Part shown: one piece after another, positions 1 through 64,000 of the stretch
Layout of the letters: every line of letters begins with the position of its first letter
Numbering within the stretch: position 1 is the first letter of the stretch
Assembly (NCBI RefSeq): GCF_002953935.1
Contig: NZ_CP026514.1
Span: 3,658,001 to 3,722,000, forward strand
Length of the DNA stretch: 64,000 nucleotides
DNA from: Arthrobacter sp. PGP41
GTDB taxonomy: Bacteria > Actinomycetota > Actinomycetes > Actinomycetales > Micrococcaceae
Direction: 5' to 3'
The notes under the pieces: generated by a model
What the model was told of the DNA's origin: nothing
Database searches by the model: none
Seen by the model: the letters and a program-made list of their open reading frames with translations, nothing else
Translations under genes and position numbers: made by a program

Positions 1-2
1 GC

Positions 3-1163
3 CAGCCCGTCCACACGGTGTACGTCCCCGCGGACCGGTTTACGCCGTCGTTCGCTGCCGATTGGGGCGCCGAGTCGCTGGCCACGGCGAACGCCCACGG
101 CGGGCTGGAAAAGCTCGGTTCACTGCTGGGCCAGGACGCCGGGCTGGCGGCGGCCGTCGCCCCGCGCGTCGAAGCGAAACTCGCCGGCGAGCCCATCGAG
201 GACCTGCGCCTCGATTTTGAGGACGGCTTCGGGGACAGGGGCGACGACGCCGAGGACACCGCCGCGGTTGCCGCGGCTTCCGCCGTGGCCGCCGCAGTCG
301 CGGCCGGGTCCGCTCCGCCGTTCATCGGCATCCGCTTCAAGTGCTTCGAGGCTGCCACCCGCTCCCGGGGGCTGCGGACTTTGGACCTGTTTGTCTCCGC
401 CCTGGCCTCCGCCGGGGAACTCCCGGAAGGCCTGGTCCTGACCCTGCCCAAGGTGACCACCGTGGCCCAGGTCAAGGCTATGGACTACGCCGTCTCCCGG
501 CTTGAGGACGTGCACTCCCTTCCGGCCGGACGGCTTCGCTTCGAGGTGCAGGTGGAAACACCGCAGCTCATCCTGGGGCCGGACGGAACGTCGCCGGTGG
601 CGCAGCTCCCGCACGCTGTCCCCGGCCGGATCAGCGGCCTGCACTACGGCACGTACGACTACTCGGCGTCGCTGCAGATCTCCGCCGAATACCAGTCCAT
701 GGAGCACCCGGTGGCCGACTTCGCCAAGGAGGTCATGCAGCTGGCGGTGGCCGGCACCGGCATCCGGCTCTCCGACGGATCCACGAACATCATCCCGGTG
801 GGCGACAACGTGGAAAACGCCTGGCAGCTGCACGGCAGGCTCGTCCGGCGTTCACTTGAGCGGGGCTACTACCAGGGCTGGGACCTGCACCCGGCCCAGC
901 TCCCCAGCCGCTTCGCCGCCACCTATGCCTTCTACCGGCAGGGACTGCCCGCAGCCGCGGCCCGGCTGCGGAACTACGTGGAGCAGACCGAAGGCGGCGT
1001 GATGGATGAACCCGCCACCGCCCGCGCTCTGGCCGCGTTCGTCCTCCGCGGCGTCCAGTGCGGCGCCGTCGGTGCGGATGAAGTCCAGGCGCTTGCCGGC
1101 GTCGGAATTCCGCAGCTCACTGCCCTGGCCCACCCGCGGCTCGCCACCACGTCCAACTCCTAG
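3..1163 (+). CDS. DUF6986 aldolase/citrate-lyase-like protein, 5' truncated
   Basis: Open from the left edge: codons before the first internal GTG (18) read QPVHTVYVPADRF, so the true start lies outside the window. The protein resembles the HpcH/HpaI aldolase and citrate lyase superfamily (TIM barrel, metal-dependent C-C lyase chemistry), with conserved-looking stretches GIRFKCFE, FEVQVETPQ, LHYGTYDYSAS and HPAQLPSRFAA. It ends 16 bases before allE, with an AAGGA site between them, so the two are probably one operon. Members next to allantoin/ureide genes may process a glyoxylate-type C-C bond compound, but the reaction is not known from sequence. Family confident, role inferred. Confidence 0.85.
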   Translation, partial: QPVHTVYVPADRFTPSFAADWGAESLATANAHGGLEKLGSLLGQDAGLAAAVAPRVEAKLAGEPIEDLRLDFEDGFGDRGDDAEDTAAVAAASAVAAAVAAGSAPPFIGIRFKCFEAATRSRGLRTLDLFVSALASAGELPEGLVLTLPKVTTVAQVKAMDYAVSRLEDVHSLPAGRLRFEVQVETPQLILGPDGTSPVAQLPHAVPGRISGLHYGTYDYSASLQISAEYQSMEHPVADFAKEVMQLAVAGTGIRLSDGSTNIIPVGDNVENAWQLHGRLVRRSLERGYYQGWDLHPAQLPSRFAATYAFYRQGLPAAAARLRNYVEQTEGGVMDEPATARALAAFVLRGVQCGAVGADEVQALAGVGIPQLTALAHPRLATTSNS

Positions 1164-1179
1164 GTAAGGACCCCTCTTC

Positions 1180-1992
1180 ATGGGCAAGTACTATTCCCCC
1201 ACCGGCGGACTGCCGCCGCAGACCCACCTGACCACCGAGCGGGCCATCGTCACCGAGGCCTACACGGTGATCCCCAAGGGCGTGATGACGGACATCGTCA
1301 CGTCCAACCTGCCGGGCTTTTCGAACACCCGCTCCTGGATCATCGCGCGGCCCATTTCCGGCTTCGCCACCACCTTCTCGCAGCTGATCGTGGAGATCGC
1401 CCCGGGCGGCGGTGCTCCCAAGGCAGAGTTCGAGGCCGGCGTCGAAGGCGTCATTTTCGTGACCCGCGGCAGGCTCAACCTCACCCTCAACGGCGAACTG
1501 CACCGAATGGAGGAAGGCGGCTACGCCTACCTGGCGGCCGGTGCTGAATGGGGCCTGGAGAATGTCTCGGACGGCGTCGTGTCCTTCCACTGGATCCGCA
1601 AGGCCTACGAGCGCCTTGAGGGCTACGAAGCCAAGTCCTTCGTCACCAACGAAAAGGACGTGGAGCCCACGTCCATGCCGGACACCAACGACGTCTGGAA
1701 GACCACCCGCTTTACGGACTCCAACGACCTGGCACACGACATGCAGGTGAACATCGTGACGTTCCAGCCCGGCGGCGTCATCCCGTTCCCCGAAACCCAC
1801 GTCATGGAGCACGGCCTGTACGTCCTGGAGGGCAAGGCCATGTACCTGTTGAACAATGACTGGGTGGAGGTGGAGGCCGGGGACTTCATGTGGCTGCGCG
1901 CGTTCTGCCCCCAGGCCTGCTACGCCGGCGGTCCGGGCGAGTTCCGCTACCTGCTCTACAAGGACATGAACCGCCAGGTGCGCCTCACCTAA
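1180..1992 (+). CDS. allE: (S)-ureidoglycine aminohydrolase
   Basis: Bicupin enzyme of 270 residues that releases ammonia from (S)-ureidoglycine to give (S)-ureidoglycolate in allantoin degradation. Two cupin barrels are visible, at about residues 60-130 and 185-255. The second carries the expected manganese/substrate residues: E205, H207 and H211 in FPETHVMEHGLY, and Q245 in FCPQACYAG. Length matches the family. The ATG follows AAGGA by nine bases and lies just downstream of the DUF6986 gene, forming the end of a purine-catabolic unit whose remainder is outside the window. No terminator is obvious before the convergent dehydrogenase. Confidence 0.93.
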   Translation: MGKYYSPTGGLPPQTHLTTERAIVTEAYTVIPKGVMTDIVTSNLPGFSNTRSWIIARPISGFATTFSQLIVEIAPGGGAPKAEFEAGVEGVIFVTRGRLNLTLNGELHRMEEGGYAYLAAGAEWGLENVSDGVVSFHWIRKAYERLEGYEAKSFVTNEKDVEPTSMPDTNDVWKTTRFTDSNDLAHDMQVNIVTFQPGGVIPFPETHVMEHGLYVLEGKAMYLLNNDWVEVEAGDFMWLRAFCPQACYAGGPGEFRYLLYKDMNRQVRLT

Positions 1993-2025
1993 GCCACCCC
2001 CTCCCAAACGCGGGGCCGGGAAGTC

Positions 2026-3207
2026 TCACGCCCCCGGGTTCAGGACCACCTTGATGCAGCCATCCTCTTTCTTCTGGAACTTCTCATACAGGGCCGGCGC
2101 CCCCTCCAGCCCCGAACGGTGGGTGACCAGGTCCATCACACCCAGCGGATCGGCGTCGTCCTCCACCAGCGGCAGGATGTCATCGGTCCAGCGCCGGACA
2201 TTGCATTGCCCCATCCGCACTTGGATCTGCTTGTCGAACATGGACAGCAGCGGCATGGGGCTCGCCTGGCCGCCGTACACGCCGCTCAGGGACAGCGTCC
2301 CGCCGCGCCGCACGGCATCAATGGAAGTGTGCAGTGCAGCGAGGCGGTCCACCCCGGCGGTCTCCATCGCCTTCTGGGCGAGTTTGTCGGGCAGCAGACC
2401 AAGCGCCTGGTGCGCAAACCCGGCAACCGGGGAACCGTGGGCTTCCATGCCGACGGCGTCAATCACCGCGTCCGGACCCCTTCCGGCTGTTATCTCCCGC
2501 AACTGGTCCGCAACGTCCTTGCCGTAGTCGAGCGTTTCCACGCCGTGCCGCTCAGCCATGGCGCGGCGTTCGGGAACAGGGTCCACGCCGATAACGCGGA
2601 GCCCCCGCTGGACGCCGATGCGGCTCGCGAACTGGCCCACGGGCCCCAGCCCAAACACTGCCAGGGTGCCTCCCGGGGGGACGTCCGCATATTCCACCCC
2701 CTGCCAGGCAGTGGGAAGGATGTCGGAGAGGAAAAGGTACCGCTCATCCGGCAGCTCCGTTCCCACCTTCACCGGCCCGTAGTCGGCATGCGGGACGCGC
2801 AGATACTCGGCCTGGCCGCCGGGAACAGAACCGTACAGCTCCGAGAAGCCAAAGAGCGCAGCACCGGAATCCTTGCTTTTGACCTGGGTGGTTTCGCATT
2901 GCGACTGGAGGCCCTGGCTGCACATGTAGCAGTGGCCGCAGGAGATGTTGAAGGGAACCACCACCCTGTCTCCCTTGCGAAGGTTGGTGACGGCACTTCC
3001 CACCTCCTCCACGATGCCCATCGGTTCGTGGCCAATCACGTCGCCCTTGTGCATGTAGGGTCCCAGGACCTCGTACAGGTGCAGGTCCGAGCCGCAGATT
3101 GCCGTAGAGGTGATGCGGACAATGGCATCGGTGGGTTCCTGGATCACGGGATCAGGTACTTCTTCCACGCTTACCGAGCGTTTTCCTTGCCAGGTCAGTG
3201 CTTTCAC
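2026..3207 (-). CDS. zinc-dependent alcohol dehydrogenase, formaldehyde-dehydrogenase-like
   Basis: Medium-chain dehydrogenase/reductase of 393 residues. Catalytic zinc ligands are C38 (CGSDLHLY) and the H60-E61 pair (GHEPMG); four structural zinc cysteines sit at C90, C93, C96 and C104. The NAD-binding Rossmann motif is GLGPVGQFA. The family oxidises alcohols or formaldehyde adducts; the insertion after the cofactor domain resembles glutathione-independent formaldehyde dehydrogenases, but the substrate is open. I use the GTG at 3207, preceded by AAAGG; the frame runs on upstream without a better start. Divergent from the 82-residue gene at 3378, with a palindromic site between them. Confidence 0.9.
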   Translation of the reverse strand: MKALTWQGKRSVSVEEVPDPVIQEPTDAIVRITSTAICGSDLHLYEVLGPYMHKGDVIGHEPMGIVEEVGSAVTNLRKGDRVVVPFNISCGHCYMCSQGLQSQCETTQVKSKDSGAALFGFSELYGSVPGGQAEYLRVPHADYGPVKVGTELPDERYLFLSDILPTAWQGVEYADVPPGGTLAVFGLGPVGQFASRIGVQRGLRVIGVDPVPERRAMAERHGVETLDYGKDVADQLREITAGRGPDAVIDAVGMEAHGSPVAGFAHQALGLLPDKLAQKAMETAGVDRLAALHTSIDAVRRGGTLSLSGVYGGQASPMPLLSMFDKQIQVRMGQCNVRRWTDDILPLVEDDADPLGVMDLVTHRSGLEGAPALYEKFQKKEDGCIKVVLNPGA

Positions 3208-3284
3208 GATTCGCCTTTCTGGAGGTTTTGCCTTCCGTCCGGGCCGCGGCCCGTCATTCGACGCTATCCGCTTCCGAGAGAAAA

Positions 3285-3302
3285 AGTAAGCAGGCTGACT
3301 AA
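3285..3302. promoter_or_regulatory. imperfect palindrome in divergent promoter region
   Basis: AGTAAGCAGGCTGACTAA lies between the divergent dehydrogenase and the 82-residue gene. It resembles the cleaner palindromes at 4720 and 22136 (TAAGTATACTTA, TAAGTATGCTTA) with two bases off a symmetric AGTAAGCATGCTTACT core. Likely a transcription factor site; the factor is unknown. Confidence 0.4.
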
Positions 3303-3377
3303 ATACTTGCCGTCTCCGCCCCGGGCTTCTAGCGTGGGAAGGGCCAGGTCCGCAGCTACGCATGAAAGAGGAACGCC

Positions 3378-3626
3378 ATGTCGCTCTACCAGCCGGAACC
3401 CGTTGAGATCTCCACGCGCATGCGGCCAGGCGAGTGGAGCGAGGAAAGCCTGGAGGCGCTCGTCAACAGCTACCGGACCCGCATCATGGAGATGGGAGCC
3501 AACATGGCGGAAGTGGCCACGGACATTGAGCGGAACGACGACGGTTCGGTCAGGGTTGCGGTGGTGTGGAACAAGGCCGCAAATGCAGGCGATGAGGATG
3601 CCGTCGCGGGCGGGCAGTCGCTCTGA
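3378..3626 (+). CDS. small hypothetical protein (82 aa)
   Basis: I do not recognise a family. The ATG is preceded by GAAAGAGGAA at good spacing. The product is soluble and mostly charged, with a predicted helix around residues 18-45 (SEESLEALVNSYRTRIMEM) and a short strand-like segment VRVAVVWNK. No signal peptide or membrane segment. It is transcribed away from the zinc alcohol dehydrogenase from a region holding a palindromic site shared with other genes here, so it may belong to a stress regulon (inference). Confidence 0.7.
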   Translation: MSLYQPEPVEISTRMRPGEWSEESLEALVNSYRTRIMEMGANMAEVATDIERNDDGSVRVAVVWNKAANAGDEDAVAGGQSL

Positions 3627-3659
3627 CTCAGCCTGCTGCCCAGCCTGCGTACTGCGGAT

Positions 3660-4367
3660 TCACGGCCTCGCGAGCAGCCGGCCAATGGCACTTGAGGTCA
3701 GGTTCTGCAGCAGGTCCTGCGGCCCCTCATAGACTTCAACCGCCCCGGCTTCCCGGAGCTCGGCGGCGCTGACTCCGCCACAGGTAACACCGATGGCGGG
3801 GATCCCCAATGCCCCCGCAGCCAGCATGTCCCAGACAGCGTCTCCGATGAAGACGGCGTCCGCGGCCTCCACGCCAATCGCGTCGAGTGCCGCCACCAGG
3901 ATGTCCGGGGCGGGCTTACTCTCTTTGGCATCATTGGCACTGGTGGCGCCGTCAAGGAAAGCGCTGGCGTCCAGGACGGACTCCATGACCGCAAGATCCT
4001 TCTTGCGGGCGGATGAGGCCAGCGCAACGGCCAGGCCACCGGCATGGCACTGGGCCAGCAGGTCTTTTGCCCCCTCGAAGGCGCGGAGCGCAGGCCAGTG
4101 GGATGCATAGAGCGCCCCGTGGCTGGCCATGACTTCCGGGTCCGCTGAACGGTCGCGCCCCTCCGGCAAGAGGCTGTCCACCAGCCGGTCCCCGCCCATG
4201 CCCACATAGTGGTGGATGGAGGCCATGGGGATGTCATAGCCGTGCTCGCGGAAGGCGCCCCACCAGGCGATGGTGTGGATGTAGGACGAATCGATCAGCG
4301 TCCCGTCAACGTCAAAAAGAACCCCCCGGCGCGGCCCGCCAGGGGGTGTGGTGCCCTGGGACGCCAT
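3660..4367 (-). CDS. HAD-superfamily hydrolase, phosphoglycolate-phosphatase-like
   Basis: A 235-residue haloacid-dehalogenase phosphatase. Motif I is FDVDGTLID with nucleophile D19 and acid/base D21; motif II is the ASSARKKD region; motif III lysine is in SKPAPDI; motif IV is GDAVWD. A helical cap of type C1 follows motif I. Likely dephosphorylates a small sugar phosphate or phosphoglycolate, but the substrate cannot be read from sequence. Its start codon overlaps the stop of the upstream YegP-like gene (TGATG), so the two are translationally coupled. Confidence 0.88.
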   Translation of the reverse strand: MASQGTTPPGGPRRGVLFDVDGTLIDSSYIHTIAWWGAFREHGYDIPMASIHHYVGMGGDRLVDSLLPEGRDRSADPEVMASHGALYASHWPALRAFEGAKDLLAQCHAGGLAVALASSARKKDLAVMESVLDASAFLDGATSANDAKESKPAPDILVAALDAIGVEAADAVFIGDAVWDMLAAGALGIPAIGVTCGGVSAAELREAGAVEVYEGPQDLLQNLTSSAIGRLLARP

Positions 4368-4657
4368 CAGCCTACCGCTGCCCGCTTGGCGGCAGGGGCC
4401 TTCTTGTGCCGGGCAGCTTCCTCCTTGGCAGAACTGACGGGGCGGACGCGTTCGCGGAGAACCGTTCCGGCGCCGTCGCGGCTCTTGTCCCGGATCAATC
4501 CGGTACCGGCAATCTCCCGCGCCATTGCCACGCCGGCAACTGCAGCCCTTTTGGTGGGAAAGGTGACCGAGATGGCCATCAGGTTCCCGGCTCCATCCAG
4601 CATCCGGACCCTGTAGCCGCCGTCAGGGGCATCCACGAGCTCAAAATATCCGGCCAT
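4367..4657 (-). CDS. YegP-like (DUF1508) protein with basic tail
   Basis: 96 residues. The N-terminal half (GYFELVDAPDGGYRVRMLD followed by MAISVTFPTKRAAVAGVAMA) fits the DUF1508/YegP fold, a small alpha-beta domain of unknown function. The C-terminus is lysine- and alanine-rich (AAKRAAVG end), unlike the bare domain. The ATG at 4657 has a strong GGAGGAG site eight bases upstream, and is preferred over the in-frame start at 4681. First gene of a two-gene unit with the HAD phosphatase; a perfect palindrome lies 63 bases upstream. Confidence 0.75.
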   Translation of the reverse strand: MAGYFELVDAPDGGYRVRMLDGAGNLMAISVTFPTKRAAVAGVAMAREIAGTGLIRDKSRDGAGTVLRERVRPVSSAKEEAARHKKAPAAKRAAVG

Positions 4658-4719
4658 GCATATCACTCCTCCATCAGTCACCGCGTTGTGCTTCGTTGGA
4701 GCACTCCATGAGGTGTTAG

Positions 4720-4731
4720 TAAGTATACTTA
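4720..4731. promoter_or_regulatory. perfect palindrome TAAGTATACTTA
   Basis: A 12-base perfect palindrome in the AT-rich stretch upstream of the YegP-like/HAD unit and just behind the GH15 gene. A one-base variant occurs at 22136 upstream of the desaturase operon. Placement and symmetry suggest a dimeric regulator's operator. Confidence 0.5.
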
Positions 4732-4771
4732 TCTCTTCTGCGAAGGAGAAGACACCCCGGACCGCGCCGCC

Positions 4772-6580
4772 TCAGCGCGGTTCCGCGGTCTCCGGCGGAA
4801 TGGGGGTGTCACTCCGGCGAACCGTATCCTGATGAAGCTCCAAAGCGCTAGTCACAAGCGCGAAGTGGCTGAAGGCCTGCGGCGTATTGCCCAGCTGCCG
4901 GCCGGCTTTCACGGCCCATTCCTCGCTCAGCAGGCCGACGTCGTTCCGCAGTTCCAGCAACCGCTCGAAAAGCTCCCGCGATTCCTCGTGCCGTCCCGCG
5001 CCCAGCAGCGCCTCCACCAGCCAGAAGGAGCATGCAAGGAAGACGCCTTCGTCCCCCGGCAGGCCGTCGTCGCTCTCTTCGGGGCGGTACCGCAGGACGA
5101 ACCCGTCCTGCGTAAGGTCACGCTGGATCGCTTCGATGGTTCCAATCACCCGGGGATCATCGGGCGGCAGGAACCCTACGCGCGGAATCAGGAGGAGGCT
5201 GGCGTCCAGCTCGGGCCGGCCATAGGACTGCACGAAAGTATTGCGGGCAGCGTCGAAGCCATTGGCCATGACGTCCTGGCGGATGGTCTCCCGCAGCCTT
5301 TCCCACCGCTCGGCCGGCCCCGGCAGCCCGGATTCCCGGACGCCTTTCACCATCCGGTCCGCAGCCACCCAGGCCATCACCTTTGAGTGGGTGAAATGGC
5401 GGCGCGGGCCCCGCATTTCCCACAGGCCGTTGTCCGGCTGGTCCCAGATCGTCTCCAGGTGCTCCATCAAGGCCAACTGGACGTCCCAGGCCTCGTCCGG
5501 ATGCGTCAGCAGCGAATTCCGGGTCAGCGCGAGGCAGTCCAGCACTTCGCCCCAGACGTCCAACTGCAGCTGCTCCGCCGCGCCGTTGCCGATGCGCACC
5601 GGGGACGAATTTTCGTAGCCCTTCAGCCAGGGCAGCTCCATCTCAGGCAGGCGGCGCTCGCCGTGGATGCCGTACATGATCTGCAGGTCCGCGGGGTCGC
5701 CCGCCACCGCCCGGAGGAGCCAGTCCCGCCAGGCGGCCGCTTCCGCGGTGTACCCGGCCGCCAGGAGGGCCTGGAGCGTCATGGTGGCGTCCCGCAGCCA
5801 GCAGTAGCGGTAGTCCCAGTTGCGCGGGCCGCCCAGCTGCTCCGGCAGCGACGTGGTCACGGCCGCAACGATGCCGCCCGTGGGGGCGTAGGTCAGCGCC
5901 TTCAGCGTCACAAGGGAGCGCACAACGGCCTCCTGGTATTTACCTTTGACGGTGCACTGGGAAGCCCAGCCGCGCCAGAAGGCGGACGTGGTGCCAAGGA
6001 CTTCCTCCGCGTCCACCGTGTGGGGCCGGGCCACGTGGCTTGGTGCCCAGGTGAGCACGAACGGGACGCGGTCCCCTGCGTTGACCGTGAAATCGCTGAC
6101 GGTGTGCATGTTCTCGCTCTGAAGCGGCGCGGGGGTCACGAAATAGACGGCGTCCGGGCCTGCGATGGCGTGGAGCCCCAGCTCGTCCCGGCGGACCCAC
6201 GGGATGATGTGGCCGTAGTCAAAGCGGAGGACCAGTTCACTGTGCATCGGCACGCTGCCGCTCACCCCCTCAACGATGCGCACTATGTCCGCCACAGAGT
6301 CGCGGGGCGGCATGAAGTCGATGACCCGCACGGTACCGCCGGAAGTTTCCCACTCCGTCTCCAGCACCAGCGTGCCGTCCCGGTAGGCCCGCCGGGTGCA
6401 CGGGCCGCCACTCTTGGGCGCCAGCAGCCAGCGGCCGGCCTCCGGCGTATCCAGCAGGGCGTTGAAGCAGGCCGGGGAATCGAACCGGGGAAGGCACAGC
6501 CAGTCGATGGAGCCGTCCTTGCTGATCAGGGCCCCGGTTTGAAGGTCGCCGACCACCGCGTAATCTTCAATTCGCGCCAT
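4772..6580 (-). CDS. glycoside hydrolase family 15 protein (trehalase/glucoamylase type)
   Basis: 602 residues, the usual length for actinobacterial GH15. An N-terminal beta-sandwich (starts YAVVGDLQTGALISKDGSID) is followed by an (alpha/alpha)6 barrel containing NWDYRYCWLRDATMT and, near the end, LSEEWAVKAGRQLGNTPQAF, where family general acid/base glutamates lie. No signal peptide, so cytoplasmic. Actinobacterial members of this form are mostly trehalases acting on alpha,alpha-trehalose; a glucoamylase or dextranase-like activity is possible. Divergent from the DUF72 gene with 89 bases between starts. Confidence 0.92.
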   Translation of the reverse strand: MARIEDYAVVGDLQTGALISKDGSIDWLCLPRFDSPACFNALLDTPEAGRWLLAPKSGGPCTRRAYRDGTLVLETEWETSGGTVRVIDFMPPRDSVADIVRIVEGVSGSVPMHSELVLRFDYGHIIPWVRRDELGLHAIAGPDAVYFVTPAPLQSENMHTVSDFTVNAGDRVPFVLTWAPSHVARPHTVDAEEVLGTTSAFWRGWASQCTVKGKYQEAVVRSLVTLKALTYAPTGGIVAAVTTSLPEQLGGPRNWDYRYCWLRDATMTLQALLAAGYTAEAAAWRDWLLRAVAGDPADLQIMYGIHGERRLPEMELPWLKGYENSSPVRIGNGAAEQLQLDVWGEVLDCLALTRNSLLTHPDEAWDVQLALMEHLETIWDQPDNGLWEMRGPRRHFTHSKVMAWVAADRMVKGVRESGLPGPAERWERLRETIRQDVMANGFDAARNTFVQSYGRPELDASLLLIPRVGFLPPDDPRVIGTIEAIQRDLTQDGFVLRYRPEESDDGLPGDEGVFLACSFWLVEALLGAGRHEESRELFERLLELRNDVGLLSEEWAVKAGRQLGNTPQAFSHFALVTSALELHQDTVRRSDTPIPPETAEPR

Positions 6581-6669
6581 GTCCTTACACTGCCACAGCC
6601 GTCCCGAAAAGGAAGGGCATCGGCCGTGTAGCCTGAAGGAACGCCGGCCGGACGCCCACGGGAGGAACT

Positions 6670-7401
6670 ATGGCAATCCACATCGGGACCTCCGGCTGGA
6701 GCTACGACCACTGGGAGAACGTCCTCTACCCGCCCAAACTGCCGGTAAGGGACAGGCTTGCCCACTATGTCTCCCGCTTCAGTACCGTTGAGCTCAACGC
6801 CAGCTTCTACCGCTGGCCCCGGGATACCACCTTCGCGGGCTGGAACCGGCGGCTGCCGCACGGCTTCAGCATGTCCGTCAAGGCTCCCCGCGGCCTGACC
6901 CACGCCCGGAAGCTGTACCAGCCGGAGGTGTGGCTGGAGCGGATCGAGCGGTGCTGGCACGAGCTCGGTGACAAACGGGGAGTCCTTTTGGTCCAGCTGC
7001 CGCCCGGCATGGAACGGGACGACGCCCGGCTGGAGTACTTCCTGGCCATGGTTCCGGAGTGGATCCGGGTGTGTGTCGAATTCCGGCACGCGAGCTGGGA
7101 CAGCCCCGAGGTGTACGCGCTGCTGGAACGGCACCAGGCCGCCTACTGCATCATGAGCGGGGCCAACCTTCCCTGCATCCTGCGGACCACCGCGCCGTTC
7201 ACGTATGTGCGGCTTCACGGCCCCGACCACCAGCACCTCTACGCGGGCTCCTACTCTGACGCCGACCTGCACTGGTGGGCGGACCGCATCCGCGAGTGGT
7301 CCGGCAACGGCCTGGACGTATATGCCTACTTCAATAACGACGGCGGCGGCAACGCCGTGCGCAACGCCGAGACCCTGCGCTGGATCCTGGGAGAAGGGTG
7401 A
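6670..7401 (+). CDS. DUF72 (YecE-like) protein
   Basis: 243 residues, full length for the family. The N-terminus IHIGTSGWSYDHWENVLYP is the family signature; VELNASFYRWP and VRLHGPDHQHLYAGSYS are further conserved blocks. The fold is a TIM barrel; the biochemical role is not established, though a repair or nuclease function has been suggested for relatives. The ATG follows GGGAGGA closely. Probably transcribed together with the App1-domain gene 66 bases downstream. Confidence 0.9.
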   Translation: MAIHIGTSGWSYDHWENVLYPPKLPVRDRLAHYVSRFSTVELNASFYRWPRDTTFAGWNRRLPHGFSMSVKAPRGLTHARKLYQPEVWLERIERCWHELGDKRGVLLVQLPPGMERDDARLEYFLAMVPEWIRVCVEFRHASWDSPEVYALLERHQAAYCIMSGANLPCILRTTAPFTYVRLHGPDHQHLYAGSYSDADLHWWADRIREWSGNGLDVYAYFNNDGGGNAVRNAETLRWILGEG

Positions 7402-7467
7402 CGTTAAGGAGTGGCGGCAAGCGGCGGAAGTGGCCCCGCCTGGTGCAGCCTGTGGCAGAGTGGTTCC

Positions 7468-8574
7468 ATGGACACGGCTCCCCAGACCCCGCCAGGGCAT
7501 GCAGCAACACCCCCGGACCAGCGCGGGACGGACCACACCCAGCTCTATGGAAACCAGGTGTTCAGGTTTGCGCACCGGATTTCGGATGCCGTCAACACCG
7601 TGCGCATCCAGTTGGCCAAACGCTGGAAGTTCGTTCCCCAGACCATCGCCTACCAGGGCTACGGCTCAACCAGCATGGTGCGCGTGCTGGGGCGGGTCCT
7701 GCTGACCCAGAAGCCGTCGCCGGGCAGCAAGGCAGAACATGCAGCCCTGAACGGCAACCAGAACGTCCGCGGTTGGCGCGCATTCACCAGCGTTCCGCTG
7801 CAGTTCACCGACGTCGAGATCACCATAGGCGATGTTGTCACCCACGTCCGGGCCGACCGGGGCGGGCTGATTGACACCGAAGTGAACGTTCAGCTCACGC
7901 CCGGCTGGCACACTGCCGTCCTGCGGGGCGAAGGCACTGAACCTGTTGAGGCGAAGATCCGGGTCATTGCCCCGGACGTAAAGTTCGGCATCGTTTCCGA
8001 CATTGATGACACCGTGATGGTCACGGCCCTGCCGCGGCCTTTCCTGGCCCTGTGGAACACGTTCGTCCTGAGCGAGCGGGCCCGCATGGCCACCCCCGGC
8101 ATGGCGGTCCTGCTGGACCGGCTGACCGTCGAACACCCGGACGCGCCGGTAATCTACCTGTCCACGGGGCCATGGAATGCCGCGCCCACCCTGGCCCGCT
8201 TCCTGACCCGGAACATGTACCCGTCCGGGGCCCTGCTCCTGACCGACTGGGGCCTGACCCAGGACCGGTGGTTCCGCAGCGGACAGGACCACAAGCACCG
8301 CAACCTGGAACGGCTCGCCAAGGAATTCCCTGACATGCGCTGGCTCCTGATCGGCGACAACGGCCAGCACGACGAAGCCATCTATTCCGAATTCGCGCAG
8401 GAGAACCCGGACAAGGTAGCCGCAATCGCCATCCGCCAGCTGTCCATCAGCGAATCGGTGTTCGCCGGCGGCCATTCGGAGGACGGGGACCACACCGCAT
8501 CCCGGGTGCCGTGGATCTACTCACCGGACGGGGCAGGGATCGCCAAGCAGCTCGCCACGCTGGACCTGCTCTGA
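7468..8574 (+). CDS. App1-family phosphatase-like protein
   Basis: 368 residues from ATG 7468; an in-frame GTG at 7411 sits directly on an AAGGA and is a poorer start. The C-terminal half is an App1-type phosphatidate phosphatase domain with the HAD-like DxDxT motif in FGIVSDIDDTVM, then VIYLSTGPWN and LIGDNGQHDEAIY. The N-terminal half is a beta-rich domain typical of bacterial members. No signal peptide or membrane helix. Yeast App1 dephosphorylates phosphatidate; the bacterial substrate is unknown. Follows DUF72 on the same strand. Confidence 0.88.
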   Translation: MDTAPQTPPGHAATPPDQRGTDHTQLYGNQVFRFAHRISDAVNTVRIQLAKRWKFVPQTIAYQGYGSTSMVRVLGRVLLTQKPSPGSKAEHAALNGNQNVRGWRAFTSVPLQFTDVEITIGDVVTHVRADRGGLIDTEVNVQLTPGWHTAVLRGEGTEPVEAKIRVIAPDVKFGIVSDIDDTVMVTALPRPFLALWNTFVLSERARMATPGMAVLLDRLTVEHPDAPVIYLSTGPWNAAPTLARFLTRNMYPSGALLLTDWGLTQDRWFRSGQDHKHRNLERLAKEFPDMRWLLIGDNGQHDEAIYSEFAQENPDKVAAIAIRQLSISESVFAGGHSEDGDHTASRVPWIYSPDGAGIAKQLATLDLL

Positions 8575-8576
8575 AT

Positions 8577-8612
8577 CTGGCGTGAACCGTGCCCCAGGAC
8601 CTGGCGTGAACC
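8577..8612. repeat. short direct repeat CTGGCGTGAACC x2
   Basis: Twelve bases occur at 8577-8588 and again at 8601-8612, filling the 42-base gap between the convergent App1 and beta-glucosidase genes. No obvious function. Confidence 0.6.
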
Positions 8613-8616
8613 TGCC

Positions 8617-10197
8617 CTAGGCGCTGGCACCCAAAGCCGTGACGTCGTCGTCGTCGGACGCGTCAGCACCAACACCCTCGGTGCCTATGACATCAACGTC
8701 AAGAACGTCGGCAGCCATGGCCTCCGCGATTGCGGTACCCGCCGCCGCGGCGAGGTCGCGCTCCTCGATAAGTTCCTGCAGCCAGAAGTAGGAGGCTTTG
8801 GGCGTCCGCTCCAGGGTTTCGAAGTCCACGTGCAGGAGCCCGAAGGGCTGGTTGTAGCCGGCGGACCATTCGAAGTTGTCCATGAGCGACCAGACGTAGT
8901 AGCCGCGCAGGTCCACCTTTTCCGCCTCTCCCCCCGGCGCTGTTGCCCTCAGGGCGGCCTCGAGGTGGTCGGAGAGGTACTTCAGCCGGCGCTCATCCGG
9001 GATAAACCTCGTATTGGTGGACTTGTCCCGGACGATGATGTCCTCGAAGCTGGCACCGCCCTCGGTGAGGATGACCGGCGGGAGGTTGGGGTACCGCTCG
9101 CCCATCTCCTTCAGGGCCACTGCCATGTACTCAGGCTTAACGGGCCAGCCGTAGGAGGTGATGTCCGCTTCCGGCCAGGTCTCCACATGGAAGGGTGTTC
9201 CGCCGTTACCGGCCGCACTGAGGTCGCTGCCCATGGCCTCGGCCATGCTCGCCGGCACTGCGCCGCCGCCCGGCCCAACAGCCACCTTGGTGGGCATGTA
9301 GTAGTTGAGCCCGTAGAAGTCCAGGGGCTGCGAGATGAGCTCCATGTCCTCCTCCGGGTGCTCGAACGAGCTGAAGAACTTGGCGGCACGGATGAGGTCC
9401 GGATACTTTCCGGTCAGCACGGGATCGGCGTACAGCCGGTTCTGGGCCAGGTCCATCAGCCCCGCGCTGATGTAGTCCAGCGGGTTGATGGTGTTCGGAA
9501 CCATGGGCGAGTAGACGTTGGACATGCCGATTTCGCCGGGCACTTTGGCCGCGCGAAGGGCCTGCACCGCCAGTCCGTGCCCCAGCAGTTGGTGGTGGAC
9601 TGTGGGAAAGGCGGCCAGGAGCAGTTCTTTGCCGGGCGAATGCAGGCCGAGCGAGTAGCCGTTGGTGCTGACTGTGGCGGGTTCGTTGATGGTCACCCAT
9701 CTGGCCACCCTGTCGCCGAATGCCTCTGCCAGGATGCCTGCGTAGTCCCCCAGCCGGTAGGCGGTGTCGCGGTTCAGCCAGCCGCCGGCTTCGTCCAGGG
9801 CCAGCGGCGTGTCCCAGTGATAGATGGTGGCCATGGGGGAAATGCCGTTGGCCAGCAGCTCGTCCAGGAGCCGGTCGTAGAAGTCCAGGCCCGCCTGGTT
9901 GGCCGGCCCGCGCCCGGTGGGCTGGATCCGCGGCCAGGCGAAGGAGAACCGGTAGGAGTCCACGCCCAGCTGCTTCATCAGGGCAACGTCCTGGGGCATG
10001 CGGTGGTAGTGGTCGCAGGCCGTCGCAGGGCTGTGGTTTTCGACGATGGCGCCGTCTTTGGCCGCGAAGATATCCCAGCCTGCCGGCCCCCGGCCGTCCT
10101 CATCCAGGGCGCCTTCAATCTGGAAGGCTGCCGTGGCCACGCCGAGCGTAAATCCGGGCGGGATGAGTGCGGCGAGGTCTTTGGCGGTGATATGCAT
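8617..10197 (-). CDS. glycoside hydrolase family 1 beta-glucosidase
   Basis: 526 residues. Retaining GH1 enzyme: acid/base E172 in TINEP and nucleophile E379 in LTEGG (most relatives read TENG). Substrate-site blocks ATAAFQIEGA, IYHWDTP and YYVWSLMDNFEW are intact. Hydrolyses beta-linked glucosides or related sugars; no signal peptide, so intracellular. The last 45 or so residues (alanine- and aspartate-rich, ending VTALGASA) extend past the normal barrel end. No sugar transporter or LacI regulator is next to it; it may share transcription with the three small genes upstream. Confidence 0.94.
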   Translation of the reverse strand: MHITAKDLAALIPPGFTLGVATAAFQIEGALDEDGRGPAGWDIFAAKDGAIVENHSPATACDHYHRMPQDVALMKQLGVDSYRFSFAWPRIQPTGRGPANQAGLDFYDRLLDELLANGISPMATIYHWDTPLALDEAGGWLNRDTAYRLGDYAGILAEAFGDRVARWVTINEPATVSTNGYSLGLHSPGKELLLAAFPTVHHQLLGHGLAVQALRAAKVPGEIGMSNVYSPMVPNTINPLDYISAGLMDLAQNRLYADPVLTGKYPDLIRAAKFFSSFEHPEEDMELISQPLDFYGLNYYMPTKVAVGPGGGAVPASMAEAMGSDLSAAGNGGTPFHVETWPEADITSYGWPVKPEYMAVALKEMGERYPNLPPVILTEGGASFEDIIVRDKSTNTRFIPDERRLKYLSDHLEAALRATAPGGEAEKVDLRGYYVWSLMDNFEWSAGYNQPFGLLHVDFETLERTPKASYFWLQELIEERDLAAAAGTAIAEAMAADVLDVDVIGTEGVGADASDDDDVTALGASA

Positions 10198-10280
10198 CGG
10201 CGGGCCTTTTGTGACGGAGCGTGTGAGTACGTCTCAGGATGGCACAGCTGAGGGCAACTGACGAGCGGAACCACCGGTAG

Positions 10281-10658
10281 CTACTGGGTACCGAACAGGA
10301 ACTCCTTGGCATGCACCACGGCCTTGCGGAACGCGTCATTCCGGAGCGTCACCAGATGCTCCGATTCGCCGTCGGCAGGTTCCAGGTACCCGGTATAGCC
10401 GGGGCGCAATACCCAGATGTCCCCCGCGGGCGGAAGGTAGAAGACCCCAAAGGACCGCTGCTGCTTTTCGTCGGCCGTCCAGACCGGCACAACGGCCAGT
10501 GCAGCGCCGGTGGCCGGATTGATCCATTGGGCGCGGGGCAGGGGCTGCTCATGCGCCTCCGGGTCCAGGAAGGGGGCAGTGCCGGTGCCCCAGCGCTGTT
10601 CGAAGCGCTCGTGGAATGCCGGGATCAGGGGTGAGTCGTAGCGGCGCCATTCGCTCAT
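10281..10658 (-). CDS. hypothetical protein (125 aa)
   Basis: Family not recognised. Acidic and aromatic-rich soluble protein: WRRYDSPLIPAFHERFEQRWG at the start, WVLRPGYTGYLEPADGES in the middle, and a C-terminal helix KAVVHAKEFLFGTQ. No cysteines, signal or membrane segment. It sits between the J-domain gene (58 bases upstream) and the beta-glucosidase (83 bases downstream), all on the minus strand, so it may be a late member of the heat-shock transcript (inference). Confidence 0.7.
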   Translation of the reverse strand: MSEWRRYDSPLIPAFHERFEQRWGTGTAPFLDPEAHEQPLPRAQWINPATGAALAVVPVWTADEKQQRSFGVFYLPPAGDIWVLRPGYTGYLEPADGESEHLVTLRNDAFRKAVVHAKEFLFGTQ

Positions 10659-10716
10659 TCAGTTCTCCGCCTCCTCGCGGTTGTGGTTGTGGTCGTGCTG
10701 CCACCGCCACCCTGCG

Positions 10717-11040
10717 TCAGGCCCATGGCCCACTCTCCCACCGCACCGGGGTGACCCGGATAGCGGGTCCGGAGGAACCGGCCCGGCTGCGTACCTTGCG
10801 GACGGGGATGGCCTGTGCAGCGGCTGCTGCCCGCTGCGTGTCATAGGCGGCGCGCCGCTGGGGATCCCGCAGGACATTGAATGCCTGCATGATCTCCAGC
10901 AGCTCCCCTTCAGGCGTGGTGCCGCCGTCGACATCCGGATGGTGGCTGCGCATCAGTGCCCGGTAGGCGCGGGAAATCTCCTGTTGGGTGGCGTGTGGCT
11001 GGACCCGCAGGATGGCGTAGTAGTCGGGGGTGCTTGTCAT
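10717..11040 (-). CDS. short J-domain protein (DnaJ-like)
   Basis: 107 residues. A complete J-domain occupies residues 5-68: DYYAILRV, helix II EISRAYRALMRSHHPD with the HPD triad at 34-36, then AFNVLRDPQRRAAYD. The zinc-finger and C-terminal substrate domains of full DnaJ are absent; a basic tail follows instead. J-domains stimulate DnaK ATPase, so this is probably a co-chaperone with restricted clients. It follows the Hsp20 gene by 60 bases containing a strong hairpin, forming a compact chaperone unit. Confidence 0.9.
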   Translation of the reverse strand: MTSTPDYYAILRVQPHATQQEISRAYRALMRSHHPDVDGGTTPEGELLEIMQAFNVLRDPQRRAAYDTQRAAAAAQAIPVRKVRSRAGSSGPAIRVTPVRWESGPWA

Positions 11041-11056
11041 GGCTGCAGGAACGCCG

Positions 11057-11089
11057 GGGCACGGGCAATGCCAAGGGTTGCCCGTGCCC
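11057..11089. terminator. hairpin between Hsp20 and J-domain genes
   Basis: A perfect 12-bp stem (GGGCACGGGCAA with TTGCCCGTGCCC) around a nine-base loop, without a T-tract. It may attenuate read-through or stabilise the hsp20 part of the transcript so that Hsp20 exceeds the J-protein. Confidence 0.6.
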
Positions 11090-11100
11090 GCCGGCTGCGG

Positions 11101-11529
11101 CTAGGTTCCGATCTGGTGCATCTCGCTTTGCTGCGTCTGGATCTCGATCTTGCGGGGCTTGGCCTGTTCCGCCACCGGGATCCGCAGGGTCAGGACGCCC
11201 TGGTCGTAGCTGGCCTTGATGTTGTCAGTGTCCAAGGTGTCGCCGAGGATCAGCTGCCGGCTGAAGACACCGCGGGGACGCTCGGAGGCCACCAATTCCA
11301 CATTGGGCTGCGTGGGGTCCTTGCGTTCCGCCCGGACCGTGAGGACGTTGCGTTCAACGTTCAGGTCCAGCGAATCAATCTTCACGCCCGGAAGGTCGAA
11401 CGCCACCACAAACTCGCCGTCCTCCTGCCAGGCGTCCATGGGCATGGCAGCCGGGCGGGCGGCAGTGCCAAAGACCTGCTGCGTGAGCCGGTCCAGCTCA
11501 CGGAACGGGTCCGTGCGCATCAACATCAT
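11101..11529 (-). CDS. Hsp20/alpha-crystallin small heat-shock protein
   Basis: 142 residues with the standard layout: N-terminal arm [20 protein letters not shown], alpha-crystallin domain from about residue 33 ([19 protein letters not shown]) to 125, including [11 protein letters not shown], and a short C-terminal extension. ATP-independent holdase that binds unfolding proteins in oligomers. Several starts are possible within MMLM. Divergent from a MerR/HspR-type regulator, with an inverted repeat in the shared promoter region, so heat or misfolding control by that regulator is likely. Confidence 0.93.
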
Positions 11530-11580
11530 TTCCCACTCCTTCAGCTCTATAGGTGTTTACCGTGTCATATCCATCTCCGT

Positions 11581-11604
11581 AATCTATGGTGATGAATATA
11601 GATT
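11581..11604. promoter_or_regulatory. inverted repeat AATCTAT-N10-ATAGATT
   Basis: Perfect seven-base arms (11581-11587 and 11598-11604) ten bases apart, in the 132-base divergent region between hsp20 and the MerR/HspR-like gene. Probable operator of that regulator; it does not match the classical HAIR element, whose arms read CTTGAGT. Confidence 0.6.
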
Positions 11605-11661
11605 TTTTATAGCACTCGTGGGAAACTGAGGCAAGGCTACCGGACGGATTTTGGAGAACTT

Positions 11662-11985
11662 ATGGCAACGCAGGAAACCGGGCGGCCGCCCGGCCCCAAT
11701 GGCAGCAGCCGCGCGCTGTATGCCATCTCCGTTGCTGCAAAGTTAGCGGGAACCGGCCAGCAGAACATCCGGCTCTACGAGACCAAGGGCCTGCTGACCC
11801 CGTCGCGGACGTCCGGCGGAACACGGCAGTACAGTGATGACGACATCGCCGTCCTGCTGCGGATCGGCGAACTGCTTGAACAGGGTCTTAACCTCGCAGG
11901 CGTGGCCAAAGTACTGGAACTTGAGGCCGCCAACGTCAAGCTGCACCGGGCTCTGAAGCGGGCCCGGTCGCGGCCCACGGGCTAG
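11662..11985 (+). CDS. MerR-family regulator, HspR-like
   Basis: 107 residues. An N-terminal winged-helix domain spans residues 22-90: YAISVAAKLAGTGQQNIRLYE, then GLLTPSRTSGGTRQYSDDDI and LLEQGLNLAGVAKVLELE. This pattern, with QNIRLYE and no metal-binding cysteines, fits HspR-type repressors of chaperone genes. A short basic helix ends the protein in place of a ligand domain. ATG follows GGAGA. It is divergent from hsp20, which it most likely represses under non-stress conditions (inference from position and family). Confidence 0.9.
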   Translation: MATQETGRPPGPNGSSRALYAISVAAKLAGTGQQNIRLYETKGLLTPSRTSGGTRQYSDDDIAVLLRIGELLEQGLNLAGVAKVLELEAANVKLHRALKRARSRPTG

Positions 11986-11997
11986 GGCGGTCCCGGC

Positions 11998-12801
11998 TCA
12001 GTCCTTGGGCGAGTCGGCCTTGGACAGTTCCCCGGTAATCCTCTCCCCCGGGATCCGGGCAGTGCGCCAGGTGTCCAGGGCTATGACCCCGCCGAGGATG
12101 ATCAGTGAAAGGGACAACGACGCGAGGGCGTCGCTGAGCCAGTGGTACCCCAGGTACAGCCTGCTTACCGCGGCAAGGAAGATACCGATCCCCGCCCCCA
12201 CGAAGCCCAGGACGGCGGCACGGGGATTGCGGCGCCGGGAGAAGATGAGGAATGCCCCCACCAAGAGGAAGTCGCATGCCCCCAGGACGTGCCCTGAGGG
12301 GAACGAGAAGGTGTGGTCGATCCCGAACAGCATCTGCTCCACGGGCGGCCGCGAGCGCCGCACGATCTGGAGGATGATCTGCGAAACGATCACGCCGGTG
12401 ATCATCGCGGACGCCAGAAGGATGGGGCGCCAGGCGTGCTTTGCGGCGAACCCCCACGCCAGGATCACCACCAGGACAATGATGGGCAAGGCGATCGGGC
12501 CGAAGACCACGGCCAGGAAGATCATGATGACTGTCAGCGCCTGCGACCGCAGCCCGAGCAGCCAATCCCGGACGGGCACGTCGGCTGCGGACAGGCCATC
12601 GGCCTGCAGCACGCTGACCAGGGTGGCAATGAATAGAAGGGTTCCCGCCGCCGCCAGGATGATGGCTGCCCGGTACAGCCCGCGCCGGTCGGCGGGATCC
12701 ACGTAGCGTTCCTCCACCACGAACTTGTCGTGGAAGGCACGCCACCTGCCGGTATGTTGCTTTGTTCCCGAGCCTGCTGATCCCTGTTGTCCCACTGTCA
12801 T
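11998..12801 (-). CDS. PAP2-family membrane phosphatase
   Basis: 267 residues with about six transmembrane helices. The three PAP2 phosphatase motifs are present: RRSRPP, the PSGH block in FSFPSGHVLGACD, and SRLYLGYHWLSD, with catalytic histidines in the last two. Acts on lipid phosphates such as phosphatidate or undecaprenyl pyrophosphate at the membrane; substrate unknown. A cytoplasmic N-terminal stretch of about 45 residues precedes the first helix. Convergent with the HspR-like gene, only 12 bases apart. Confidence 0.9.
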   Translation of the reverse strand: MTVGQQGSAGSGTKQHTGRWRAFHDKFVVEERYVDPADRRGLYRAAIILAAAGTLLFIATLVSVLQADGLSAADVPVRDWLLGLRSQALTVIMIFLAVVFGPIALPIIVLVVILAWGFAAKHAWRPILLASAMITGVIVSQIILQIVRRSRPPVEQMLFGIDHTFSFPSGHVLGACDFLLVGAFLIFSRRRNPRAAVLGFVGAGIGIFLAAVSRLYLGYHWLSDALASLSLSLIILGGVIALDTWRTARIPGERITGELSKADSPKD

Positions 12802-12972
12802 ACCCGTCCCTGCGCCGTGAAGATTTGCCTAGGGTGAAGATTATCCCGGCTGGGCCGCGTTGGCGCCGGTTGACCGTATTTTTCCCGCGGCGACGGTGCC
12901 CATCCCCTGCAACAGCCCCGGGGCAGCCCGTCTGCATGGGTGCCATAAACGAAACTGATTGACGCGCCTGCC

Positions 12973-13637
12973 GTGGAATCAGCTGCCGCCATCCTGGCGG
13001 AATCCGCTCCGCAGGTGCAGTGGGACCACACGGCAGCCGCCGCGCACGTGCTTCAGGACCTCAACCTGCGCGCCAGGACTGACCTGGTGGCCCAGGCATT
13101 GCAGGATGACATTGGAAGCGTCCCGGGCGCGGGATATCCGACGGCGGCGGGCAGCTTCCGCGCCACACTTGCCGTCCAGCGTCCCGAAGCCAACCTGCCC
13201 ATCCTCGGTTCCCCCTACCGCGACCCGTCCGAGTACGTGCGGCGGTCCGTTGCCAACCACCTGAACGATCTTGCCCGGCACGCGCCTTCGGCGGTGGTGG
13301 CCACCGCCCGGGAGTGGCTCTCAGCGGCTGATGCCAACACGGGACGGGTGGTCCGCCACGGCCTCCGCACGCTCGTCAAGAAGGGACATCCTGGCGCCCT
13401 TGCGCTCCTGGCGTGGACTACCTCCTCCACTACCGCAAGGCGAACGGCAGCCAGTCGGCCAAGGTTTTCAAGGCCTCAACCCTCACCCTTGCACCCGGTG
13501 AGGGCCGGAGCCTGTCCAAACGCCATGCCTTCCGGCAGATGACCACCAGGGTGCACCATCCCGGCCTCCATGCCCTGGAACTCCAGGTCAACGGCGCAGT
13601 GCACGGGCACGCGGAGTTCGTGCTCGTGGGCGCCTAG
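12973..13637 (+). pseudogene. decayed DNA alkylation repair protein (AlkC/AlkD-like)
   Basis: Pieces of one gene in two frames. From GTG 12973 the frame gives an N-terminal fragment and then YRDPSEYVRRSVANHLND, a HEAT-repeat signature of actinobacterial alkylation-repair proteins, up to GHPGALALL near 13410. There the frame is lost; the next frame resumes at about 13413 with DYLLHYRKANG and ends LELQVNGAVHG before 13637, which is the normal C-terminus of these proteins. The segment between the N-terminal part and YRDPSEY also looks shortened compared with the usual length of about 360 residues. Deletions plus a frameshift make it nonfunctional. Confidence 0.8.
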
Positions 13638-15436
13638 TAGGAACCGGTGGTGAACTGCCAGGTCCGGCTGGTGAGCTGGTTGCCCGCAAGGTCCCGGACG
13701 GCCGTTCCGCCGCCGGTGACCGTCACGGTGTACTTGGTTTTGGCGGCCAGCGGCTGTGCGGGATCCAGGATCCACTGGTTGGTGGTGCCGTTCCGGAAGA
13801 CGGTTGCCGGCACCTGGGCGCCGGTGGCGGTGTTCTTCACGGTGTACGTGGTTCCGTTGACGCCCTGGACGGCCTCGCTGAAAGTGACGCTGACGTTGTT
13901 GCCGCGGCGCACCAGCAAGGCGTTGCTGCCGGGCGTGTACGCCGTGATGGCGGGCGCGGGGCCGGTGAGGAAGCTCCAGCTGACGGAGGCAAGCGGGGTG
14001 CCGGCGCTGTCCCGGATGCCGGACGCACCGCCCACCAGCGTGGCCGTGAAGGTGGTGTCCGCGGCAAGGCCGGCGGCGGGGTCCAGGGTTGCCGTCCGGG
14101 TAGTCGCGTTGTAGGAGACGGCGGCAGGGATGGTGGCGCCGGCGGAGTCCTTGAGCACGAAGGTCCCGCCGGTGACGCCCTGGACTGCGGTGCTGAAGGT
14201 GGCAGTGACGTTGGTTCCTGCCGCGACGGCAGTGGCATTGGCGCCCGGCGTCACGGCTGTCACCGTGGGAGCGGGAGCTGGCGCGGGGGCTGGGGCCGGA
14301 GCGGGCGCTGGAGCGGCCGCAGCAGAGTACAGCAGGCGGTTGGGCGTGCCGCTGCTGGCCCCCGCCACAACCCCTGCCGTGGCGTTGGAGGCGAGCGCGC
14401 CGGAGACCTGGGCGGGGGTGAGCGCCGGGTTCTGCGAAAGCAGGACCGCTGCTGCCCCGGCCACGTGCGGTGCGGCCATCGAGGTGCCGGACATTGACGC
14501 GGTGGCGGTGGAGGACGTGTGGTACGCCGAGCTGATGCCCACGCCGGGGGCGTAGAGGTCCACGCAGGAACCGAAGTTGGAGAAGGACGCCTGCCTGTCG
14601 GCGGAATCGCTGGCGGCCACTGTCACCGCCGCCGGGACCCGTGCCGGTGAACTTCCGCACGCGTCCACGGCGGAGTTGCCGGCGGCAACCACGGCGGCAA
14701 CGCCGTCGTTCACCACGGACTGGATGGCGGTGTCCACGGCTGAGCTGGCGGCCCCGCCCAGGCTGAGGTTCACCACGGCCGGAGCCCCTGCGGCGTGGTT
14801 CGCTGCGACCCAGTCCAGGCCTGCCACCACATCCGAGTTGTAGCCGGATCCGTTGCAGTCCAGCACCCGGACGGGAACAATGGTGGCGCTCTTGGCCACC
14901 CCGTAGGTGGTGCCGGCAACGGTTCCGGCAACGTGAGTGCCGTGGCCGTTGCAGTCGCTTGAGCCCCTTCCGTCAGCTACTGCGGTCCACCCGGAGGTGA
15001 TGCGCCCGGCGAACTCGGTGTGCGAGGCCAGGACTCCGGAGTCCACCACGTATGCGGTCACGCCTGCTCCCGAGGACGTCCAGGAGTAGGAGCCGGAAAG
15101 CGGCAGCGGCCTCTGGTCCACCCGGTCCAGGCCCCAGGGCGCGGGCTGCTGGGTGTCGGAGATACCCACCGGGGCATCGGCTTCCACGGACACCACCCGG
15201 CCGGATTTCGCCAGCGCCGCTGCCTGGGCAGGATTGGCAGTGACCACGGCGCCGCGGAAGGCGTGCGTGAAGGTCCGGCCGACGGCGAGGCCCTGGGACC
15301 GCAGCCCGGCCGCCTCCGCAGCTACGTCGGTGCCGGACGCGTACTGGACGATGTAGCGTCCGGAAGCCCCGGGGTCAGCCGGCGCAACGGCAGCGGCGGG
15401 CAGTGCGGTGACGGACAGGACTGCGGAGGCCAACAC
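13634..15436 (-). CDS. secreted S8 subtilisin-family serine protease
   Basis: 600 residues from GTG 15436. Order: signal peptide, inhibitor I9-like propeptide (RYIVQYASG, about 27-90), subtilase domain with D132 (VVDSG), H165 (HGTHVAG), oxyanion N254 (AAGN) and S319 (GTSMAAPH), an alanine-proline linker, and two Ig-like domains (about 395-495 and 497-600, PGANATAVAAG and PGSNALLVRRG). Extracellular alkaline protease; no sortase signal. GTG 15436 leaves the signal peptide without a basic n-region. An ATT at 15472, behind GAGGA, would add IRTSFLALPAAA and repair this. Confidence 0.93.
   Translation of the reverse strand: MLASAVLSVTALPAAAVAPADPGASGRYIVQYASGTDVAAEAAGLRSQGLAVGRTFTHAFRGAVVTANPAQAAALAKSGRVVSVEADAPVGISDTQQPAPWGLDRVDQRPLPLSGSYSWTSSGAGVTAYVVDSGVLASHTEFAGRITSGWTAVADGRGSSDCNGHGTHVAGTVAGTTYGVAKSATIVPVRVLDCNGSGYNSDVVAGLDWVAANHAAGAPAVVNLSLGGAASSAVDTAIQSVVNDGVAAVVAAGNSAVDACGSSPARVPAAVTVAASDSADRQASFSNFGSCVDLYAPGVGISSAYHTSSTATASMSGTSMAAPHVAGAAAVLLSQNPALTPAQVSGALASNATAGVVAGASSGTPNRLLYSAAAAPAPAPAPAPAPAPAPTVTAVTPGANATAVAAGTNVTATFSTAVQGVTGGTFVLKDSAGATIPAAVSYNATTRTATLDPAAGLAADTTFTATLVGGASGIRDSAGTPLASVSWSFLTGPAPAITAYTPGSNALLVRRGNNVSVTFSEAVQGVNGTTYTVKNTATGAQVPATVFRNGTTNQWILDPAQPLAAKTKYTVTVTGGGTAVRDLAGNQLTSRTWQFTTGSY
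14267..14317. repeat. Ala-Pro linker-coding repeat
   Basis: Low-complexity DNA of repeated GCTGGNGC-type units within the subtilase gene, encoding about eight alternating alanine-proline pairs between the protease and its Ig-like domains. Prone to slippage. Confidence 0.75.
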
Positions 15437-15618
15437 TGCTGCGGCGGGCAGCGCAAGGAATGAAGTGCGAATTTTGGGGTCCTCGTTCGGCGTTTTCGGG
15501 CTGCGGGGGCGGGGATTTCCCCCGGCCCTACCAAAAGGATAGGAGCCCGCAACGCGCCGTCACGTGGTCTTTGCGGGATCCTTCGGCAACCCTTGGTGAA
15601 CCTTGAGCCCGGACCGGT

Positions 15619-16494
15619 TCAGCCGGTTTTGGCACCGCCAGCACTGGGGGAAACGTGCGTCCGCCATGTGTGTTCCGGCTCGAATCCCAGCAGCCGCCGC
15701 GCCTTGTCAATGGACAGCATGGTCTCGTGTTCGCCCAGGTCCTTGACCACGCTGACCCGCGGGAACACTTCCGCGGCGAGGCTTGCGCTTGAGCGGCTCA
15801 TGACGGTGTCCGCGTTGGCGATGATGAAGGCTTCGAATCCCGGTTTCCCGTTCTCCAGGGCCCGGGCCACCGCCTGGGCACCGTCCCTCCCATCGATGTA
15901 CCCCCAAAGGTTCCACTTCCGGAGGGCGGCGTCGGAGTCGAAGGAAGGGAACCTCTCGTAGTCCGCCACGTCCATGACGTTGGAAAACCTCAGTCCCACA
16001 ATGCTCAGTTCCGGATCCCAGCGCGTCAGCTCCACCGCCATCTGCTCCTCCAGGTGCTTCACCAGGGAGTACGTGCTTTCAGGCCGGGCGGGGTATTCCT
16101 CATCCACCGGGATGTATGGCGGGTCGACGTCGAACGGCAGTCCCAGCACGGTCTCGCTGGAGGCATACACCACTTTCTTGATGCCGGCCCTGCGGGCCGC
16201 CTGGAACACGTTGTAGGTGGAAAGCATGTTGTTCTCGAACGTCGCGGCGTCAGGAATTATGCCCGGTGCAGGGATGGCACCAAGGTGCACCACGGCGTCG
16301 AAACCTTCGTGCCTGTCATCCAGCCCCAACAGGACATCCAGGACCTGGCCGTAGTTGCGCAGGTCCACCACAACCAGGCCCGGGCTGCGGCTGCCCTCAC
16401 GGTCCAGGTTGAGGACCTGGTGGCCGTCCTCCGTGAGCCTGCGGACCACGTGCCGCCCGAGTTTTCCGCTACCGCCGGTTACCGCAATTCTCAT
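15619..16494 (-). CDS. NAD-dependent epimerase/dehydratase
   Basis: 291-residue extended short-chain dehydrogenase. The cofactor site is VTGGSGKLGRHVV at the N-terminus, followed by VVHLGAIPAPG; the catalytic YxxxK is in STYSLVKHLEE, with the preceding serine in VYASSETV. Acts on a nucleotide sugar or a sugar acid; the sequence resembles uronate dehydrogenase-like and GalE-like proteins, without a decisive marker. Single gene between the protease and the adenylate kinase; not next to sugar pathway genes. Confidence 0.88.
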   Translation of the reverse strand: MRIAVTGGSGKLGRHVVRRLTEDGHQVLNLDREGSRSPGLVVVDLRNYGQVLDVLLGLDDRHEGFDAVVHLGAIPAPGIIPDAATFENNMLSTYNVFQAARRAGIKKVVYASSETVLGLPFDVDPPYIPVDEEYPARPESTYSLVKHLEEQMAVELTRWDPELSIVGLRFSNVMDVADYERFPSFDSDAALRKWNLWGYIDGRDGAQAVARALENGKPGFEAFIIANADTVMSRSSASLAAEVFPRVSVVKDLGEHETMLSIDKARRLLGFEPEHTWRTHVSPSAGGAKTG

Positions 16495-16550
16495 CAGTTT
16501 TCCTTTATGTTTGTGGCTTGCGCCGGGTTGGTCGCCAGGTCAGGCGCGGG

Positions 16551-17144
16551 TCAGTTGCCGCGGCGCGGCGTTCCAAGGAACTTTTCGACGGCGGCGATCG
16601 CCAGTCCGGTAATCTCACCGGGATCCCCGCTTCCGTTCACGGACACTAGGAGTCCGCGCCCGGCGTAGACCGAGACTACTTCATGCGTCTCGCGGTGGTA
16701 GAGATCAAGGCGGCGCCGGAACACCTCCACCGTGTCGTCCGTGCGCCCTTGGTCCGCCGCGCGCCGCCGCATCCGTTCTTCCAGCACGGCGTCCGGGGCG
16801 GACAGTTCGATGACCGCGTCCAGGGCGTACCCCTGCGAGGCGAGCATGTTGTCCAGTTCCGTCACTTGGAGGGCTGTCCGCGGATAGCCGTCCAGCAGGA
16901 ACCCCGCCTGCAGGTCGTTGTCCAGGAGGCGGTCCTTGACCAGTGCGTTGGTGAGGTGGTCCGGGACGAAATCGCCGCCGTCGAGGTAGCTGGCAGCCTG
17001 GTTTCCCAGCTCAGTCTCTTGGCTGACGTTGCTCCGGAAGATTTCTCCGGTGGAGACCGCCGGGACGCCGAAGTGCCGTGCCAACTGTTCCGCCTGCGTA
17101 CCTTTGCCGGAACCCGGCGGGCCGATGATGAGCAGCCTGGTCAT
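16551..17144 (-). CDS. adenylate kinase-family nucleoside monophosphate kinase
   Basis: 197 residues from ATG 17144. P-loop GPPGSGKGTQ at residues 8-17, AMP-site VSTGEIFR, DGYPRT and RMRRRAADQGRTDD. The LID is of the short type, without zinc cysteines. Converts AMP plus ATP to two ADP. Actinobacteria normally carry adk in the ribosomal protein/secY operon, so this is probably an accessory paralogue with adjusted specificity; DGYPRT replaces the commoner DGFPRT. The frame is open upstream, but the P-loop position fixes the start. Confidence 0.88.
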   Translation of the reverse strand: MTRLLIIGPPGSGKGTQAEQLARHFGVPAVSTGEIFRSNVSQETELGNQAASYLDGGDFVPDHLTNALVKDRLLDNDLQAGFLLDGYPRTALQVTELDNMLASQGYALDAVIELSAPDAVLEERMRRRAADQGRTDDTVEVFRRRLDLYHRETHEVVSVYAGRGLLVSVNGSGDPGEITGLAIAAVEKFLGTPRRGN

Positions 17145-17443
17145 GATCCTGTCCCACTTCCTGCCCCCTCGGGGCGTGCCGGCCGCCGGTTCGGGCCCTG
17201 CCGCCGGGGCACCGGCGCCTGCTTCATTCTGCCGGTATCTTCCCGGCGGGCGCCAGAGAACCCCGCCTTCCCGTGTGTCAAAGTGACGCCTCCCCCCGCC
17301 GGAGGATGTATATACTTCTGGATATCGGTTTAGCAGCAGGCCGTTGGAGAGTTCTTCGATCCAGCGACCTTCATAACCGGCCGGCATTGCGGCGGGATGC
17401 TCGAAGGCGCCGGGTTGTCCTGAGCGAATGGCACCAAAAAACC
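17145..17443. other. divergent intergenic region, about 300 bases
   Basis: Lies between the adenylate kinase and the GAF-ANTAR gene. GC-rich next to adk, then a short AT-rich patch (GATGTATATACTTC, 17304-17317) that could hold the promoter of the GAF-ANTAR gene. No gene, repeat or clear hairpin seen. Confidence 0.5.
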
Positions 17444-18187
17444 GTGGCCAGCGAGTCAACAGCAAAACCCGATACATCCATCACCGAGCACCTGCATGAA
17501 CTGGTCCTCAGCAGCCCTGACGTTGAGGACTTCCTTAATGAACTGGCACAGGTGTCCGCACGCAACCTTTCCGAGCCCGGCGACGAAATCATGTGCGCCA
17601 TCACCCTGCTGCGGCAGCGCAAGGCAGCCACGGTAGCCAGCAGCAGCCCGGAGGCGAAGGCCATCGCGCAGCTTGAGTACGAGTTCAGCGAGACGCCCAG
17701 CCTGGCAGCTTCCACCACGCAGGAGTCCATCAGCGTTCCGGATGCGCAGCATGACGGCCGCTGGCCTGAATATTCCTCTGCCGTCCTGGCCCAGGGCGTC
17801 CGTTCCGTCCTTGCCCTGCCCTTCCAGCTGGAGGGCGAAACGAAGGCGGCGCTGCTGCTGTACTCGCCCCGGCCGCACCGCTTTGAGTCACGCATCCTTG
17901 AATTTGCCGAAGACTTCGTGGGCCAGACGTCCCTTGCCCTGCGGCTTGCGGTCCGCTTTGCCCACTACAGCGAAACCGCGGCGAACCTCCGCGCCACCCT
18001 GGAATCCCGTACGGTCATCGACATGGCCGTGGGCATCATCATGGCGCAGAACCGGTGCAGCCAGCAGGACGCCTTCGAGATCCTGAAGACGGCGTCCAGC
18101 ACCCGTAATTCAAAGCTGCATGACGTGGCCGCCGTTGTGGTCAATTCGCTGGGGCAGGGGCCTGCACGGACCCACTACGACGGATAG
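17444..18187 (+). CDS. GAF-ANTAR domain regulator (atypical GAF)
   Basis: 247 residues from GTG 17444 (MASESTAKPDTS), chosen because the other GAF-ANTAR proteins here begin similarly; the frame is open to 17273. A GAF-like sensor domain (about 20-175) precedes an ANTAR RNA-binding domain (about 180-240: SRTVIDMAVGIIMAQNRCSQ, then ASSTRNSKLHDVAAVVV). ANTAR proteins bind paired hexaloop hairpins in nascent mRNA and prevent termination. The GPC motif present in the other four copies is replaced here by SETPSLAAS, so its ligand sensing probably differs. Confidence 0.88.
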   Translation: MASESTAKPDTSITEHLHELVLSSPDVEDFLNELAQVSARNLSEPGDEIMCAITLLRQRKAATVASSSPEAKAIAQLEYEFSETPSLAASTTQESISVPDAQHDGRWPEYSSAVLAQGVRSVLALPFQLEGETKAALLLYSPRPHRFESRILEFAEDFVGQTSLALRLAVRFAHYSETAANLRATLESRTVIDMAVGIIMAQNRCSQQDAFEILKTASSTRNSKLHDVAAVVVNSLGQGPARTHYDG

Positions 18188-18290
18188 CTCACAGGCCCCT
18201 CACATATCCGGCAAATCCCCCTGCCAGCCTGGCTGCCTGCCTGGATATGAGGCATGGCGTCCCGCAGAGACAACAACATAAACCCGGCCG

Positions 18291-18337
18291 GACGCTCTCT
18301 CACTTAACGCGGCCTTCGGCCCGACGCTCTCTCACTT
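18291..18337. repeat. direct repeat GACGCTCTCTCACTT x2
   Basis: Fifteen identical bases at 18291-18305 and 18323-18337, separated by 17 bases reading AACGCGGCCTTCGGCCC, which can form a small GGCC-TTC-GGCC hairpin. Sits immediately behind the alpha/beta hydrolase stop codon. Looks like a unit of an intergenic repeat family. Confidence 0.7.
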
Positions 18338-18347
18338 CCGAGGGGCG

Positions 18348-19527
<1,180 letters not shown>

Positions 19528-19610
19528 GAGTCCTCCATTGGCCACGGCGGCGGGTGTGGATCAATTATGCGCCGTTGACCTCGGAAAATGCGAGAGCACA
19601 GGGAACACAA

Positions 19611-19652
19611 ATGCACCCCCGGTTCCAGGATGATCCGGAACCGGGGGTGCAT
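19611..19652. terminator. strong hairpin behind the desaturase operon
   Basis: Perfect 16-bp stem (19611-19626 with 19637-19652, ATGCACCCCCGGTTCC arm) and ten-base loop, 26 bases after the desaturase stop on the minus strand. No T-tract; typical for high-GC actinobacteria. Confidence 0.8.
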
Positions 19653-19678
19653 CGCAGTGCAATTGCAGACGTGGCGGG

Positions 19679-20875
19679 TCAGGCCTTCGCGGCCTTGCCG
19701 GGCAGGGCCAGCCTGAAGATCTTGCCCCAGGTGGAGCCAACCTGCTTCAGCAGCGGTCCGGTGGTGTAGTTCAAGCCGTAGCGCTGGCAGATTTCACGGA
19801 CCTTGGGCGCCACCTCGGCGTACCTGTTGGAGGGCAGGTCCGGGAAGAGGTGGTGTTCGATCTGGTGCGAGAGGTTACCGGTCATGATGTGCATGAATTT
19901 GGACCCGGAGATGTTGGCTGAGCCGATCATCTGGCGGATGTACCAGTCGCCGCGGGTTTCGCCTTCGGCCATTTCCTCCGTGAAGGTGTCAGTGCCTTCG
20001 GGAAAGTGGCCGCAGAAGATGACCGCGTGGGCCCAGACGTTGCGGACGGCATTGGCTGTCAGGGTTCCGTAGAGCGCCTGCTTGCCGGAGCCGGTCAGCA
20101 TGGCCACCGCGGGGGTTGCGGCGTAGTCCTTCGTGAACTGGGTGACAACCTTCTTGCCAAGGGCCTTGAGGTCCTTGAGCAGCGCTTCCTTGGACTTCTT
20201 GCCTTCCTGGTACTCGGTCAGCTCGAGGTCGTAGATGGCGATGCCCCACTCGAAAAGGGGAGCAAGGATCGCGTTGTAGAGCGGGTTGCCCAGGTTGAAG
20301 GGCTTCCACGGCTGGTTCTCGTCCATCCGCAGGAGGTTGTATCCGACGTCGTTGTCCTTGCCCACCACGTTGGTCCAGCGGTGGTGAAGGTCGTTGTGGG
20401 TGTGCTGCCAGGAGCGCGACGGCGTGACGAAGTCCCATTCCCAGGTGGTGGAGTGGATGTCAGGGTCCCGCATCCAGTCCCACTGGCCGTGCAGGACGTT
20501 GTGCCCGATCTCCATGTTTTCCAGGATCTTGGCCAGGCTCAGCAGCGTGGTGCCGGTGACCCACGCTGCCTTGTTCTTGCTGACCAGCAGCGCGGCGCGG
20601 CCGGAAATCTCCAGGCCGCGCTGGACCTTGATGACGCGGCGGATGTAGGCGGCGTCGGATGCCCCGCGCTTGGCCAGGATCTCGTCGCGGATGGCGTCCA
20701 GTTCGCGCCCGAGTTCCGCCACCTGTTCATCACTCAGGTGGGCGGCGGCCGGGGGCCGCACCGTGGGGCTGCCGGATTCGGCCAGCTTCCCGGGGCGCGT
20801 CCTGCTTCCCGCGGCAGGTTTCTCCTGGTGGGAGGCATCTCCGGCGGTGGTTTTGCTGGGTGTAACTACAGACAT
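19679..20875 (-). CDS. membrane fatty acid desaturase
   Basis: 398 residues from ATG 20875 (GAGGAGC upstream). Di-iron histidine boxes of acyl-lipid/acyl-CoA desaturases are present: HNVLHGQWD, HTHNDLHHRW and HQIEHHLFPDLPS. Hydrophobic segments between the boxes are consistent with a membrane enzyme that introduces a cis double bond into acyl chains, adjusting membrane fluidity. The 13-base gap to the upstream ferredoxin reductase shows a two-gene electron-transfer operon. An unusual polar N-terminal extension of about 65 residues precedes the catalytic part. Confidence 0.93.
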   Translation of the reverse strand: MSVVTPSKTTAGDASHQEKPAAGSRTRPGKLAESGSPTVRPPAAAHLSDEQVAELGRELDAIRDEILAKRGASDAAYIRRVIKVQRGLEISGRAALLVSKNKAAWVTGTTLLSLAKILENMEIGHNVLHGQWDWMRDPDIHSTTWEWDFVTPSRSWQHTHNDLHHRWTNVVGKDNDVGYNLLRMDENQPWKPFNLGNPLYNAILAPLFEWGIAIYDLELTEYQEGKKSKEALLKDLKALGKKVVTQFTKDYAATPAVAMLTGSGKQALYGTLTANAVRNVWAHAVIFCGHFPEGTDTFTEEMAEGETRGDWYIRQMIGSANISGSKFMHIMTGNLSHQIEHHLFPDLPSNRYAEVAPKVREICQRYGLNYTTGPLLKQVGSTWGKIFRLALPGKAAKA

Positions 20876-20888
20876 ACCGTGGTGCTCC

Positions 20889-21986
20889 TCAGATTTCGAG
20901 GTTGACGGGTCCGGCGGCTGCCGAGACACACGTTTGGATCAATTGGCCGGGCTCGCCATGGATTTCCCCGGTGCGGAGGTCCCGGACCTGTCCGGCCAGG
21001 AGGGGTGTGAGGCAGCTGTGGCAAATACCCATGCGGCAACCGCTGGGCATCAGCACGCCGGCGTCCTCACCGACGTCCAGGATGGGAGTGTCGCCGTCGG
21101 CTTCCACTTCCCTGTCGGACGCTTCAAAGGTGACCAGGCCGCCGTCGTGCCCTACGCCGGCGTTGAACGTGGTGTTGAACCGTTCAATCATGAGGTTCCC
21201 GGGGTCACCTGCCACAGCAACGTCCGAGCCCGGAGCCGCGGTAGTCAGCGCGGCCCGCTTCCAGAGGGCTTCGGCGTCGTCCAGGAAGCTGTCCGGACCG
21301 CAGGCATACGCCGAGCGTTCCTTCCAGTCCGGGCAGATCTCGTCCAGCTGGTCGGTGTTGGTAAGGTCCATCCGGCCCTGTTCGCCGGTGTACCAGTGGG
21401 CCAGGCGGAAGTTGGGGAACTGGTCCGCGAGCTCGGCAAGTTCCTCGCGGAACAGGCTGTCACCGGGCGTGCGGGCCGAGTGGACCAGCACGACGTCGGC
21501 ATCCGGACGCCGGGGAACAAGGGTACGGATCATGGACATCACCGGAGTGATGCCGCTCCCCGCGGTGACCATCAGCAGGGGCCGGGGGTGCTCGGGGAGC
21601 ACGAAGTCGCCCTGCGGCGGTGCGAGGAACAGGACATCGCCCGGCTTCGTGGTGCGCACCAGGGTGCCGGACACCGCCCCGACGTCGGTGACGGTGATGG
21701 CAGGGTCCTTGCCAGCAGGGGCGCTAAGGGAGTAGGACCGCCAGTGGCGGACGCCGTCAAGTTCGACGCCGATGCGCGCCCATTGGCCTGCCAGGTGGGA
21801 GTGCCAGCCGCGGCCCGGCCGGAAGAAGATCGTGGCGGACTGCGCCGTCTCCTGGACCACACGGGTGACCACGCCGCGAAGCTGCCGCGCAGAATAGACG
21901 GGGTTGAACAGCGCGAGGATGTCCTCCGGCGCCAAGGGCGTGGTGAGGACGGAGGCCGCCTGGGCCAGCTGACGTAGCCGGATCAT
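20889..21986 (-). CDS. ferredoxin-dependent oxidoreductase (FAD/NAD plus 2Fe-2S)
   Basis: 365 residues. FAD-binding barrel with HWRSYSLSAP, NAD(P)-binding domain with VTAGSGITPVMSMIR and YACGPDSF, and a C-terminal plant-type 2Fe-2S domain with cysteines in GCRMGICHSC and QTCVSA. Passes electrons from NADPH to the di-iron desaturase encoded next. Start ATG 21986. A TAAGTATGCTTA palindrome lies 150 bases upstream in the promoter region. Confidence 0.93.
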   Translation of the reverse strand: MIRLRQLAQAASVLTTPLAPEDILALFNPVYSARQLRGVVTRVVQETAQSATIFFRPGRGWHSHLAGQWARIGVELDGVRHWRSYSLSAPAGKDPAITVTDVGAVSGTLVRTTKPGDVLFLAPPQGDFVLPEHPRPLLMVTAGSGITPVMSMIRTLVPRRPDADVVLVHSARTPGDSLFREELAELADQFPNFRLAHWYTGEQGRMDLTNTDQLDEICPDWKERSAYACGPDSFLDDAEALWKRAALTTAAPGSDVAVAGDPGNLMIERFNTTFNAGVGHDGGLVTFEASDREVEADGDTPILDVGEDAGVLMPSGCRMGICHSCLTPLLAGQVRDLRTGEIHGEPGQLIQTCVSAAAGPVNLEI

Positions 21987-22135
21987 GGGATAAAGCCTAA
22001 AACGGCGCGGGCCATATTTCTCTCTCTTCGTTATATGACCGTTCCGCAGTCACGCTGTAATGAGGGCGCTAAGCCCCCCAAAGCCGCACTATAAGAGTAA
22101 CGGCTGCGGTGTGCAGAAGGTTCCCCAGTCTTCAG

Positions 22136-22147
22136 TAAGTATGCTTA
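22136..22147. promoter_or_regulatory. near-palindrome TAAGTATGCTTA
   Basis: Same as the perfect palindrome at 4720 apart from one base, inside an AT-rich patch (22133-22155) between the desaturase operon promoter and the end of the flavin oxidoreductase gene. Candidate operator of a shared regulator. Confidence 0.5.
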
Positions 22148-22220
22148 TTTTACCGCTTTACGCGTGGGCCGGCTGATATTAACCGGGAAGGCGGCAAGGT
22201 TACGGCATGCACTTAGCGCG

Positions 22221-23255
22221 TCAGGGGCGAGCCGCCTTCCAGCCAAGTGCCGGTGCGACATAGCGGGCGATGTTGCCCAAAAGCTTGGCATTGAAGTCCA
22301 CACCCAGCTGGTTGGGGACGGTAAGCAGGAGGGTGTCCGCGGCCTGCACGGCAGTGTCGGCCGCCAACTGCTCCGCCAGGACATCCGGGGCGCCTGCATA
22401 GCTTTTCCCGAACCTGGCAGTCAGTCCGTCAATGGTTCCCACCTGGTCCCGGCTGTCGCGCAGGGCGCTGCCGGCGAAGTACATGTTGTCCTCTGCGTCC
22501 ACGATGGGGAGGACACTGCGGCTCACCGAAACCCGCGGCTGGTGGGCATGGCCGGCTGCGGTCCAGGCCTCCCTGAACAGCCGGATCTGCTCGGCCTGCA
22601 GTTCGTGGAAGGGAACACCGGTATCTTCAGTGAGCAGGGTGGAACTCATCAGGTTCATGCCCAGCTCCGCGGCCCAGACCGCAGTTTTCCTGGTGCCGGC
22701 TCCCCACCAGATCCGCTCCGCGAGCCCGGGTGACTGGGGCTGGACGGGCAGGAGTCCCCTGGTTCCGCCTGCATACCGCGGGTCCGCCTCCGCCACCCCC
22801 GCGCCGGTGATTGCCTTCCGGAAGAGGGCAGTGTGCCGGCGGGCCATGTCGGCGTCAGTCTCCCCCTCCTCGGGAACGTGCCCGAAAGCTGCCGCACCCT
22901 GGCGGGCGGGCTCGGGGGAACCGCGGCTGATGCCGAGCTGCAGCCTGCCGCCGCTGATCAGGTCTGTGGCCGCGGCCTCCTCTGCCATGTACAGCGGGGT
23001 CTCGTACCGCATGTCAATGACGCCGGTCCCGATCTCGATCCTGTTGGTGCGAGCGGCGATCGCGGAAAGCAGCGGGAACGGCGAGGCCAGCTGCCGGGCG
23101 AAGTGGTGCACGCGGAAGAACGCCCCGTCCAGTCCGAGCCCCTCGGCGGCCACCGAAAGGTCAATGGCCTGAAGGAGGGCGTCGCCGGCGGTCCTGGTGC
23201 GGGAGCCCTGCCCGGGACCCCAGTGGCCGAAGGAAAGAAATCCGATGCGCTCCAT
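22221..23255 (-). CDS. luciferase-like (LLM) flavin-dependent oxidoreductase
   Basis: 344 residues, single-domain bacterial-luciferase fold: IGFLSFGHWGPGQ, FFRVHHFARQLASPFPLLSAIA, and IEIGTGVIDMRYETPLYMAEE with the flavin/F420 loop. Uses FMNH2 or F420 to oxidise an unknown substrate. Its SSTLLTEDTGVPFHELQ segment places it with uncharacterised stand-alone LLM enzymes, apart from the SsuD/NtaA pair at 47-50 kb. Divergent from the DUF202 pair. Confidence 0.9.
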   Translation of the reverse strand: MERIGFLSFGHWGPGQGSRTRTAGDALLQAIDLSVAAEGLGLDGAFFRVHHFARQLASPFPLLSAIAARTNRIEIGTGVIDMRYETPLYMAEEAAATDLISGGRLQLGISRGSPEPARQGAAAFGHVPEEGETDADMARRHTALFRKAITGAGVAEADPRYAGGTRGLLPVQPQSPGLAERIWWGAGTRKTAVWAAELGMNLMSSTLLTEDTGVPFHELQAEQIRLFREAWTAAGHAHQPRVSVSRSVLPIVDAEDNMYFAGSALRDSRDQVGTIDGLTARFGKSYAGAPDVLAEQLAADTAVQAADTLLLTVPNQLGVDFNAKLLGNIARYVAPALGWKAARP

Positions 23256-23329
23256 ACCTGCCCCAACTGCACCGGCGCCCCGGGCATTCCCGCCGTCCAG
23301 TCAGGCCGGCCCATGGCTAAACTGGCACC

Positions 23330-23734
23330 GTGACCAACAGCGAGCAGCCCGCCAGCGCTTCCGTCCCGCCGTCGCGCGGGAAAATCGCCGAGCGTTTGCT
23401 GCCGGGCGGAGAAGAACCGGACCCGCGGTTCACCCTCGCCAACGAACGCACCTTCCTTGCATGGATCCGCACGTCGCTCGCGCTGCTGGCCGGTGGGATC
23501 GCCATCGAGGCATTCACCGCCGGGCTCTTCCTGGAACCGGTCCGCAAGGGCCTGGCGGTGCTGCTGCTCCTGCTGGGAATGCTGCTGAGCGCGGGATCGG
23601 CCGTGCGGTGGCTCCGCGTGGAGCGCAGCATGCGGAACAAGGCGCCGCTGCCGCTGCCGCTCATTGTTCCGCTGCTGGCCGGGGCAGGCGCCCTGGCGGC
23701 CGCCGTCGTCCTCGTCTTCATCCTCTGGCGCTGA
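23330..23734 (+). CDS. DUF202 (YidH-like) membrane protein
   Basis: 134 residues from GTG. The DUF202 signature DPRFTLANERTFLAWIRTSLALLAGGIAIE is followed by two further hydrophobic helices, giving three transmembrane segments. A charged N-terminal tail precedes the domain. Function not established. The next gene is a second, shorter member of the same family, so the pair probably forms a hetero-oligomeric membrane unit (inference). Confidence 0.9.
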   Translation: MTNSEQPASASVPPSRGKIAERLLPGGEEPDPRFTLANERTFLAWIRTSLALLAGGIAIEAFTAGLFLEPVRKGLAVLLLLLGMLLSAGSAVRWLRVERSMRNKAPLPLPLIVPLLAGAGALAAAVVLVFILWR

Positions 23735-23738
23735 CCTG

Positions 23739-24074
23739 GTGGCGGCGTCACGCACCGCCGGCGGCCACGGCGACCCCGGCCTGCAGCCGGAGCGAACCTC
23801 GCTCGCCTGGGGCCGGACCATGCTGGCCCTGGTGACGGTCAGCGCCATCTTCCTGCGCTGGCTCCCGCAGCACGGCCTTCCCATCCTGCTGCTGTTCGCC
23901 GTCTCCGCAGCCGCAGCGCTGGCCATCTACCTGACCCAACGGCGCCGGTACAGTGCCAGGTCCCGCGGACTTTCCCGGGAAAGGCTCGACGCCGACATCA
24001 CCGCGGTGCTTTGGACGGCTTTCGCAGGGGTCGCCTTGGGCGGCCTGGGCATCGGCGTGGTCCTTGCCGGCTGA
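23739..24074 (+). CDS. second DUF202 membrane protein
   Basis: 111 residues from GTG 23739, four bases after the stop of its neighbour. Contains GLQPERTSLAWGRTMLALVT and three hydrophobic helices. The start is not certain, since the frame is open further upstream inside the first DUF202 gene, but the family motif sits near the N-terminus as expected. Tandem DUF202 pairs are common in actinobacteria. Confidence 0.85.
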   Translation: MAASRTAGGHGDPGLQPERTSLAWGRTMLALVTVSAIFLRWLPQHGLPILLLFAVSAAAALAIYLTQRRRYSARSRGLSRERLDADITAVLWTAFAGVALGGLGIGVVLAG

Positions 24075-24090
24075 AGCCGTCGGCGGACAC

Positions 24091-24489
24091 CTAGAACATC
24101 GGCAGGACAAAGCCGGCGAGCAGGGCCACAGCGCCGATGGCGGTGAGGCAGCGGCCCAGCACGGACGCAGTCCTCCCTGCTTCTTCCGGCGCCGTAGTCT
24201 GCCACTGGGTGGGGCGCTTGGGGTGATAGTAGATGGGGAGGGTATCGCCCACCGCCAGCTCCCTGATGTCATGGGGCGACATGGGCGCGTGGTGCACCTG
24301 GAATTTGCGGTCGAACCACCGGAAGCCCACCCCTGTGCTGTCGGAATACACCACGGCCTCGGCTACTGCCCAGGGATGAACGAAGCGGCGGAGGAACCCG
24401 GTATAGAAGAGCAATCCGAGCCCTGCGGGCAGGCACAACCAGGTGAGCATCTCGAGGATCGGACCTGCCATATCAAGCACAGTGGGCAT
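24091..24489 (-). CDS. small two-helix membrane protein, DUF3592-like
   Basis: 132 residues from ATG 24489. Transmembrane helices near both ends (ILEMLTWLCLPAGLGLLFY and AIGAVALLAGFVLPMF) flank a beta-rich middle containing VGDTLPIYYHPKRPTQWQ, a pattern like DUF3592 proteins, where VxVxYxPxxP precedes the second helix. Function unknown. Convergent with the DUF202 pair, 16 bases apart. Confidence 0.78.
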   Translation of the reverse strand: MPTVLDMAGPILEMLTWLCLPAGLGLLFYTGFLRRFVHPWAVAEAVVYSDSTGVGFRWFDRKFQVHHAPMSPHDIRELAVGDTLPIYYHPKRPTQWQTTAPEEAGRTASVLGRCLTAIGAVALLAGFVLPMF

Positions 24490-24546
24490 GATTCCGATGG
24501 TACAGGCGTACGCTGGGGGAAAACCGTTCCGGCCTAAGGGGTAGAC

Positions 24547-24783
24547 ATGAACGATGAAGATCTCCTCACGCGCATCCGGTCCCTTGTGGAAGAGGAGCAC
24601 TCCCTCCGCGAGGCCTCCGGAGACGGCCAGATGCCGGACAAGGCGCGGCTGAAGCAGGTGGAAGAAAGCCTGGACCAATGCTGGGACCTGTTGCGCCAGC
24701 GCAGGGCCAAAGCCGGTTCCGGCGAGGACCCCGATGACGCCGAAGTCCGTCCGGTCAACGAAGTCGAGGGCTACAAGCAGTAG
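24547..24783 (+). CDS. DUF2630 family protein
   Basis: 78 residues. Helical pair with the family core SLVEEEHSLRE, LKQVEESLDQCWDLLRQRRA and the C-terminal EVRPVNEVEGYKQ. Small cytoplasmic coiled-coil protein of unknown function, found widely in actinobacteria. The next gene, a nitrilase-family hydrolase, starts 55 bases downstream and may be co-transcribed. Confidence 0.88.
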   Translation: MNDEDLLTRIRSLVEEEHSLREASGDGQMPDKARLKQVEESLDQCWDLLRQRRAKAGSGEDPDDAEVRPVNEVEGYKQ

Positions 24784-24838
24784 CTGCACGGCATCGTTGC
24801 ACCCGTGCCGCTCCCCGCCGTGAAGAGATTGGAGTTCC

Positions 24839-25633
24839 ATGCGCCTTGCAGTCGCGCAGATCATCAGCAGCGCAGACCCCGCAGCCAACCTGGAGCTGAT
24901 CCGGGACTACGCTGCACAGGCCAAGGCCGCCGGCGCCGAGCTGGTGGTGTTCCCCGAGGCCGCCATGCGCGCCTTTGGCCATTCCCTCCGCGATGTCGCT
25001 GAACCGCTGGACGGCCCGTGGGCCGGGGAAGTCCGGGCCATTTCCAGGGAACTGGGCATAGCGATCGTGGCCGGGATGTTCACCCCCGGCAAGGACGGCC
25101 GGGTCCGCAACACCCTCCTGGTCACCGGCCCCGGGCTGGACACTTCCTACGACAAGGTGCACCTTTTCGACGCCTTCGGTTTCGCCGAATCCAGGACAGT
25201 GGACGCGGGCCAGGCTCCGGTGACCTTTGAACTTAATGGCACGGTGTTCGGACTTGCCACCTGCTACGACGTGCGCTTTCCCGCCCTTTTCACCGCCAAC
25301 GCCTGCCGGGGAGCACAGGTCAACATCGTGTGCGCGTCGTGGGGCGCCGGAGAGGGCAAGGCCGAGCAGTGGGACCTCCTGGTGCGGGCACGCGCTTTGG
25401 ACAGCACCACCTTCGTGGTTGCCTGCGGCCAGGGCGATCCCGAAACCATCGGCGTCGGCCCTGCAGGCACAGCCCCCACGGGCATCGGCCACAGTGCCGT
25501 AATCACTCCCTTTGGCACCGCCGTGGCAACCTTGGGCGGAAAGCCGGAACTCGCCGTCGTCGATATCGACCCTTCCCTGGTGGACGACGTGCGCGCCAAA
25601 CTTCCGGTTTTGGCCAACGCCCGTCAGTTCTAG
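24839..25633 (+). CDS. carbon-nitrogen hydrolase (nitrilase superfamily)
   Basis: 264 residues, single domain. The Glu-Lys-Cys triad is E40 (VVFPEAAM), K106 (SYDKVHLFD) and C142 (ATCYDVRFP). Hydrolyses a small amide; the sequence resembles omega-amidase/deaminated-glutathione amidase types, which clear ketoglutaramate or deaminated glutathione, but specificity is open. ATG has GGAG seven bases upstream. A hairpin terminator follows the stop. The ammonium transporter downstream is separately controlled. Confidence 0.9.
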   Translation: MRLAVAQIISSADPAANLELIRDYAAQAKAAGAELVVFPEAAMRAFGHSLRDVAEPLDGPWAGEVRAISRELGIAIVAGMFTPGKDGRVRNTLLVTGPGLDTSYDKVHLFDAFGFAESRTVDAGQAPVTFELNGTVFGLATCYDVRFPALFTANACRGAQVNIVCASWGAGEGKAEQWDLLVRARALDSTTFVVACGQGDPETIGVGPAGTAPTGIGHSAVITPFGTAVATLGGKPELAVVDIDPSLVDDVRAKLPVLANARQF

Positions 25634-25653
25634 GCCGGGCATTTCAACGCGCC

Positions 25654-25681
25654 GGTGCGGTGAGCTCCCGTTCACCGCGCC
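25654..25681 (+). terminator. hairpin after the nitrilase gene
   Basis: Ten-base-pair stem with one G-T pair (GGTGCGGTGA with TCACCGCGCC) and eight-base loop, 20 bases after the stop codon. Confidence 0.65.
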
Positions 25682-25801
25682 GTAATCTCCCCATGTCCAG
25701 CGTGCGACGGCGCTTCTCACCTTCTGTATCCCGCCCGCCCCTGTACTGCGGGGTCTACGGAGCTAAGACCGGCAACCCCGCGCCCTTGCGGATGGCAGCT
25801 G

Positions 25802-25839
25802 TTTACATAGCCGAAACATAACGGACACGGGGACTTCAC
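25802..25839 (+). promoter_or_regulatory. GlnR-like double box upstream of amt
   Basis: Reads TTTAC-N6-GAAAC-N6-GACAC-N6-TTCAC, matching in spacing the actinobacterial GlnR layout gTnAC-N6-GaAAC in two repeats; the first pair is close to consensus, the second degenerate. Supports nitrogen-limitation control of the ammonium transporter. Confidence 0.5.
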
Positions 25840-25854
25840 ACACCGGCCGTTTCT

Positions 25855-25870
25855 GTAACGCGGACGCAAC
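25855..25870 (+). promoter_or_regulatory. second GlnR-like half-box pair upstream of amt
   Basis: GTAAC-N6-GCAAC, one base from the GlnR a-site/b-site consensus, 15 bases after the first array and about 109 bases before the amt start. Confidence 0.42.
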
Positions 25871-25978
25871 TTTGAGGCGCATTTCCCGAAACACAAAACC
25901 CGAAAGATGGACAGCGGGGGAAATGCGAGGGCCTGGAAGAGCGCCCCGCTTCGAGGCGCAACGCGAAGGGACCCGCAG

Positions 25979-27331
25979 GTGGAGATTTCTGCCCAACATG
26001 TCTGGCTGATGATTTCAGCCGCGATGGTACTGCTGATGACGCCCGGGCTTGGCCTTTTCTATGGCGGCATGACGCGGGCCAAGGCCGCGCTGAACATGAT
26101 CATGATGAGCTTCATCTCCGCCGGGATCGTAGGGGTTGTCTGGGTCCTGTGGGGCTACTCCATGACAACGGGCGACGGCGTGCTGGGCCTCTTCGGCAAC
26201 CCGTTTGCCAACTTCGGCCTGCAGAACCTGATGGGCTCCCCCGACCTGATCAAGGCCGGATACAGCGCCACCTTCGCCATCATCACCGTTGCCCTGATCA
26301 GTGGAGCCATCGCGGACCGCGCCAGGTTCGGGGCCTGGGCCCTGTTCGTACCCGTCTGGATCACGGTTGTGTACTGCCCGCTCGCCTACATGGTGTGGGG
26401 CGGCGGGCTGATGAGCGCCGGCGGCGCAGTCACCGCCGTGTTCGGCCAGGTCATCGACTTCGCGGGCGGCGCCGTGGTGGAGATCAGCTCCGGAACGGCC
26501 GCCCTGGTCCTGGCCCTGATCGTGGGACAGCGCCACGGGTTCGCGAAAGACCCCAACCACCGGCCGCACAATGTCCCCTTCATCATGCTGGGCGCTGCCA
26601 TCCTGTGGTTTGGCTGGTTCGGCTTCAACGGCGGGGCCGCAACATCTGCGGAACAGGCCGGCCTGATCTGGGTGAACACGCTGGTGACTCCGGCCGCCGC
26701 CATGCTCAGCTGGCTGGTGACGGAGAAGATCCGCCACGGCCACCCCACCTCCCTCGGCGCGGCGTCCGGCGTGGTGGCCGGGCTTGTGGCTATCACCCCG
26801 TCCTGCGCCAACATCAGCCCGCTGGCTGCAGTGGGCCTCGGCCTGGTGGCGGGAGCTGCCTGCGCGGTCTTCGTGGACCTCAAATACCGGTTCGGCCTGG
26901 ATGACTCCCTGGACGTGGTGGGCGTCCACCTCGGCGCCGGGCTCATCGGCACCCTTGCGCTGGGCTTCATCGCCCTCCCGGCAGACGGCCTGGGCGGCGG
27001 GCTCTTCTACGGCGGCGGTGTCCAGCAGCTCATCGCGCAGACCGCGGCCGTAGTGATCACCCTGCTGCTTTCCGGCGTCGGAACCCTTGTCATTGGCCGT
27101 GCCATCAACAAGGCCATCGGCTTCCGGGTCAGCCACGAGGCGGAGGCTGCCGGTGTAGACCTGGCCGAACATGCCGAGAGTGCCTATGCGTTCGGGGAAA
27201 TCGGAGCGGGCTTCAACCCGCTGCCGCATGCCGCATCCCCCTCCCCTGCCGGAGTGTCCGCCCCTGACAGGTCCGCCAACGCGGTGTCCGGGGCGACTGC
27301 ACAGCCCAGCAAGGAAGACTCTTTCGCCTGA
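25979..27331 (+). CDS. amt: ammonium transporter
   Basis: 450 residues from GTG 25979 (AAGGGA upstream; the frame is open earlier but lacks a better site). Eleven transmembrane helices of the Amt/Mep/Rh family, with MTPGLGLFYGGMTRAKAALN, AGGAVVEISSGTAALV, FGWFGFNGG and the twin-histidine region including GVHLGAGLIGTLALGF. Imports ammonium through a hydrophobic pore. The cytoplasmic tail of about 60 residues is rich in alanine, proline and serine. Unlike many actinobacteria, no glnK/glnD follows: the next gene is a convergent PadR regulator whose stop abuts this one. Confidence 0.95.
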   Translation: MEISAQHVWLMISAAMVLLMTPGLGLFYGGMTRAKAALNMIMMSFISAGIVGVVWVLWGYSMTTGDGVLGLFGNPFANFGLQNLMGSPDLIKAGYSATFAIITVALISGAIADRARFGAWALFVPVWITVVYCPLAYMVWGGGLMSAGGAVTAVFGQVIDFAGGAVVEISSGTAALVLALIVGQRHGFAKDPNHRPHNVPFIMLGAAILWFGWFGFNGGAATSAEQAGLIWVNTLVTPAAAMLSWLVTEKIRHGHPTSLGAASGVVAGLVAITPSCANISPLAAVGLGLVAGAACAVFVDLKYRFGLDDSLDVVGVHLGAGLIGTLALGFIALPADGLGGGLFYGGGVQQLIAQTAAVVITLLLSGVGTLVIGRAINKAIGFRVSHEAEAAGVDLAEHAESAYAFGEIGAGFNPLPHAASPSPAGVSAPDRSANAVSGATAQPSKEDSFA

Positions 27332-27946
27332 TCAGTCGGCCAGGATCTTATACAGCGCCCGGCGGGCCTCATCCATCTTTTCGATGGCGGCGGCGCGCTG
27401 TTCCTCGGTGACCCCGCTGCGGAACTGGTGAATGGCGCCCATCAGTTTCCCGATGCTCTGGTGGAAGTCGCGGTCCGGGCTGTCCTGCCCAGCGTTCCAG
27501 GCGTTTTCCATCTCCTCTGCATGCTCCGCAACGTAGGCCCGGCCCGCGTCCGTAAGGGTGAACTCCGTCCCGCGGCCCTCACTGAGCGCTGAGATCAGGT
27601 CCTCGTCAACGAGTTGTTGAAGGGTTGGATAAATGGACCCGGGGCTGGGCCGCCACGTTCCTCCTGTTTTTTCGGCGATCGCCTTGATCAATCCGTAACC
27701 ATTGGAGGGCGCTTCCGCCAGGAGCGAGAGGATGGCGGCACGGACGTCACCCCTGCTGGCCCTTCGTGGACCACGCCCCAGCCCCGGGCCGAAGCCAGGC
27801 CCAAAGCCCGGTCCGAACCCGGGTCCAAAGCCAGGGCCAAACCCGCCGCCCCGGTGCCCATGCGGACCCCTCAGGCCCCGGGCGCGCTCAAACCGACCCC
27901 TGCCGAATCCAGGCCCTGGAAATTTTCCTTCAGGAATGCCTTTCAT
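27332..27946 (-). CDS. PadR-family transcriptional regulator with Gly-rich N-terminus
   Basis: 204 residues from ATG 27946. The winged helix (about residues 68-140) reads RGDVRAAILSLLAEAPSNGY, GSIYPTLQQLVDEDLI and EFTLTDAGRAYVAEH; a PadR C-terminal dimerisation helix follows. Before it lies an arginine/glycine tract with five GFGP tetrapeptides, a disordered N-terminal tail common in actinobacterial PadRs but long here. Probably autoregulated through the 30-base imperfect palindrome upstream, and may also control the divergent penicillin-binding protein. Confidence 0.9.
   Translation of the reverse strand: MKGIPEGKFPGPGFGRGRFERARGLRGPHGHRGGGFGPGFGPGFGPGFGPGFGPGLGRGPRRASRGDVRAAILSLLAEAPSNGYGLIKAIAEKTGGTWRPSPGSIYPTLQQLVDEDLISALSEGRGTEFTLTDAGRAYVAEHAEEMENAWNAGQDSPDRDFHQSIGKLMGAIHQFRSGVTEEQRAAAIEKMDEARRALYKILAD
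27782..27850. repeat. 12-base tandem repeat coding (GFGP)n
   Basis: Five to six imperfect copies of a 12-base unit (on the plus strand like CCCAAAGCCCGG) inside padR, encoding repeated GFGP. A likely site of copy-number variation between strains. Confidence 0.7.
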
Positions 27947-27991
27947 GGTGGCATCTCCCTTCACTTTTGTAGTATTCGCTTCGCTTTTCAG

Positions 27992-28021
27992 CGATAGTTA
28001 ACGATATGTCGCTAGTTATCG
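27992..28021. promoter_or_regulatory. imperfect 30-base palindrome, probable PadR operator
   Basis: Begins CGATAGTTAACGATAT and ends GTCGCTAGTTATCG; 11 of 15 symmetric positions pair. Lies 46 bases upstream of padR and 105 bases upstream of the divergent penicillin-binding protein gene, in the only AT-rich part of the interval. Confidence 0.6.
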
Positions 28022-28125
28022 GCCAGTCAATGGTTTCGGCGTGACCAAATCCTGATCTTCCAGGTGTGGATCGCACCCTCCCACCGGCGTAGTCTTTTGG
28101 CACCCCTAGGCTTGAGGGCTGAAGA

Positions 28126-30303
28126 ATGGCGAAGAAGAGGAAGCGCAGCCGCGGTTTCAGCCTTGCCTTGGGACGGTTCCTCGGATTCCTGGCAGCGAGT
28201 GCCCTGTGCGGCGTCCTGGCCGCCAGCCTGGTCGTTCCGGCCGTGGCGGCCGCCGGCTTCGGTGTCAGCAACTCCATTGGCTTCTTCGACAGCCTGCCGG
28301 AGGAACTGACCGTCCAGCCGCCGTCGCAATCCACCAAGGTCCTCACGTCCGACGGCCAGCCGATCGCCACCTTCTACGCGGAGAACCGCGTCAGGATCCC
28401 CCTGGACCAGATGTCGCCCTATATCAGGGATGCCATCGTGGCAATTGAGGACAGCAGGTTCTACGAGCACGCCGGCATTGATCCCCAGGGGATCGTGCGG
28501 GCCCTGATATCGAACCTGACCAAGGGTAGCCAGCAGGGCGCCTCCACCATCACGCAGCAATATGTGACCAACGTGATAAATGAGGCCCGCCTTTCGCAGG
28601 ACAGGCCGGATGAAGTGATCCTGAGCGGGCAAAAAGACGTCGGCGACAAGCTGCGCGAGATGAAACTGGCCATTGCGCTGGAGAAGAAGTTCACCAAGGA
28701 GCAGATCCTCGAGGGATACCTGAACATCGTGTTCTTCAACAGCGACGCCTACGGCATCGAGGCAGCCTCACGCTACTTCTTCAGCACCACCGCCAAGGAC
28801 CTCAACCTTCCGCAGGCAGCCCTGCTGGCCGGACTCGTCAACAGCCCGACGTTCTACAACCCGGCGCTCAACCCTGACAAGTCGGTCGTGCGCCGGAACC
28901 AGGTGCTCTCGGAAATGCTCCTCCAACACAAAATCACCCAGGCCCAACATGACGAAGCCGTAGCCACACCCATTGAACTCAGGATCAGTCCGGAGCGGCA
29001 AGGTTGCGCCAACGCCTCGATGGCGCCCTACTTCTGCGACTACGTCTCGCATCTCATCCTGAACAACCCTGCCTACGGGGCGAGCCTGATAGAGCGGCAG
29101 AGGAAGCTGTACCGCGGGGGCCTCACCATCGTCACTACCCTGGACAGCAGGCTGCAGGCGGCCGCCCAGGCGCAGGTGGACGGTACGGCCGGGCCCAACC
29201 CGGACCGGTGGGGAGCGGCGCTGGTGACGGTGCAGCCCGGGACCGGCAAGATCCTGGCCATGGCCCAGAACACCGTGTTCCTTCCCGAACCGGGGAAGTT
29301 CGACACCCAACTGAACTTCAACGTGGACGCCAAGGATCCGCAGGGGAACGACCTGAACGGAGCCGGCGGTTTCCAGCCCGGGTCCACCATGAAGCCGTTC
29401 ACCTTTGCCGAGTGGCTCAACGAGGGCAAATCGCTGACAGCGGAAGTGGACGCGTCCCGGCGCGTGTATCCGCTGGGATTCCCATGGAAGTCCAGTTGCG
29501 GAAAGGTGCTGGGCGCCTACAGCACCGCCCAGAATAACCCGGAGCTGGGCGCCGCTGATGACTTGCAGAACGCCGAGGAGGGCTTCTACCGGAAGATGCC
29601 CATCAATTATGGGCTCTACAACTCGATCAACACGGCCACGTTTGCCACAGCCGCACAGCTTGATTTCTGCGGCATCCAGAAGATGGTGGACGCTGTGGGC
29701 CTCCACAGCGGGCTCGACGGGACCCCGATCAACATGCACCAGCTGGGCAACCTCTTGGGGGCGATCGGAGTTGCTCCCCTTCATCTGGCTAATGCCTTTG
29801 CCACTTTTGCCAACGACGGCCGCTACTGCACACCCATTGCGCTGGTAGACGTCAAGGATGCCACCGGCGGCACCCTGCCGGCCCAGCCGGTCGAGTGCCG
29901 GAACGCAGTGAAGCCGGATGTGGCCCGCGGGGTCAACAGTGTGCTGCAGGACGTGCTGATCAAGGGCTCAGGCGTCTGGATCAACCCCAAAACCCATAAC
30001 AAATTCCCGGTGGCGGCCAAGACCGGCACCTCGAACACCAACGGTTCCACGTGGATCGTCGGCTACACCACCGGCCTCGCCACCGCATCGTTCTTCGGCG
30101 ACGCACTCGAGGGACAGAAGCGGCCCGGGCAGAACGTCACCATCAACGGCACCTTCTACCCCCGCCTTGACGGTTACATGATCGCCGGACCGCAGTGGGC
30201 CAATTACATGCTTAAGGTAGTGCCGCTCTATCCCGCCGGGCCGTTCCCGCCTCCTCCACCATCGATGATCGGCCCGAGTCCCTCACCCAGCGCCCGCCCA
30301 TAG
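28126..30303 (+). CDS. class A penicillin-binding protein (bifunctional)
   Basis: 725 residues. Basic N-terminus, one transmembrane anchor (about 18-45), GT51 glycosyltransferase domain with catalytic E108 in AIEDSRFYEHAGIDP and QGASTITQQYVTN, then transpeptidase motifs S420 (GSTMKP), SIN at S500, and KTGT at K632. Polymerises and cross-links peptidoglycan outside the membrane. A proline/serine-rich tail ends the protein; no PASTA domain. Divergent from padR. GAGG precedes the ATG. Confidence 0.95.
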   Translation: MAKKRKRSRGFSLALGRFLGFLAASALCGVLAASLVVPAVAAAGFGVSNSIGFFDSLPEELTVQPPSQSTKVLTSDGQPIATFYAENRVRIPLDQMSPYIRDAIVAIEDSRFYEHAGIDPQGIVRALISNLTKGSQQGASTITQQYVTNVINEARLSQDRPDEVILSGQKDVGDKLREMKLAIALEKKFTKEQILEGYLNIVFFNSDAYGIEAASRYFFSTTAKDLNLPQAALLAGLVNSPTFYNPALNPDKSVVRRNQVLSEMLLQHKITQAQHDEAVATPIELRISPERQGCANASMAPYFCDYVSHLILNNPAYGASLIERQRKLYRGGLTIVTTLDSRLQAAAQAQVDGTAGPNPDRWGAALVTVQPGTGKILAMAQNTVFLPEPGKFDTQLNFNVDAKDPQGNDLNGAGGFQPGSTMKPFTFAEWLNEGKSLTAEVDASRRVYPLGFPWKSSCGKVLGAYSTAQNNPELGAADDLQNAEEGFYRKMPINYGLYNSINTATFATAAQLDFCGIQKMVDAVGLHSGLDGTPINMHQLGNLLGAIGVAPLHLANAFATFANDGRYCTPIALVDVKDATGGTLPAQPVECRNAVKPDVARGVNSVLQDVLIKGSGVWINPKTHNKFPVAAKTGTSNTNGSTWIVGYTTGLATASFFGDALEGQKRPGQNVTINGTFYPRLDGYMIAGPQWANYMLKVVPLYPAGPFPPPPPSMIGPSPSPSARP

Positions 30304-30333
30304 GCGGAAACCACCCGTCGTGGAAGCAACCCG

Positions 30334-30936
30334 CTAGCCGGTCCCCTTCCACAGCCGCTGCCACCACGAGTGCCGCGGTTCCGGTTCCGGCGGCGCCTCT
30401 GCGGGACGGGCGGCACGGCGTTCGCGCCACCGCACCACCTCTTCGTCCACCAGACGGGTCTTGGTGACCACCGGCGGACCACCCTGAAGCTGGCGCCTGG
30501 CATCGATGACCCGCCGATTGAAGTCCTGCAGGATGTCCCGCACCTGCTGCTCCGCGTACTGGGCATCGAGCCTGGCATCAAGCTCCGCGTCCTCGGTACG
30601 GAGCAGGATCGCGGCGGGGCCAAGCCCGCTGAGGTTCTCCCGCTGGATGAGCCCTTTGACCCACCAGTCCGGGTCGTACCGCTCCCCCAGCCCCGGAATC
30701 GGTTTGCCAGCGTATTTGAGGTTGTCGAATTTGCCCTGCGCCATGGCATCGCGGACCAGGTATTCTGCCCGGGCTGCGTCACTTACCTTCTTGCGCTTCT
30801 CGCGTTCCTGCGCATCGAGGGCGTCGAGCGCGGCTTCCTCCTCGGCGCTGATGCCGGCTCCGCGGTAGGACCGGACCTCAGCGGCGCGCTCCAGGCGCCT
30901 CCGGATATCCTTCGCACCGCCGCCCACCGCCGCCAC
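30334..30936 (-). CDS. DUF1992 (DnaJ-homologue subfamily C28-like) protein
   Basis: 200 residues. Core DUF1992 block YLVRDAMAQGKFDNLKYAGKPIPG followed by a long charged helix pair (ELDARLDAQYAEQQVRDILQ) fits the family also found at the end of DNAJC28 in eukaryotes; no J-domain itself. Cytoplasmic, highly charged, coiled-coil prone. GTG start at 30936. Role unknown. Convergent with the penicillin-binding protein gene. Confidence 0.85.
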   Translation of the reverse strand: MAAVGGGAKDIRRRLERAAEVRSYRGAGISAEEEAALDALDAQEREKRKKVSDAARAEYLVRDAMAQGKFDNLKYAGKPIPGLGERYDPDWWVKGLIQRENLSGLGPAAILLRTEDAELDARLDAQYAEQQVRDILQDFNRRVIDARRQLQGGPPVVTKTRLVDEEVVRWRERRAARPAEAPPEPEPRHSWWQRLWKGTG

Positions 30937-31026
30937 CGCCTCACTTAGGAATGATGCTTCCTTCCAGTATTCAGAAGCTCGCGGCCCCGTTCAACGCCTG
31001 CCCGGCGCAGCCAGCCCGCGGACAAA

Positions 31027-31070
31027 GGAAAGCGTACGACGGCGGGACGTCCCGTCGTCGTACGCTTTCC
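31027..31070. terminator. long GC-rich hairpin (ACGACGGCGGGA family)
   Basis: Perfect 15-bp outer stem (GGAAAGCGTACGACG) with an inner GGGACGTCCC palindrome. Placed 24 bases after the SRPBCC stop on the minus strand. Shares its core with hairpins at 37092, 51493 and 58407. Confidence 0.8.
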
Positions 31071-31093
31071 CTGGTGCCGTGAGGCTTAGCGGG

Positions 31094-31591
31094 TCAGGCG
31101 TTGGCGTGCTCGGCCAGGATCGCGTCGATCTGGCCTAAAGCCTCCTTCATGCCCTCTTCCATGCCCATCTTGACCATCTCTTCCATCTGCTCTTCGGAAT
31201 CGAAGGTGGACATGATGGTCATGCGGGTGCGGCCGCCGATGTCCTCCAGGCCAACAGCGGCGTGGGCACTGCCCATGGCGTCCAAGGGCGCTCCGGTTTC
31301 GTCAGCGAAGCCGTCATCGAATTCGAGCTTGCGCGGCGGCTCGATGGTCCTGAATTTCCACCAGCCTCGGGGCTTCTCACCTTCGGGGGTGGTCATGTAA
31401 TAGTCGGCCTTCCCGCCGGGCTGGAAGTCGAACCGGTCAAACGTGGCCGGATAGTTGGGCGGACCCCACCAGCGCTCCAGCTGGCGCGGGTCTTCCCAGA
31501 CCTGCCAGACGCGCTCGACGCCGGCGTCGAACTCCGCTACGAGGGTGAGGCTGAGGGCCTCGAGATTCTTGGTGGAACTGATAACAGGCAT
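31094..31591 (-). CDS. SRPBCC/AHSA1-domain protein
   Basis: 165 residues, one START-like hydrophobic cavity domain of the activator-of-Hsp90-ATPase 1 type: FDAGVERVWQVWEDPRQLERWWGPP, GWWKFRTIEPPRKLEFDDGF, and a C-terminal helix MEEMVKMGMEEGMKEAL. Bacterial members bind small hydrophobic ligands and often pair with an ArsR repressor, as here: the regulator ends 12 bases upstream. Ligand unknown. Confidence 0.9.
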   Translation of the reverse strand: MPVISSTKNLEALSLTLVAEFDAGVERVWQVWEDPRQLERWWGPPNYPATFDRFDFQPGGKADYYMTTPEGEKPRGWWKFRTIEPPRKLEFDDGFADETGAPLDAMGSAHAAVGLEDIGGRTRMTIMSTFDSEEQMEEMVKMGMEEGMKEALGQIDAILAEHANA

Positions 31592-31603
31592 TGCGCAACC
31601 TTC

Positions 31604-31936
31604 CTATCCTTCAGCCAGGATGTCTGCGATCCGGTCGACGCGCTGCCGCCAGATCGCCTCATACTCGTCGAGCAGCCGCCGGGCTTTTTGCAGGCCTTCA
31701 TGGTTACCCCGCACAATCTGCTCCCTTCCGCGCTTTTCCTTGGTCACCAGGGATGCGCGCTCCAACACCGCAACGTGCTTCTGGACTGCGGCGAAGCTCA
31801 TGGCGTACAGGCCAGCGAGGCCGGATACCGAATACTCCCCCACCGTCACCCGGCGCACAATATCGCGCCGGGTGCTGTCGGCGAGCGCCTGGAACAGGCG
31901 GTCAAGTTCGGTTTCGCTGAGCTGATATACAACCAT
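31604..31936 (-). CDS. ArsR-family repressor paired with SRPBCC protein
   Basis: 110 residues. Winged helix-turn-helix: LFQALADSTRRDIVRRVTVGE, VSGLAGLYAMSFAAVQKHVAVLE, LVTKEKRGREQIV. No metal-binding cysteines, so not a metal sensor; the AHSA1-linked subgroup probably senses an organic ligand. First gene of a two-gene operon. The AT-rich tract at 31930-31955 (TACAACCATTTGGTTGTA, itself a palindrome overlapping the start) is a likely self-operator. Confidence 0.9.
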   Translation of the reverse strand: MVVYQLSETELDRLFQALADSTRRDIVRRVTVGEYSVSGLAGLYAMSFAAVQKHVAVLERASLVTKEKRGREQIVRGNHEGLQKARRLLDEYEAIWRQRVDRIADILAEG

Positions 31937-31946
31937 TTGGTTGTAC
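31929..31946. promoter_or_regulatory. palindrome TACAACCATTTGGTTGTA over the arsR start
   Basis: Eight-base arms TACAACCA and TGGTTGTA around a two-base centre, overlapping the start codon of the ArsR gene. Placement fits an ArsR-family autoregulatory operator blocking its own transcription. Confidence 0.65.
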
Positions 31947-32037
31947 GATAGTCCCGCGCGGCCCCGGTGTCAATGGGCGCCGATAGCCTTTCCACCCTTC
32001 CGCCGCAAAGGCCCCGCTTCCCGGTAGCTTGAAGCCC

Positions 32038-32766
32038 ATGAGCATCTTTCTGGCGGGCGCCGGTCCGGACCCTGCAGCCTTCCCTGAACTGTTCGACCGC
32101 TTCGTCCGCGACGTCCAGGAACACAGCGGCGGGGAACGTCCCGTCCGGATTGCCGTGGCGGTGCACCACCGCGGCGGGAACCCTGAGGAAGCCCTGCGGG
32201 AGTACGCGGAACCGCTCCTGGCCCGCGCACCGATTGCGCTGGTGCCGGTCCTGCTCACTTCGGATTGTCCGGCGGATCCGGCCGTGTTCCACGGCGTCCA
32301 CGGCGTGGTGGTGGGCGGCGGGCTGACGCCGGCGTACTGGGACGGGCTCAGCACCTCTGCGGCCGCCATCTCACGGGTGATTGGTGCCGGTACGCCGTAC
32401 CTCGGCTTTTCCGCAGGGGCCATGGTGGCGCCCCGGAGGGCACTGATAGGGGGTCACGTCATTCGCGGCATAGAAGTCTGTGGCGGGGAATGCTCAGAGG
32501 GCCTGGCGGACGTCGAGATCCGGGGCGGACTGGGCCTGGCCCCGTTCGCCGTGGATGTGCATGCGGCCCAGGCGGGCACGCTCAGCCGGGCTGTGGGTGC
32601 CGTGGCCGGGGGCCTGGTGGACAGGGCTGTAGCCATCGATGAGAACACAGCCCTGGTCCTGGCTGCACCGGGGGATGACGGCTTTGAGGTGCTCGGCAGC
32701 GGCAACTGCTGGGACATCCGCAGGTCCGGGACGGGCTGCAGCGTATCCGTCCTGCGTGCGGCCTGA
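32038..32766 (+). CDS. peptidase S51/class I glutamine-amidotransferase-like protein
   Basis: 242 residues. A GATase1-like fold: IFLAGAGPDP at the start, VHGVVVGGGLTPAYWDG, and nucleophile elbow LGFSAGAMVAPRRAL, where a serine replaces the amidotransferase cysteine as in S51 dipeptidase E and cyanophycinase. A later HAAQAGTLSRA could supply the histidine. Probably a serine hydrolase on an acidic dipeptide, but it is divergent from both classes. Divergent from the ArsR operon. Confidence 0.75.
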   Translation: MSIFLAGAGPDPAAFPELFDRFVRDVQEHSGGERPVRIAVAVHHRGGNPEEALREYAEPLLARAPIALVPVLLTSDCPADPAVFHGVHGVVVGGGLTPAYWDGLSTSAAAISRVIGAGTPYLGFSAGAMVAPRRALIGGHVIRGIEVCGGECSEGLADVEIRGGLGLAPFAVDVHAAQAGTLSRAVGAVAGGLVDRAVAIDENTALVLAAPGDDGFEVLGSGNCWDIRRSGTGCSVSVLRAA

Positions 32767-32793
32767 GGATCCGGACGGCAGGGCAGCCCTTCC

Positions 32794-33528
32794 TTATGCG
32801 TCGAAGTGCGTCTGGACGCTGTCACCGGTCAGTTGTTCGATCAGTTCCGCTGCGACGTCCCGCAACTTCCTGTTGCGGTTGCTGGAAACCTTGGTGAGGA
32901 TGTCCATCGCTTCTGCCTGGGAGCACCTGTTCTGGGCCATGATGACTCCGCATGCCAGATTGATGGCGGTCCTGCTTTGCATGGCCGCCTCCAGGTTGTC
33001 CGCGCGGCTTTGCGCAGTATCGAGGCGGACCGACAGATGGAGCGTGTTGTGCGCGGCTGCAGCGAAGCCCAGGGCCTTTTCGTAAACATTGGCGGTGAAC
33101 ATGCCCGGCTTCGACGCAAAGAAATTCAAGGCAACGCTGGCCTCGTTGCTGATCTCCAGCGGCACCCCCAGGGAACTGCGGACGTTTGCTTCTGCCAACT
33201 GTCGGGTCAACTCCGGCCACCGGGGATCCGTGGCAACATCGTCCACGATCACCGGGGACATCTCCCGCAGCGCTTTGATGCACGGACCGTCCCCCACGGA
33301 CTGTTCAACCTGGTCCAGTTCGACTGCGCGCTGGCTGCTGCCGGCGACAGTAGTGGGCTTTCGCCGCAGTTTCAGGGTGACTGCACATTCAATGTGGTCG
33401 CCCGCAACGTCGGAAACAGATGCTGCAGCAAGCCCGGCGAGTCCGGTCAGGAACTCAACAACGTTGTCTGCGCCCACCAGAATGCTCTGAAGCTCTTCGA
33501 TCTGTTCTCTATCCGGTGAACTCGACAT
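32794..33528 (-). CDS. GAF-ANTAR domain regulator
   Basis: 244 residues. GAF domain (about 20-165) with the class motif SVGDGPCIKALREM and a C-terminal ANTAR domain (about 175-235) with SRTAINLACGVIMAQNRCSQ and SSNRNRKLRDVAAELIE. Predicted ligand-controlled RNA antiterminator. The only minus-strand member of the four-gene cluster; head to head with the next copy across 165 bases. It differs from its neighbours in lacking a clear companion ORF. Confidence 0.92.
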   Translation of the reverse strand: MSSSPDREQIEELQSILVGADNVVEFLTGLAGLAAASVSDVAGDHIECAVTLKLRRKPTTVAGSSQRAVELDQVEQSVGDGPCIKALREMSPVIVDDVATDPRWPELTRQLAEANVRSSLGVPLEISNEASVALNFFASKPGMFTANVYEKALGFAAAAHNTLHLSVRLDTAQSRADNLEAAMQSRTAINLACGVIMAQNRCSQAEAMDILTKVSSNRNRKLRDVAAELIEQLTGDSVQTHFDA

Positions 33529-33693
33529 GGGCCCATCTTACTGTCCCGCCTGCTGATGGGCTGCGGGTACGCCGCCCCCATCGCGGGAACCCCGCGCTGT
33601 GCGGACCACAGCCGACGTTTGGGCGGGCCCGGCCGCGGGAAATTCCCGATGCGGGAAGGGAAGACCTCCGGGGCTTGGCCCTATGCTGAGACT

Positions 33694-34413
33694 ATGGCGC
33701 AGCAACTTCCCCTTGACGAGCTCAGCACTCTCGTTGCTCGGATTCAGGGGCTGCTGCTGACGGAGGAAAAGGCCACCACGGCTGTCCGGCTCCTGGCGCA
33801 GGCCGCCAAGGAGTCGGTTGCCGGCACCATTGGGGCCGGCGTCTCGCTCATGGACGCCCGCGGGCGCCGCACCAGCAGCGGGTACACCGACCGGATTGTG
33901 AGCAAGGCCGATGCCATCCAATACGAGTGCGGCGAAGGACCCTGCCTGACCGCGTGGGCGGCAGAGGAACCCATGCTGGTCAGTGACCTGGCGCGTGAGC
34001 AGCGGTGGCCTGAGTGGCGGAAGGCCGTCAGGGGCCTGCCCATAACGTCAGTGGTCAGCGCACCCCTGATTGCCGGCCGCGAATCCCTTGGCGCACTTAA
34101 GTTGTACGCCGCCGCTCCCGGCGTCTATGACGAATCCAGCGCGGCCCTGCTCCAGCTCTTCGCGGCCCCGGCGGCCACCTTGCTCGCCCACATCCAGGCC
34201 AGCGAAGCCCCGCACCGAATGACCGAGGGCCTGCAGGCATCCCTCTACACCCGGGACCTGGTGAACCGTGCCTGCGGAGCGCTGATGGAGCGGTTGGGCC
34301 TAACCCATGAAGCCGCCCTGCAGCAGCTGATGAAATTTGCCCGCAACGAGAACACAGCATTGCAGCACGTCAGCGAACGCGTCCTCGCCGGGACGCTGCC
34401 TCCCGGGGCCTAG
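33694..34413 (+). CDS. GAF-ANTAR domain regulator
   Basis: 239 residues. GAF domain with YECGEGPCLTAWAAEE and SVVSAPLIAGRESLGALKLYA; ANTAR region LYTRDLVNRACGALMERLGL then ALQQLMKFARNEN. Its ANTAR is the most divergent of the cluster (MERLGL in place of MAQNRCS), so its RNA target may differ. Leads a two-gene unit with the 115-residue ORF eight bases downstream. Confidence 0.9.
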   Translation: MAQQLPLDELSTLVARIQGLLLTEEKATTAVRLLAQAAKESVAGTIGAGVSLMDARGRRTSSGYTDRIVSKADAIQYECGEGPCLTAWAAEEPMLVSDLAREQRWPEWRKAVRGLPITSVVSAPLIAGRESLGALKLYAAAPGVYDESSAALLQLFAAPAATLLAHIQASEAPHRMTEGLQASLYTRDLVNRACGALMERLGLTHEAALQQLMKFARNENTALQHVSERVLAGTLPPGA

Positions 34414-34421
34414 GACCTGCA

Positions 34422-34769
34422 ATGGGCTTTGATCCCAACGAACCGGAACAGCGGCGCCGGCTCCGGGCAGCCATGAAGGCAGCGGATATCCCGGCGTCAG
34501 AACTGTGGCTGAAATACTTCAGCCTGTCGGGAGACGCAGGGGAATATGAGGTGGAAGCCTATCTTCAAGGGCTCCTCTCCCTGCCCCCGGTCCAGCGCGA
34601 CCTGCTGGCGCTGGCGGCAAACGAGCTGATTGACGATCTCCCGCGGCCGCGCGCACCCTATTCTGACGACTTCGACAGCGGCGCCGCTTCCGGCGTTCCC
34701 GATTCCGCAGGCGAGGGACAACCCGGCAGCGAAGACAGCACCAGCCGGCAGCCGGACCGGGACGAGTAG
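34422..34769 (+). CDS. hypothetical protein (115 aa) coupled to GAF-ANTAR gene
   Basis: Family not recognised. Helical N-terminal two thirds (EQRRRLRAAMKAADI, LWLKYFSLSGDAGEYEVEAY, LALAANELIDDL) followed by an acidic, serine/glycine-rich disordered tail. Starts eight bases after the GAF-ANTAR stop, so co-translated with it. The LWLKYFSLSGD..EVEAYLQGL segment looks like a small conserved domain and may partner the regulator (inference). Confidence 0.75.
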   Translation: MGFDPNEPEQRRRLRAAMKAADIPASELWLKYFSLSGDAGEYEVEAYLQGLLSLPPVQRDLLALAANELIDDLPRPRAPYSDDFDSGAASGVPDSAGEGQPGSEDSTSRQPDRDE

Positions 34770-34941
34770 CTCCACTGGGCCGCCGCATATCAATAGCCCC
34801 TGCAGGGGCGTAATGTCGGTAGTAGGAGATTTTCGGGACAGAAACCATCCGGAGGTTGAATACTCGGGCCAGCCAGCGTAGAGAGCAGCGGCCGCCAGCC
34901 AGAGGCCAGGCTTCTGGTGCACCCAGGGAGATCGAGGCCTG

Positions 34942-35667
34942 ATGGCCAAGGAAAGCACACTCACTACGTCGGACCAGATGCAGGACCTGCTGCTCGAAAG
35001 TCCAGGTTTCCCTGAATTCCTCCTGGGACTGGCCACCCTTTCCGCATCCATGGCGGGTGCCGACGGCCCGGTCACATGCACCATCACCGTTGAGCGCGAC
35101 GGCGGATTGTCAACGGTCGCCAGCAGCAGCGAAGAGGGCCGGCGGCTGGATGAAACCCAGTATTCGTTCGGCGAGGGCCCCTGCCTCTCCGCGGCCCGGC
35201 ACCAGCGCCTGGTGTGGGTTCCGGACCTCTTGGGCGACGAGCGCTGGAGTGGCTACGCAGAGGCGGCACTCCAGGAGGGCGTCCGCTCCGTCCTCGCTGT
35301 CCCCATCCCCACAGGAAGGTCATCCCGGGCGAGCTTGAACTGCTATGCAGGGACGGCCAGTGCATTCGATGAGGAAACAGTGGTCCTCCTGGAGCAGCAT
35401 GCAGCGTCCATGTCCAGGGTCCTCCGGATAGCAATGCGCCTGCACGGGGTGGAGGTCCACCCCGAGCACCTCAGGGCGGCGCTCAAATCGAGGGCAATCG
35501 TCGATGCTGCCGTGTCCCTGATAATGCTTCAGCACAGGGGCGGGCGGGACGGTGCCCTGGAACTCCTCCGCATGGCTGCGAAGTCCAGCAACCGCAAGAT
35601 TCACGAAATCGCCCACGACATCGTGCAGGGAGCAGATCTCCCAACGAGGCACGGCGACGGAGGGTAA
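34942..35667 (+). CDS. GAF-ANTAR domain regulator
   Basis: 241 residues. GAF domain with SFGEGPCLSAARHQ and SVLAVPIPTGRSSRASLNCYA; ANTAR region SRAIVDAAVSLIMLQHRGG then ELLRMAAKSSNRKIHEIAHDIV. Predicted RNA-binding antiterminator. First gene of a three-cistron unit: a 41-residue ORF starts three bases after its stop and overlaps the next GAF-ANTAR gene. Confidence 0.92.
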   Translation: MAKESTLTTSDQMQDLLLESPGFPEFLLGLATLSASMAGADGPVTCTITVERDGGLSTVASSSEEGRRLDETQYSFGEGPCLSAARHQRLVWVPDLLGDERWSGYAEAALQEGVRSVLAVPIPTGRSSRASLNCYAGTASAFDEETVVLLEQHAASMSRVLRIAMRLHGVEVHPEHLRAALKSRAIVDAAVSLIMLQHRGGRDGALELLRMAAKSSNRKIHEIAHDIVQGADLPTRHGDGG

Positions 35668-35670
35668 GGG

Positions 35671-35796
35671 ATGAACCCCCTTGGGGCCGGGGGACCCGAA
35701 AAACCGGACCGGGCAGCCGAAGAGCGCAGAGGGGCCGCGCAAGTGGGCTTGATTGCCACGGCGATGACGGAACTGACAGATGGTGATGCTTCATGA
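35671..35796 (+). CDS. 41-residue coupled ORF between two GAF-ANTAR genes
   Basis: Starts three bases after the upstream stop with GGAGG seven bases before the ATG, and its TGA overlaps the next gene's ATG (ATGA). Sequence is charged at the start (PEKPDRAAEERRG) with a helix VGLIATAMTELTDGD at the end. No family recognised. The position suggests it couples translation of the two regulators, or is the remnant of another one. Confidence 0.55.
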   Translation: MNPLGAGGPEKPDRAAEERRGAAQVGLIATAMTELTDGDAS

Positions 35797-36560
35797 CAAC
35801 CCACGCGAACGGGGCGGGCGGTACTCCCGTCACGCCGAATTCTGCGGAAATAGACATAACGCTGCAGGAACTGGTCCTGGACAGCCAGGACATCGCCGGC
35901 TTTCTCACCGACCTTGCCGTGGTTGCCGCTGACCGGCTGTCCATGCCAGGCAGCAAGGTCCACGCCGGAGTCACTGTAATCCGCCACAAAAGACCCAAAG
36001 CGGTGGCCAGCAGTGACGCCGAAGCGCGTGCCTTGGACGAACTGCAGAACGGTTTCGGTGACGGCCCCTGCCTTACGGCCCTGCGCACAAAAAGTCCGCT
36101 GCTGGTCCAAGACCTGGCGGGCGAGCACCGCTGGGCCCCGTACGTGAAAGTGGCCCGGGCAGAGGGAGTCGGCTCCATCCTGGCCGTACCGCTGGATTTG
36201 GCCGGTGATGCCGACGCCGTCCTGAATCTCTACTCAGGCCGCAGCGACGGCTTTTCAGCTGAAGACATCTCCACGGTGGAGTCCTTTGCCCGCCAGGCAG
36301 CGGGATCGCTGAGGCTGGTCCTTCGCATCACACAACTCAGCGAGACTAAAGCCGACCTCTCCACCGCCCTGGAGTCGCGCACCATCATCGACATGGCCGT
36401 GGGAGCCATCATGGCCGAGAACAGGTGCAGCCGGGAGACCGCTTTCAAAATCCTCACCAAGGCCTCCAGCACACGCAACATCAAGCTCCGGGAGGTGGCC
36501 GCGGCGGTAATCGCCTCCATCGCCGGCGAGAAGGAAATCGAGACCTACTTCGACGAGTGA
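35793..36560 (+). CDS. GAF-ANTAR domain regulator
   Basis: 255 residues. GAF with GFGDGPCLTALRTKSP and SILAVPLDLAGDADAVLNLYS; ANTAR with SRTIIDMAVGAIMAENRCSR and ASSTRNIKLREVAAAVIA. Closest in sequence to the copy at 17444 (shared LQELVLDS/LHELVLSS start and the ANTAR core), suggesting duplication between the two loci. Last gene of the three-cistron unit. Confidence 0.92.
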   Translation: MTTHANGAGGTPVTPNSAEIDITLQELVLDSQDIAGFLTDLAVVAADRLSMPGSKVHAGVTVIRHKRPKAVASSDAEARALDELQNGFGDGPCLTALRTKSPLLVQDLAGEHRWAPYVKVARAEGVGSILAVPLDLAGDADAVLNLYSGRSDGFSAEDISTVESFARQAAGSLRLVLRITQLSETKADLSTALESRTIIDMAVGAIMAENRCSRETAFKILTKASSTRNIKLREVAAAVIASIAGEKEIETYFDE

Positions 36561-36879
36561 CGGCCCTCCCTCCGGCGCGGGCAGCAGTTTGCACGGGCGG
36601 ACGTGATGGGATTCACTCGCAACAATGTTGAGGGCGACGCTGCCCGCTGGGCACTATGGAAGATGTCGGCCGGGACTGCACACAAAGAAGTCCGCAGCCC
36701 GCTGACGGCCGGTGTGCTTGGTCACATCGGTCCGGATTCGGTTGCCAACCCTTTGGACAACCGCCACTATTGAAATACGGGAATGCGCTTTCCCACCTGC
36801 AGTCCGTCCTCATCGACGAGGACACGGCCCGGGCAATGAAGATTCCAGGCCGCCAACCGCAAGAAATGGAAGTTGAATA
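36561..36879. other. region behind GAF-ANTAR cluster with tentative small ORFs
   Basis: About 320 bases with no recognised gene. Contains a 55-codon frame from ATG 36606 and a frame whose TAA overlaps the ATG of the gene at 36880 (TAATG), the latter encoding VLIDEDTARAMKIPGRQPQE at its end. Either could be a small leader gene; no hairpin stands out. Confidence 0.4.
36606..36773 (+). CDS. tentative small protein (55 aa)
   Basis: ATG 36606 to TGA 36773, beginning MGFTRNNVEGDAARWALWKM. The codon choice is compatible with coding, but there is no good Shine-Dalgarno and no family. Could equally be a decayed gene continuing in another frame up to 36880. Confidence 0.3.
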   Translation: MGFTRNNVEGDAARWALWKMSAGTAHKEVRSPLTAGVLGHIGPDSVANPLDNRHY

Positions 36880-37077
36880 ATGACGTTCGATGCCAATGAC
36901 TCCGTGACCCTCAAAATCTGGGACCGGTCTACGCTCCACCACACTCTTGATTCCGCGGCCAGCGACCTTTCCGCGCGGCACAACACCACCACCTGCCGCG
37001 TCGCCGTCACCTGCAGCGGCCCCAACACCTTCACCCTGAGCCTGCGCGGCGAGGGCAAGGCGCTGGCCTCCGCCTAA
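36880..37077 (+). CDS. small hypothetical protein (65 aa)
   Basis: ATG 36880 behind GGAAG, nine bases away. Beta-rich: VTLKIWDRSTLHHTLDSAA, then TTTCRVAVTCSGPNTFTLSL with two cysteines. No signal or membrane segment. Family not recognised. Followed at 15 bases by a 17-bp perfect hairpin, which supports it being the last gene of a transcript. Confidence 0.65.
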   Translation: MTFDANDSVTLKIWDRSTLHHTLDSAASDLSARHNTTTCRVAVTCSGPNTFTLSLRGEGKALASA

Positions 37078-37091
37078 CCAACCACGCCAAC

Positions 37092-37139
37092 AACGCAAGC
37101 GGACGACGCCGGGCCCTCCCGTCGTCGTCCGCTTGCGTT
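37092..37139. terminator. long GC-rich hairpin (ACGACG family)
   Basis: Perfect 17-bp stem (AACGCAAGCGGACGACG arm) around a 14-base loop, directly behind the 65-residue gene. Core shared with hairpins at 31027, 51493 and 58407. Confidence 0.85.
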
Positions 37140-37247
37140 AACCGCCCGCCCGGGAGGGGTTGACGCTGGCCTTTCCCTGCTCTGGTGAGCGGCAAGTAAA
37201 CTGTGTGGCATCCAGGCCGAAGCGCCGCCCGAGCATCAAAGGTAACC

Positions 37248-38093
37248 ATGAGGCAGCAACCACAAACGCAAGCCGACGCCGCCCTGGCGGGCACTGCGCA
37301 GCCGGCCGCGGCGTCACTTTCATTGCTCCCGGCGGCCCTTGTGTCGGCGTCGGGCTTCCTGCTCTTCGCGTGGCAGGACCGCCTTTCGGGTTTCCTGCTT
37401 TTGGCCGCCGCGCTGGCGGTGGCCGGCTTCATCAGCCGCCGCCTGCTGGTTGACCTTGCCCTGATCGGAGTTGGACTGACGGCCATGAGCCTGGTCCCCA
37501 TCACCACGGATATCAGCACCGAGCACATGGTGGTGATGGGAACGGCCATGGTCCTGGCCGTCGGCATTCCCTACACTGTCTCGCGGTTCGTCACCAAGGA
37601 CCACGCCATCCGGTTCCCGATCAGGACCGGAACGCCGTGGACGCGCGCCGAAAAATGGTACCTGCCTGCTGTCCTGGTGATCGGCTATGCCCTGATGCCC
37701 GTGTACATGATCCGCACCGGCGTCTACAACAACTGGCCGGCAGTGAGCGACCCTGACGGCATCGTCCGTCTCTTCCTGGGGACGAACGTGCTGGGCATCT
37801 GGGACGAGCTCTTCTTCATCTGCACCGCGTTCACCCTGCTGCGCCGGCACCTCCCGGACTGGCAGGCAAACCTGCTGCAGGCCGTTCTGTTCACGTCCTT
37901 CCTGTGGGAGCTGGGCTTCCACTCCTGGGCGCCCTTCTTCATCTTCCCGTTTGCCCTGCTGCAGGCCCGGCTGTTCACTGTCACCAAGTCGCTGTCCTAC
38001 ATTGTGAGCGTCCACCTGCTATTCGACTTTGTCCTGTTCCTGGTGCTGATCCACGCGCACAACCGCGAGTGGATCAGCATTTTCCTGTACTGA
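37248..38093 (+). CDS. polytopic membrane protein, CPBP-like with altered catalytic motif
   Basis: 281 residues with about eight hydrophobic segments. The last third follows the CPBP (Abi) intramembrane protease plan: DELFFICTAFTLLRRHLPDWQANLLQA, then WELGFHSWAP and VHLLFDFVLF. The usual EExxxR reads as DELFFIC and the glutamate pair is not conserved, so catalytic activity is doubtful. ATG 37248 has AAAGG six bases upstream. Only 27 bases separate it from the nitronate monooxygenase gene. Confidence 0.75.
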   Translation: MRQQPQTQADAALAGTAQPAAASLSLLPAALVSASGFLLFAWQDRLSGFLLLAAALAVAGFISRRLLVDLALIGVGLTAMSLVPITTDISTEHMVVMGTAMVLAVGIPYTVSRFVTKDHAIRFPIRTGTPWTRAEKWYLPAVLVIGYALMPVYMIRTGVYNNWPAVSDPDGIVRLFLGTNVLGIWDELFFICTAFTLLRRHLPDWQANLLQAVLFTSFLWELGFHSWAPFFIFPFALLQARLFTVTKSLSYIVSVHLLFDFVLFLVLIHAHNREWISIFLY

Positions 38094-38120
38094 CCCCCAG
38101 CCAGAAAGCGGCCTGACATC

Positions 38121-39158
38121 TTGGATTCTCCCGCCACCAACAAGCCCCTATTCAATATCTCCTCCCTGCCGGCGCCCGTGGTCCAGGCGCCGATGGCCGG
38201 CGGTCCGTCAACGCCGGAACTGGCGGCTGCGGTAAGCACGGCAGGAGGACTGGGCTTCCTTGCAGCGGGCTACAAGACCGCCTCAGCCGTGAAGGCGGAG
38301 ATCGAGGCCACCCGTCGGCTGACCGATAGCCCCTTCGGCGTCAACGTGTTCGTCCCGCAGCCCTCGATGATCAGCCCCCAGGCACTGGACCAGTACGCCC
38401 GTTCCCTGGCGCCGGAGGCGGAACGCCTGGGCGCCGCCCTGGGCGATCCGCGCCACGACGACGACGAATGGGACGCCAAGTTGGACGTCCTGCTGAAGGA
38501 GGCGCCCGCCGTCGCCTCCTTCACTTTCGATCTTCCGGACCCAGCCGTGGTGGCCGCCCTGCGTCAGCGGGGCGTCTACGTCATCAGCACAGTAACCTCG
38601 CGGCCTGAAGCACTCCGGGCAGTGGACGCAGGCGTTGACGCGCTCTGCGTCCAGGGACCCGAGGCCGGCGGACACCGCGGCACCTTCGACCCCGCGCGGC
38701 GGCCGGAAAATGAGTCCCTGCACGGACTGCTTGAGGAGTTGGCGGATCTCCGGGTCCCACTGATAGCAGCCGGCGGAATCACCACCGCTGCCGACACACA
38801 GGCCGCCCTCGCCCGCGGAGCTGTGGCGGTCCAGGCCGGAACAGCCTTCCTGCGTGCGGACGAGGCGGGAACGAAGGCACCGCACCGGATGGCCCTGGCC
38901 TCCGGCCGCTTCACCGCCACCTCGGTCACCCGGTCCTTCTCGGGACGGAACGCACGCGGGCTGCACAACGAATTCATGCGCCGGCATGACGGTGACGCCC
39001 CATACGGATACCCGGAGATCCACCACCTCACCGCTCCCCTGCGCGCGGCAGCATCGGCTGCCGGGGATCCGGAATACATGAGCCTGTGGGCCGGAACGGG
39101 TTTTAAGCACACGGTCGATGGCCCGGCGGCGAAAATCCTCGCAGCCCTGCGGCCCTGA
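38121..39158 (+). CDS. nitronate monooxygenase
   Basis: 345 residues from TTG 38121. FMN-dependent TIM barrel: VVQAPMAGGPSTPELAAAVS at the start, GVNVFVP, VQGPEAGGHRGTFD with the catalytic histidine, and LIAAGGITTA for phosphate binding. Oxidises alkyl nitronates to carbonyl and nitrite, detoxifying propionate-3-nitronate and similar compounds. Weak ribosome site for the TTG; translation may depend on the upstream CPBP-like gene. Confidence 0.92.
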   Translation: MDSPATNKPLFNISSLPAPVVQAPMAGGPSTPELAAAVSTAGGLGFLAAGYKTASAVKAEIEATRRLTDSPFGVNVFVPQPSMISPQALDQYARSLAPEAERLGAALGDPRHDDDEWDAKLDVLLKEAPAVASFTFDLPDPAVVAALRQRGVYVISTVTSRPEALRAVDAGVDALCVQGPEAGGHRGTFDPARRPENESLHGLLEELADLRVPLIAAGGITTAADTQAALARGAVAVQAGTAFLRADEAGTKAPHRMALASGRFTATSVTRSFSGRNARGLHNEFMRRHDGDAPYGYPEIHHLTAPLRAAASAAGDPEYMSLWAGTGFKHTVDGPAAKILAALRP

Positions 39159-39170
39159 CCGGAGCGGGGC

Positions 39171-39350
39171 CTATTCCTCGCCCGTGTCCTGCGCTTCCAG
39201 GTACCTGTCCATGGCTTCGCACGCCTTCTTCCAGCGCGCGTTCAGGGCGTGCCTGCTCAACGGTTCGGACATGCCGTTGAGCACTTTATCGATGGCATCG
39301 GATGCGGCGTCCCGGGCCCGGTCCTGCGCCGCCGGGGTGTAGTAGTTCAT
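39171..39350 (-). CDS. small hypothetical protein (59 aa)
   Basis: From ATG 39350 (MNYYTPAAQDRARDAASDAID). Helical throughout: KVLNGMSEPLSRHALNARWKKACEAMDRYLE, acidic end. No family recognised, no signal. The ribosome site is weak and the frame is open to 39407. Convergent with nitronate monooxygenase, 12 bases apart. Confidence 0.55.
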   Translation of the reverse strand: MNYYTPAAQDRARDAASDAIDKVLNGMSEPLSRHALNARWKKACEAMDRYLEAQDTGEE

Positions 39351-39406
39351 GCCGGTTATTCGTTGCGTCCCTGGCACGGGATTGCCGGAGAAGGCGCCCG
39401 CACGCA

Positions 39407-39445
39407 CGACGGCGGCCGGCCCCTTTCCGGGACCGGCCGCCGTCG
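39407..39445. terminator. GC-rich hairpin behind alcohol dehydrogenase
   Basis: Thirteen-base-pair stem (CGACGGCGGCCGG arm) with a 13-base loop, 15 bases after the dehydrogenase stop on the minus strand. Confidence 0.75.
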
Positions 39446-39459
39446 AACGCGTTGCGTTG

Positions 39460-40500
39460 TTAGAGGGTGGCGGTGTCGATCACGAAGCGGTAGCGGACGT
39501 CCGAGGCGAGGACGCGCTCGTAGGCCTCATTGATCTTCTCCGCGGGGATGACCTCGATCTCCGCGCCGAGGCCGTGCTCGGCGCAGAAGTCCAGCATCTC
39601 CTGCGTTTCGCGGATGCCGCCGATCATGGAACCGGCGAAGGAGCGGCGGCCCGTGATGAGCGCGAATGCGTTGACCGGGAGCGGTTCGGCGGGGGCGCCG
39701 ACGTTCACCAGCGCACCGTCGAGGGTCAGCAGCTGCAGGTAGGAGCTGATGTCGATTGAGGCGCTGACGGTGTTGATGATCAGGTCGAAGCTGCCGGCCA
39801 GGTCGGCGAAGGTGTTTTCATCGCTGGTGGCGTAGTAGTGGTCGGCGCCCAGTTTCAGGCCGTCCTCCTGCTTCTTGAGCGACTGGGACAGCACGGTCAC
39901 CTCGGCGCCCATCGCGTGGGCAAGCTTGACGGCCATATGGCCGAGCCCGCCGAGCCCGACGACGGCGACCTTCTTGCCGGGTCCCGCACCCCAGTGGCGC
40001 AGCGGCGAGTAGGTGGTGATGCCGGCACAGAGGAGCGGCGCGGCGGCGTCGAGTTCGATGCCCTCGGGAATCCGGACCACGAAGTCTTCGGTCACCACAA
40101 CGTGGGTGGAGTAGCCGCCCTGGGTAATGGTGCCGTCGCGGTCCACGGCCCCATAGGTGCCGACGTTGCCCTTGAGGCAGTACTGCTCCTCGCCCTTCAG
40201 GCAGTTGGCGCACTCCTTGCAGGAGTTGACCATGCAGCCAACGCCGACGCGGTCGCCCACGGCGTGCCGGGTGACGGCGGGCCCTACCTGGGTGACGACG
40301 CCCGCGATCTCATGGCCGGGAACCAGCGGGTACTGCTGCGGGCCCCAGTCGCCGCGGACCGTGTGGATGTCCGAATGGCAGATGCCAGCGAACTTGATCT
40401 CGATCAGGACGTCGTTGGGGCCGACTTCGCGGCGTTCGATGGTGGTGGGTATGAGGTCCTCAGTCGAGGACGGGGATGCGTAAGCCTTGACGGTGGTCAT
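39460..40500 (-). CDS. NAD(P)-dependent alcohol dehydrogenase, CAD/YahK type
   Basis: 346 residues. Zinc MDR enzyme of the cinnamyl-alcohol dehydrogenase group: catalytic ligands in [12 protein letters not shown] and GHEIAGVV, structural zinc cysteines in [17 protein letters not shown], cofactor motif [17 protein letters not shown] with VLSQSLKK after it, which favours NADPH. Reduces a broad range of aldehydes. Monocistronic, with its own terminator. Confidence 0.93.
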
Positions 40501-40620
40501 GGGTCTCCTGAGGTCTGTTTTGGGGGATTATTGAAATGGTACAGGCGGGCAATGCCATCACACCGGCTTCCGAGGTCCGTAGCGGTGGCCCTGTTGTAAC
40601 TGGTTCTGGCAGTCCTACCC

Positions 40621-41850
40621 TTAGGGGTTGTGCGGGCGGGCCAGGACAAGGAGTCCCACCAGGGACAGCAGTGCGCCGCCAATCATCAGCAGCGCCATGG
40701 GAATGGCCGTGTCCTCGCCGCCCAGGCCCGCGATCGGCGCCACGATTCCGGCGGTGGTCCACTGCACGAGTCCCAGGACCGCCGAGCTGGTCCCCGGGTG
40801 CTCGGGTACCTCCGCCGAGGCGAGGGCGCCGCCGTTGGTGTTGATCAGGCCCTGGGCCACCATGAGGACAAAGAAGCAGCCCATGGCCACCAGCAGCGTA
40901 GTGTCCCACCACAGCGCCCCGGCGAGCATGGCCACCCCCGCGGCAAGGGCGAGGAGCTGGCCCGCAAAGATGACTTTCCTCGTTGATACGTGGCCTGCCA
41001 GGCGGGCAGACAGCAGGGCCGCGATGGTCATGCCGCCGGCGTTCGCGGCGAACACGATCGAATACATGACCGGAGACAGGCTGTTCATGCCCTGCAGGAT
41101 GAACGCGGACGTCGCCACATACGCGAACAAGGCAATGAAGGCCGACGACGCCACCACCACGTAGCCAACAAAACGGCGGTTTGAGAGCACGGACTTGGCC
41201 GCGCGGCCGAATTCAGCCAGCCCGCCTGGGTGGCGCTTCTCCGGCGGGAGCGATTCCGGAACGACGAACAGGGCACAGAGCGTCATGAGGATGCCAAGGG
41301 CGGCGAGCGTCCAGAACGTCATCCGCCACCCGGTCAGTTGCAGGATGACCGCCCCGAGCAGCGGGCTGATGATGGGCGCAACACCGCCGATCCCCATCAC
41401 GATGTTGAGTACCCGGACCAGCTGTGGACCGTGGGCCAGGTCAACAATGACGGCTCGGCCGATGACCATGGCCCAGCCGCCGCCAAAGCCCTGCACGAAG
41501 CGGGCCAGCATCAGGATTCCGACGTCCGGTGACAGGGCACACGCAACCGATGCCGCCGTCATCAGCAGGGTGCCGGCCACCAGCGGCAGCCGCCGGCCGC
41601 GCTGGTCGCTGAACGGCCCGCCCACCAGCTGTCCCAGCCCCATCCCGGCGAAGAACGTGGTCAGGGTCAGCTGCACGGCGGACGCTGTGGTGCTGAACTC
41701 CGCCGAAACGCGGGGAAAGGCCGGAACATACATGTCCGTTGCCAGCGGCGCCACGGCCGTCAGGAAGATGACCGTGGCCACCAGGGTTGCGGGAACGGTG
41801 CTCGCTGACGGCGCCCGCACAGTGGTAGGCAGCATGGGTTGATGCTCCAT
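40621..41850 (-). CDS. multidrug efflux MFS transporter, Bcr/CflA family
   Basis: 409 residues, 12 transmembrane helices. Early block PLATDMYVPAFPRVSAEF and the loop 2-3 motif GGPFSDQRGRRLPLVAG are typical of the Bcr/CflA drug:proton antiporters. Exports bicyclomycin-like or other drugs. Divergent from an XRE regulator with a 126-base gap, a usual arrangement for a locally controlled exporter. Confidence 0.92.
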   Translation of the reverse strand: MEHQPMLPTTVRAPSASTVPATLVATVIFLTAVAPLATDMYVPAFPRVSAEFSTTASAVQLTLTTFFAGMGLGQLVGGPFSDQRGRRLPLVAGTLLMTAASVACALSPDVGILMLARFVQGFGGGWAMVIGRAVIVDLAHGPQLVRVLNIVMGIGGVAPIISPLLGAVILQLTGWRMTFWTLAALGILMTLCALFVVPESLPPEKRHPGGLAEFGRAAKSVLSNRRFVGYVVVASSAFIALFAYVATSAFILQGMNSLSPVMYSIVFAANAGGMTIAALLSARLAGHVSTRKVIFAGQLLALAAGVAMLAGALWWDTTLLVAMGCFFVLMVAQGLINTNGGALASAEVPEHPGTSSAVLGLVQWTTAGIVAPIAGLGGEDTAIPMALLMIGGALLSLVGLLVLARPHNP

Positions 41851-41976
41851 CCGCTTGATGGCTGAAAAGGGTTGTTCCCATCAAACCGGCCGCCGGAAGG
41901 CGGAGCGATGGTCCTGCTGAAACGGGTTTCGGCAGACCCTCCTTACGGCTTTCCGATTCGTCGTAACGTGTCCTTT

Positions 41977-42861
41977 ATGGATAACCGAGCCGAGGTACGA
42001 CAGTTCCTGTCCACCCGACGTGGGCGCATCACGCCCGAGCAGGCAGGAATTGAACCCTACGGCGGGCGCCGTCGAGTCCCCGGGCTCCGCAGGGAGGAAG
42101 TGGCCAGGCTTGCCGGCGTCAGCGTTGACTACTACACGCGCCTGGAACGCGGAAACCTCACGGGTGTCTCGGACAGTGTTCTTGACGCCATCGCCCGCGC
42201 ACTGGAGCTGGACCGCGCCGAGCACGACCACCTCTACGACCTCGCCCGGACAGCCAACACGTCGGGACGCAAGCGGGCGGCGCCCCCGGTGCCGTCAGGG
42301 GTCCGGCCGGAGCTGCAGTTCCTGCTGGACACCATCACCGGCGCGCCGGCATTCATCGGAAATAACCGGATGGACATCGTGGCCGCCAACACCCTGGGCT
42401 ACGCGCTGTACTCCGACATGTACCGCAGCACGGCCAGGCCCGCGAACCACTCGCGGTTCATCTTCCTGGATCCCCGGGCCCACAGCTTCTATATCGACTG
42501 GGAACGGGCAGCGAACACCAATGTTGCCATCCTGCGGCGCGAGGCGGGCCGGAATCCGCACGACAAGGGGATTGCCGAACTCATTGGGGAGCTCTCCATG
42601 CGCAGCGACGAGTTCCGGACGCGCTGGGCTGCGCACAACGTCCGCCGCCACTACGCGGGAACAAAACTCTTCCAGCACCCCGTGGTGGGGCTCCTGGAAC
42701 TGAACTTCCAGGTGCTGGGGCTGGAGGAGGACCCCGGGCATTCGCTGACCGTCTACCCGGCCACACCCGGCAGCCCCTCCGATGAGGCCCTCAAACTCCT
42801 CGCTTCCTGGGCCGCCACCGAGAACATCGTGGAACTGGCCCAGGCCGGCGCGCGGACCTAA
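41977..42861 (+). CDS. XRE-family regulator with MmyB-like ligand domain
   Basis: 294 residues from ATG 41977. Helix-turn-helix (about 35-85): RRRVPGLRREEVARLAGVSVDYYTRLE, then a C-terminal MmyB-type pocket domain with FIGNNRMDIVAANTLGYALYSDM and LELNFQVLGLEEDPG. MmyB-like domains have been proposed to bind fatty acids. Likely regulates the divergent exporter. The frame stays open 105 bases upstream, but the DNA-binding domain start matches the ATG used. Confidence 0.92.
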   Translation: MDNRAEVRQFLSTRRGRITPEQAGIEPYGGRRRVPGLRREEVARLAGVSVDYYTRLERGNLTGVSDSVLDAIARALELDRAEHDHLYDLARTANTSGRKRAAPPVPSGVRPELQFLLDTITGAPAFIGNNRMDIVAANTLGYALYSDMYRSTARPANHSRFIFLDPRAHSFYIDWERAANTNVAILRREAGRNPHDKGIAELIGELSMRSDEFRTRWAAHNVRRHYAGTKLFQHPVVGLLELNFQVLGLEEDPGHSLTVYPATPGSPSDEALKLLASWAATENIVELAQAGART

Positions 42862-42873
42862 CGGGGCGCCGGC

Positions 42874-44016
42874 TCACCATTCGAGGTCGACGGCGAGGAT
42901 CCGGTCATCCCCGGCGCGGGGATCGCCGCGGCCGTCGGTGTTGTTGGTCAGGATCCACAGCCGGCCGTCAGGGGCCAGCGCCACGTCCCGGATCCTGCCG
43001 TACTCACGGCTGAAATGCTCCGTGGATGTGGCGGGGTTGGAGACGGGGACGGACCGCAGGACCTGTCCGCGCAGGTTGGCCAGGAACAGTGTTCCGCCCG
43101 CATGGGCCATGCCGCTGGGGCTTGCGGCTCCGGGCTGCCACTGCTGCACCGGGTCCACGAAGCCCGGCCTGCCGGCGATGCCCTCCACCGTTGGCCAGCC
43201 GTAGTTGGCGCCGGGGGTGATGATGTTCAGCTCGTCCCACGTGTTCTGGCCGAACTCGGTGGCGAACATGGTTCCGTCGTCCGCCCACGCCAGGCCCTGC
43301 GGGTTGCGGTGGCCGTAGCTGTAGACCAGCGATCCCGGGTAGGGGTTGTCCGCCGGGACGCCACCGTCGGGAGTCATCCGCAGGATCTTTCCGGCGAGCG
43401 ACTCCCGGTCCTGGGCGCTGTCGCGCCGGCTCGCATCACCGGCCGTCACGTAGAGCATGCCGTCGGGACCGAAGGCGATCCGGCCGCCGTCGTGGATACT
43501 CGCGGACGGGATGCGTTCGAGGAGCGTGTCCGGCTGCCCCAGCGACAGTGAGCCCGGTTCGCCGTTGACCGGAAACCGCTGGACCCGGTTGCCGTCCGCC
43601 GCCGTCGAATACACGTACAGGTCGCCCTGGCTGCCAACGGCAAGGCCCAACAGCCCTGATTCTCCCCGTGCAGCTACACCCTGGACGGTCCCGATGGACC
43701 GCGCCGAGCCATCAGGGGAAAGTTCCAGGACCTGCCCGCTGTTCCGCTCGCTGACCAGCGGCGTCCCGTCGCGGAAGACCACCGACCACGGAGCCTTGAG
43801 GCCTGTGGCAACCGGCTGGGGCGTGCCGGCGATGGTGGCTGCCGCTGCGGGCGCGGGGTCAGTTGCGGGGACGGAGGACGCCGGAGCGGATGGAGGCGTG
43901 GAGGAGGTCGCCGGTGCAGGGGACGTGGTTGCCGGCGCGGGAGCCGGAGCGGCAGTGCAGCCAGCCAGCAGGATGCATGTGCCCGCGGCTGCCGCGGCGA
44001 GGACCCGGCGATCCAT
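42874..44016 (-). CDS. lipoprotein PQQ-type glucose/sorbosone dehydrogenase
   Basis: 380 residues. Lipoprotein signal with lipobox LLAGC (cysteine 20), an alanine/proline/threonine-rich linker of about 45 residues, then the six-bladed propeller of soluble quinoprotein sugar dehydrogenases: LKAPWSVVFRDG, SIHDGGRIAFGPDGMLYVTAGD, YGHRNPQGLAW, FGQNTWDELN. Oxidises an aldose at the outer face of the membrane if PQQ is available; many actinobacterial members have no demonstrated activity. Convergent with the XRE gene. Confidence 0.92.
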   Translation of the reverse strand: MDRRVLAAAAAGTCILLAGCTAAPAPAPATTSPAPATSSTPPSAPASSVPATDPAPAAAATIAGTPQPVATGLKAPWSVVFRDGTPLVSERNSGQVLELSPDGSARSIGTVQGVAARGESGLLGLAVGSQGDLYVYSTAADGNRVQRFPVNGEPGSLSLGQPDTLLERIPSASIHDGGRIAFGPDGMLYVTAGDASRRDSAQDRESLAGKILRMTPDGGVPADNPYPGSLVYSYGHRNPQGLAWADDGTMFATEFGQNTWDELNIITPGANYGWPTVEGIAGRPGFVDPVQQWQPGAASPSGMAHAGGTLFLANLRGQVLRSVPVSNPATSTEHFSREYGRIRDVALAPDGRLWILTNNTDGRGDPRAGDDRILAVDLEW

Positions 44017-44251
44017 GTGTTTCTCCTGTCAGCAACGTCCCACAACCCTTCCAGCCACATTAACCCGCATTGCGGACCATGGCGCCGCGTTGCCCGTTGT
44101 GACCCGCGAATGGCGCAATGAGTAGCGCCGTTTCGTCCTGTTGAGCTTCCGTTTCGCACTGCTGGCCAAGGCCTGGACAGGCGTGCTTAGGTGATTCAAC
44201 GGCACCGGCCAGGCCCATGAAAACAGCACCTGATACGAGAAGGAGGACCCG

Positions 44252-44356
44252 ATGCCTGACATCTCCAGCCGCGCGGACAGCGCCGCCACGTGGGGTCCGT
44301 GCTGTTGCAGCTTCCGAATGGTTCCGACCCGCCGAATGGCAGCAGACCGGCGCTAG
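44252..44356 (+). CDS. polycysteine upstream ORF / leader peptide (34 aa)
   Basis: ATG 44252 has an excellent Shine-Dalgarno (AGAAGGAGG, five bases away). The product starts MPDISSRADSAATWGP and then has three consecutive cysteine codons (TGC TGT TGC, 44300-44308), followed by SFRMVPTRRMAADRR and TAG. Polycysteine small ORFs that stall ribosomes when cysteine is scarce are known upstream of sulfur genes in mycobacteria. This one precedes an organosulfur acquisition operon, and its last codons (ACCGGCG, 44346-44352) can pair with the 3' arm of the downstream hairpin. Sensor role inferred; the ORF and cysteines are seen directly. Confidence 0.75.
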   Translation: MPDISSRADSAATWGPCCCSFRMVPTRRMAADRR

Positions 44357-44394
44357 CTTCGGCAGCAGTTCCACAGGTTCTCCGGCACAGGGTT

Positions 44395-44427
44395 CCGGCG
44401 CGTCGGGCGCATTCGCCCGACGCCGGT
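44395..44427 (+). terminator. attenuator hairpin upstream of the binding-protein gene
   Basis: GCGTCGGGCG (44400-44409) pairs perfectly with CGCCCGACGC (44414-44423) over a four-base loop; with a two-base bulge the stem extends through CCGG. A TACCCTCCTTTATCCC stretch follows. The 3' arm end CGCCGGT (44421-44427) is complementary to ACCGGCG in the upstream ORF, giving a mutually exclusive antiterminator. Confidence 0.6.
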
Positions 44428-44516
44428 ACCCTCCTTTATCCCTCCCCGCTTTCCCGGGTCACCGGGCGATTCGCCGCGCCCGGTCACCCGCCATTCCACC
44501 CTTCGAAAGGCATGCC

Positions 44517-45632
44517 ATGACCTTCCCTGCATTTTCCCCGCCCCAGTCGACCTCCGTCCGGCCGTTTACCCGCCGCAAGGCGCTGGGCGCACTCCTGGCC
44601 ATTCCCGTCGTCGGCCTCCTGACGGCCTGCGGCGGCACCGCCACAGCCGGCAACCCGGCCAGCCAGGCGTCGTTTGCCCCGCTCGCCACCTCAGTCCCCG
44701 CGGGGACCACCATCAAGGTAGGCGACCCCAGCATCCGCGTAGCCCTGGAATTGTCCGGCCTGATCAAGGACCTGGACGGCATCAACGTGGAATTCGCCAA
44801 CATCTCCGGCGGCCCGCAGACCACGGAGGCCTTCAGGGCCAACGCCCTGGACGTCGGTTCCGTGGCGGACATCCCGCCCATCCACGCAACATGGACCGGC
44901 CTGGACGTGCGGATCATCGCGAGCGCCTACCGCCAGGACGCCGTGAACCACCCGCTCTACGAACTGGGCGTCGCTCCCGGAGCCGGCATCGGCAAGCTGG
45001 AGGACCTGCGCGGCAAGAAGGTGGCGTACAGCCCCGGACAGGCACAGGGCGCCCTGGTCCTGCGGATCCTGGAGAAGGCCGGGCTCAAGCAGGAGGACGT
45101 CAAACTGGTGGAGCTCCCCAGCACCGGTGACGCCTACTCCTCGGCGCTGTCCAGCAAACAGGTGGATGCGGCGCCGCTGGGCGGGGTGCAGATCAAGCGC
45201 TACCTCGCCAAGTACAAGGCCGACGGCGCCACCACCCTCCGGCACGGCCTGCGGGATGATCCGGGACACCTGTACTCCCCCGCCAAGGTCCTGGCAGATC
45301 CCGCCAAGGCCGCCGCCCTGGCCAAGTACGTGGAGACCTGGGGAAAGGCCCAGCGGTGGATCGAGGACCACCCCAGGGAGTGGCTGGAGGGCTACTACGT
45401 CAAGGACCAGGGGCTTTCCGCCGAGGACGGGCAGTACCTGATCGACGCCGCGGGCAAGCGGGACGTTCCCACGTCCTGGACCGAGGCCATCGAACGCCAC
45501 CAGCAGACCAGCGACCTGCTGGCCCGGGAACAGAAGAAGCCGCAGTTGAAGGCAGGGGACCTCTACGACAGCCGTTACGAGGCCATCGCAGGCACGGCGT
45601 TCGCTGCGGCGGGCAAGGGCGGTGCAGCGTGA
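44517..45632 (+). CDS. ssuA: ABC transporter substrate-binding lipoprotein, sulfonate type
   Basis: 371 residues from ATG 44517 (GAAAGG upstream). Tat-lipoprotein signal: twin arginine in FTRRKALGALLA and lipobox LLTAC. The mature protein matches the SsuA/TauA/NrtA-type binding fold: PSIRVALELSGLIKDL, VEFANISGGPQTTEAF, DVGSVADIPPIHATW. Captures an aliphatic sulfonate or related organosulfur compound outside the membrane. Its stop overlaps the permease start. The monooxygenases downstream and the cysteine-rich leader upstream support the sulfur role. Confidence 0.88.
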   Translation: MTFPAFSPPQSTSVRPFTRRKALGALLAIPVVGLLTACGGTATAGNPASQASFAPLATSVPAGTTIKVGDPSIRVALELSGLIKDLDGINVEFANISGGPQTTEAFRANALDVGSVADIPPIHATWTGLDVRIIASAYRQDAVNHPLYELGVAPGAGIGKLEDLRGKKVAYSPGQAQGALVLRILEKAGLKQEDVKLVELPSTGDAYSSALSSKQVDAAPLGGVQIKRYLAKYKADGATTLRHGLRDDPGHLYSPAKVLADPAKAAALAKYVETWGKAQRWIEDHPREWLEGYYVKDQGLSAEDGQYLIDAAGKRDVPTSWTEAIERHQQTSDLLAREQKKPQLKAGDLYDSRYEAIAGTAFAAAGKGGAA

Positions 45633-46492
45633 GCGTCGCCCCTGTGCTGGAGCGCCCCGCCGTCGAACCGCACCTGGACCCGGCGCTCGCCGCGCGGGAG
45701 GATGTCCGGCCCACCGGCCGCCGGCTGGGACCAGGACGACGGCGGCAGCTGGCCTGGCTGCTGGGCCCCTCCGCCCTGCTGGGGCTTTGGACAGTCTCAT
45801 CCGCCACGGGGCTGCTGGATCCCCGGATCCTCTCCGAGCCCTGGACGGTGGTGGCAACCGCCGGGGAACTCCTCGCCGACGGCCGGCTGCAGGAAAACCT
45901 CGCCATCTCCGCCCAGCGGGCAGGGCTGGGGCTGTTCTTCGGCATCGTCGTCGGCGCACTGCTGGCCCTGCTGTCCGGGCTGAGCCGCGTGGGTGAGGCG
46001 CTCATCGACGGGCCGGTGCAGATCAAGCGCGCCATCCCCGGCCTGGCCCTGGTTCCGCTGCTCATCCTGTGGTTCGGCATCGACGAGACCATGAAGGTCC
46101 TCACCATCACCCTGGGCGTCTTTGTCCCGATCTACCTGCAGACACATGCCGGCCTTCGCGGGATCGACCTGCGCTATGTGGAGCTTGCCCAGACCGTGGG
46201 CCTTGGCCGCGCCGCCTTCATCCGCAAGGTGGTCCTCCCCGGCGCCCTCCCCGGTTTCTTCCTCGGCCTGCGCTTCGCGGTCACGGGCGCCTGGGTGTCG
46301 CTGGTGGTGGTGGAGCAGATCAACGCCACCAGCGGCATCGGCTACATGATGGAGCTCGCCCGCACCTATGGCCAGACCAACATCATCGTCCTCGGACTCG
46401 CCGTCTACGGCCTTCTCGGGCTCCTGTCCGACGGCGCCGTCCGCTTCTTCGAACGAAAGGCCCTCTCATGGCAGCGCACCCTGGCGGGCTGA
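45629..46492 (+). CDS. ssuC: ABC transporter permease, sulfonate type
   Basis: 287 residues from GTG 45629, overlapping the ssuA stop (GTGA). BPD_transp_1 permease with six predicted helices; the ATPase-contact EAA loop reads YVELAQTVGLGRAAFIRKVVLPGALPG, typical of SsuC/TauC. A polar N-terminal tail of about 38 residues precedes the first helix. Its last 25 bases overlap the ATPase gene. Confidence 0.9.
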   Translation: MSVAPVLERPAVEPHLDPALAAREDVRPTGRRLGPGRRRQLAWLLGPSALLGLWTVSSATGLLDPRILSEPWTVVATAGELLADGRLQENLAISAQRAGLGLFFGIVVGALLALLSGLSRVGEALIDGPVQIKRAIPGLALVPLLILWFGIDETMKVLTITLGVFVPIYLQTHAGLRGIDLRYVELAQTVGLGRAAFIRKVVLPGALPGFFLGLRFAVTGAWVSLVVVEQINATSGIGYMMELARTYGQTNIIVLGLAVYGLLGLLSDGAVRFFERKALSWQRTLAG

Positions 46493-47223
46493 CCGCCGTC
46501 GCCCCTTCCGGAACAATCAACGCAGTTTCGGTCCGCGGCCTGATCCGCAGCTTTGGCCCCAAAGGCGTCCTGAACGGCGTGGACCTGGACATTGCGCCGG
46601 GCGAGTTCGTGGCCCTGCTCGGTCCCAGCGGCTGCGGCAAGAGCACCCTGCTGCGGGCACTCGCCGGGCTGGACCACGACGTGCGCGGCAGCGGTGTGAT
46701 CACGGTCCCCGAGCGCGTGTCCGTGGTGTTCCAGGACTCCCGGCTGCTGCCGTGGGACAGCGTGCTGGGCAACGTCACCCTGGGGCTGCGGGAGCACGAC
46801 GCCGAGGCCCGGGCACGCAAGGCCCTCGCCGAAGTGGGGCTCGCCGGCCGCGAGAAGTCCTGGCCGCACGAGCTGTCCGGCGGCGAACAGCAGCGCGTGG
46901 CGCTGGCCCGCTCGCTGGTCCGTGAGCCGCAGCTGCTCCTGGCAGACGAACCGTTCGGCGCCCTCGATGCCCTCACCAGGATCAGGATGCACGGACTCCT
47001 CCGGGACCTCGTTGCCGCCCACCGGCCGGCTGTCCTGCTCGTGACGCACGACGTGGACGAGGCCATCGCACTCGCGGACCGGATCGTGGTCCTGGACAGC
47101 GGCCGCGTGTCCACTGTCCGCACCGTTTCTCCCGACGTCGGAACGGCAAGGGACGCAGCCGGCCACGAAGCCCTCCGCCGCGATCTCCTCACCGATCTTG
47201 GCGTCGTCGGCGCCAGCCACTAA
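46468..47223 (+). CDS. ssuB: ABC transporter ATP-binding protein, sulfonate type
   Basis: 251 residues from ATG 46468, within the end of the permease gene. Walker A GPSGCGKST (52-60), Q-loop VVFQDSRLLPW, signature LSGGEQQRVALARSL, Walker B LLLADEPFGALD, switch histidine in LLVTHDVDEA. The SRLLPW Q-loop is characteristic of the SsuB/TauB group. Powers organosulfur import with the two upstream proteins. Confidence 0.92.
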   Translation: MAAHPGGLTAVAPSGTINAVSVRGLIRSFGPKGVLNGVDLDIAPGEFVALLGPSGCGKSTLLRALAGLDHDVRGSGVITVPERVSVVFQDSRLLPWDSVLGNVTLGLREHDAEARARKALAEVGLAGREKSWPHELSGGEQQRVALARSLVREPQLLLADEPFGALDALTRIRMHGLLRDLVAAHRPAVLLVTHDVDEAIALADRIVVLDSGRVSTVRTVSPDVGTARDAAGHEALRRDLLTDLGVVGASH

Positions 47224-47248
47224 ACCTCCAGACCCGAAGGATTACCCC

Positions 47249-48628
47249 ATGACTGCCACCACTCGTCCCTACCGCCAACTCCACCTCAACGCCTTCCTGA
47301 TGAGCACCGGCCACCACGAGGCATCGTGGCGGCTGCCCGAAAGCGACCCGCATTCCAACACCAACGTGGAGCACTACAGGCAACTGGCCCGCACCGCCGA
47401 ACGCGGCAAGCTGGACTCCATCTTCTTCGCCGACTCACCCGTCCTTTTCGGCGAGGTGGGCCGCCGCCCGGCCGGCAAGCTCGAGCCCACGGTGCTGCTG
47501 ACCGCCATCGCCGGCGCCACGGAACGCATCGGGCTGATCGCCACGGCCTCCACCACCTACAACGATCCCTTCAACCTGGCCCGCCGCTTCGCCTCCGTGG
47601 ACTGGGTGAGCGGTGGCCGCGCCGGCTGGAATGTGGTCACCACCGCCGGTCCGGACGCCGCCCGCAACTTCGGCGTGGACGACCAGCCCGCCCACGCTAC
47701 CCGGTACGAACGTGCCGCAGAGTTTATCGAGGTGGCGCAGAAGCTGTGGGACAGCTGGCAGGACGACGCCGTGCCCGCGGACAAGGCGGAGGGCGTCTGG
47801 GGCGACGCCGAAAAGATCCGCGTGATCGACCACGAGGGCAAGCACTTCAAGGTCCGCGGCCCCCTCAACGTCCCCCGCCCGCCGCAGGGGCATCCGCTGA
47901 TTGTGCAGGCCGGATCCTCCGAGGACGGCAAGAAACTCGCCGCCCGGTACGCGGACGCCGTCTTCACCGCGCACCAGACCCTCGCCGACGCGCAGGAGTT
48001 CTACCGCGATTTGAAGGCCCGCACCGCCGCCGCCGCCGGCCGCGACCCGGAGGCCATCAAGATCCTTCCGGGCATCGTGCCGGTCATCGGCGCCACGGAG
48101 GAAGAGTCACTGGAGCTGGAGCGGGAACTGGACCGGCTGATCAAGCCCGAGTACGCCAGGATCCAGCTGGCCAAGACGCTCCGGGTGGCACCGGAGGACC
48201 TGCCCCTGGACCGCCAGCTGCCCGAGGACCTGCCCGGCGAGGACGAGATCGAGGGGGCCAAGAGCCGCTACACCCTGATCGTCCAGCTCGCCCGCAGGGA
48301 GCAGCTCACGGTGCGGCAGCTCATCGGCCGGCTGGGCGGAGGCCGCGGCCACCGCACCTTCACCGGCACCCCAATACAGGTGGCGGACGCCATCCAGGAA
48401 TGGTTCGACGGCGGCGCGGCAGACGGCTTCAACATCATGCCGCCGGTGCTCCCCTCGGGCCTGGAAGCATTCGTGGACCAGGTGGTGCCCATCCTGCAGG
48501 AGCGCGGCCTGTTCCGCACCGAATACAGCGGGGCCACCCTGCGCGAGCACTACGGCCTGGCCCGTCCGGAGAACCGCTTCGCGGGTGCGGCGGCGGCCGA
48601 ACTGGCCTCGATCGGCGGTGCATTCTGA
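47249..48628 (+). CDS. FMN-dependent LLM monooxygenase (NtaA/SnaA/DszA type), copy 1
   Basis: 459 residues from ATG 47249. Long-form luciferase-like monooxygenase: LNAFLMSTGHHEASWR, LDSIFFADSP, ERIGLIATASTTYNDPFNLAR, SGGRAGWNVVTT, and HPLIVQAGSS. Uses FMNH2 supplied by a separate reductase. In sulfur operons this family attacks C-S bonds of organosulfur compounds, releasing sulfite. No flavin reductase is encoded in the operon. Stop overlaps the next gene by one base (TGATG). Confidence 0.9.
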   Translation: MTATTRPYRQLHLNAFLMSTGHHEASWRLPESDPHSNTNVEHYRQLARTAERGKLDSIFFADSPVLFGEVGRRPAGKLEPTVLLTAIAGATERIGLIATASTTYNDPFNLARRFASVDWVSGGRAGWNVVTTAGPDAARNFGVDDQPAHATRYERAAEFIEVAQKLWDSWQDDAVPADKAEGVWGDAEKIRVIDHEGKHFKVRGPLNVPRPPQGHPLIVQAGSSEDGKKLAARYADAVFTAHQTLADAQEFYRDLKARTAAAAGRDPEAIKILPGIVPVIGATEEESLELERELDRLIKPEYARIQLAKTLRVAPEDLPLDRQLPEDLPGEDEIEGAKSRYTLIVQLARREQLTVRQLIGRLGGGRGHRTFTGTPIQVADAIQEWFDGGAADGFNIMPPVLPSGLEAFVDQVVPILQERGLFRTEYSGATLREHYGLARPENRFAGAAAAELASIGGAF

Positions 48629-49995
48629 TGGGCCGGCAGCTGAAACTCAACCTGTTCATCTACCCGGGCGGCCACCACGAGGCCGCCTGGCGGCACCCGA
48701 AGTCCCGGACGGACCGCCTGCTGGATATCCGTTTCTACCAGGAGCTGGCCCAGCGCGCTGAGGCGGCCAAGCTGGATGCGGTGTTCTTCGCGGACGGTCC
48801 CGCGCTGGAGAGCAACGTGCAGTACGCCACCCGGTTCCGGCTGGAGCCGTTCACCTGGCTGTCAGCGATTGCCGTCGCCACGGAACGGATCGGCCTGATC
48901 GGCACCGCCAGCACCACCTACCTGGAGCCGTACAACGCGGCACGGCTGTTCGCGTCGCTGGACCACCTCAGCAACGGCCGGGCGGGCTGGAACATCGTCA
49001 CCACCGGAGCGGAAGGCGCGGCCCGGAACTTCGGGCTGGACGAGCACCCGCCGCACGCGGAGCGCTACGCCCGCGCGGACGAGTTTGTCCGTGTGGCCGG
49101 CAAACTGTGGGACAGCTGGGAGGACGGGGCGGTGGTTGCCGACACTGACACCGGGATCTTCGCTGACGCCTCCCGGATCCATCCGGTAGAGCATGAGGGC
49201 AGGTACTTCCGCGTGGAGGGTCCGCTGAACACCCCGCGTTCCCCGCAGGGCAGGCCGGTGTTCGTGCAGGCCGGGTCATCCGCTGACGGCAAGGCCTTCG
49301 CTGCCCGGCACGCCGAGGCTGTGTTTACCGCCCACCAGACCCTGCAAAGCGCGCAGGGGTTCTATGCGGACATCAAGGCGCAGGCCGCGGCGAACGGCCG
49401 GGACCCGGGGCACCTCCTGGTGCTGCCGGGCATCAGCCCCTACCTGGGCTCCACCGAGGCGGAGGCCCGCGCCCTGAAGCAGGAGTTCGACGAGCTGACG
49501 CAGCCGGAGTACGGGCTGGGCATCCTGCGCAAGCTGCTCGGCGTTGACCTGGACGGCGTGAAGCTGGATGAGCCCTTCCCTGCCGGGCTCCTGGCTGAAG
49601 CAGGGCAAGCGGGAAGCCGCAGCCAGCTGGTTCTTGACGTCATCCGGCGGGAGGGCCCCACTGTGCGCCAGCTCCTTCACCGGTTTGCCGGGGCCCGCGG
49701 GCATTATGTCTTCGCCGGAACCCCGGTACAGGTGGCGGACGAGATCCAGCGCTGGTTTGAGGACGGCGCAGCCGACGGATTCAACATCATGCCGCCGTGG
49801 CTGCCCGGCGGCTTCGAGTCCTTCGCGGAGGAAGTGGTTCCCATACTGCAGTCCCGCGGCCTCTTCCGCACCGAGTACACGGGCCGGACACTGCGTGGGC
49901 ATTTCGGCCTGGACCGTCCCGCAAGCCGCTACAGCCGGGCGCAGTCCAGTCCTGCCGACCAAAACAGCCATCAAATACTAGGGGCGCCCGCATGA
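48628..49995 (+). CDS. FMN-dependent LLM monooxygenase (NtaA/SnaA/DszA type), copy 2
   Basis: 455 residues. Clear paralogue of the preceding gene, colinear throughout: LNLFIYPGGHHEAAWR, LDAVFFADGP, ERIGLIGTASTTYLEPYNAAR, NGRAGWNIVTTGAEGAARNFG, and the shared DGFNIMPPWLPGG end. The pair arose by tandem duplication and may act on different substrates or as a heteromer. Translationally coupled to copy 1. A 27-codon frame overlaps its stop (ATGA at 49992) but looks like a remnant at most. Confidence 0.9.
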   Translation: MGRQLKLNLFIYPGGHHEAAWRHPKSRTDRLLDIRFYQELAQRAEAAKLDAVFFADGPALESNVQYATRFRLEPFTWLSAIAVATERIGLIGTASTTYLEPYNAARLFASLDHLSNGRAGWNIVTTGAEGAARNFGLDEHPPHAERYARADEFVRVAGKLWDSWEDGAVVADTDTGIFADASRIHPVEHEGRYFRVEGPLNTPRSPQGRPVFVQAGSSADGKAFAARHAEAVFTAHQTLQSAQGFYADIKAQAAANGRDPGHLLVLPGISPYLGSTEAEARALKQEFDELTQPEYGLGILRKLLGVDLDGVKLDEPFPAGLLAEAGQAGSRSQLVLDVIRREGPTVRQLLHRFAGARGHYVFAGTPVQVADEIQRWFEDGAADGFNIMPPWLPGGFESFAEEVVPILQSRGLFRTEYTGRTLRGHFGLDRPASRYSRAQSSPADQNSHQILGAPA

Positions 49996-50046
49996 CCGAA
50001 TACCGCCAGGCCCGACGGCGCCCACGCCGACTCCAGCGGGGTGGGA

Positions 50047-50841
50047 CTACGCAGCCATTGCCTGGCGGGAGCTGATGTCGAGCTGGTTCAGGCAGTAGTC
50101 CTTGAACCAGTGCCGGATGCCCACGGGCAGCTTCGGATAGGTCAACGCCAGGATCTTGAAAGTGCGGTTGAAGCGGCGCTCATGGCGGTGGCTCCAGGCC
50201 AGGCCGAAGTCTTGGCGCAACTGGTCCGGCAGGAGGCCTGCGGTGAGGAACCTGGCGAAGGGCATGATGGCGAGGTACCACAGCGCTGCCCGCTTCGGAT
50301 ACAGGAGTCCGCGGCCAAAGCGCACGGCATTCTCATCAGCCCGCAGTGCACGCATCTTCTCATCCCAGTAGTGTCCGAAAGCAGCCCTGTCCTCCGGCCA
50401 CATCTGCCCGGGCAGCTGCAGGGCCGTGCCCAGCTTCGCGTAATCGCGGTACATGGCGTCGGCAGACTCGTCGTCGAGTGGACCATAGACCTTCTCGATA
50501 ATGGTCAGCGCGGTGTCATAAAGCGTCGCGGTCACCCACAGCTGCAGCCCGGCGTCGTACGCGTTGTACCCCGGGGACTTGTCATCGGCAGCCCGGCGCA
50601 CAGGTGCGTGGGCGCGGTTGACCCTCCGGCGGACTTCCTTCACCTGCTCGTCGGTGCCGTAAACCACGGCGTAGACGTACGTCAGGGTGCCCTTGAGCCT
50701 GTTGATGGGACGGTCCGTGAACGTGCTGTGCTCGGCGACGCCCCGCGCCACCCCCGGCTCGGCAAGCTGCAGCAGAATGGCCCGCCCTGCTCCGGCAAGC
50801 AGGATCGCCTCCGCGCCCAAATCGGCCATTCCACTCACCAT
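50047..50841 (-). CDS. MpaB-like oxygenase (DUF2236)
   Basis: 264 residues. DUF2236 domain: GAGRAILLQLAEPGVARGVAEHS, LKGTLTYVYAVVYGTDEQV, VRRRVNRAHAPVRR, YNAYDAGLQLWVTATLYDTAL, and a long helical C-terminus. The family includes latex-clearing protein (Lcp) and fungal MpaB; bacterial members may be haem-dependent oxygenases of unknown substrate. The conserved R and H residues in VNRAHAPVRR are present. Convergent with the organosulfur operon; a large inverted repeat lies upstream. Confidence 0.88.
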   Translation of the reverse strand: MVSGMADLGAEAILLAGAGRAILLQLAEPGVARGVAEHSTFTDRPINRLKGTLTYVYAVVYGTDEQVKEVRRRVNRAHAPVRRAADDKSPGYNAYDAGLQLWVTATLYDTALTIIEKVYGPLDDESADAMYRDYAKLGTALQLPGQMWPEDRAAFGHYWDEKMRALRADENAVRFGRGLLYPKRAALWYLAIMPFARFLTAGLLPDQLRQDFGLAWSHRHERRFNRTFKILALTYPKLPVGIRHWFKDYCLNQLDISSRQAMAA

Positions 50842-50868
50842 TGCAACAGGCTACCGGAGGGACGCAAG

Positions 50869-50960
50869 GAAGGACGACGGTGGCGGGCACGAGCAGTACC
50901 CGCGAAAATTCGAGTACCCACCACTCGTGCCCTCCACCCTCCCGGCACGTACCGTCCTTC
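50869..50960. repeat. nested inverted repeat in a divergent promoter region
   Basis: Inner arms GGTGGCGGGCACGAG (50879-50893) and CTCGTGCCCTCCACC (50924-50938) pair 14 of 15 bases over a 30-base loop; outer GAAGGAC/GTCCTTC (50869-50875, 50954-50960) also pair. The loop holds two AGTACCC copies. Could be an operator array or a transcript-boundary structure between the MpaB-like and Hpt-like genes. Confidence 0.55.
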
Positions 50961-51034
50961 AAAAGTCCTGCGTACAAACACCGCGGGTGTTCCGGCTGTG
51001 AAGGGGCGGTCATGAATGGCACGGAGGCTCTGCC

Positions 51035-51439
51035 GTGACTCAGCCGGACGCCTATGCCCGGCCACTCCTGGACCCCGCCGTACTCGAACGGCTGCGTGAC
51101 GATCTCAAGGACGACGAGGGCGTATGGAAAGTCTTTGTGGAGAACTTCATTGCGCAAATGCCCCAGCGGCTGCAAAAAGTGCGGCTTTCGCTCACCACCG
51201 GTGACGTGGCGGGCTCCATGGACGCGGTCCTGAGCCTGAAGACCTCCAGCCAGATGGTGGGTGCCGAGAGGCTGGCAACGTATGCCGCCGAACTCGAGCA
51301 GGCCCTGCGCCGCCAAGCCGGGAGTGCGGACCCGGCCGTGGCCCTGCCCCTGATCGCGGCGGCCCATCTCCGGCGGATCAAGCAGTGCGCCCAGCGGACC
51401 GTCTATGTCCTGCAGAACCACCTGATACAGGGGCATTGA
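51035..51439 (+). CDS. Hpt-like domain protein lacking phospho-acceptor histidine
   Basis: 134 residues from GTG 51035 (GGAGG upstream). Four-helix Hpt domain: KVFVENFIAQMPQRLQKVRLSL, then AVLSLKTSSQMVGAERLATYA, where normal Hpt proteins read AHxLKGSSxxxGA. The phosphorylatable histidine is a leucine here, so it cannot carry a phosphoryl group in the usual way; it may bind receiver domains as a decoy. No sensor kinase or receiver is nearby. Confidence 0.82.
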   Translation: MTQPDAYARPLLDPAVLERLRDDLKDDEGVWKVFVENFIAQMPQRLQKVRLSLTTGDVAGSMDAVLSLKTSSQMVGAERLATYAAELEQALRRQAGSADPAVALPLIAAAHLRRIKQCAQRTVYVLQNHLIQGH

Positions 51440-51492
51440 ACAGGGCACCAGGACAGGGCGGCAGGCTCCCTCTCTTGCCGCGTTCAGGAAGC

Positions 51493-51530
51493 AAGCGGAC
51501 GACGGCGGGACCTCCCGCCGTCGTCCGCTT
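51493..51530. terminator. bidirectional 18-bp perfect hairpin
   Basis: AAGCGGACGACGGCGGGA pairs perfectly with the arm at 51513-51530 over a two-base loop. Between the convergent Hpt-like and metallophosphoesterase genes; the longest member of the recurrent hairpin family in this window. Confidence 0.88.
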
Positions 51531-51543
51531 CAGAAGTGTGGGG

Positions 51544-52596
51544 CTACTGGGTGTAGGGGACCTTTTCCCATGACAGGACCGGGCCGCCCGCACTGTTCCC
51601 TGACGTCGTGAACCGGACATAGTTGGTGGCATTGGCAGAGCCGTCCACCGTGACGCGCTGAAGGTCGTCGGCGGCTTCCGCCTGGCCGTAGATGTCCAGC
51701 CACGGCGAGCCCGGCGCCAGGGGCTGGTTCTCCGCGAAGACGTGGCTGTCGCCGTTGATGAGGTAAACCGGGCCGTCGAACCGGTTGGTTTCCTCAACGA
51801 TGGCGTCCACGATCTCCCGGAAGCCGGAGACTACCGCCGGATTGGCCGAGGCGGCAGCGAGCAGCGAGGGGTCGAACATGTCGGCCTGGGTCATCAGCAC
51901 CACGGCCCTGTCGTTGCGCCGGGCGGCGTCGCTGAAAGTTGCACGGATCTGCGCCAGGACAGCCTCGGTGCGGTACTCCACTTCGGCCTGTTGTTCGGGC
52001 GTCACGGCGGTTTCTCCGAGGCCGCTCCAGGGCTGGAGCGAGTTGTTGCTGCCCTGGACGTTCACCACCGAAAAGGCAACCCGGTTCTCGGTGAAGCGGA
52101 CATTTTCCGGAAGACCGAGGGCCTCCTGGGATTTGACCGGCATTGTGGCGCCGAGGGTCTTGCCGGGTTCGTTGAAGAACACTTCCCTCAGCTTGTCCAG
52201 CCGTTCGAGCGGGTTGTAGGCGCCGTTGTTGGCGCGGTGGCAGTCCACCCACTCGTTGTCGCCCGGCGTGAACACCAGCGGGAGCTCGAAGGTGTCGAAC
52301 TGCTCGCGGATGAAGGCAAAATACCCGTCCGAGCAGACGGACGATCCGTTCTTGATGTCACCGACGTGGGCCACGAAATCAAGGCTGCGGTCCGCGTTGA
52401 GGTCCTGGATGCGGGCAGGGAATTTCGCGATTTCCTGTTCGCCGTAGGGGATGTCGCCAATAACGCCGAAGCTGAAGGCATCCTGCCCGTCGGCCTCTTT
52501 GGGGGTGTTGTCGGCGGCGTGTGCCGGCTGGGACGCAAGGAGGCCGAGCGCAAGGAGGGCTGCCGCCGTCGTTGTTGGAAGGGTCTTCAAGGCCAT
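51544..52596 (-). CDS. secreted metallophosphoesterase-like protein
   Basis: 350 residues with a cleavable signal peptide (LPTTTAAALLALGLLASQPAHA). Calcineurin-like metal motifs: FGVIGDIPYG, VAHVGDIKNG, FTPGDNEWVDC and, near the end, LINGDSHVFAE. The final GDxH-type motif is intact. Extracellular phosphoesterase of unknown substrate. The next gene downstream in the genome on the same strand side (52626) is also a secreted phosphodiesterase-type enzyme, suggesting a phosphate or phospholipid scavenging pair. Confidence 0.9.
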   Translation of the reverse strand: MALKTLPTTTAAALLALGLLASQPAHAADNTPKEADGQDAFSFGVIGDIPYGEQEIAKFPARIQDLNADRSLDFVAHVGDIKNGSSVCSDGYFAFIREQFDTFELPLVFTPGDNEWVDCHRANNGAYNPLERLDKLREVFFNEPGKTLGATMPVKSQEALGLPENVRFTENRVAFSVVNVQGSNNSLQPWSGLGETAVTPEQQAEVEYRTEAVLAQIRATFSDAARRNDRAVVLMTQADMFDPSLLAAASANPAVVSGFREIVDAIVEETNRFDGPVYLINGDSHVFAENQPLAPGSPWLDIYGQAEAADDLQRVTVDGSANATNYVRFTTSGNSAGGPVLSWEKVPYTQ

Positions 52597-52625
52597 GGGT
52601 GGTTCCTGTCTTTGGCAGGGGGCGG

Positions 52626-53486
52626 TTACTGCGTGCGGGCCGTCAGGAACTGCTGCAGCCCCGCGAGGTCATCCGTGTTGATGTGGTCCACTCCGGCGTC
52701 GACAAGCTCGTTCCACAGCGCGTCCCGGGCCGGGCCGGCCTGGTCCGGGGTGGCCCAGAAGCGGACGCGGTAGCCGTTGGAGTGGGCTTCGGCAACGTAG
52801 GCGTGCAGCTTGGTGCGTTCGGCCTCCGGCATGGGTCCGACGCCCTGCCAGGTGAAGAGCTTGGTCCAGTTGTTGCTGACCAGGGGCATGAGCTCGGCCG
52901 GCATGCCGGAGGTGAGGTCGGCGGCGCGGCCGTCGTAGAACCCGAACCTCTGGTCCTGCGCCTGCATGGTGGCCAGCGGACGGTTTCCGCTGATTACGGC
53001 GGTGACGGGACCGGTCTTGGTTTTGCCCTGGCTGTAGCGGCTCATGATGTCGCGGTGCTCGGCGAGCTCCTGTTCGATGGCGGCGTAGGTGGCCTCGCCT
53101 TCGCTCTTGATGTCGATGAGGAGCTGCAGGCTGCCGTCCCACCCCGGGTATACGCTGTGGCCCTGCTGGCCGCGGACCAGGTCTTCCAGCGGGTCAAGGT
53201 AGAGGCTTTCGAGCGTGACGCCGGCCTTCACATCCTCGAGGTCGTGCGCCACCAGCAGTTCGCCGTCCACCAGCCAGACGTCGGCTTCAACACTGGTGAA
53301 GCCGTGTTCCAGAGCATCAAAAAGGGGCCGGTCATGCTCGTAGTCATTGTGGGCGTGGGCGGCGGCCAGCGGCTGTCCCAGGACCGGTGAAGGGCTGGAA
53401 GGCTGGGCAATGGCCGCGGGGGCCGCGGCGGTCCCTGTCAGGGATGCCAGGGCAACGAGGGCGGTGACGGCGCTTTTCACGAACAC
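52626..53486 (-). CDS. secreted GDPD/PI-PLC-like phosphodiesterase
   Basis: 286 residues from GTG 53486 (AAGGAG six bases upstream; an in-frame GTG at 53480 is less well spaced). Signal peptide VKSAVTALVALASLTGTAAAPA. TIM-barrel motifs AHAHNDYEHDRPLFDALEHG, VEADVWLVDGELLVAHD and DHINTDDL fit the phosphatidylinositol phospholipase C / glycerophosphodiesterase superfamily. Releases polar heads from extracellular phosphodiesters. Only 29 bases precede the metallophosphoesterase gene, so the two form an operon. Confidence 0.9.
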   Translation of the reverse strand: MFVKSAVTALVALASLTGTAAAPAAIAQPSSPSPVLGQPLAAAHAHNDYEHDRPLFDALEHGFTSVEADVWLVDGELLVAHDLEDVKAGVTLESLYLDPLEDLVRGQQGHSVYPGWDGSLQLLIDIKSEGEATYAAIEQELAEHRDIMSRYSQGKTKTGPVTAVISGNRPLATMQAQDQRFGFYDGRAADLTSGMPAELMPLVSNNWTKLFTWQGVGPMPEAERTKLHAYVAEAHSNGYRVRFWATPDQAGPARDALWNELVDAGVDHINTDDLAGLQQFLTARTQ

Positions 53487-53669
53487 GAAGTTCTCCTTGA
53501 TACAGCTGGGGGATTCACTGCCCGGTTGTTGGGTTGGGGCAGAGTGTGCGTGACAAGAATTGTCGGCGCGCAATAACACCTGAGGACCCCACGGTTGCGG
53601 AAAAGTGAACAGGAAGAGTCGGGCCTAAAGACACCAGCGGAAGTAGTCCAAAAACGGCATACTTGCGCC

Positions 53670-54134
53670 ATGACTGATGCAGCGCGAAAACCGGACCGGA
53701 TCATCCTCGTGCTGCTAGGCATCATCGGCGTGCTGGTGGCGGTTGCCCTTGCCGTGGTGTTTTCCCGCGGAGACCCCGCGCCGCTGGACGAGGCCAGCCC
53801 GGCAGGCGTTGTCCAGCGTTACAGCACGGCGGTGATCGACGGCGACGTGGCGACTGCAGAGACCTACCTCACCGGTTCTGCCCGGACGGCTTGCCGCGGC
53901 TCCTTCTCCGGCGAGCCCCGCCCCGCCCGTGTGGTCCTGGTGTCAACGTCGGAGCGGGACCAGTCCGCCACCGTGAAGGTCTCCATGGTGAGCTCGTACC
54001 AGGACGGCCCCTTCGGCCCCTCAGAGTATGAGATGGAAGACATCTTCACTTTGGTAAAGGAGAACGGGAACTGGAAGATCAGCCAGGCCCCCTACATGCT
54101 GATGGCCTGTTCGGGAACGCCGGTGAAGCCATGA
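53670..54134 (+). CDS. membrane-anchored hypothetical protein (154 aa)
   Basis: A single N-terminal transmembrane helix (RIILVLLGIIGVLVAVALAVV) then an extracytoplasmic domain with the NTF2/DUF4878-like plan: SPAGVVQRYSTAVIDGDVATAETYLTG and a final strand ENGNWKISQAPYM, with two cysteines. Function unknown. ATGA overlap with the DUF5671 gene shows co-translation. Confidence 0.8.
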   Translation: MTDAARKPDRIILVLLGIIGVLVAVALAVVFSRGDPAPLDEASPAGVVQRYSTAVIDGDVATAETYLTGSARTACRGSFSGEPRPARVVLVSTSERDQSATVKVSMVSSYQDGPFGPSEYEMEDIFTLVKENGNWKISQAPYMLMACSGTPVKP

Positions 54135-55927
54135 CGTCCCCCGCGGAGGTGACGGCCCCGGCGTCGGGGCACGCCCAGGCCACCCTGCGCCGGCTGATCC
54201 AGTACGCCCTGCTGTTTGCCCTGGTGGTGATCGCGGCCTCCGGCCTCAGCGGACTGCTGGAACGCCTGTTCACGTCGGGGGCCGTCCTGGCCTCCACGGA
54301 CGTGGCTGGGCTCGCCCGGTCCTTGGCATTTACCCTGATCGGCGGCCCGCTTGCCCTGCTTTCGTGGTGGTTTGTCTGGCGGCGGCTCGATGATGGGGCC
54401 GAACGCACCGCTGCCGGCTGGGGCCTCTATATCACCGCCATGTACGGTGTCTCGCTCATCATCTTCACCATTTCCTTCCTGGGGCTGGCAACGTCGTTCA
54501 TAGGGCAGCGGGGCAACGATTGGGCCCCCATGCTCGCCAACGGCATCGTGTGGGCAGCCATCCTGGTCTGGCACCGGTGGATGTGGAAACACCCCACGAA
54601 GCCCACGGCGCACCTGGAGGACGTGCGGGCCGTCGTCGGGTCCGTGTTCGGCCTGCTGCTCGGCGCCGGCGCCGGGATCGCAGCCCTGGGCGGGCTGTTC
54701 GACGTCGCCATTCGCGGCTTCCCGCTGACCGTCACCGTTGAACCCTGGTGGTACTCCGTGCTCCGTTCGCTGGTGTGGGCGGCCGGCGGGGCCATCGTGT
54801 GGTGGTGGCACTGGTTCAGGGAGGGCGGACGCCGGTTCCAGACGGGCCTCGTTGACGTCATCATGATCGCCGTCGGGATTTTCGCTGCCGGCATCACTGC
54901 CCTTGGCGGCGCGGGCGTGGTCCTGTTTGTGTTCCTGCGCCTGGCGTTCGACCGGAACAATCCCCTGAACGAGCTGCTCGAGCCGTTGGCCCCGGCCATT
55001 GCCGCGGCGCTCGTGGGGGCGCTGGTGTGGCGGTATCACCGCACGGCCTCGATCCGCCGTTCCCCCGGCACCATGCGGGCAAGCCTGCTGGTCACGTCGG
55101 CCGTGGCCCTCGCTGCCGCCGCGTCCGGGGTGGGCGTTGTTGTGAACGCGCTGCTGGCTGCGGCAGTGTCGCCGCTGGCGGGAGGGGCCACGCGCACCCT
55201 GCTGCTCGGCGGCATCAGTTCCCTCCTGGTGGGCGGGCCTGTCTGGTGGCTGGCGTGGAAGCCCCTGCAACAGCCGCAGGCTGCCGAGGATATTCCGCCC
55301 GGACGCCGCGTCTACCTCATCGCGTTCTTTGGGGTCAGCGCGGTGGTTGCACTCATCACGCTCCTGGTGATCGGTTACCGGCTCTTCGAATTCCTGCTCG
55401 GGGACGTCACCGGCGGCAGCCTCCTGGACCGCATCCGGGCTCCGTTCGGGCTCCTGGTGGCCGCCGGCCTCGTAGCGGGCTACCACTTCGCGCTGTGGCG
55501 GCACCACCGTGCCCTCCTCGCCGCTGCGCGGCCCGCCAGGAAACACACCATCGAGGCAGTCACGCTGGTCACTGCGCACCAGGCTGATGCGGAGGCTTTG
55601 GCAAGGGGCATCGCTGAGGCCACGGGCGGTGCCAGGGTCACCTTATGGCTCCGGGCGGACGACGGCGGCTCCGCACTTCCGGAGGCGGGTCCGGCCTCCG
55701 CCGGGACTGGTTCCGGCTGGGCTGGTACCGCGGCGGGTGGCATTGCTGCGGGTGCGCCTGCTGCGGCTACGCCTGCTGCGGCGGAAACTTCGACCCCGGC
55801 CGGCGACGTCATTCCGCGGATCGCTGCGGCGCTGGAAGGCGTCACCGCCCGGCACGTCCTGGTAATTCTGGGCCCGGCGACGCGGCTGGAAATCATCCCG
55901 CTGGCCAACCCCGGTTCCCGGCGCTAG
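54131..55927 (+). CDS. DUF5671 multi-pass membrane protein
   Basis: 598 residues with roughly 14 hydrophobic segments arranged as repeated units; each contains a WxxWR-like loop (LLSWWFVWRRLDDG, AAILVWHRWMWKHP, AIVWWWHWFREGGRR, ALVWRYHRTAS, HFALWRHHRAL). This repetition is typical of DUF5671. A low-complexity Ala/Gly/Thr stretch lies near the end, and the last 45 residues are soluble. Function unknown. Second gene of a pair with the anchored NTF2-like protein. Confidence 0.85.
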   Translation: MTSPAEVTAPASGHAQATLRRLIQYALLFALVVIAASGLSGLLERLFTSGAVLASTDVAGLARSLAFTLIGGPLALLSWWFVWRRLDDGAERTAAGWGLYITAMYGVSLIIFTISFLGLATSFIGQRGNDWAPMLANGIVWAAILVWHRWMWKHPTKPTAHLEDVRAVVGSVFGLLLGAGAGIAALGGLFDVAIRGFPLTVTVEPWWYSVLRSLVWAAGGAIVWWWHWFREGGRRFQTGLVDVIMIAVGIFAAGITALGGAGVVLFVFLRLAFDRNNPLNELLEPLAPAIAAALVGALVWRYHRTASIRRSPGTMRASLLVTSAVALAAAASGVGVVVNALLAAAVSPLAGGATRTLLLGGISSLLVGGPVWWLAWKPLQQPQAAEDIPPGRRVYLIAFFGVSAVVALITLLVIGYRLFEFLLGDVTGGSLLDRIRAPFGLLVAAGLVAGYHFALWRHHRALLAAARPARKHTIEAVTLVTAHQADAEALARGIAEATGGARVTLWLRADDGGSALPEAGPASAGTGSGWAGTAAGGIAAGAPAAATPAAAETSTPAGDVIPRIAAALEGVTARHVLVILGPATRLEIIPLANPGSRR

Positions 55928-55953
55928 CTGCATAGGTTCCCGGCGCTAGCTGC
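55913..55953. repeat. 19-base tandem duplication at a gene end
   Basis: GGTTCCCGGCGCTAGCTGC occurs at 55913-55931 and 55935-55953 (22-base unit). The first copy contains the TAG of the DUF5671 gene. A recent slippage duplication that left the protein end unchanged. Confidence 0.8.
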
Positions 55954-56025
55954 GTACTTGCCCTGCCTGCTTGCCCTGCTTGCTTGCCAAGGAAGAATGT
56001 CAGACCCTCCCGCGAGGATGTGGGT

Positions 56026-57636
56026 ATGGGAAACGGCGCGGGGACTAACGCGGGAACTGCAGTGGTGATGGAGGGTATTCATGCCTCTGCTGGCGCCCTT
56101 AACGCGCTGTTCCTCGAGGAAGCCCGGCTGGATGCTGTGACTGCTGCTGGTTCCGGTCCTGCTACTGATTCTGGTCCTGCTGCTCCCGCCGGCCCGGCCC
56201 CTGTTGTGGATGTCTTGCAGCACAAGATCGATAACCGGCTGGAGCGCCTGGCGGTTGTATCGCGGCTGGAAGCACAACTGGCCGCGGCCAAGGCCCGGGA
56301 CGCGGCGGAGATCCTCGAACTCCAACACGCCATGACCCCGCCGAACGCCTCCCTGCAGGACAGGTCTTTCCAGGAAATGTCCATTATCGAGGAAATCGCC
56401 GGTGTCCTGACCGTAAGCTCCGCCGCTGCCGGGGCGCTCATCAGCCAAGCCCGGCAGCTGTGTTCCCTTCCTGTGGCCCTGGCCGCCCTGTCCGCCGGGA
56501 CCATCTCCTGGCAGCACGCCAAAATCCTCGCCGACGAAACCCACAGCCTTGGCCCCGCGGGCGCCGCCATGGTCGCACATTTCCTGGACGCGGACGCGCC
56601 CCACCCGGCCCGCGGAGCCGCACCCGGTGACCTGGTCCCGTCACGGTTCCGGGCAAAGGTGCGTGCCTGGCGCGAACGCCACCACCCCGAATCCCTCGAA
56701 AGGCGCCACGCCAAGGCAGCAGCGGACCGGCGGATGGAATATTCCGCTGACCGCGACGGCATGGCCTGGCTCTCGCTGTACCTCCCCGGTGACACCGCAT
56801 CCGCCATCTGGAACCGCACCACCGCCCTCGCCCGCGGACTCCAAGGCCCCACTGAGTCCCGCACCCTCACCCAGCTCCGCCCCGACACCGCCGCAAGCCT
56901 GCTGCTCAGCACACCGGGCACGCGCAGCAGCAGCACCAGGGGCACAGCACACGAGGACGCTGCACATGCAAACGCGGCCCCTGCAAACGGGAACGTTGCG
57001 CGACTGGGCGAGGTCCCGGCGCCCAAGGCGGACGTCCTCGTCACAGTCCCGGTGTTCGCCCTGCTCGGCCTCACCGACGAACCCGCAAACCTGGACGGGT
57101 ACGGCCCCATTCCCGCCTCCATGGCCCGCAAACTTGTCGCCGACGGCGCCATCTCGTTCCACCGCGTCCTGGTGGACCCCCGCGACGGCGCACCCCTTGA
57201 AATCGGCCGCACCAGCTACCGCCTCACCAAAGCCATGAAACAAGCACTCCGCCTCCGCGACGAAAAGTGCACCTTCCCCGGCTGCAACAACCATTCACTC
57301 GACAACGAATCCGACCACCTCACCGCCTGGCAGCACGGCGGAACCACCGGCATCAGCAACCTGGCCCAACTCTGCCCCAAACACCACCGCCTCAAACATG
57401 CGAGCGGCTGGACACCCATTCCAGCAGCCGAAAACGATCCGCCCGGCTGGATCTCACCCGCCGGCCGCCACTACAAAGCCGAACATCGCGACTGGGAACC
57501 ACCCTGGTGGCCAGGGAACCCGGAACAACTGCAGACAGTGCGCGGTGGCCCACCTTGTTGTCCTCCGGATCTTGCTTACATCGGGCAGTCCCCAGCGGAA
57601 GATGCAATAGACAAGTTCTTGCATGCCCGTCCCTGA
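56026..57636 (+). CDS. DUF222/HNH endonuclease-domain protein
   Basis: 536 residues from ATG 56026 (GAGGA upstream). N-terminal DUF222 helical region (about 60-320) with ISWQHAKILADETHSLG, and a C-terminal HNH nuclease domain: CTFPGCNNHSLDNESDHLTAW, then LAQLCPKHHRLKHASGW with the zinc CxxC/CxxH ligands and catalytic histidine. These multi-copy actinobacterial genes are related to 13E12 repeat proteins and behave like selfish or mobile genes, though no element borders are seen here. The DNA target is unknown. Confidence 0.9.
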   Translation: MGNGAGTNAGTAVVMEGIHASAGALNALFLEEARLDAVTAAGSGPATDSGPAAPAGPAPVVDVLQHKIDNRLERLAVVSRLEAQLAAAKARDAAEILELQHAMTPPNASLQDRSFQEMSIIEEIAGVLTVSSAAAGALISQARQLCSLPVALAALSAGTISWQHAKILADETHSLGPAGAAMVAHFLDADAPHPARGAAPGDLVPSRFRAKVRAWRERHHPESLERRHAKAAADRRMEYSADRDGMAWLSLYLPGDTASAIWNRTTALARGLQGPTESRTLTQLRPDTAASLLLSTPGTRSSSTRGTAHEDAAHANAAPANGNVARLGEVPAPKADVLVTVPVFALLGLTDEPANLDGYGPIPASMARKLVADGAISFHRVLVDPRDGAPLEIGRTSYRLTKAMKQALRLRDEKCTFPGCNNHSLDNESDHLTAWQHGGTTGISNLAQLCPKHHRLKHASGWTPIPAAENDPPGWISPAGRHYKAEHRDWEPPWWPGNPEQLQTVRGGPPCCPPDLAYIGQSPAEDAIDKFLHARP

Positions 57637-57941
57637 CCTGCCGCCGCGCCGAGACCAACCCTGCAGCGGCATACGTCCGAAGCGGAAGCCCAAGCGGCCG
57701 CGGACGGGCCGGGGGCGTTCTTTGGCAAAGCGTTCGCCTGTGCCGGGCTCTAGCCTCCCCTGAACCAACAGGTCGCGCGTGCCCTCCGCGACGGCAAGAA
57801 AATGACCCGGCCTGCCCAAGTAGCCGGAAGCCCTGAGCGGGCTCGAAAGCGATGCCATCCGCAAATTGAGGGAGGGCGTCAGCCCGAACTTCCCTAGACT
57901 GGGCAGTGAACGCTGAAAGTACACGAGCAAAGGAGCCAGGC
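57637..57941. other. intergenic region before the universal stress gene
   Basis: About 300 bases. No convincing gene on either strand. A short frame reading QQVARALRDGKKMTRPAQVAG near 57770-57835 hints at a decayed helix-turn-helix tail but is too weak to call. The promoter of the universal stress gene is expected near the end. Confidence 0.4.
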
Positions 57942-58364
57942 ATGAGTGGAGTAGTGGTAGTAGGGGTGGACGGCAGCCCCTCGGCATTGAAGGCCGCTGA
58001 GAAAGCGCTGGACCTTGCAAAGGCGCTGGGAGCTTCGCTTCACGTGGTGACAGCATTCGACGTCGACCGTTCCGAGACCTTCGGCGTCGGCTCGGACGAG
58101 GTGAGGGTCTGGAACTCCGATGCCTCAGAAAACGTCGCGAAATCGCTGGCCGACACGCGGCCGGGAGTGGAGGTCACCCACTTCGCCGCCCGCGGAAAAC
58201 CCGCTGACTCCCTCATCAAGGAAGCCATGCGCCTGGACGCCCGGCTGATCGTGGTGGGCAACCGGAGGATGCGCGGCATCGGCCGTCTCCTGGGCAGCGT
58301 GGCCAACAGCGTCGCGCACAACGCGCCCTGCGATGTCTACATCGCCAACACGTACGAAGACTAG
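57942..58364 (+). CDS. universal stress protein (UspA family)
   Basis: 140 residues from ATG 57942 (AAAGGAG eight bases upstream). Single Usp domain: VVGVDGSPSALKAAEKAL at the start and the ATP-binding signature GNRRMRGIGRLLGSVANSVAHNA near the end (G-2x-G-9x-G-S/T type), so an ATP-binding subtype. Cytoplasmic dimer helping survival under starvation or stress. Ends with a strong hairpin. Confidence 0.93.
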   Translation: MSGVVVVGVDGSPSALKAAEKALDLAKALGASLHVVTAFDVDRSETFGVGSDEVRVWNSDASENVAKSLADTRPGVEVTHFAARGKPADSLIKEAMRLDARLIVVGNRRMRGIGRLLGSVANSVAHNAPCDVYIANTYED

Positions 58365-58406
58365 GCAACACCGCGGGGACCAGCCAACGTCCCGGGGAAA
58401 CAGCCA

Positions 58407-58448
58407 GCAAACGGGCGACGACGGGACCTCCCGCCGTCGCCCGTTTGC
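58407..58448. terminator. long hairpin behind the universal stress gene
   Basis: Fourteen perfect pairs (GCAAACGGGCGACG arm), one mismatch, then five more pairs around a two-base loop. Core is the same as the hairpins at 31027, 37092 and 51493. Confidence 0.85.
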
Positions 58449-58560
58449 CTTAAGGGAGTTCCTCAAGATTTGCGAAGCTTATCCCGTCGGCAGGTAAACC
58501 CCCTTCCCATGGCATTGCCGCCTGCCTAGTGTGGCTTCACAACCACTCCGAGGGGGAACC

Positions 58561-58728
58561 ATGAAAAGCTCAAGCGACGCTCCACGGGAGACGGCGTTCG
58601 AGGACCCCCGGCAGCCGCTGATTCCCGACCCGCCCGATGACCGCCAGCGCAGTGTGGCCGAATGGACAGGCGACCTCCTGCTCGGAATCATGCAGCCCGT
58701 ACAGTTCCGCCTTGCCGACTGGCCCTAG
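58561..58728 (+). CDS. small hypothetical protein (55 aa)
   Basis: ATG 58561 with GAGGGGG five bases upstream. Polar N-terminus (SSSDAPRETAFEDPRQPLIP) and a C-terminal amphipathic helix EWTGDLLLGIMQPVQFRLADW. No cysteines, no signal. Family not recognised. Stands alone between the universal stress gene and the convergent purU. Confidence 0.6.
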   Translation: MKSSSDAPRETAFEDPRQPLIPDPPDDRQRSVAEWTGDLLLGIMQPVQFRLADWP

Positions 58729-58956
58729 GAACCTCCAACAAGATCCCTGGCCCCACAGCTCCAAAAGTGCGGGCCACCTGAACCACCGGTATGACTTCGA
58801 AAGCCATGCGCCCAACACGGCCAGCGCACTAATCCAGGTTGTTATCCGCCGTTTCCGGCCCGCACCGGAGTCAGTCATACCTCATCGTTGCCGGTTGCTG
58901 GCGGGGCAGTCAACAATCGGTCCACCTGCCTAAGGCGAGACGCGCGACGGCGGAAC

Positions 58957-59901
58957 CTACCGCAGGACGACGGTGCGGTTGCCCAGCAGCAGGATCCGGC
59001 CCTCGCAGTGCCAGCGGACCGCGTTCCGCAGCGCCACGCACTCAGCATCCCGGCCCACGGCCACCAGGTCATCGGCAGTGTAGGTGTGGTCCACCTCGAT
59101 GACCTGCTGCGAGATGATGGGGCCCTCGTCCAATTCCGCGTTGACGTAGTGGGCAGTGGCACCCACGGTCTTGACGCCGCGCTCGTACGCCTGGTGATAG
59201 GGCTTCGCGCCCTTGAAGCTCGGCAGGAACGAGTGGTGGATGTTGATGGTTTTCCCCGCCAGCCTGGCTGAAAGATCGTCGCTCAGGACCTGCATGTAGC
59301 GGGCCAGGACCACCAGTTCCACGTCGAACGCCTCAACGAGCTCCAGGAGCCGGGACTCGGCGTCGGCCTTGGTGTCCTTGGTGACGGGTACGTGGAAGAA
59401 CGGAATGCCGTGCCACTGGACCAGGCCCTCCTGGTCGCGGTGGTTGGAGACGACAGCCACGATCTCCACCGGGATATCGCCCGTCCGCGCCCGGAACAGC
59501 AGGTCATTGAGGCAGTGCCCCATCTTGGATACCATCACCAGCACCCGGCGCTTCCGGCCGTGCGGTTCCAGCTGCCAGTTCATCTGCCAGTTCTCCGCAA
59601 CGGGCGTGAAGCCGCTGCGAAGCTCTTCAGTGCCGGCGGGCTGCCCGGCGGCCGGAGACCCGGAGGAGAAGTGCACCCGCATGAAGAAGTGCCCCTGCGC
59701 CTTGTCACCGTACTGCTTGATGTCGATGATGTCGCACCCCTGCTCCAGCAGGAAGGCGGAGATCGCGTGGACAATCCCGGGTGATTCAACGCAGTCAACC
59801 GTCAGGACATGTTCGACGGCGGCGGCCGGGTCCGGCGCCGCCGCATCGTGTGCAGGGGTGGTCGCGGGAATGTTGGGGGTGATCGTGGTGGCCGTGCTCA
59901 T
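58957..59901 (-). CDS. purU: formyltetrahydrofolate deformylase
   Basis: 314 residues from ATG 59901. N-terminal ACT regulatory domain (about 30-110: VLTVDCVESPGIVHAISAFLLEQG) and a formyltransferase-type catalytic domain with MVSKMGHCLNDLL, INIHHSFLPSFKGAKPYHQAYERG and NAELDEGPII, holding the Asn-His-Asp set. Hydrolyses 10-formyl-THF to formate and THF, recycling folate. ATGA overlap with cycA; last gene of the serine/glycine/C1 block. An extended N-terminal tail of about 25 residues is unusual. Confidence 0.94.
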   Translation of the reverse strand: MSTATTITPNIPATTPAHDAAAPDPAAAVEHVLTVDCVESPGIVHAISAFLLEQGCDIIDIKQYGDKAQGHFFMRVHFSSGSPAAGQPAGTEELRSGFTPVAENWQMNWQLEPHGRKRRVLVMVSKMGHCLNDLLFRARTGDIPVEIVAVVSNHRDQEGLVQWHGIPFFHVPVTKDTKADAESRLLELVEAFDVELVVLARYMQVLSDDLSARLAGKTINIHHSFLPSFKGAKPYHQAYERGVKTVGATAHYVNAELDEGPIISQQVIEVDHTYTADDLVAVGRDAECVALRNAVRWHCEGRILLLGNRTVVLR

Positions 59902-61364
59902 TTCTGCACCTTCTCCAGTTCCCTGGCCTTGGACGTTTCCGCTTCCCGCGCAAGGTCGGCCTGGAACTCCGCGTAGCGGGCAAGGTGGGCCGGGCGGCGG
60001 CGGATGGCCAGCCACGCAACGCCGAGGATGACGAACCATACCGGTGTGGCCAGCAGCGCCAGGAGCGTATCCGGCTGCGTGGTCAGGGCCCACAGGACGA
60101 AGGCGAAGAACGCGAACACCGCCCACACCATGGGCACGCCGCCGGGCATCCGGTACTTCGATGACTCGTGCAGGTGCGGGCGGCGGCGGCGGAACGCCAG
60201 GTAGCTAGCCAGGATGATGGACCAGACGAACACGAAGCAGACGGCGGAGACGGTGGTCACCATGTCGAAGGCCTTGCCGATATCCTGGCCGGCGTACATC
60301 AGGATCACGCCGGAGAGCAGCAGGACGCAGGAGAGGAACAGGGCGTTCTGCGGAACCTTGCGGCGTGACAGGGCACCGAAGGCCGAGGGCGCGTCGCCCT
60401 CCTGGGCCAGCCCGTACACCATCCGGGAGGTGGAGTAGATGCCGGAGTTGGCCGAGGACATGGCGGAGCTGAGCACCACCAGGTTCACCACGGTGGCTGC
60501 GGCGCCGAGGCCGGCCAGGGAGAACATGGCGATGAACGGGCTGTGGCCGGCCTGGAACTGGGTCCACGGGGTGACGGACATCAGGACGATGAGGGCACCC
60601 ACGTAGAAGAGCAGCACGCGGATGGGGATGGAGTTGATGGCCTTGGGCAGGTTCTTCTCCGGGTCCTTGGCCTCGGCGGCCGTGGTGCCCACCAGCTCAA
60701 TGCCCACAAACGCGAACACCGCAATCTGGAAGCCGGCCACAAAACCCATGAACTCGTTCGGGAACATGCCGCCGTGGCTCCACAGGTTCGTGAAGGTGGC
60801 AGGGCCGGCGTCGGATTGGAAGCCCGTGAAGATCATGAACATGCCCACGATGATCAGCGCCGCGATGGCGATGATCTTGATCAGCGCGAACCAGAACTCG
60901 GTCTCGCCGAACGCCTTCACGGTGACGAGGTTGAGGAGCAGCAGGATGGCCACGGTGGCCAGGCCCGGGATCCAGAGCGGCAGGCCGGGCCAGAGTTCCT
61001 TGGAGTAGCCGGCGATCGCGATGACGTCCGCGATTCCGGTGATCACCCAGCAGAACCAGTAGGTCCAGCCGGTGAAGAACCCTGCCCAGGGGCCAAGGAG
61101 GTCCGCGGCGAAGTCGCTGAAGGATTTGTAGTTCAGGTTGCTCAGGAGCAGTTCGCCCATGGCACGCATGACGAAGAACAGCATGAAGCCGATGATCATG
61201 TAGACGAAAATGACGGACGGACCGGCCGCGGAGATGGTTTTGCCGGAGCCCATGAACAGCCCCGTGCCGATTGCGCCGCCAATGGCTATCAGCTGGATGT
61301 GCCTGTTGGTCAGTTGCCGCTCGAGATGCGGCTCCTGGTGGGAAGTAGTGGATTTAGTGCTCAC
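59898..61364 (-). CDS. cycA: D-serine/D-alanine/glycine permease
   Basis: 488 residues, 12 transmembrane helices of the amino acid-polyamine-organocation superfamily. Strong match to CycA along its length: LTNRHIQLIAIGGAIGTGLF, FVMRAMGELLLSNLNYKSF, FAFVGIELVGTTAAEAKDPE and RPHLHESSKYRMP. Imports glycine, D-serine and D-alanine with protons. Its start overlaps the metF end by 11 bases and its stop overlaps purU, so transport and C1 metabolism are translationally coupled. Confidence 0.93.
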   Translation of the reverse strand: MSTKSTTSHQEPHLERQLTNRHIQLIAIGGAIGTGLFMGSGKTISAAGPSVIFVYMIIGFMLFFVMRAMGELLLSNLNYKSFSDFAADLLGPWAGFFTGWTYWFCWVITGIADVIAIAGYSKELWPGLPLWIPGLATVAILLLLNLVTVKAFGETEFWFALIKIIAIAALIIVGMFMIFTGFQSDAGPATFTNLWSHGGMFPNEFMGFVAGFQIAVFAFVGIELVGTTAAEAKDPEKNLPKAINSIPIRVLLFYVGALIVLMSVTPWTQFQAGHSPFIAMFSLAGLGAAATVVNLVVLSSAMSSANSGIYSTSRMVYGLAQEGDAPSAFGALSRRKVPQNALFLSCVLLLSGVILMYAGQDIGKAFDMVTTVSAVCFVFVWSIILASYLAFRRRRPHLHESSKYRMPGGVPMVWAVFAFFAFVLWALTTQPDTLLALLATPVWFVILGVAWLAIRRRPAHLARYAEFQADLAREAETSKARELEKVQK

Positions 61365-62238
61365 GTGCTGCTCCTCGAATCAATGCTGGGTGGAGTGCTG
61401 CGGAAGGGGATGCCTGTTCCGGCGCTGGGTGGACGCCATAGTCCGGCGCCGAAGCCAGGCTGTTGAAGCTGTAAAGGTGGATGCCGGTAATGTTGCCCGG
61501 CCGTGTTGCCAGCCCGCTGATCAGGCTGTCCGGCGAGTAGCGGTCCCCGCTCAGGAGTTTGCGGGCCAGCGGGCCCTTGCGGCTGAGGAATTTCAGGGAA
61601 CTTCCGACGCCGATCTGCGTGGCGAGTGCCACCAGCTTCGTCCGTGGGACGGACCCCGCCACGCCCGCCCAGAGGGGCAGGCGCACGCCTTCGCGGCGCA
61701 ACAGTGCCGCGTAGTCATGGATTTTTCCCGCCACGAAGCACATCTGGGTGACCACATGCGAGGCCAGGTGCTGCTTGGCCAGCAGGCCGTCCAGCAGGTC
61801 CAGCGGGCTGGCCAGCGGATGGCCCTCCGGGTAGCCGGCAACTCCGGCCCGCATGGTCCCGCCGGTGTACTGGGCAATGTCTTCCAGCACCGGAAGGGCC
61901 GAGTCGTAGGTGCCTGCCGGTTGTTTCCGGTCGCCGCCGATGACAAACACCTCACCGATACCGGCGGCGCTGCAGCCCCGGATGATCTCGGTGAGCTCGG
62001 CGCGGCTGCGGATGCTCCGCGCGGCCAGGTGCGGAACCACGGTGTAACCGAGGTCTGCCGCCTCCACCGCGGTGCGCATGGTCCGCTCAATGCCGTGGTG
62101 CGGCAGGCACGTGACGCTGAGCGTGGTGGTCCGGGGCACCAGGGCCTGGACCTGCTCAACGATTCCTTCGGCAGGGATGATTTCGATTCTGATGGGGAAC
62201 ATCATTGGTCCTGTCTGGTCATCAGTTTTCTCGGACAT
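61354..62238 (-). CDS. metF: methylenetetrahydrofolate reductase
   Basis: 294 residues from ATG 62238. FAD-binding TIM barrel: FPIRIEIIPAEG near the start, LSVTCLPHHGIERTMRTAVEA, EVFVIGGDRKQPAGTYDSAL, and QMCFVAGKIHDYAALLRREG. Reduces methylene-THF to methyl-THF for methionine synthesis. It reads VTCLPHHG where E. coli MetF has VTYGA, which places it in a divergent actinobacterial branch. Preceded by a long hairpin separating it from lipA. Confidence 0.88.
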   Translation of the reverse strand: MSEKTDDQTGPMMFPIRIEIIPAEGIVEQVQALVPRTTTLSVTCLPHHGIERTMRTAVEAADLGYTVVPHLAARSIRSRAELTEIIRGCSAAGIGEVFVIGGDRKQPAGTYDSALPVLEDIAQYTGGTMRAGVAGYPEGHPLASPLDLLDGLLAKQHLASHVVTQMCFVAGKIHDYAALLRREGVRLPLWAGVAGSVPRTKLVALATQIGVGSSLKFLSRKGPLARKLLSGDRYSPDSLISGLATRPGNITGIHLYSFNSLASAPDYGVHPAPEQASPSAALHPALIRGAAREH

Positions 62239-62251
62239 CAATTGGGGACTG

Positions 62252-62314
62252 CAACGCGGGGTCACTCCCGGCCCGATGTTGGCGGATTTTTGGGTCGGAT
62301 GTGACCCCGCGTTG
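62252..62314. terminator. long hairpin between lipA and metF
   Basis: CAACGCGGGGTCAC (62252-62265) pairs perfectly with 62301-62314; an inner CCGGCCC/GGGTCGG pairing extends it. Placed directly behind lipA on the minus strand; either a terminator or a partial stop reducing read-through into metF. Confidence 0.75.
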
Positions 62315-62318
62315 TGGT

Positions 62319-63335
62319 TTAGCCGGCGGCGAGCAGGGTGCTGGCTTCCTGGCGGGTGGTGCCGGAGTCCTGGATGCCGTCGGCGATGTGGGCGAGTTCG
62401 GCGGGGATGTCGCGGCCTTTTTTGCGCATTGCGGTGGCCCAGAGCCGGCCGGCGCGGTAGGAGGAGCGGACCAGCGGGCCGGACATGACGCCCAGGAACC
62501 CGATTTCGGTGGCCTCGTCCTGGAGGTCCACGAATTCCTGCGGCTTGACCCAGCGGTCCACCGGCAGGTGCCGTTCGGACGGGCGGAGGTACTGGGTGAT
62601 GGTGATCAGGTCACAGCCGGCCCCGTGCAGGTCCCGCAGGGCTTCGGAGATCTCCTCGCGGGTTTCGCCCATGCCCAGAATCAGGTTGGACTTGGTCACC
62701 ATGCCCAGGTTCCGGCCCTGCGTGATCACGTCCAGGGACCGCTCGTAGCGGAACGCGGGCCGGATCCGCTTGAAAATCCGGGGCACGGTCTCCACGTTGT
62801 GGGCGAACACCTCGGGGGCGGAGTCGCAGATCGCCTTGATGTGTTCGGGTTTGCCGGAGAAGTCCGGGATCAAAAGTTCGACGCCGGTGCCGGGGTTCAG
62901 TTCATGGATCTTCCGGACCGTCTCGGCGTAGAGCCACACGCCCTCGTCGGCGAGGTCGTCGCGGGCCACCCCGGTGACGGTGGCGTACCGGAGCTGCATG
63001 GCCTGCACGGAGCGGGCCACCTTGGTGGGTTCGAACATGTCCACCGGGGACGGCTTGCCGGTATCGATCTGGCAGAAGTCACACCGCCGGGTGCACTCGG
63101 ACCCGCCGATCAGGAACGTGGCTTCCTTGTCCTCCCAGCACTCAAAAATGTTGGGGCAGCCGGCCTCCTCACACACCGTGTGCAGGCCCTCTTTCTTCAC
63201 CAGGTTCTTGAGCTGGACGAACTCCGGCCCCATCTGGACCTTCGCCTTGATCCACTCCGGCTTCCGCTCCACCGGGACAGCGGAGTTACGCTGCTCCACG
63301 CGCAAAAGCTTCCGGCCTTCAGGTGCCAATGTCAT
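62319..63335 (-). CDS. lipA: lipoyl synthase
   Basis: 338 residues. Auxiliary cluster cysteines C55, C60 and C66 ([12 protein letters not shown]), radical SAM cysteines C81, C85 and C88 (CTRRCDFC), and the terminal serine motif SSYRAG. Inserts two sulfurs into octanoyl groups on lipoyl proteins such as GcvH and E2 subunits. Lies 24 bases after sdaA and in a glycine/serine block, supporting the lipoyl need of glycine cleavage. LipB is not in the window. Confidence 0.96.
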
Positions 63336-63359
63336 TAGTGTTCTTCCCTTTGCATTCGA

Positions 63360-64000
63360 CTAGCATTCGACGACGTTGACGGCGAGGCCGCCCATGGCCG
63401 TTTCCTTGTATTTGGAGCTCATGTCCTTGCCGGTCTCCCGCATCGTGATGATGACCTCGTCCAGGGAGACCCGGTGGGAGCCGTCGCCCCAGAGCGCCAT
63501 CTTCGCCGCGTTGATCGCTTTCGCCGCCGCGATCGCGTTCCGCTCGATGCACGGCACCTGCACCAGGCCCCCGATCGGATCACACGTCAGGCCCAGGTTG
63601 TGCTCCATCGCGATCTCCGCCGCGTTCTCCACCTGCGCCGGGGTCCCGCCCATCACCTCAGCCAGGCCCGCCGCGGCCATCGACGACGCCGACCCCACCT
63701 CGCCCTGGCACCCCACCTCCGCACCCGAGATCGAGGCCTGCTCCTTGTACAGCACCCCCACCGCGCCGGCGGCGAGCAGGAACTTCACCACCACATCCTC
63801 CCGGTCCTCCCGGGACGCGTTCTCCATCCCCGGCGCGAAATGCAGGGCGTAATACAGCACCGCCGGGATGATCCCGGCCGCCCCGTTCGTCGGCGCGGTC
63901 ACCACCCGGCCGCCGGAAGCGTTCTCCTCATTCACGGCCAGGGCGATCAAGTTAACCCACTCCTGCCAATACTTCGGGTCATGGAACTCCGCGTCCTGGC
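63360..64000 (-). CDS. sdaA: L-serine ammonia-lyase, N-terminus beyond window
   Basis: The visible 213 or so codons are the C-terminal catalytic domain of single-chain iron-sulfur serine deaminase; the reading frame continues through the right edge ([20 protein letters not shown]). Conserved: [64 protein letters not shown], holding cluster cysteines. Converts L-serine to pyruvate and ammonia. First seen gene of the sdaA-lipA-metF-cycA-purU block. Confidence 0.95.

Follow-up and report, generated by a model that had tools for sequence, protein, structure and literature searches.

The window analysed here, a 64,000-nt stretch of an Arthrobacter chromosome, contains a short open reading frame with three cysteine codons in a row upstream of genes for a sulfonate-type transporter. 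This arrangement raises the question of whether the ribosomes that read the frame report on the cysteine supply and, if they do, by what means the result reaches the genes downstream.

The leader ORF and the genes behind it

The features of the leader and of the operon are as follows, SD standing for Shine-Dalgarno sequence, uORF for the leader ORF and SBP for substrate-binding protein.

44182..44202, + strand: promoter-like or operator box (CGTGCTTAGGTGATTCAACGG; CCGTGYTTAGGTGTTTCCACGG in many relatives), found by eye, putative promoter
44240..44246, + strand: SD of the leader ORF, AAGGAGG, with a 5-nt spacer to the ATG (sequence read)
44252..44356, + strand: leader ORF of the Cys-codon type, 34 codons (MPDISSRADSAATWGPCCCSFRMVPTRRMAADRR), ATG at 44252 and TAG at 44354-44356 (sequence read)
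44300..44308, + strand: presumed sensing codons, TGC (44300-44302), TGT (44303-44305) and TGC (44306-44308)
44505..44510, + strand: SD of the SBP gene, GAAAGG (sequence read)
44517..45632, + strand: SBP, sulfonate-type (TIGR01728 SsuA_fam, 1.8e-28, below the curated cut-off)
45629..46492, + strand: ABC permease, SsuC-like (NF008470, 1.9e-62, below cut-off)
46468..47223, + strand: ABC ATPase, SsuB-like (NF008420, 8.4e-67, below cut-off)
47249..48628, + strand: FMN monooxygenase 1, NtaA/DmoA-family (TIGR03860, 2.5e-168, over cut-off)
48628..49995, + strand: FMN monooxygenase 2, NtaA/DmoA-family (TIGR03860, 6.4e-174, over cut-off)

The 34 codons, the strong SD and the three consecutive Cys codons had been described in a first-pass annotation of the window, and all are present where it had placed them; 15 codons follow the Cys run before the stop. 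Judged by its sequence, this SD-led Cys-codon leader ORF is beyond chance. An exact AGGAGG followed by an ATG and an ORF of 8-60 codons with three adjacent Cys codons (CCC) is found a single time in the window and in none of 60 windows generated from a second-order Markov model, and the same test with two adjacent Cys codons (CC) in place of CCC gave at least one ORF in 8 of the 60. In a composition-based sample of 30 ORFs from the window, about 7 codons in 1000 encode Cys, and TGT makes up 9 of these 80 Cys codons. When the leader peptide was compared with NCBIfam, a search in which very short queries are weakly detected, no family matched at E<=1.

The strong SD of its own makes it probable that the leader ORF lies on a leadered transcript, and this SD, the 5-nt spacing and a promoter-like box that ends about 50 nt upstream argue against a leaderless one. 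The box is found by eye upstream of SBP both in relatives that carry the uORF and in those that do not, and a sigma-70 consensus scan gave no match at it. It also contains a dyad, CCGTG-N12-CACGG, which is clearest in relatives, is kept with and without the uORF and is possibly the operator of a regulator.

Downstream of the leader, profile matches bear out the sulfonate-type ABC transporter and the two FMN monooxygenases that the first pass had named. SBP has a structural relative in an aliphatic sulphonate-binding protein (PDB 2x26, 4.7e-13), and the PDB relatives of both tandem monooxygenases (47249-49995) include YtnJ/MoxC, nitrilotriacetate monooxygenase and DszA. Because of the families to which the transporter and monooxygenase genes belong, the operon is likely to serve organosulfur use or sulfur scavenging. 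Its composition was followed in 17 named loci: SBP, permease and ATPase are present in all 17, monooxygenase 1 in 15 (it was missing from L051 and from L053, the latter a short contig), and monooxygenase 2 stands as a separate neighbour in 5. By best matches, none of the operon genes examined is metal-related.

Conservation and history of the leader in the genus

An ortholog of SBP was found in 37 of 198 same-genus genomes at E<=1e-60 and in 38 at E<=1e-120 in a run of 206 genomes, which adds two genomes and drops one with a split SBP gene, giving 39 loci for examination. The first-pass proposal had been staked on conservation of the ORF and its cysteine codons in close relatives, to be looked for by aligning the leaders. 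Indeed, an SD-led uORF with adjacent Cys codons lies upstream of SBP in 23 of the 39 loci, and its bearers include Pseudarthrobacter chlorophenolicus, Arthrobacter sp. Leaf137 and P2b, and Paenarthrobacter nitroguajacolicus. The GGAGGA of the leader SD is invariant in both leader alignments and is found in 23/23 leaders with adjacent Cys codons. A further 3/39 loci (L010, L014, L021) have an SD-led leader with reduced Cys content, and the uORF is absent by the criteria used in 13/39; since these 13 loci do without it and those three without adjacent Cys codons, the uORF is dispensable. In L010, L014 and L021 the SD, the start and a CGA-ATG motif are retained and the adjacent Cys codons are gone, and these leaders can be viewed as natural degraded versions.

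Groups A, B and C of uORF-bearing loci are distinguished by leader similarity. Group A, that of the window, has seven members (L007, L008, L044, L015, L017, L018 and L025) and is not a clade in the SBP tree, while group C has six (L036-L041), Paenarthrobacter among them. Over all pairs within groups, the synonymous to non-synonymous substitutions in the uORF number 0:3, 17:24, 5:8, 17:77 (group B) and 48:126; these within-group pair counts hold no synonymous excess, and the substitution pattern leaves coding as such unsupported. Gaps inside the uORF measure 3 or 6 nt (alignments A2 and A3). The drift of the peptide beside Cys codons that are kept implies that the Cys codons, and not the peptide, are conserved. 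The spacers of group A are 158-162 nt long, on account of which an N-terminal extension of SBP from an ATG at 44217 was rejected.

Two further regularities were noticed by inspection of the leaders. The rare TGT is part of each adjacent Cys pair in the leaders listed, the exception being an extra TGC TGC pair in L051. In addition, 15 leaders were seen by eye to have CGA-ATG just 3' of their Cys codons (44315-44320 and 44333-44338 in the window), and most group-A leaders have it twice; CGA is a rare codon, with a frequency of 1.7 per 1000 in the sampled ORFs.

From these data the leader is probably a conserved sensor of the cysteine supply. The joint explanation that we favour, and hold to be probable, is that ribosomes reading the uORF sense charged tRNA-Cys and thereby control the organosulfur operon, with the readout in the window's group made at transcript elongation. 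With enough cysteine, the ribosome would pass the Cys codons, with the operon kept at low expression; when Cys-tRNA is short, it would pause at 44300-44308 and the operon would be turned on. Translation of the leader ORF, the stalling and the direction of this control are what we infer from the arrangement.

Two other accounts of the uORF bear on the same observations. Proteobacteria have upstream ORFs, or nascent proteins, that contain Cys motifs and respond to metals, and the uORF might likewise sense metal or redox state through nascent Cys residues, or act through the peptide itself, in place of sensing charged tRNA-Cys. One such case, responsive to copper, is reported (PMC9973294). We nevertheless think this very improbable for the present leaders, where only the adjacent Cys codons (and CGA-ATG in many leaders) are exempt from the drift of the peptide, where the operon genes examined are those of transport and oxidation, none of them metal-related by best matches, and where a relative stands under a SAM riboswitch. 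According to the second account, translation of the uORF serves no sensing, and the operon is controlled by promoter and regulator alone. This would agree with the 13/39 loci that keep SBP without a uORF, those aligned among them also keeping the promoter-like box, but it is rendered quite unlikely by the adjacent Cys codons, which are kept across lineages while their neighbours change, in a setting where Cys makes up about 7 of 1000 codons.

How the leader came to be distributed in this way was approached with a tree of SBP, made from 36 in-genus proteins and one relative (34 inner branches, 9 starred and 11 open), in which the uORF-bearing L038 and L040 and the uORF-less L042 are not included. 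The uORF-bearing L015 group (100/99) and a uORF-less clade of 11 rows (98/94) are sisters inside a 98/95 clade, and this is nested in a mixed set with weaker support (83/79, 84/81). By parsimony, the uORF would be ancestral and would have been lost twice, in the 11-row clade and in L032; the long root branch and the many weak forks make this a parsimony reading and not a proof. Leaders of the uORF-less clade are 179-203 nt long against 380-387 nt in the sister group, and in the five uORF-less leaders that were aligned both the uORF and the hairpin T1 described below are missing and the promoter-like box is kept. By eye, uORF-less leaders have other GC-rich hairpin-like sequences.

In another genus of the same bacterial family, an SBP relative (52% identical; G426) is preceded by a known regulatory RNA.

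L077 1320-1434 / L078 469-583 (G426): SAM riboswitch, RF00162 (Rfam match, 50.1 bits)

This was the sole Rfam match among 15 loci, uORF-less ones included, and the window gave none, RF00162 included. The leader ORF and the SAM riboswitch would answer the same need.

Hairpins and the readout of the proposed sensor

Three elements between the uORF and SBP, or overlapping the end of the uORF, were considered as parts of the readout.

44331..44363, + strand: hairpin P1, GCCGAA...TTCGGC, spanning the uORF stop (group-A consensus fold)
44395..44426, + strand: hairpin T1, CCGGC/GCCGG plus GTCGGGCG/CGCCCGAC, with a 2-nt bulge and the loop CATT (-24.6 kcal/mol)
44424..44461, + strand: C-rich, G-poor stretch, a possible Rho loading region (bounds by eye)

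T1 is the hairpin on which the first-pass annotation had built a cysteine-sensing attenuator. In that proposal, T1 would act as an intrinsic terminator, and ACCGGCG (44346-44352), at the end of the uORF, would, once a ribosome has stalled at the Cys codons, pair with CGCCGGT (44421-44427) and so antiterminate. Both the GC-rich hairpin and the complementarity are as it had described them, and T1, a strong hairpin, is present in 7/7 group-A leaders, one of its 12 counted pairs occurring as GC, GU and AU. This one pair is what a check of covariation, also proposed in the first pass, brought out in favour of the pairings; the complement is altered in 4/7 group-A leaders, which have CACGGCG in place of ACCGGCG. 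P1 is nearly invariant in 7/7 group-A leaders, with one pair broken in one sequence, and this near-invariance leaves no covariation. Taking P1, T1 and T2 together, 1 of 24 pairs covaries, a value that was equally high in 282 of 500 column shuffles, and sliding the pairing partners against each other lowered pairing from 98.8% to 45% or less.

The switch itself was not borne out. The tail of T1 (TACCCTCCTTTATCC) has no U-tract, and a consensus scan of 43900-45000 gave no intrinsic-terminator-like site. In folding of the 7/7 group-A leaders the inner stem of T1 has a probability of >=0.93 whether the leader is free, carries a ribosome stalled at the Cys codons or carries one at the stop codon, and the antiterminator pairing of 44346-44352 with 44421-44427 has a predicted probability of 0.00 throughout; in L008, L044 and L017 the outer pairs of T1 are weak, at 0.00-0.30 whatever the ribosome state. 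Moreover, the CGCCGGT arm is the last to be transcribed, and ACCGGCG consequently cannot pre-empt T1. Folding of truncated transcripts revealed no shared alternative antiterminator with the 5' arm of T1, this arm being paired at 0.21-0.80 with partners that vary by sequence. We thus regard a T1 terminator relieved by this antiterminator as extremely unlikely. Of the attenuator, the Cys-codon leader before a likely sulfur operon stands and the stall-dependent hairpin switch does not. A pairing of the uORF start with the SBP SD region, suggested by RNAalifold for group A, was dropped, being absent by eye in the other groups.

If T1 is not the switch, a stalled ribosome might instead act on translation of SBP, as in a mycobacterial type of translational attenuation in which the uORF sequesters the SBP SD until a stalled ribosome blocks the uORF. 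Such a device is indeed suggested by group C: the stretch GCCTTCAG, which begins 13 nt from the opening base of the first Cys codon, complements CTGAAAGGC, located at the SBP SD. The anti-SD:SD duplex has one bulged A and amounts to -11.1 to -11.3 kcal/mol in 6/6 leaders, in each of which 0.5-2% of dinucleotide shuffles are as strong, the six rows being related, and the minimum-energy fold uses the pairing in 5/6 (by eye). The pairing is invariant, for which reason covariation cannot test it. With a ribosome modelled at the last Cys codon, the SD costs 1.5-4.1 kcal/mol less to open in L037, L038, L039 and L040, almost the same in L041 and more in L036; when the ribosome is placed at the first Cys codon instead, the drop is clear in L038 alone. 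According to these models, the readout in group C is probably release of the sequestered SBP SD.

For the window's own lineage, the clear complement in 6/6 leaders of group C, its modelled release in 4/6 and the report of this kind of control in mycobacteria (PMC9031893) all speak for the same device, but we consider it unlikely there. In 16 leaders outside group C (without L044), a uORF-SD duplex as strong was obtained from 11.5-95.5% of shuffles. In folding of the window's leader, opening the SBP SD costs 4.5 kcal/mol without a ribosome stalled at Cys and 4.6 kcal/mol with one, and in 13 leaders (groups A and B and L009/L031) the Cys stall changes this cost by <=2 kcal/mol with no common direction. 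Likewise, folding of group A revealed no pairing that depends on the position of the ribosome.

Since SD sequestration was not seen in the window's group, a readout at transcript elongation is preferred there. This control would run through the untranslated C-rich leader with P1 and T1 and would most likely be of the Rho type, to which, granted the joint explanation, we give somewhat less than an even chance. Ranked by C minus G, the best 70-mer between uORF and SBP, with the best position taken, belongs to the highest 0.25% of all 70-mers of the window; the C-rich bias is equally strong in uORF-less leaders.

The readout appears to differ by lineage. We propose, tentatively and with more doubt than belief, that a single genus holds one conserved Cys-sensing leader ORF with different output devices by lineage: SD sequestration in the group that includes Paenarthrobacter, attenuation at the transcript level by a non-canonical device with P1 and T1 in that of the window, joint loss of uORF and T1 in a third group and, in another genus, a SAM riboswitch at the same place. 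If true, this would be a natural series in which a ribosome-based sensor is rewired while its input stays fixed. As the sensor is kept while the leader downstream of it is rebuilt or lost, the genus would offer matched natural leaders (with, with degraded and without uORF) in which to follow how a leader is coupled to expression without a recognisable intrinsic terminator.

Related systems and other loci

Mycobacterial polycysteine leaderless short ORFs that work by attenuation were reportedly described by Canestrari et al. in 2020. That polycysteine work is cited in PMC13236596 and PMC9094748, and PMC9031893 gives the logic of the mycobacterial ORFs as SD release, i.e. translational attenuation. 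The present leader resembles them in being a short upstream ORF with contiguous Cys codons before sulfur genes in an actinobacterium, and their SD-release readout resembles our prediction for group C. In contrast to them, it has a strong SD of its own and precedes an operon of an Ssu-like transporter and FMN monooxygenases, and folding revealed no SD sequestration in the window's group.

The first pass had been cautious about novelty, and fairly so, as Cys-run leader ORFs have been predicted before. Seliverstov et al. (2005; PMC1262725) place Cys-run leader peptides upstream of cys operons in Mycobacterium and P. acnes, as well as ahead of cbs in B. longum. For these candidates, which have no obvious terminator, they suggest Rho. 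Runs of Cys codons and the absence of an obvious terminator are thus common to both; theirs lie near the stop codon and before cys or cbs (PMC1262725), whereas the present run has 15 more codons behind it and precedes an operon of organosulfur uptake. The word Arthrobacter is absent from their text (PMC1262725). Our literature searches, mainly of openly accessible journals, returned no recognised report of leader ORFs with Cys codons, either in relatives of Arthrobacter or before an Ssu-type operon. On the present reading, the sensing of cysteine by ribosomes would reach beyond mycobacteria to SD-led leaders of Arthrobacter-type soil bacteria and to organosulfur scavenging.

Like the classical trp and his attenuators, the leader has its regulatory codons inside an ORF and hairpins after it, but an intrinsic terminator with a mutually exclusive antiterminator, as those have, was not found here by the scan or in equilibrium and truncated-transcript folds. 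The SAM riboswitch RF00162 takes the position of the leader in another genus, ahead of a gene related to the first one of the operon; it differs in being a metabolite-binding RNA without a leader ORF, and the window has no Rfam match.

Whether similar leaders stand elsewhere was addressed with a sequence-only leader model, built from 14 leaders and searched in the 206 genus genomes. All 17 matches at E<1e-10 are upstream of SBP; 14 of them are the leaders that built the model, and the three others are in G057, G099 and G201, that in G201 being nearly identical to a model row. At E<=0.05, strong matches included, 116/206 genomes have a match. Among the matches listed, the weaker ones (E 1e-4 to 0.05) comprise further SBP loci and much probable noise, and of ten weak matches away from the operon nine have no CC ORF nearby. 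In the window's genome, we also inspected the 700 nt upstream of the profile match or ORF of eight other genes (five SsuA-family matches, one sulfite reductase recognised by eye and two cysK-family matches) and found no SD-led CC leader, the one CC ORF present having a GTG start and no SD; over the whole loci of these genes there are just two TTG-start CC ORFs, with weaker SDs. A regulon beyond this operon was rejected on these ten weak matches and eight upstream regions, although leaderless ORFs or leaders placed farther upstream may exist. In one other genome (G030), a weak match to the leader model at L102 (about 1500-1800) has AGGAGGACCCG and a short CC-containing ORF whose starts are without a well-spaced SD, and by eye this ORF lies upstream of an aminotransferase-like gene.
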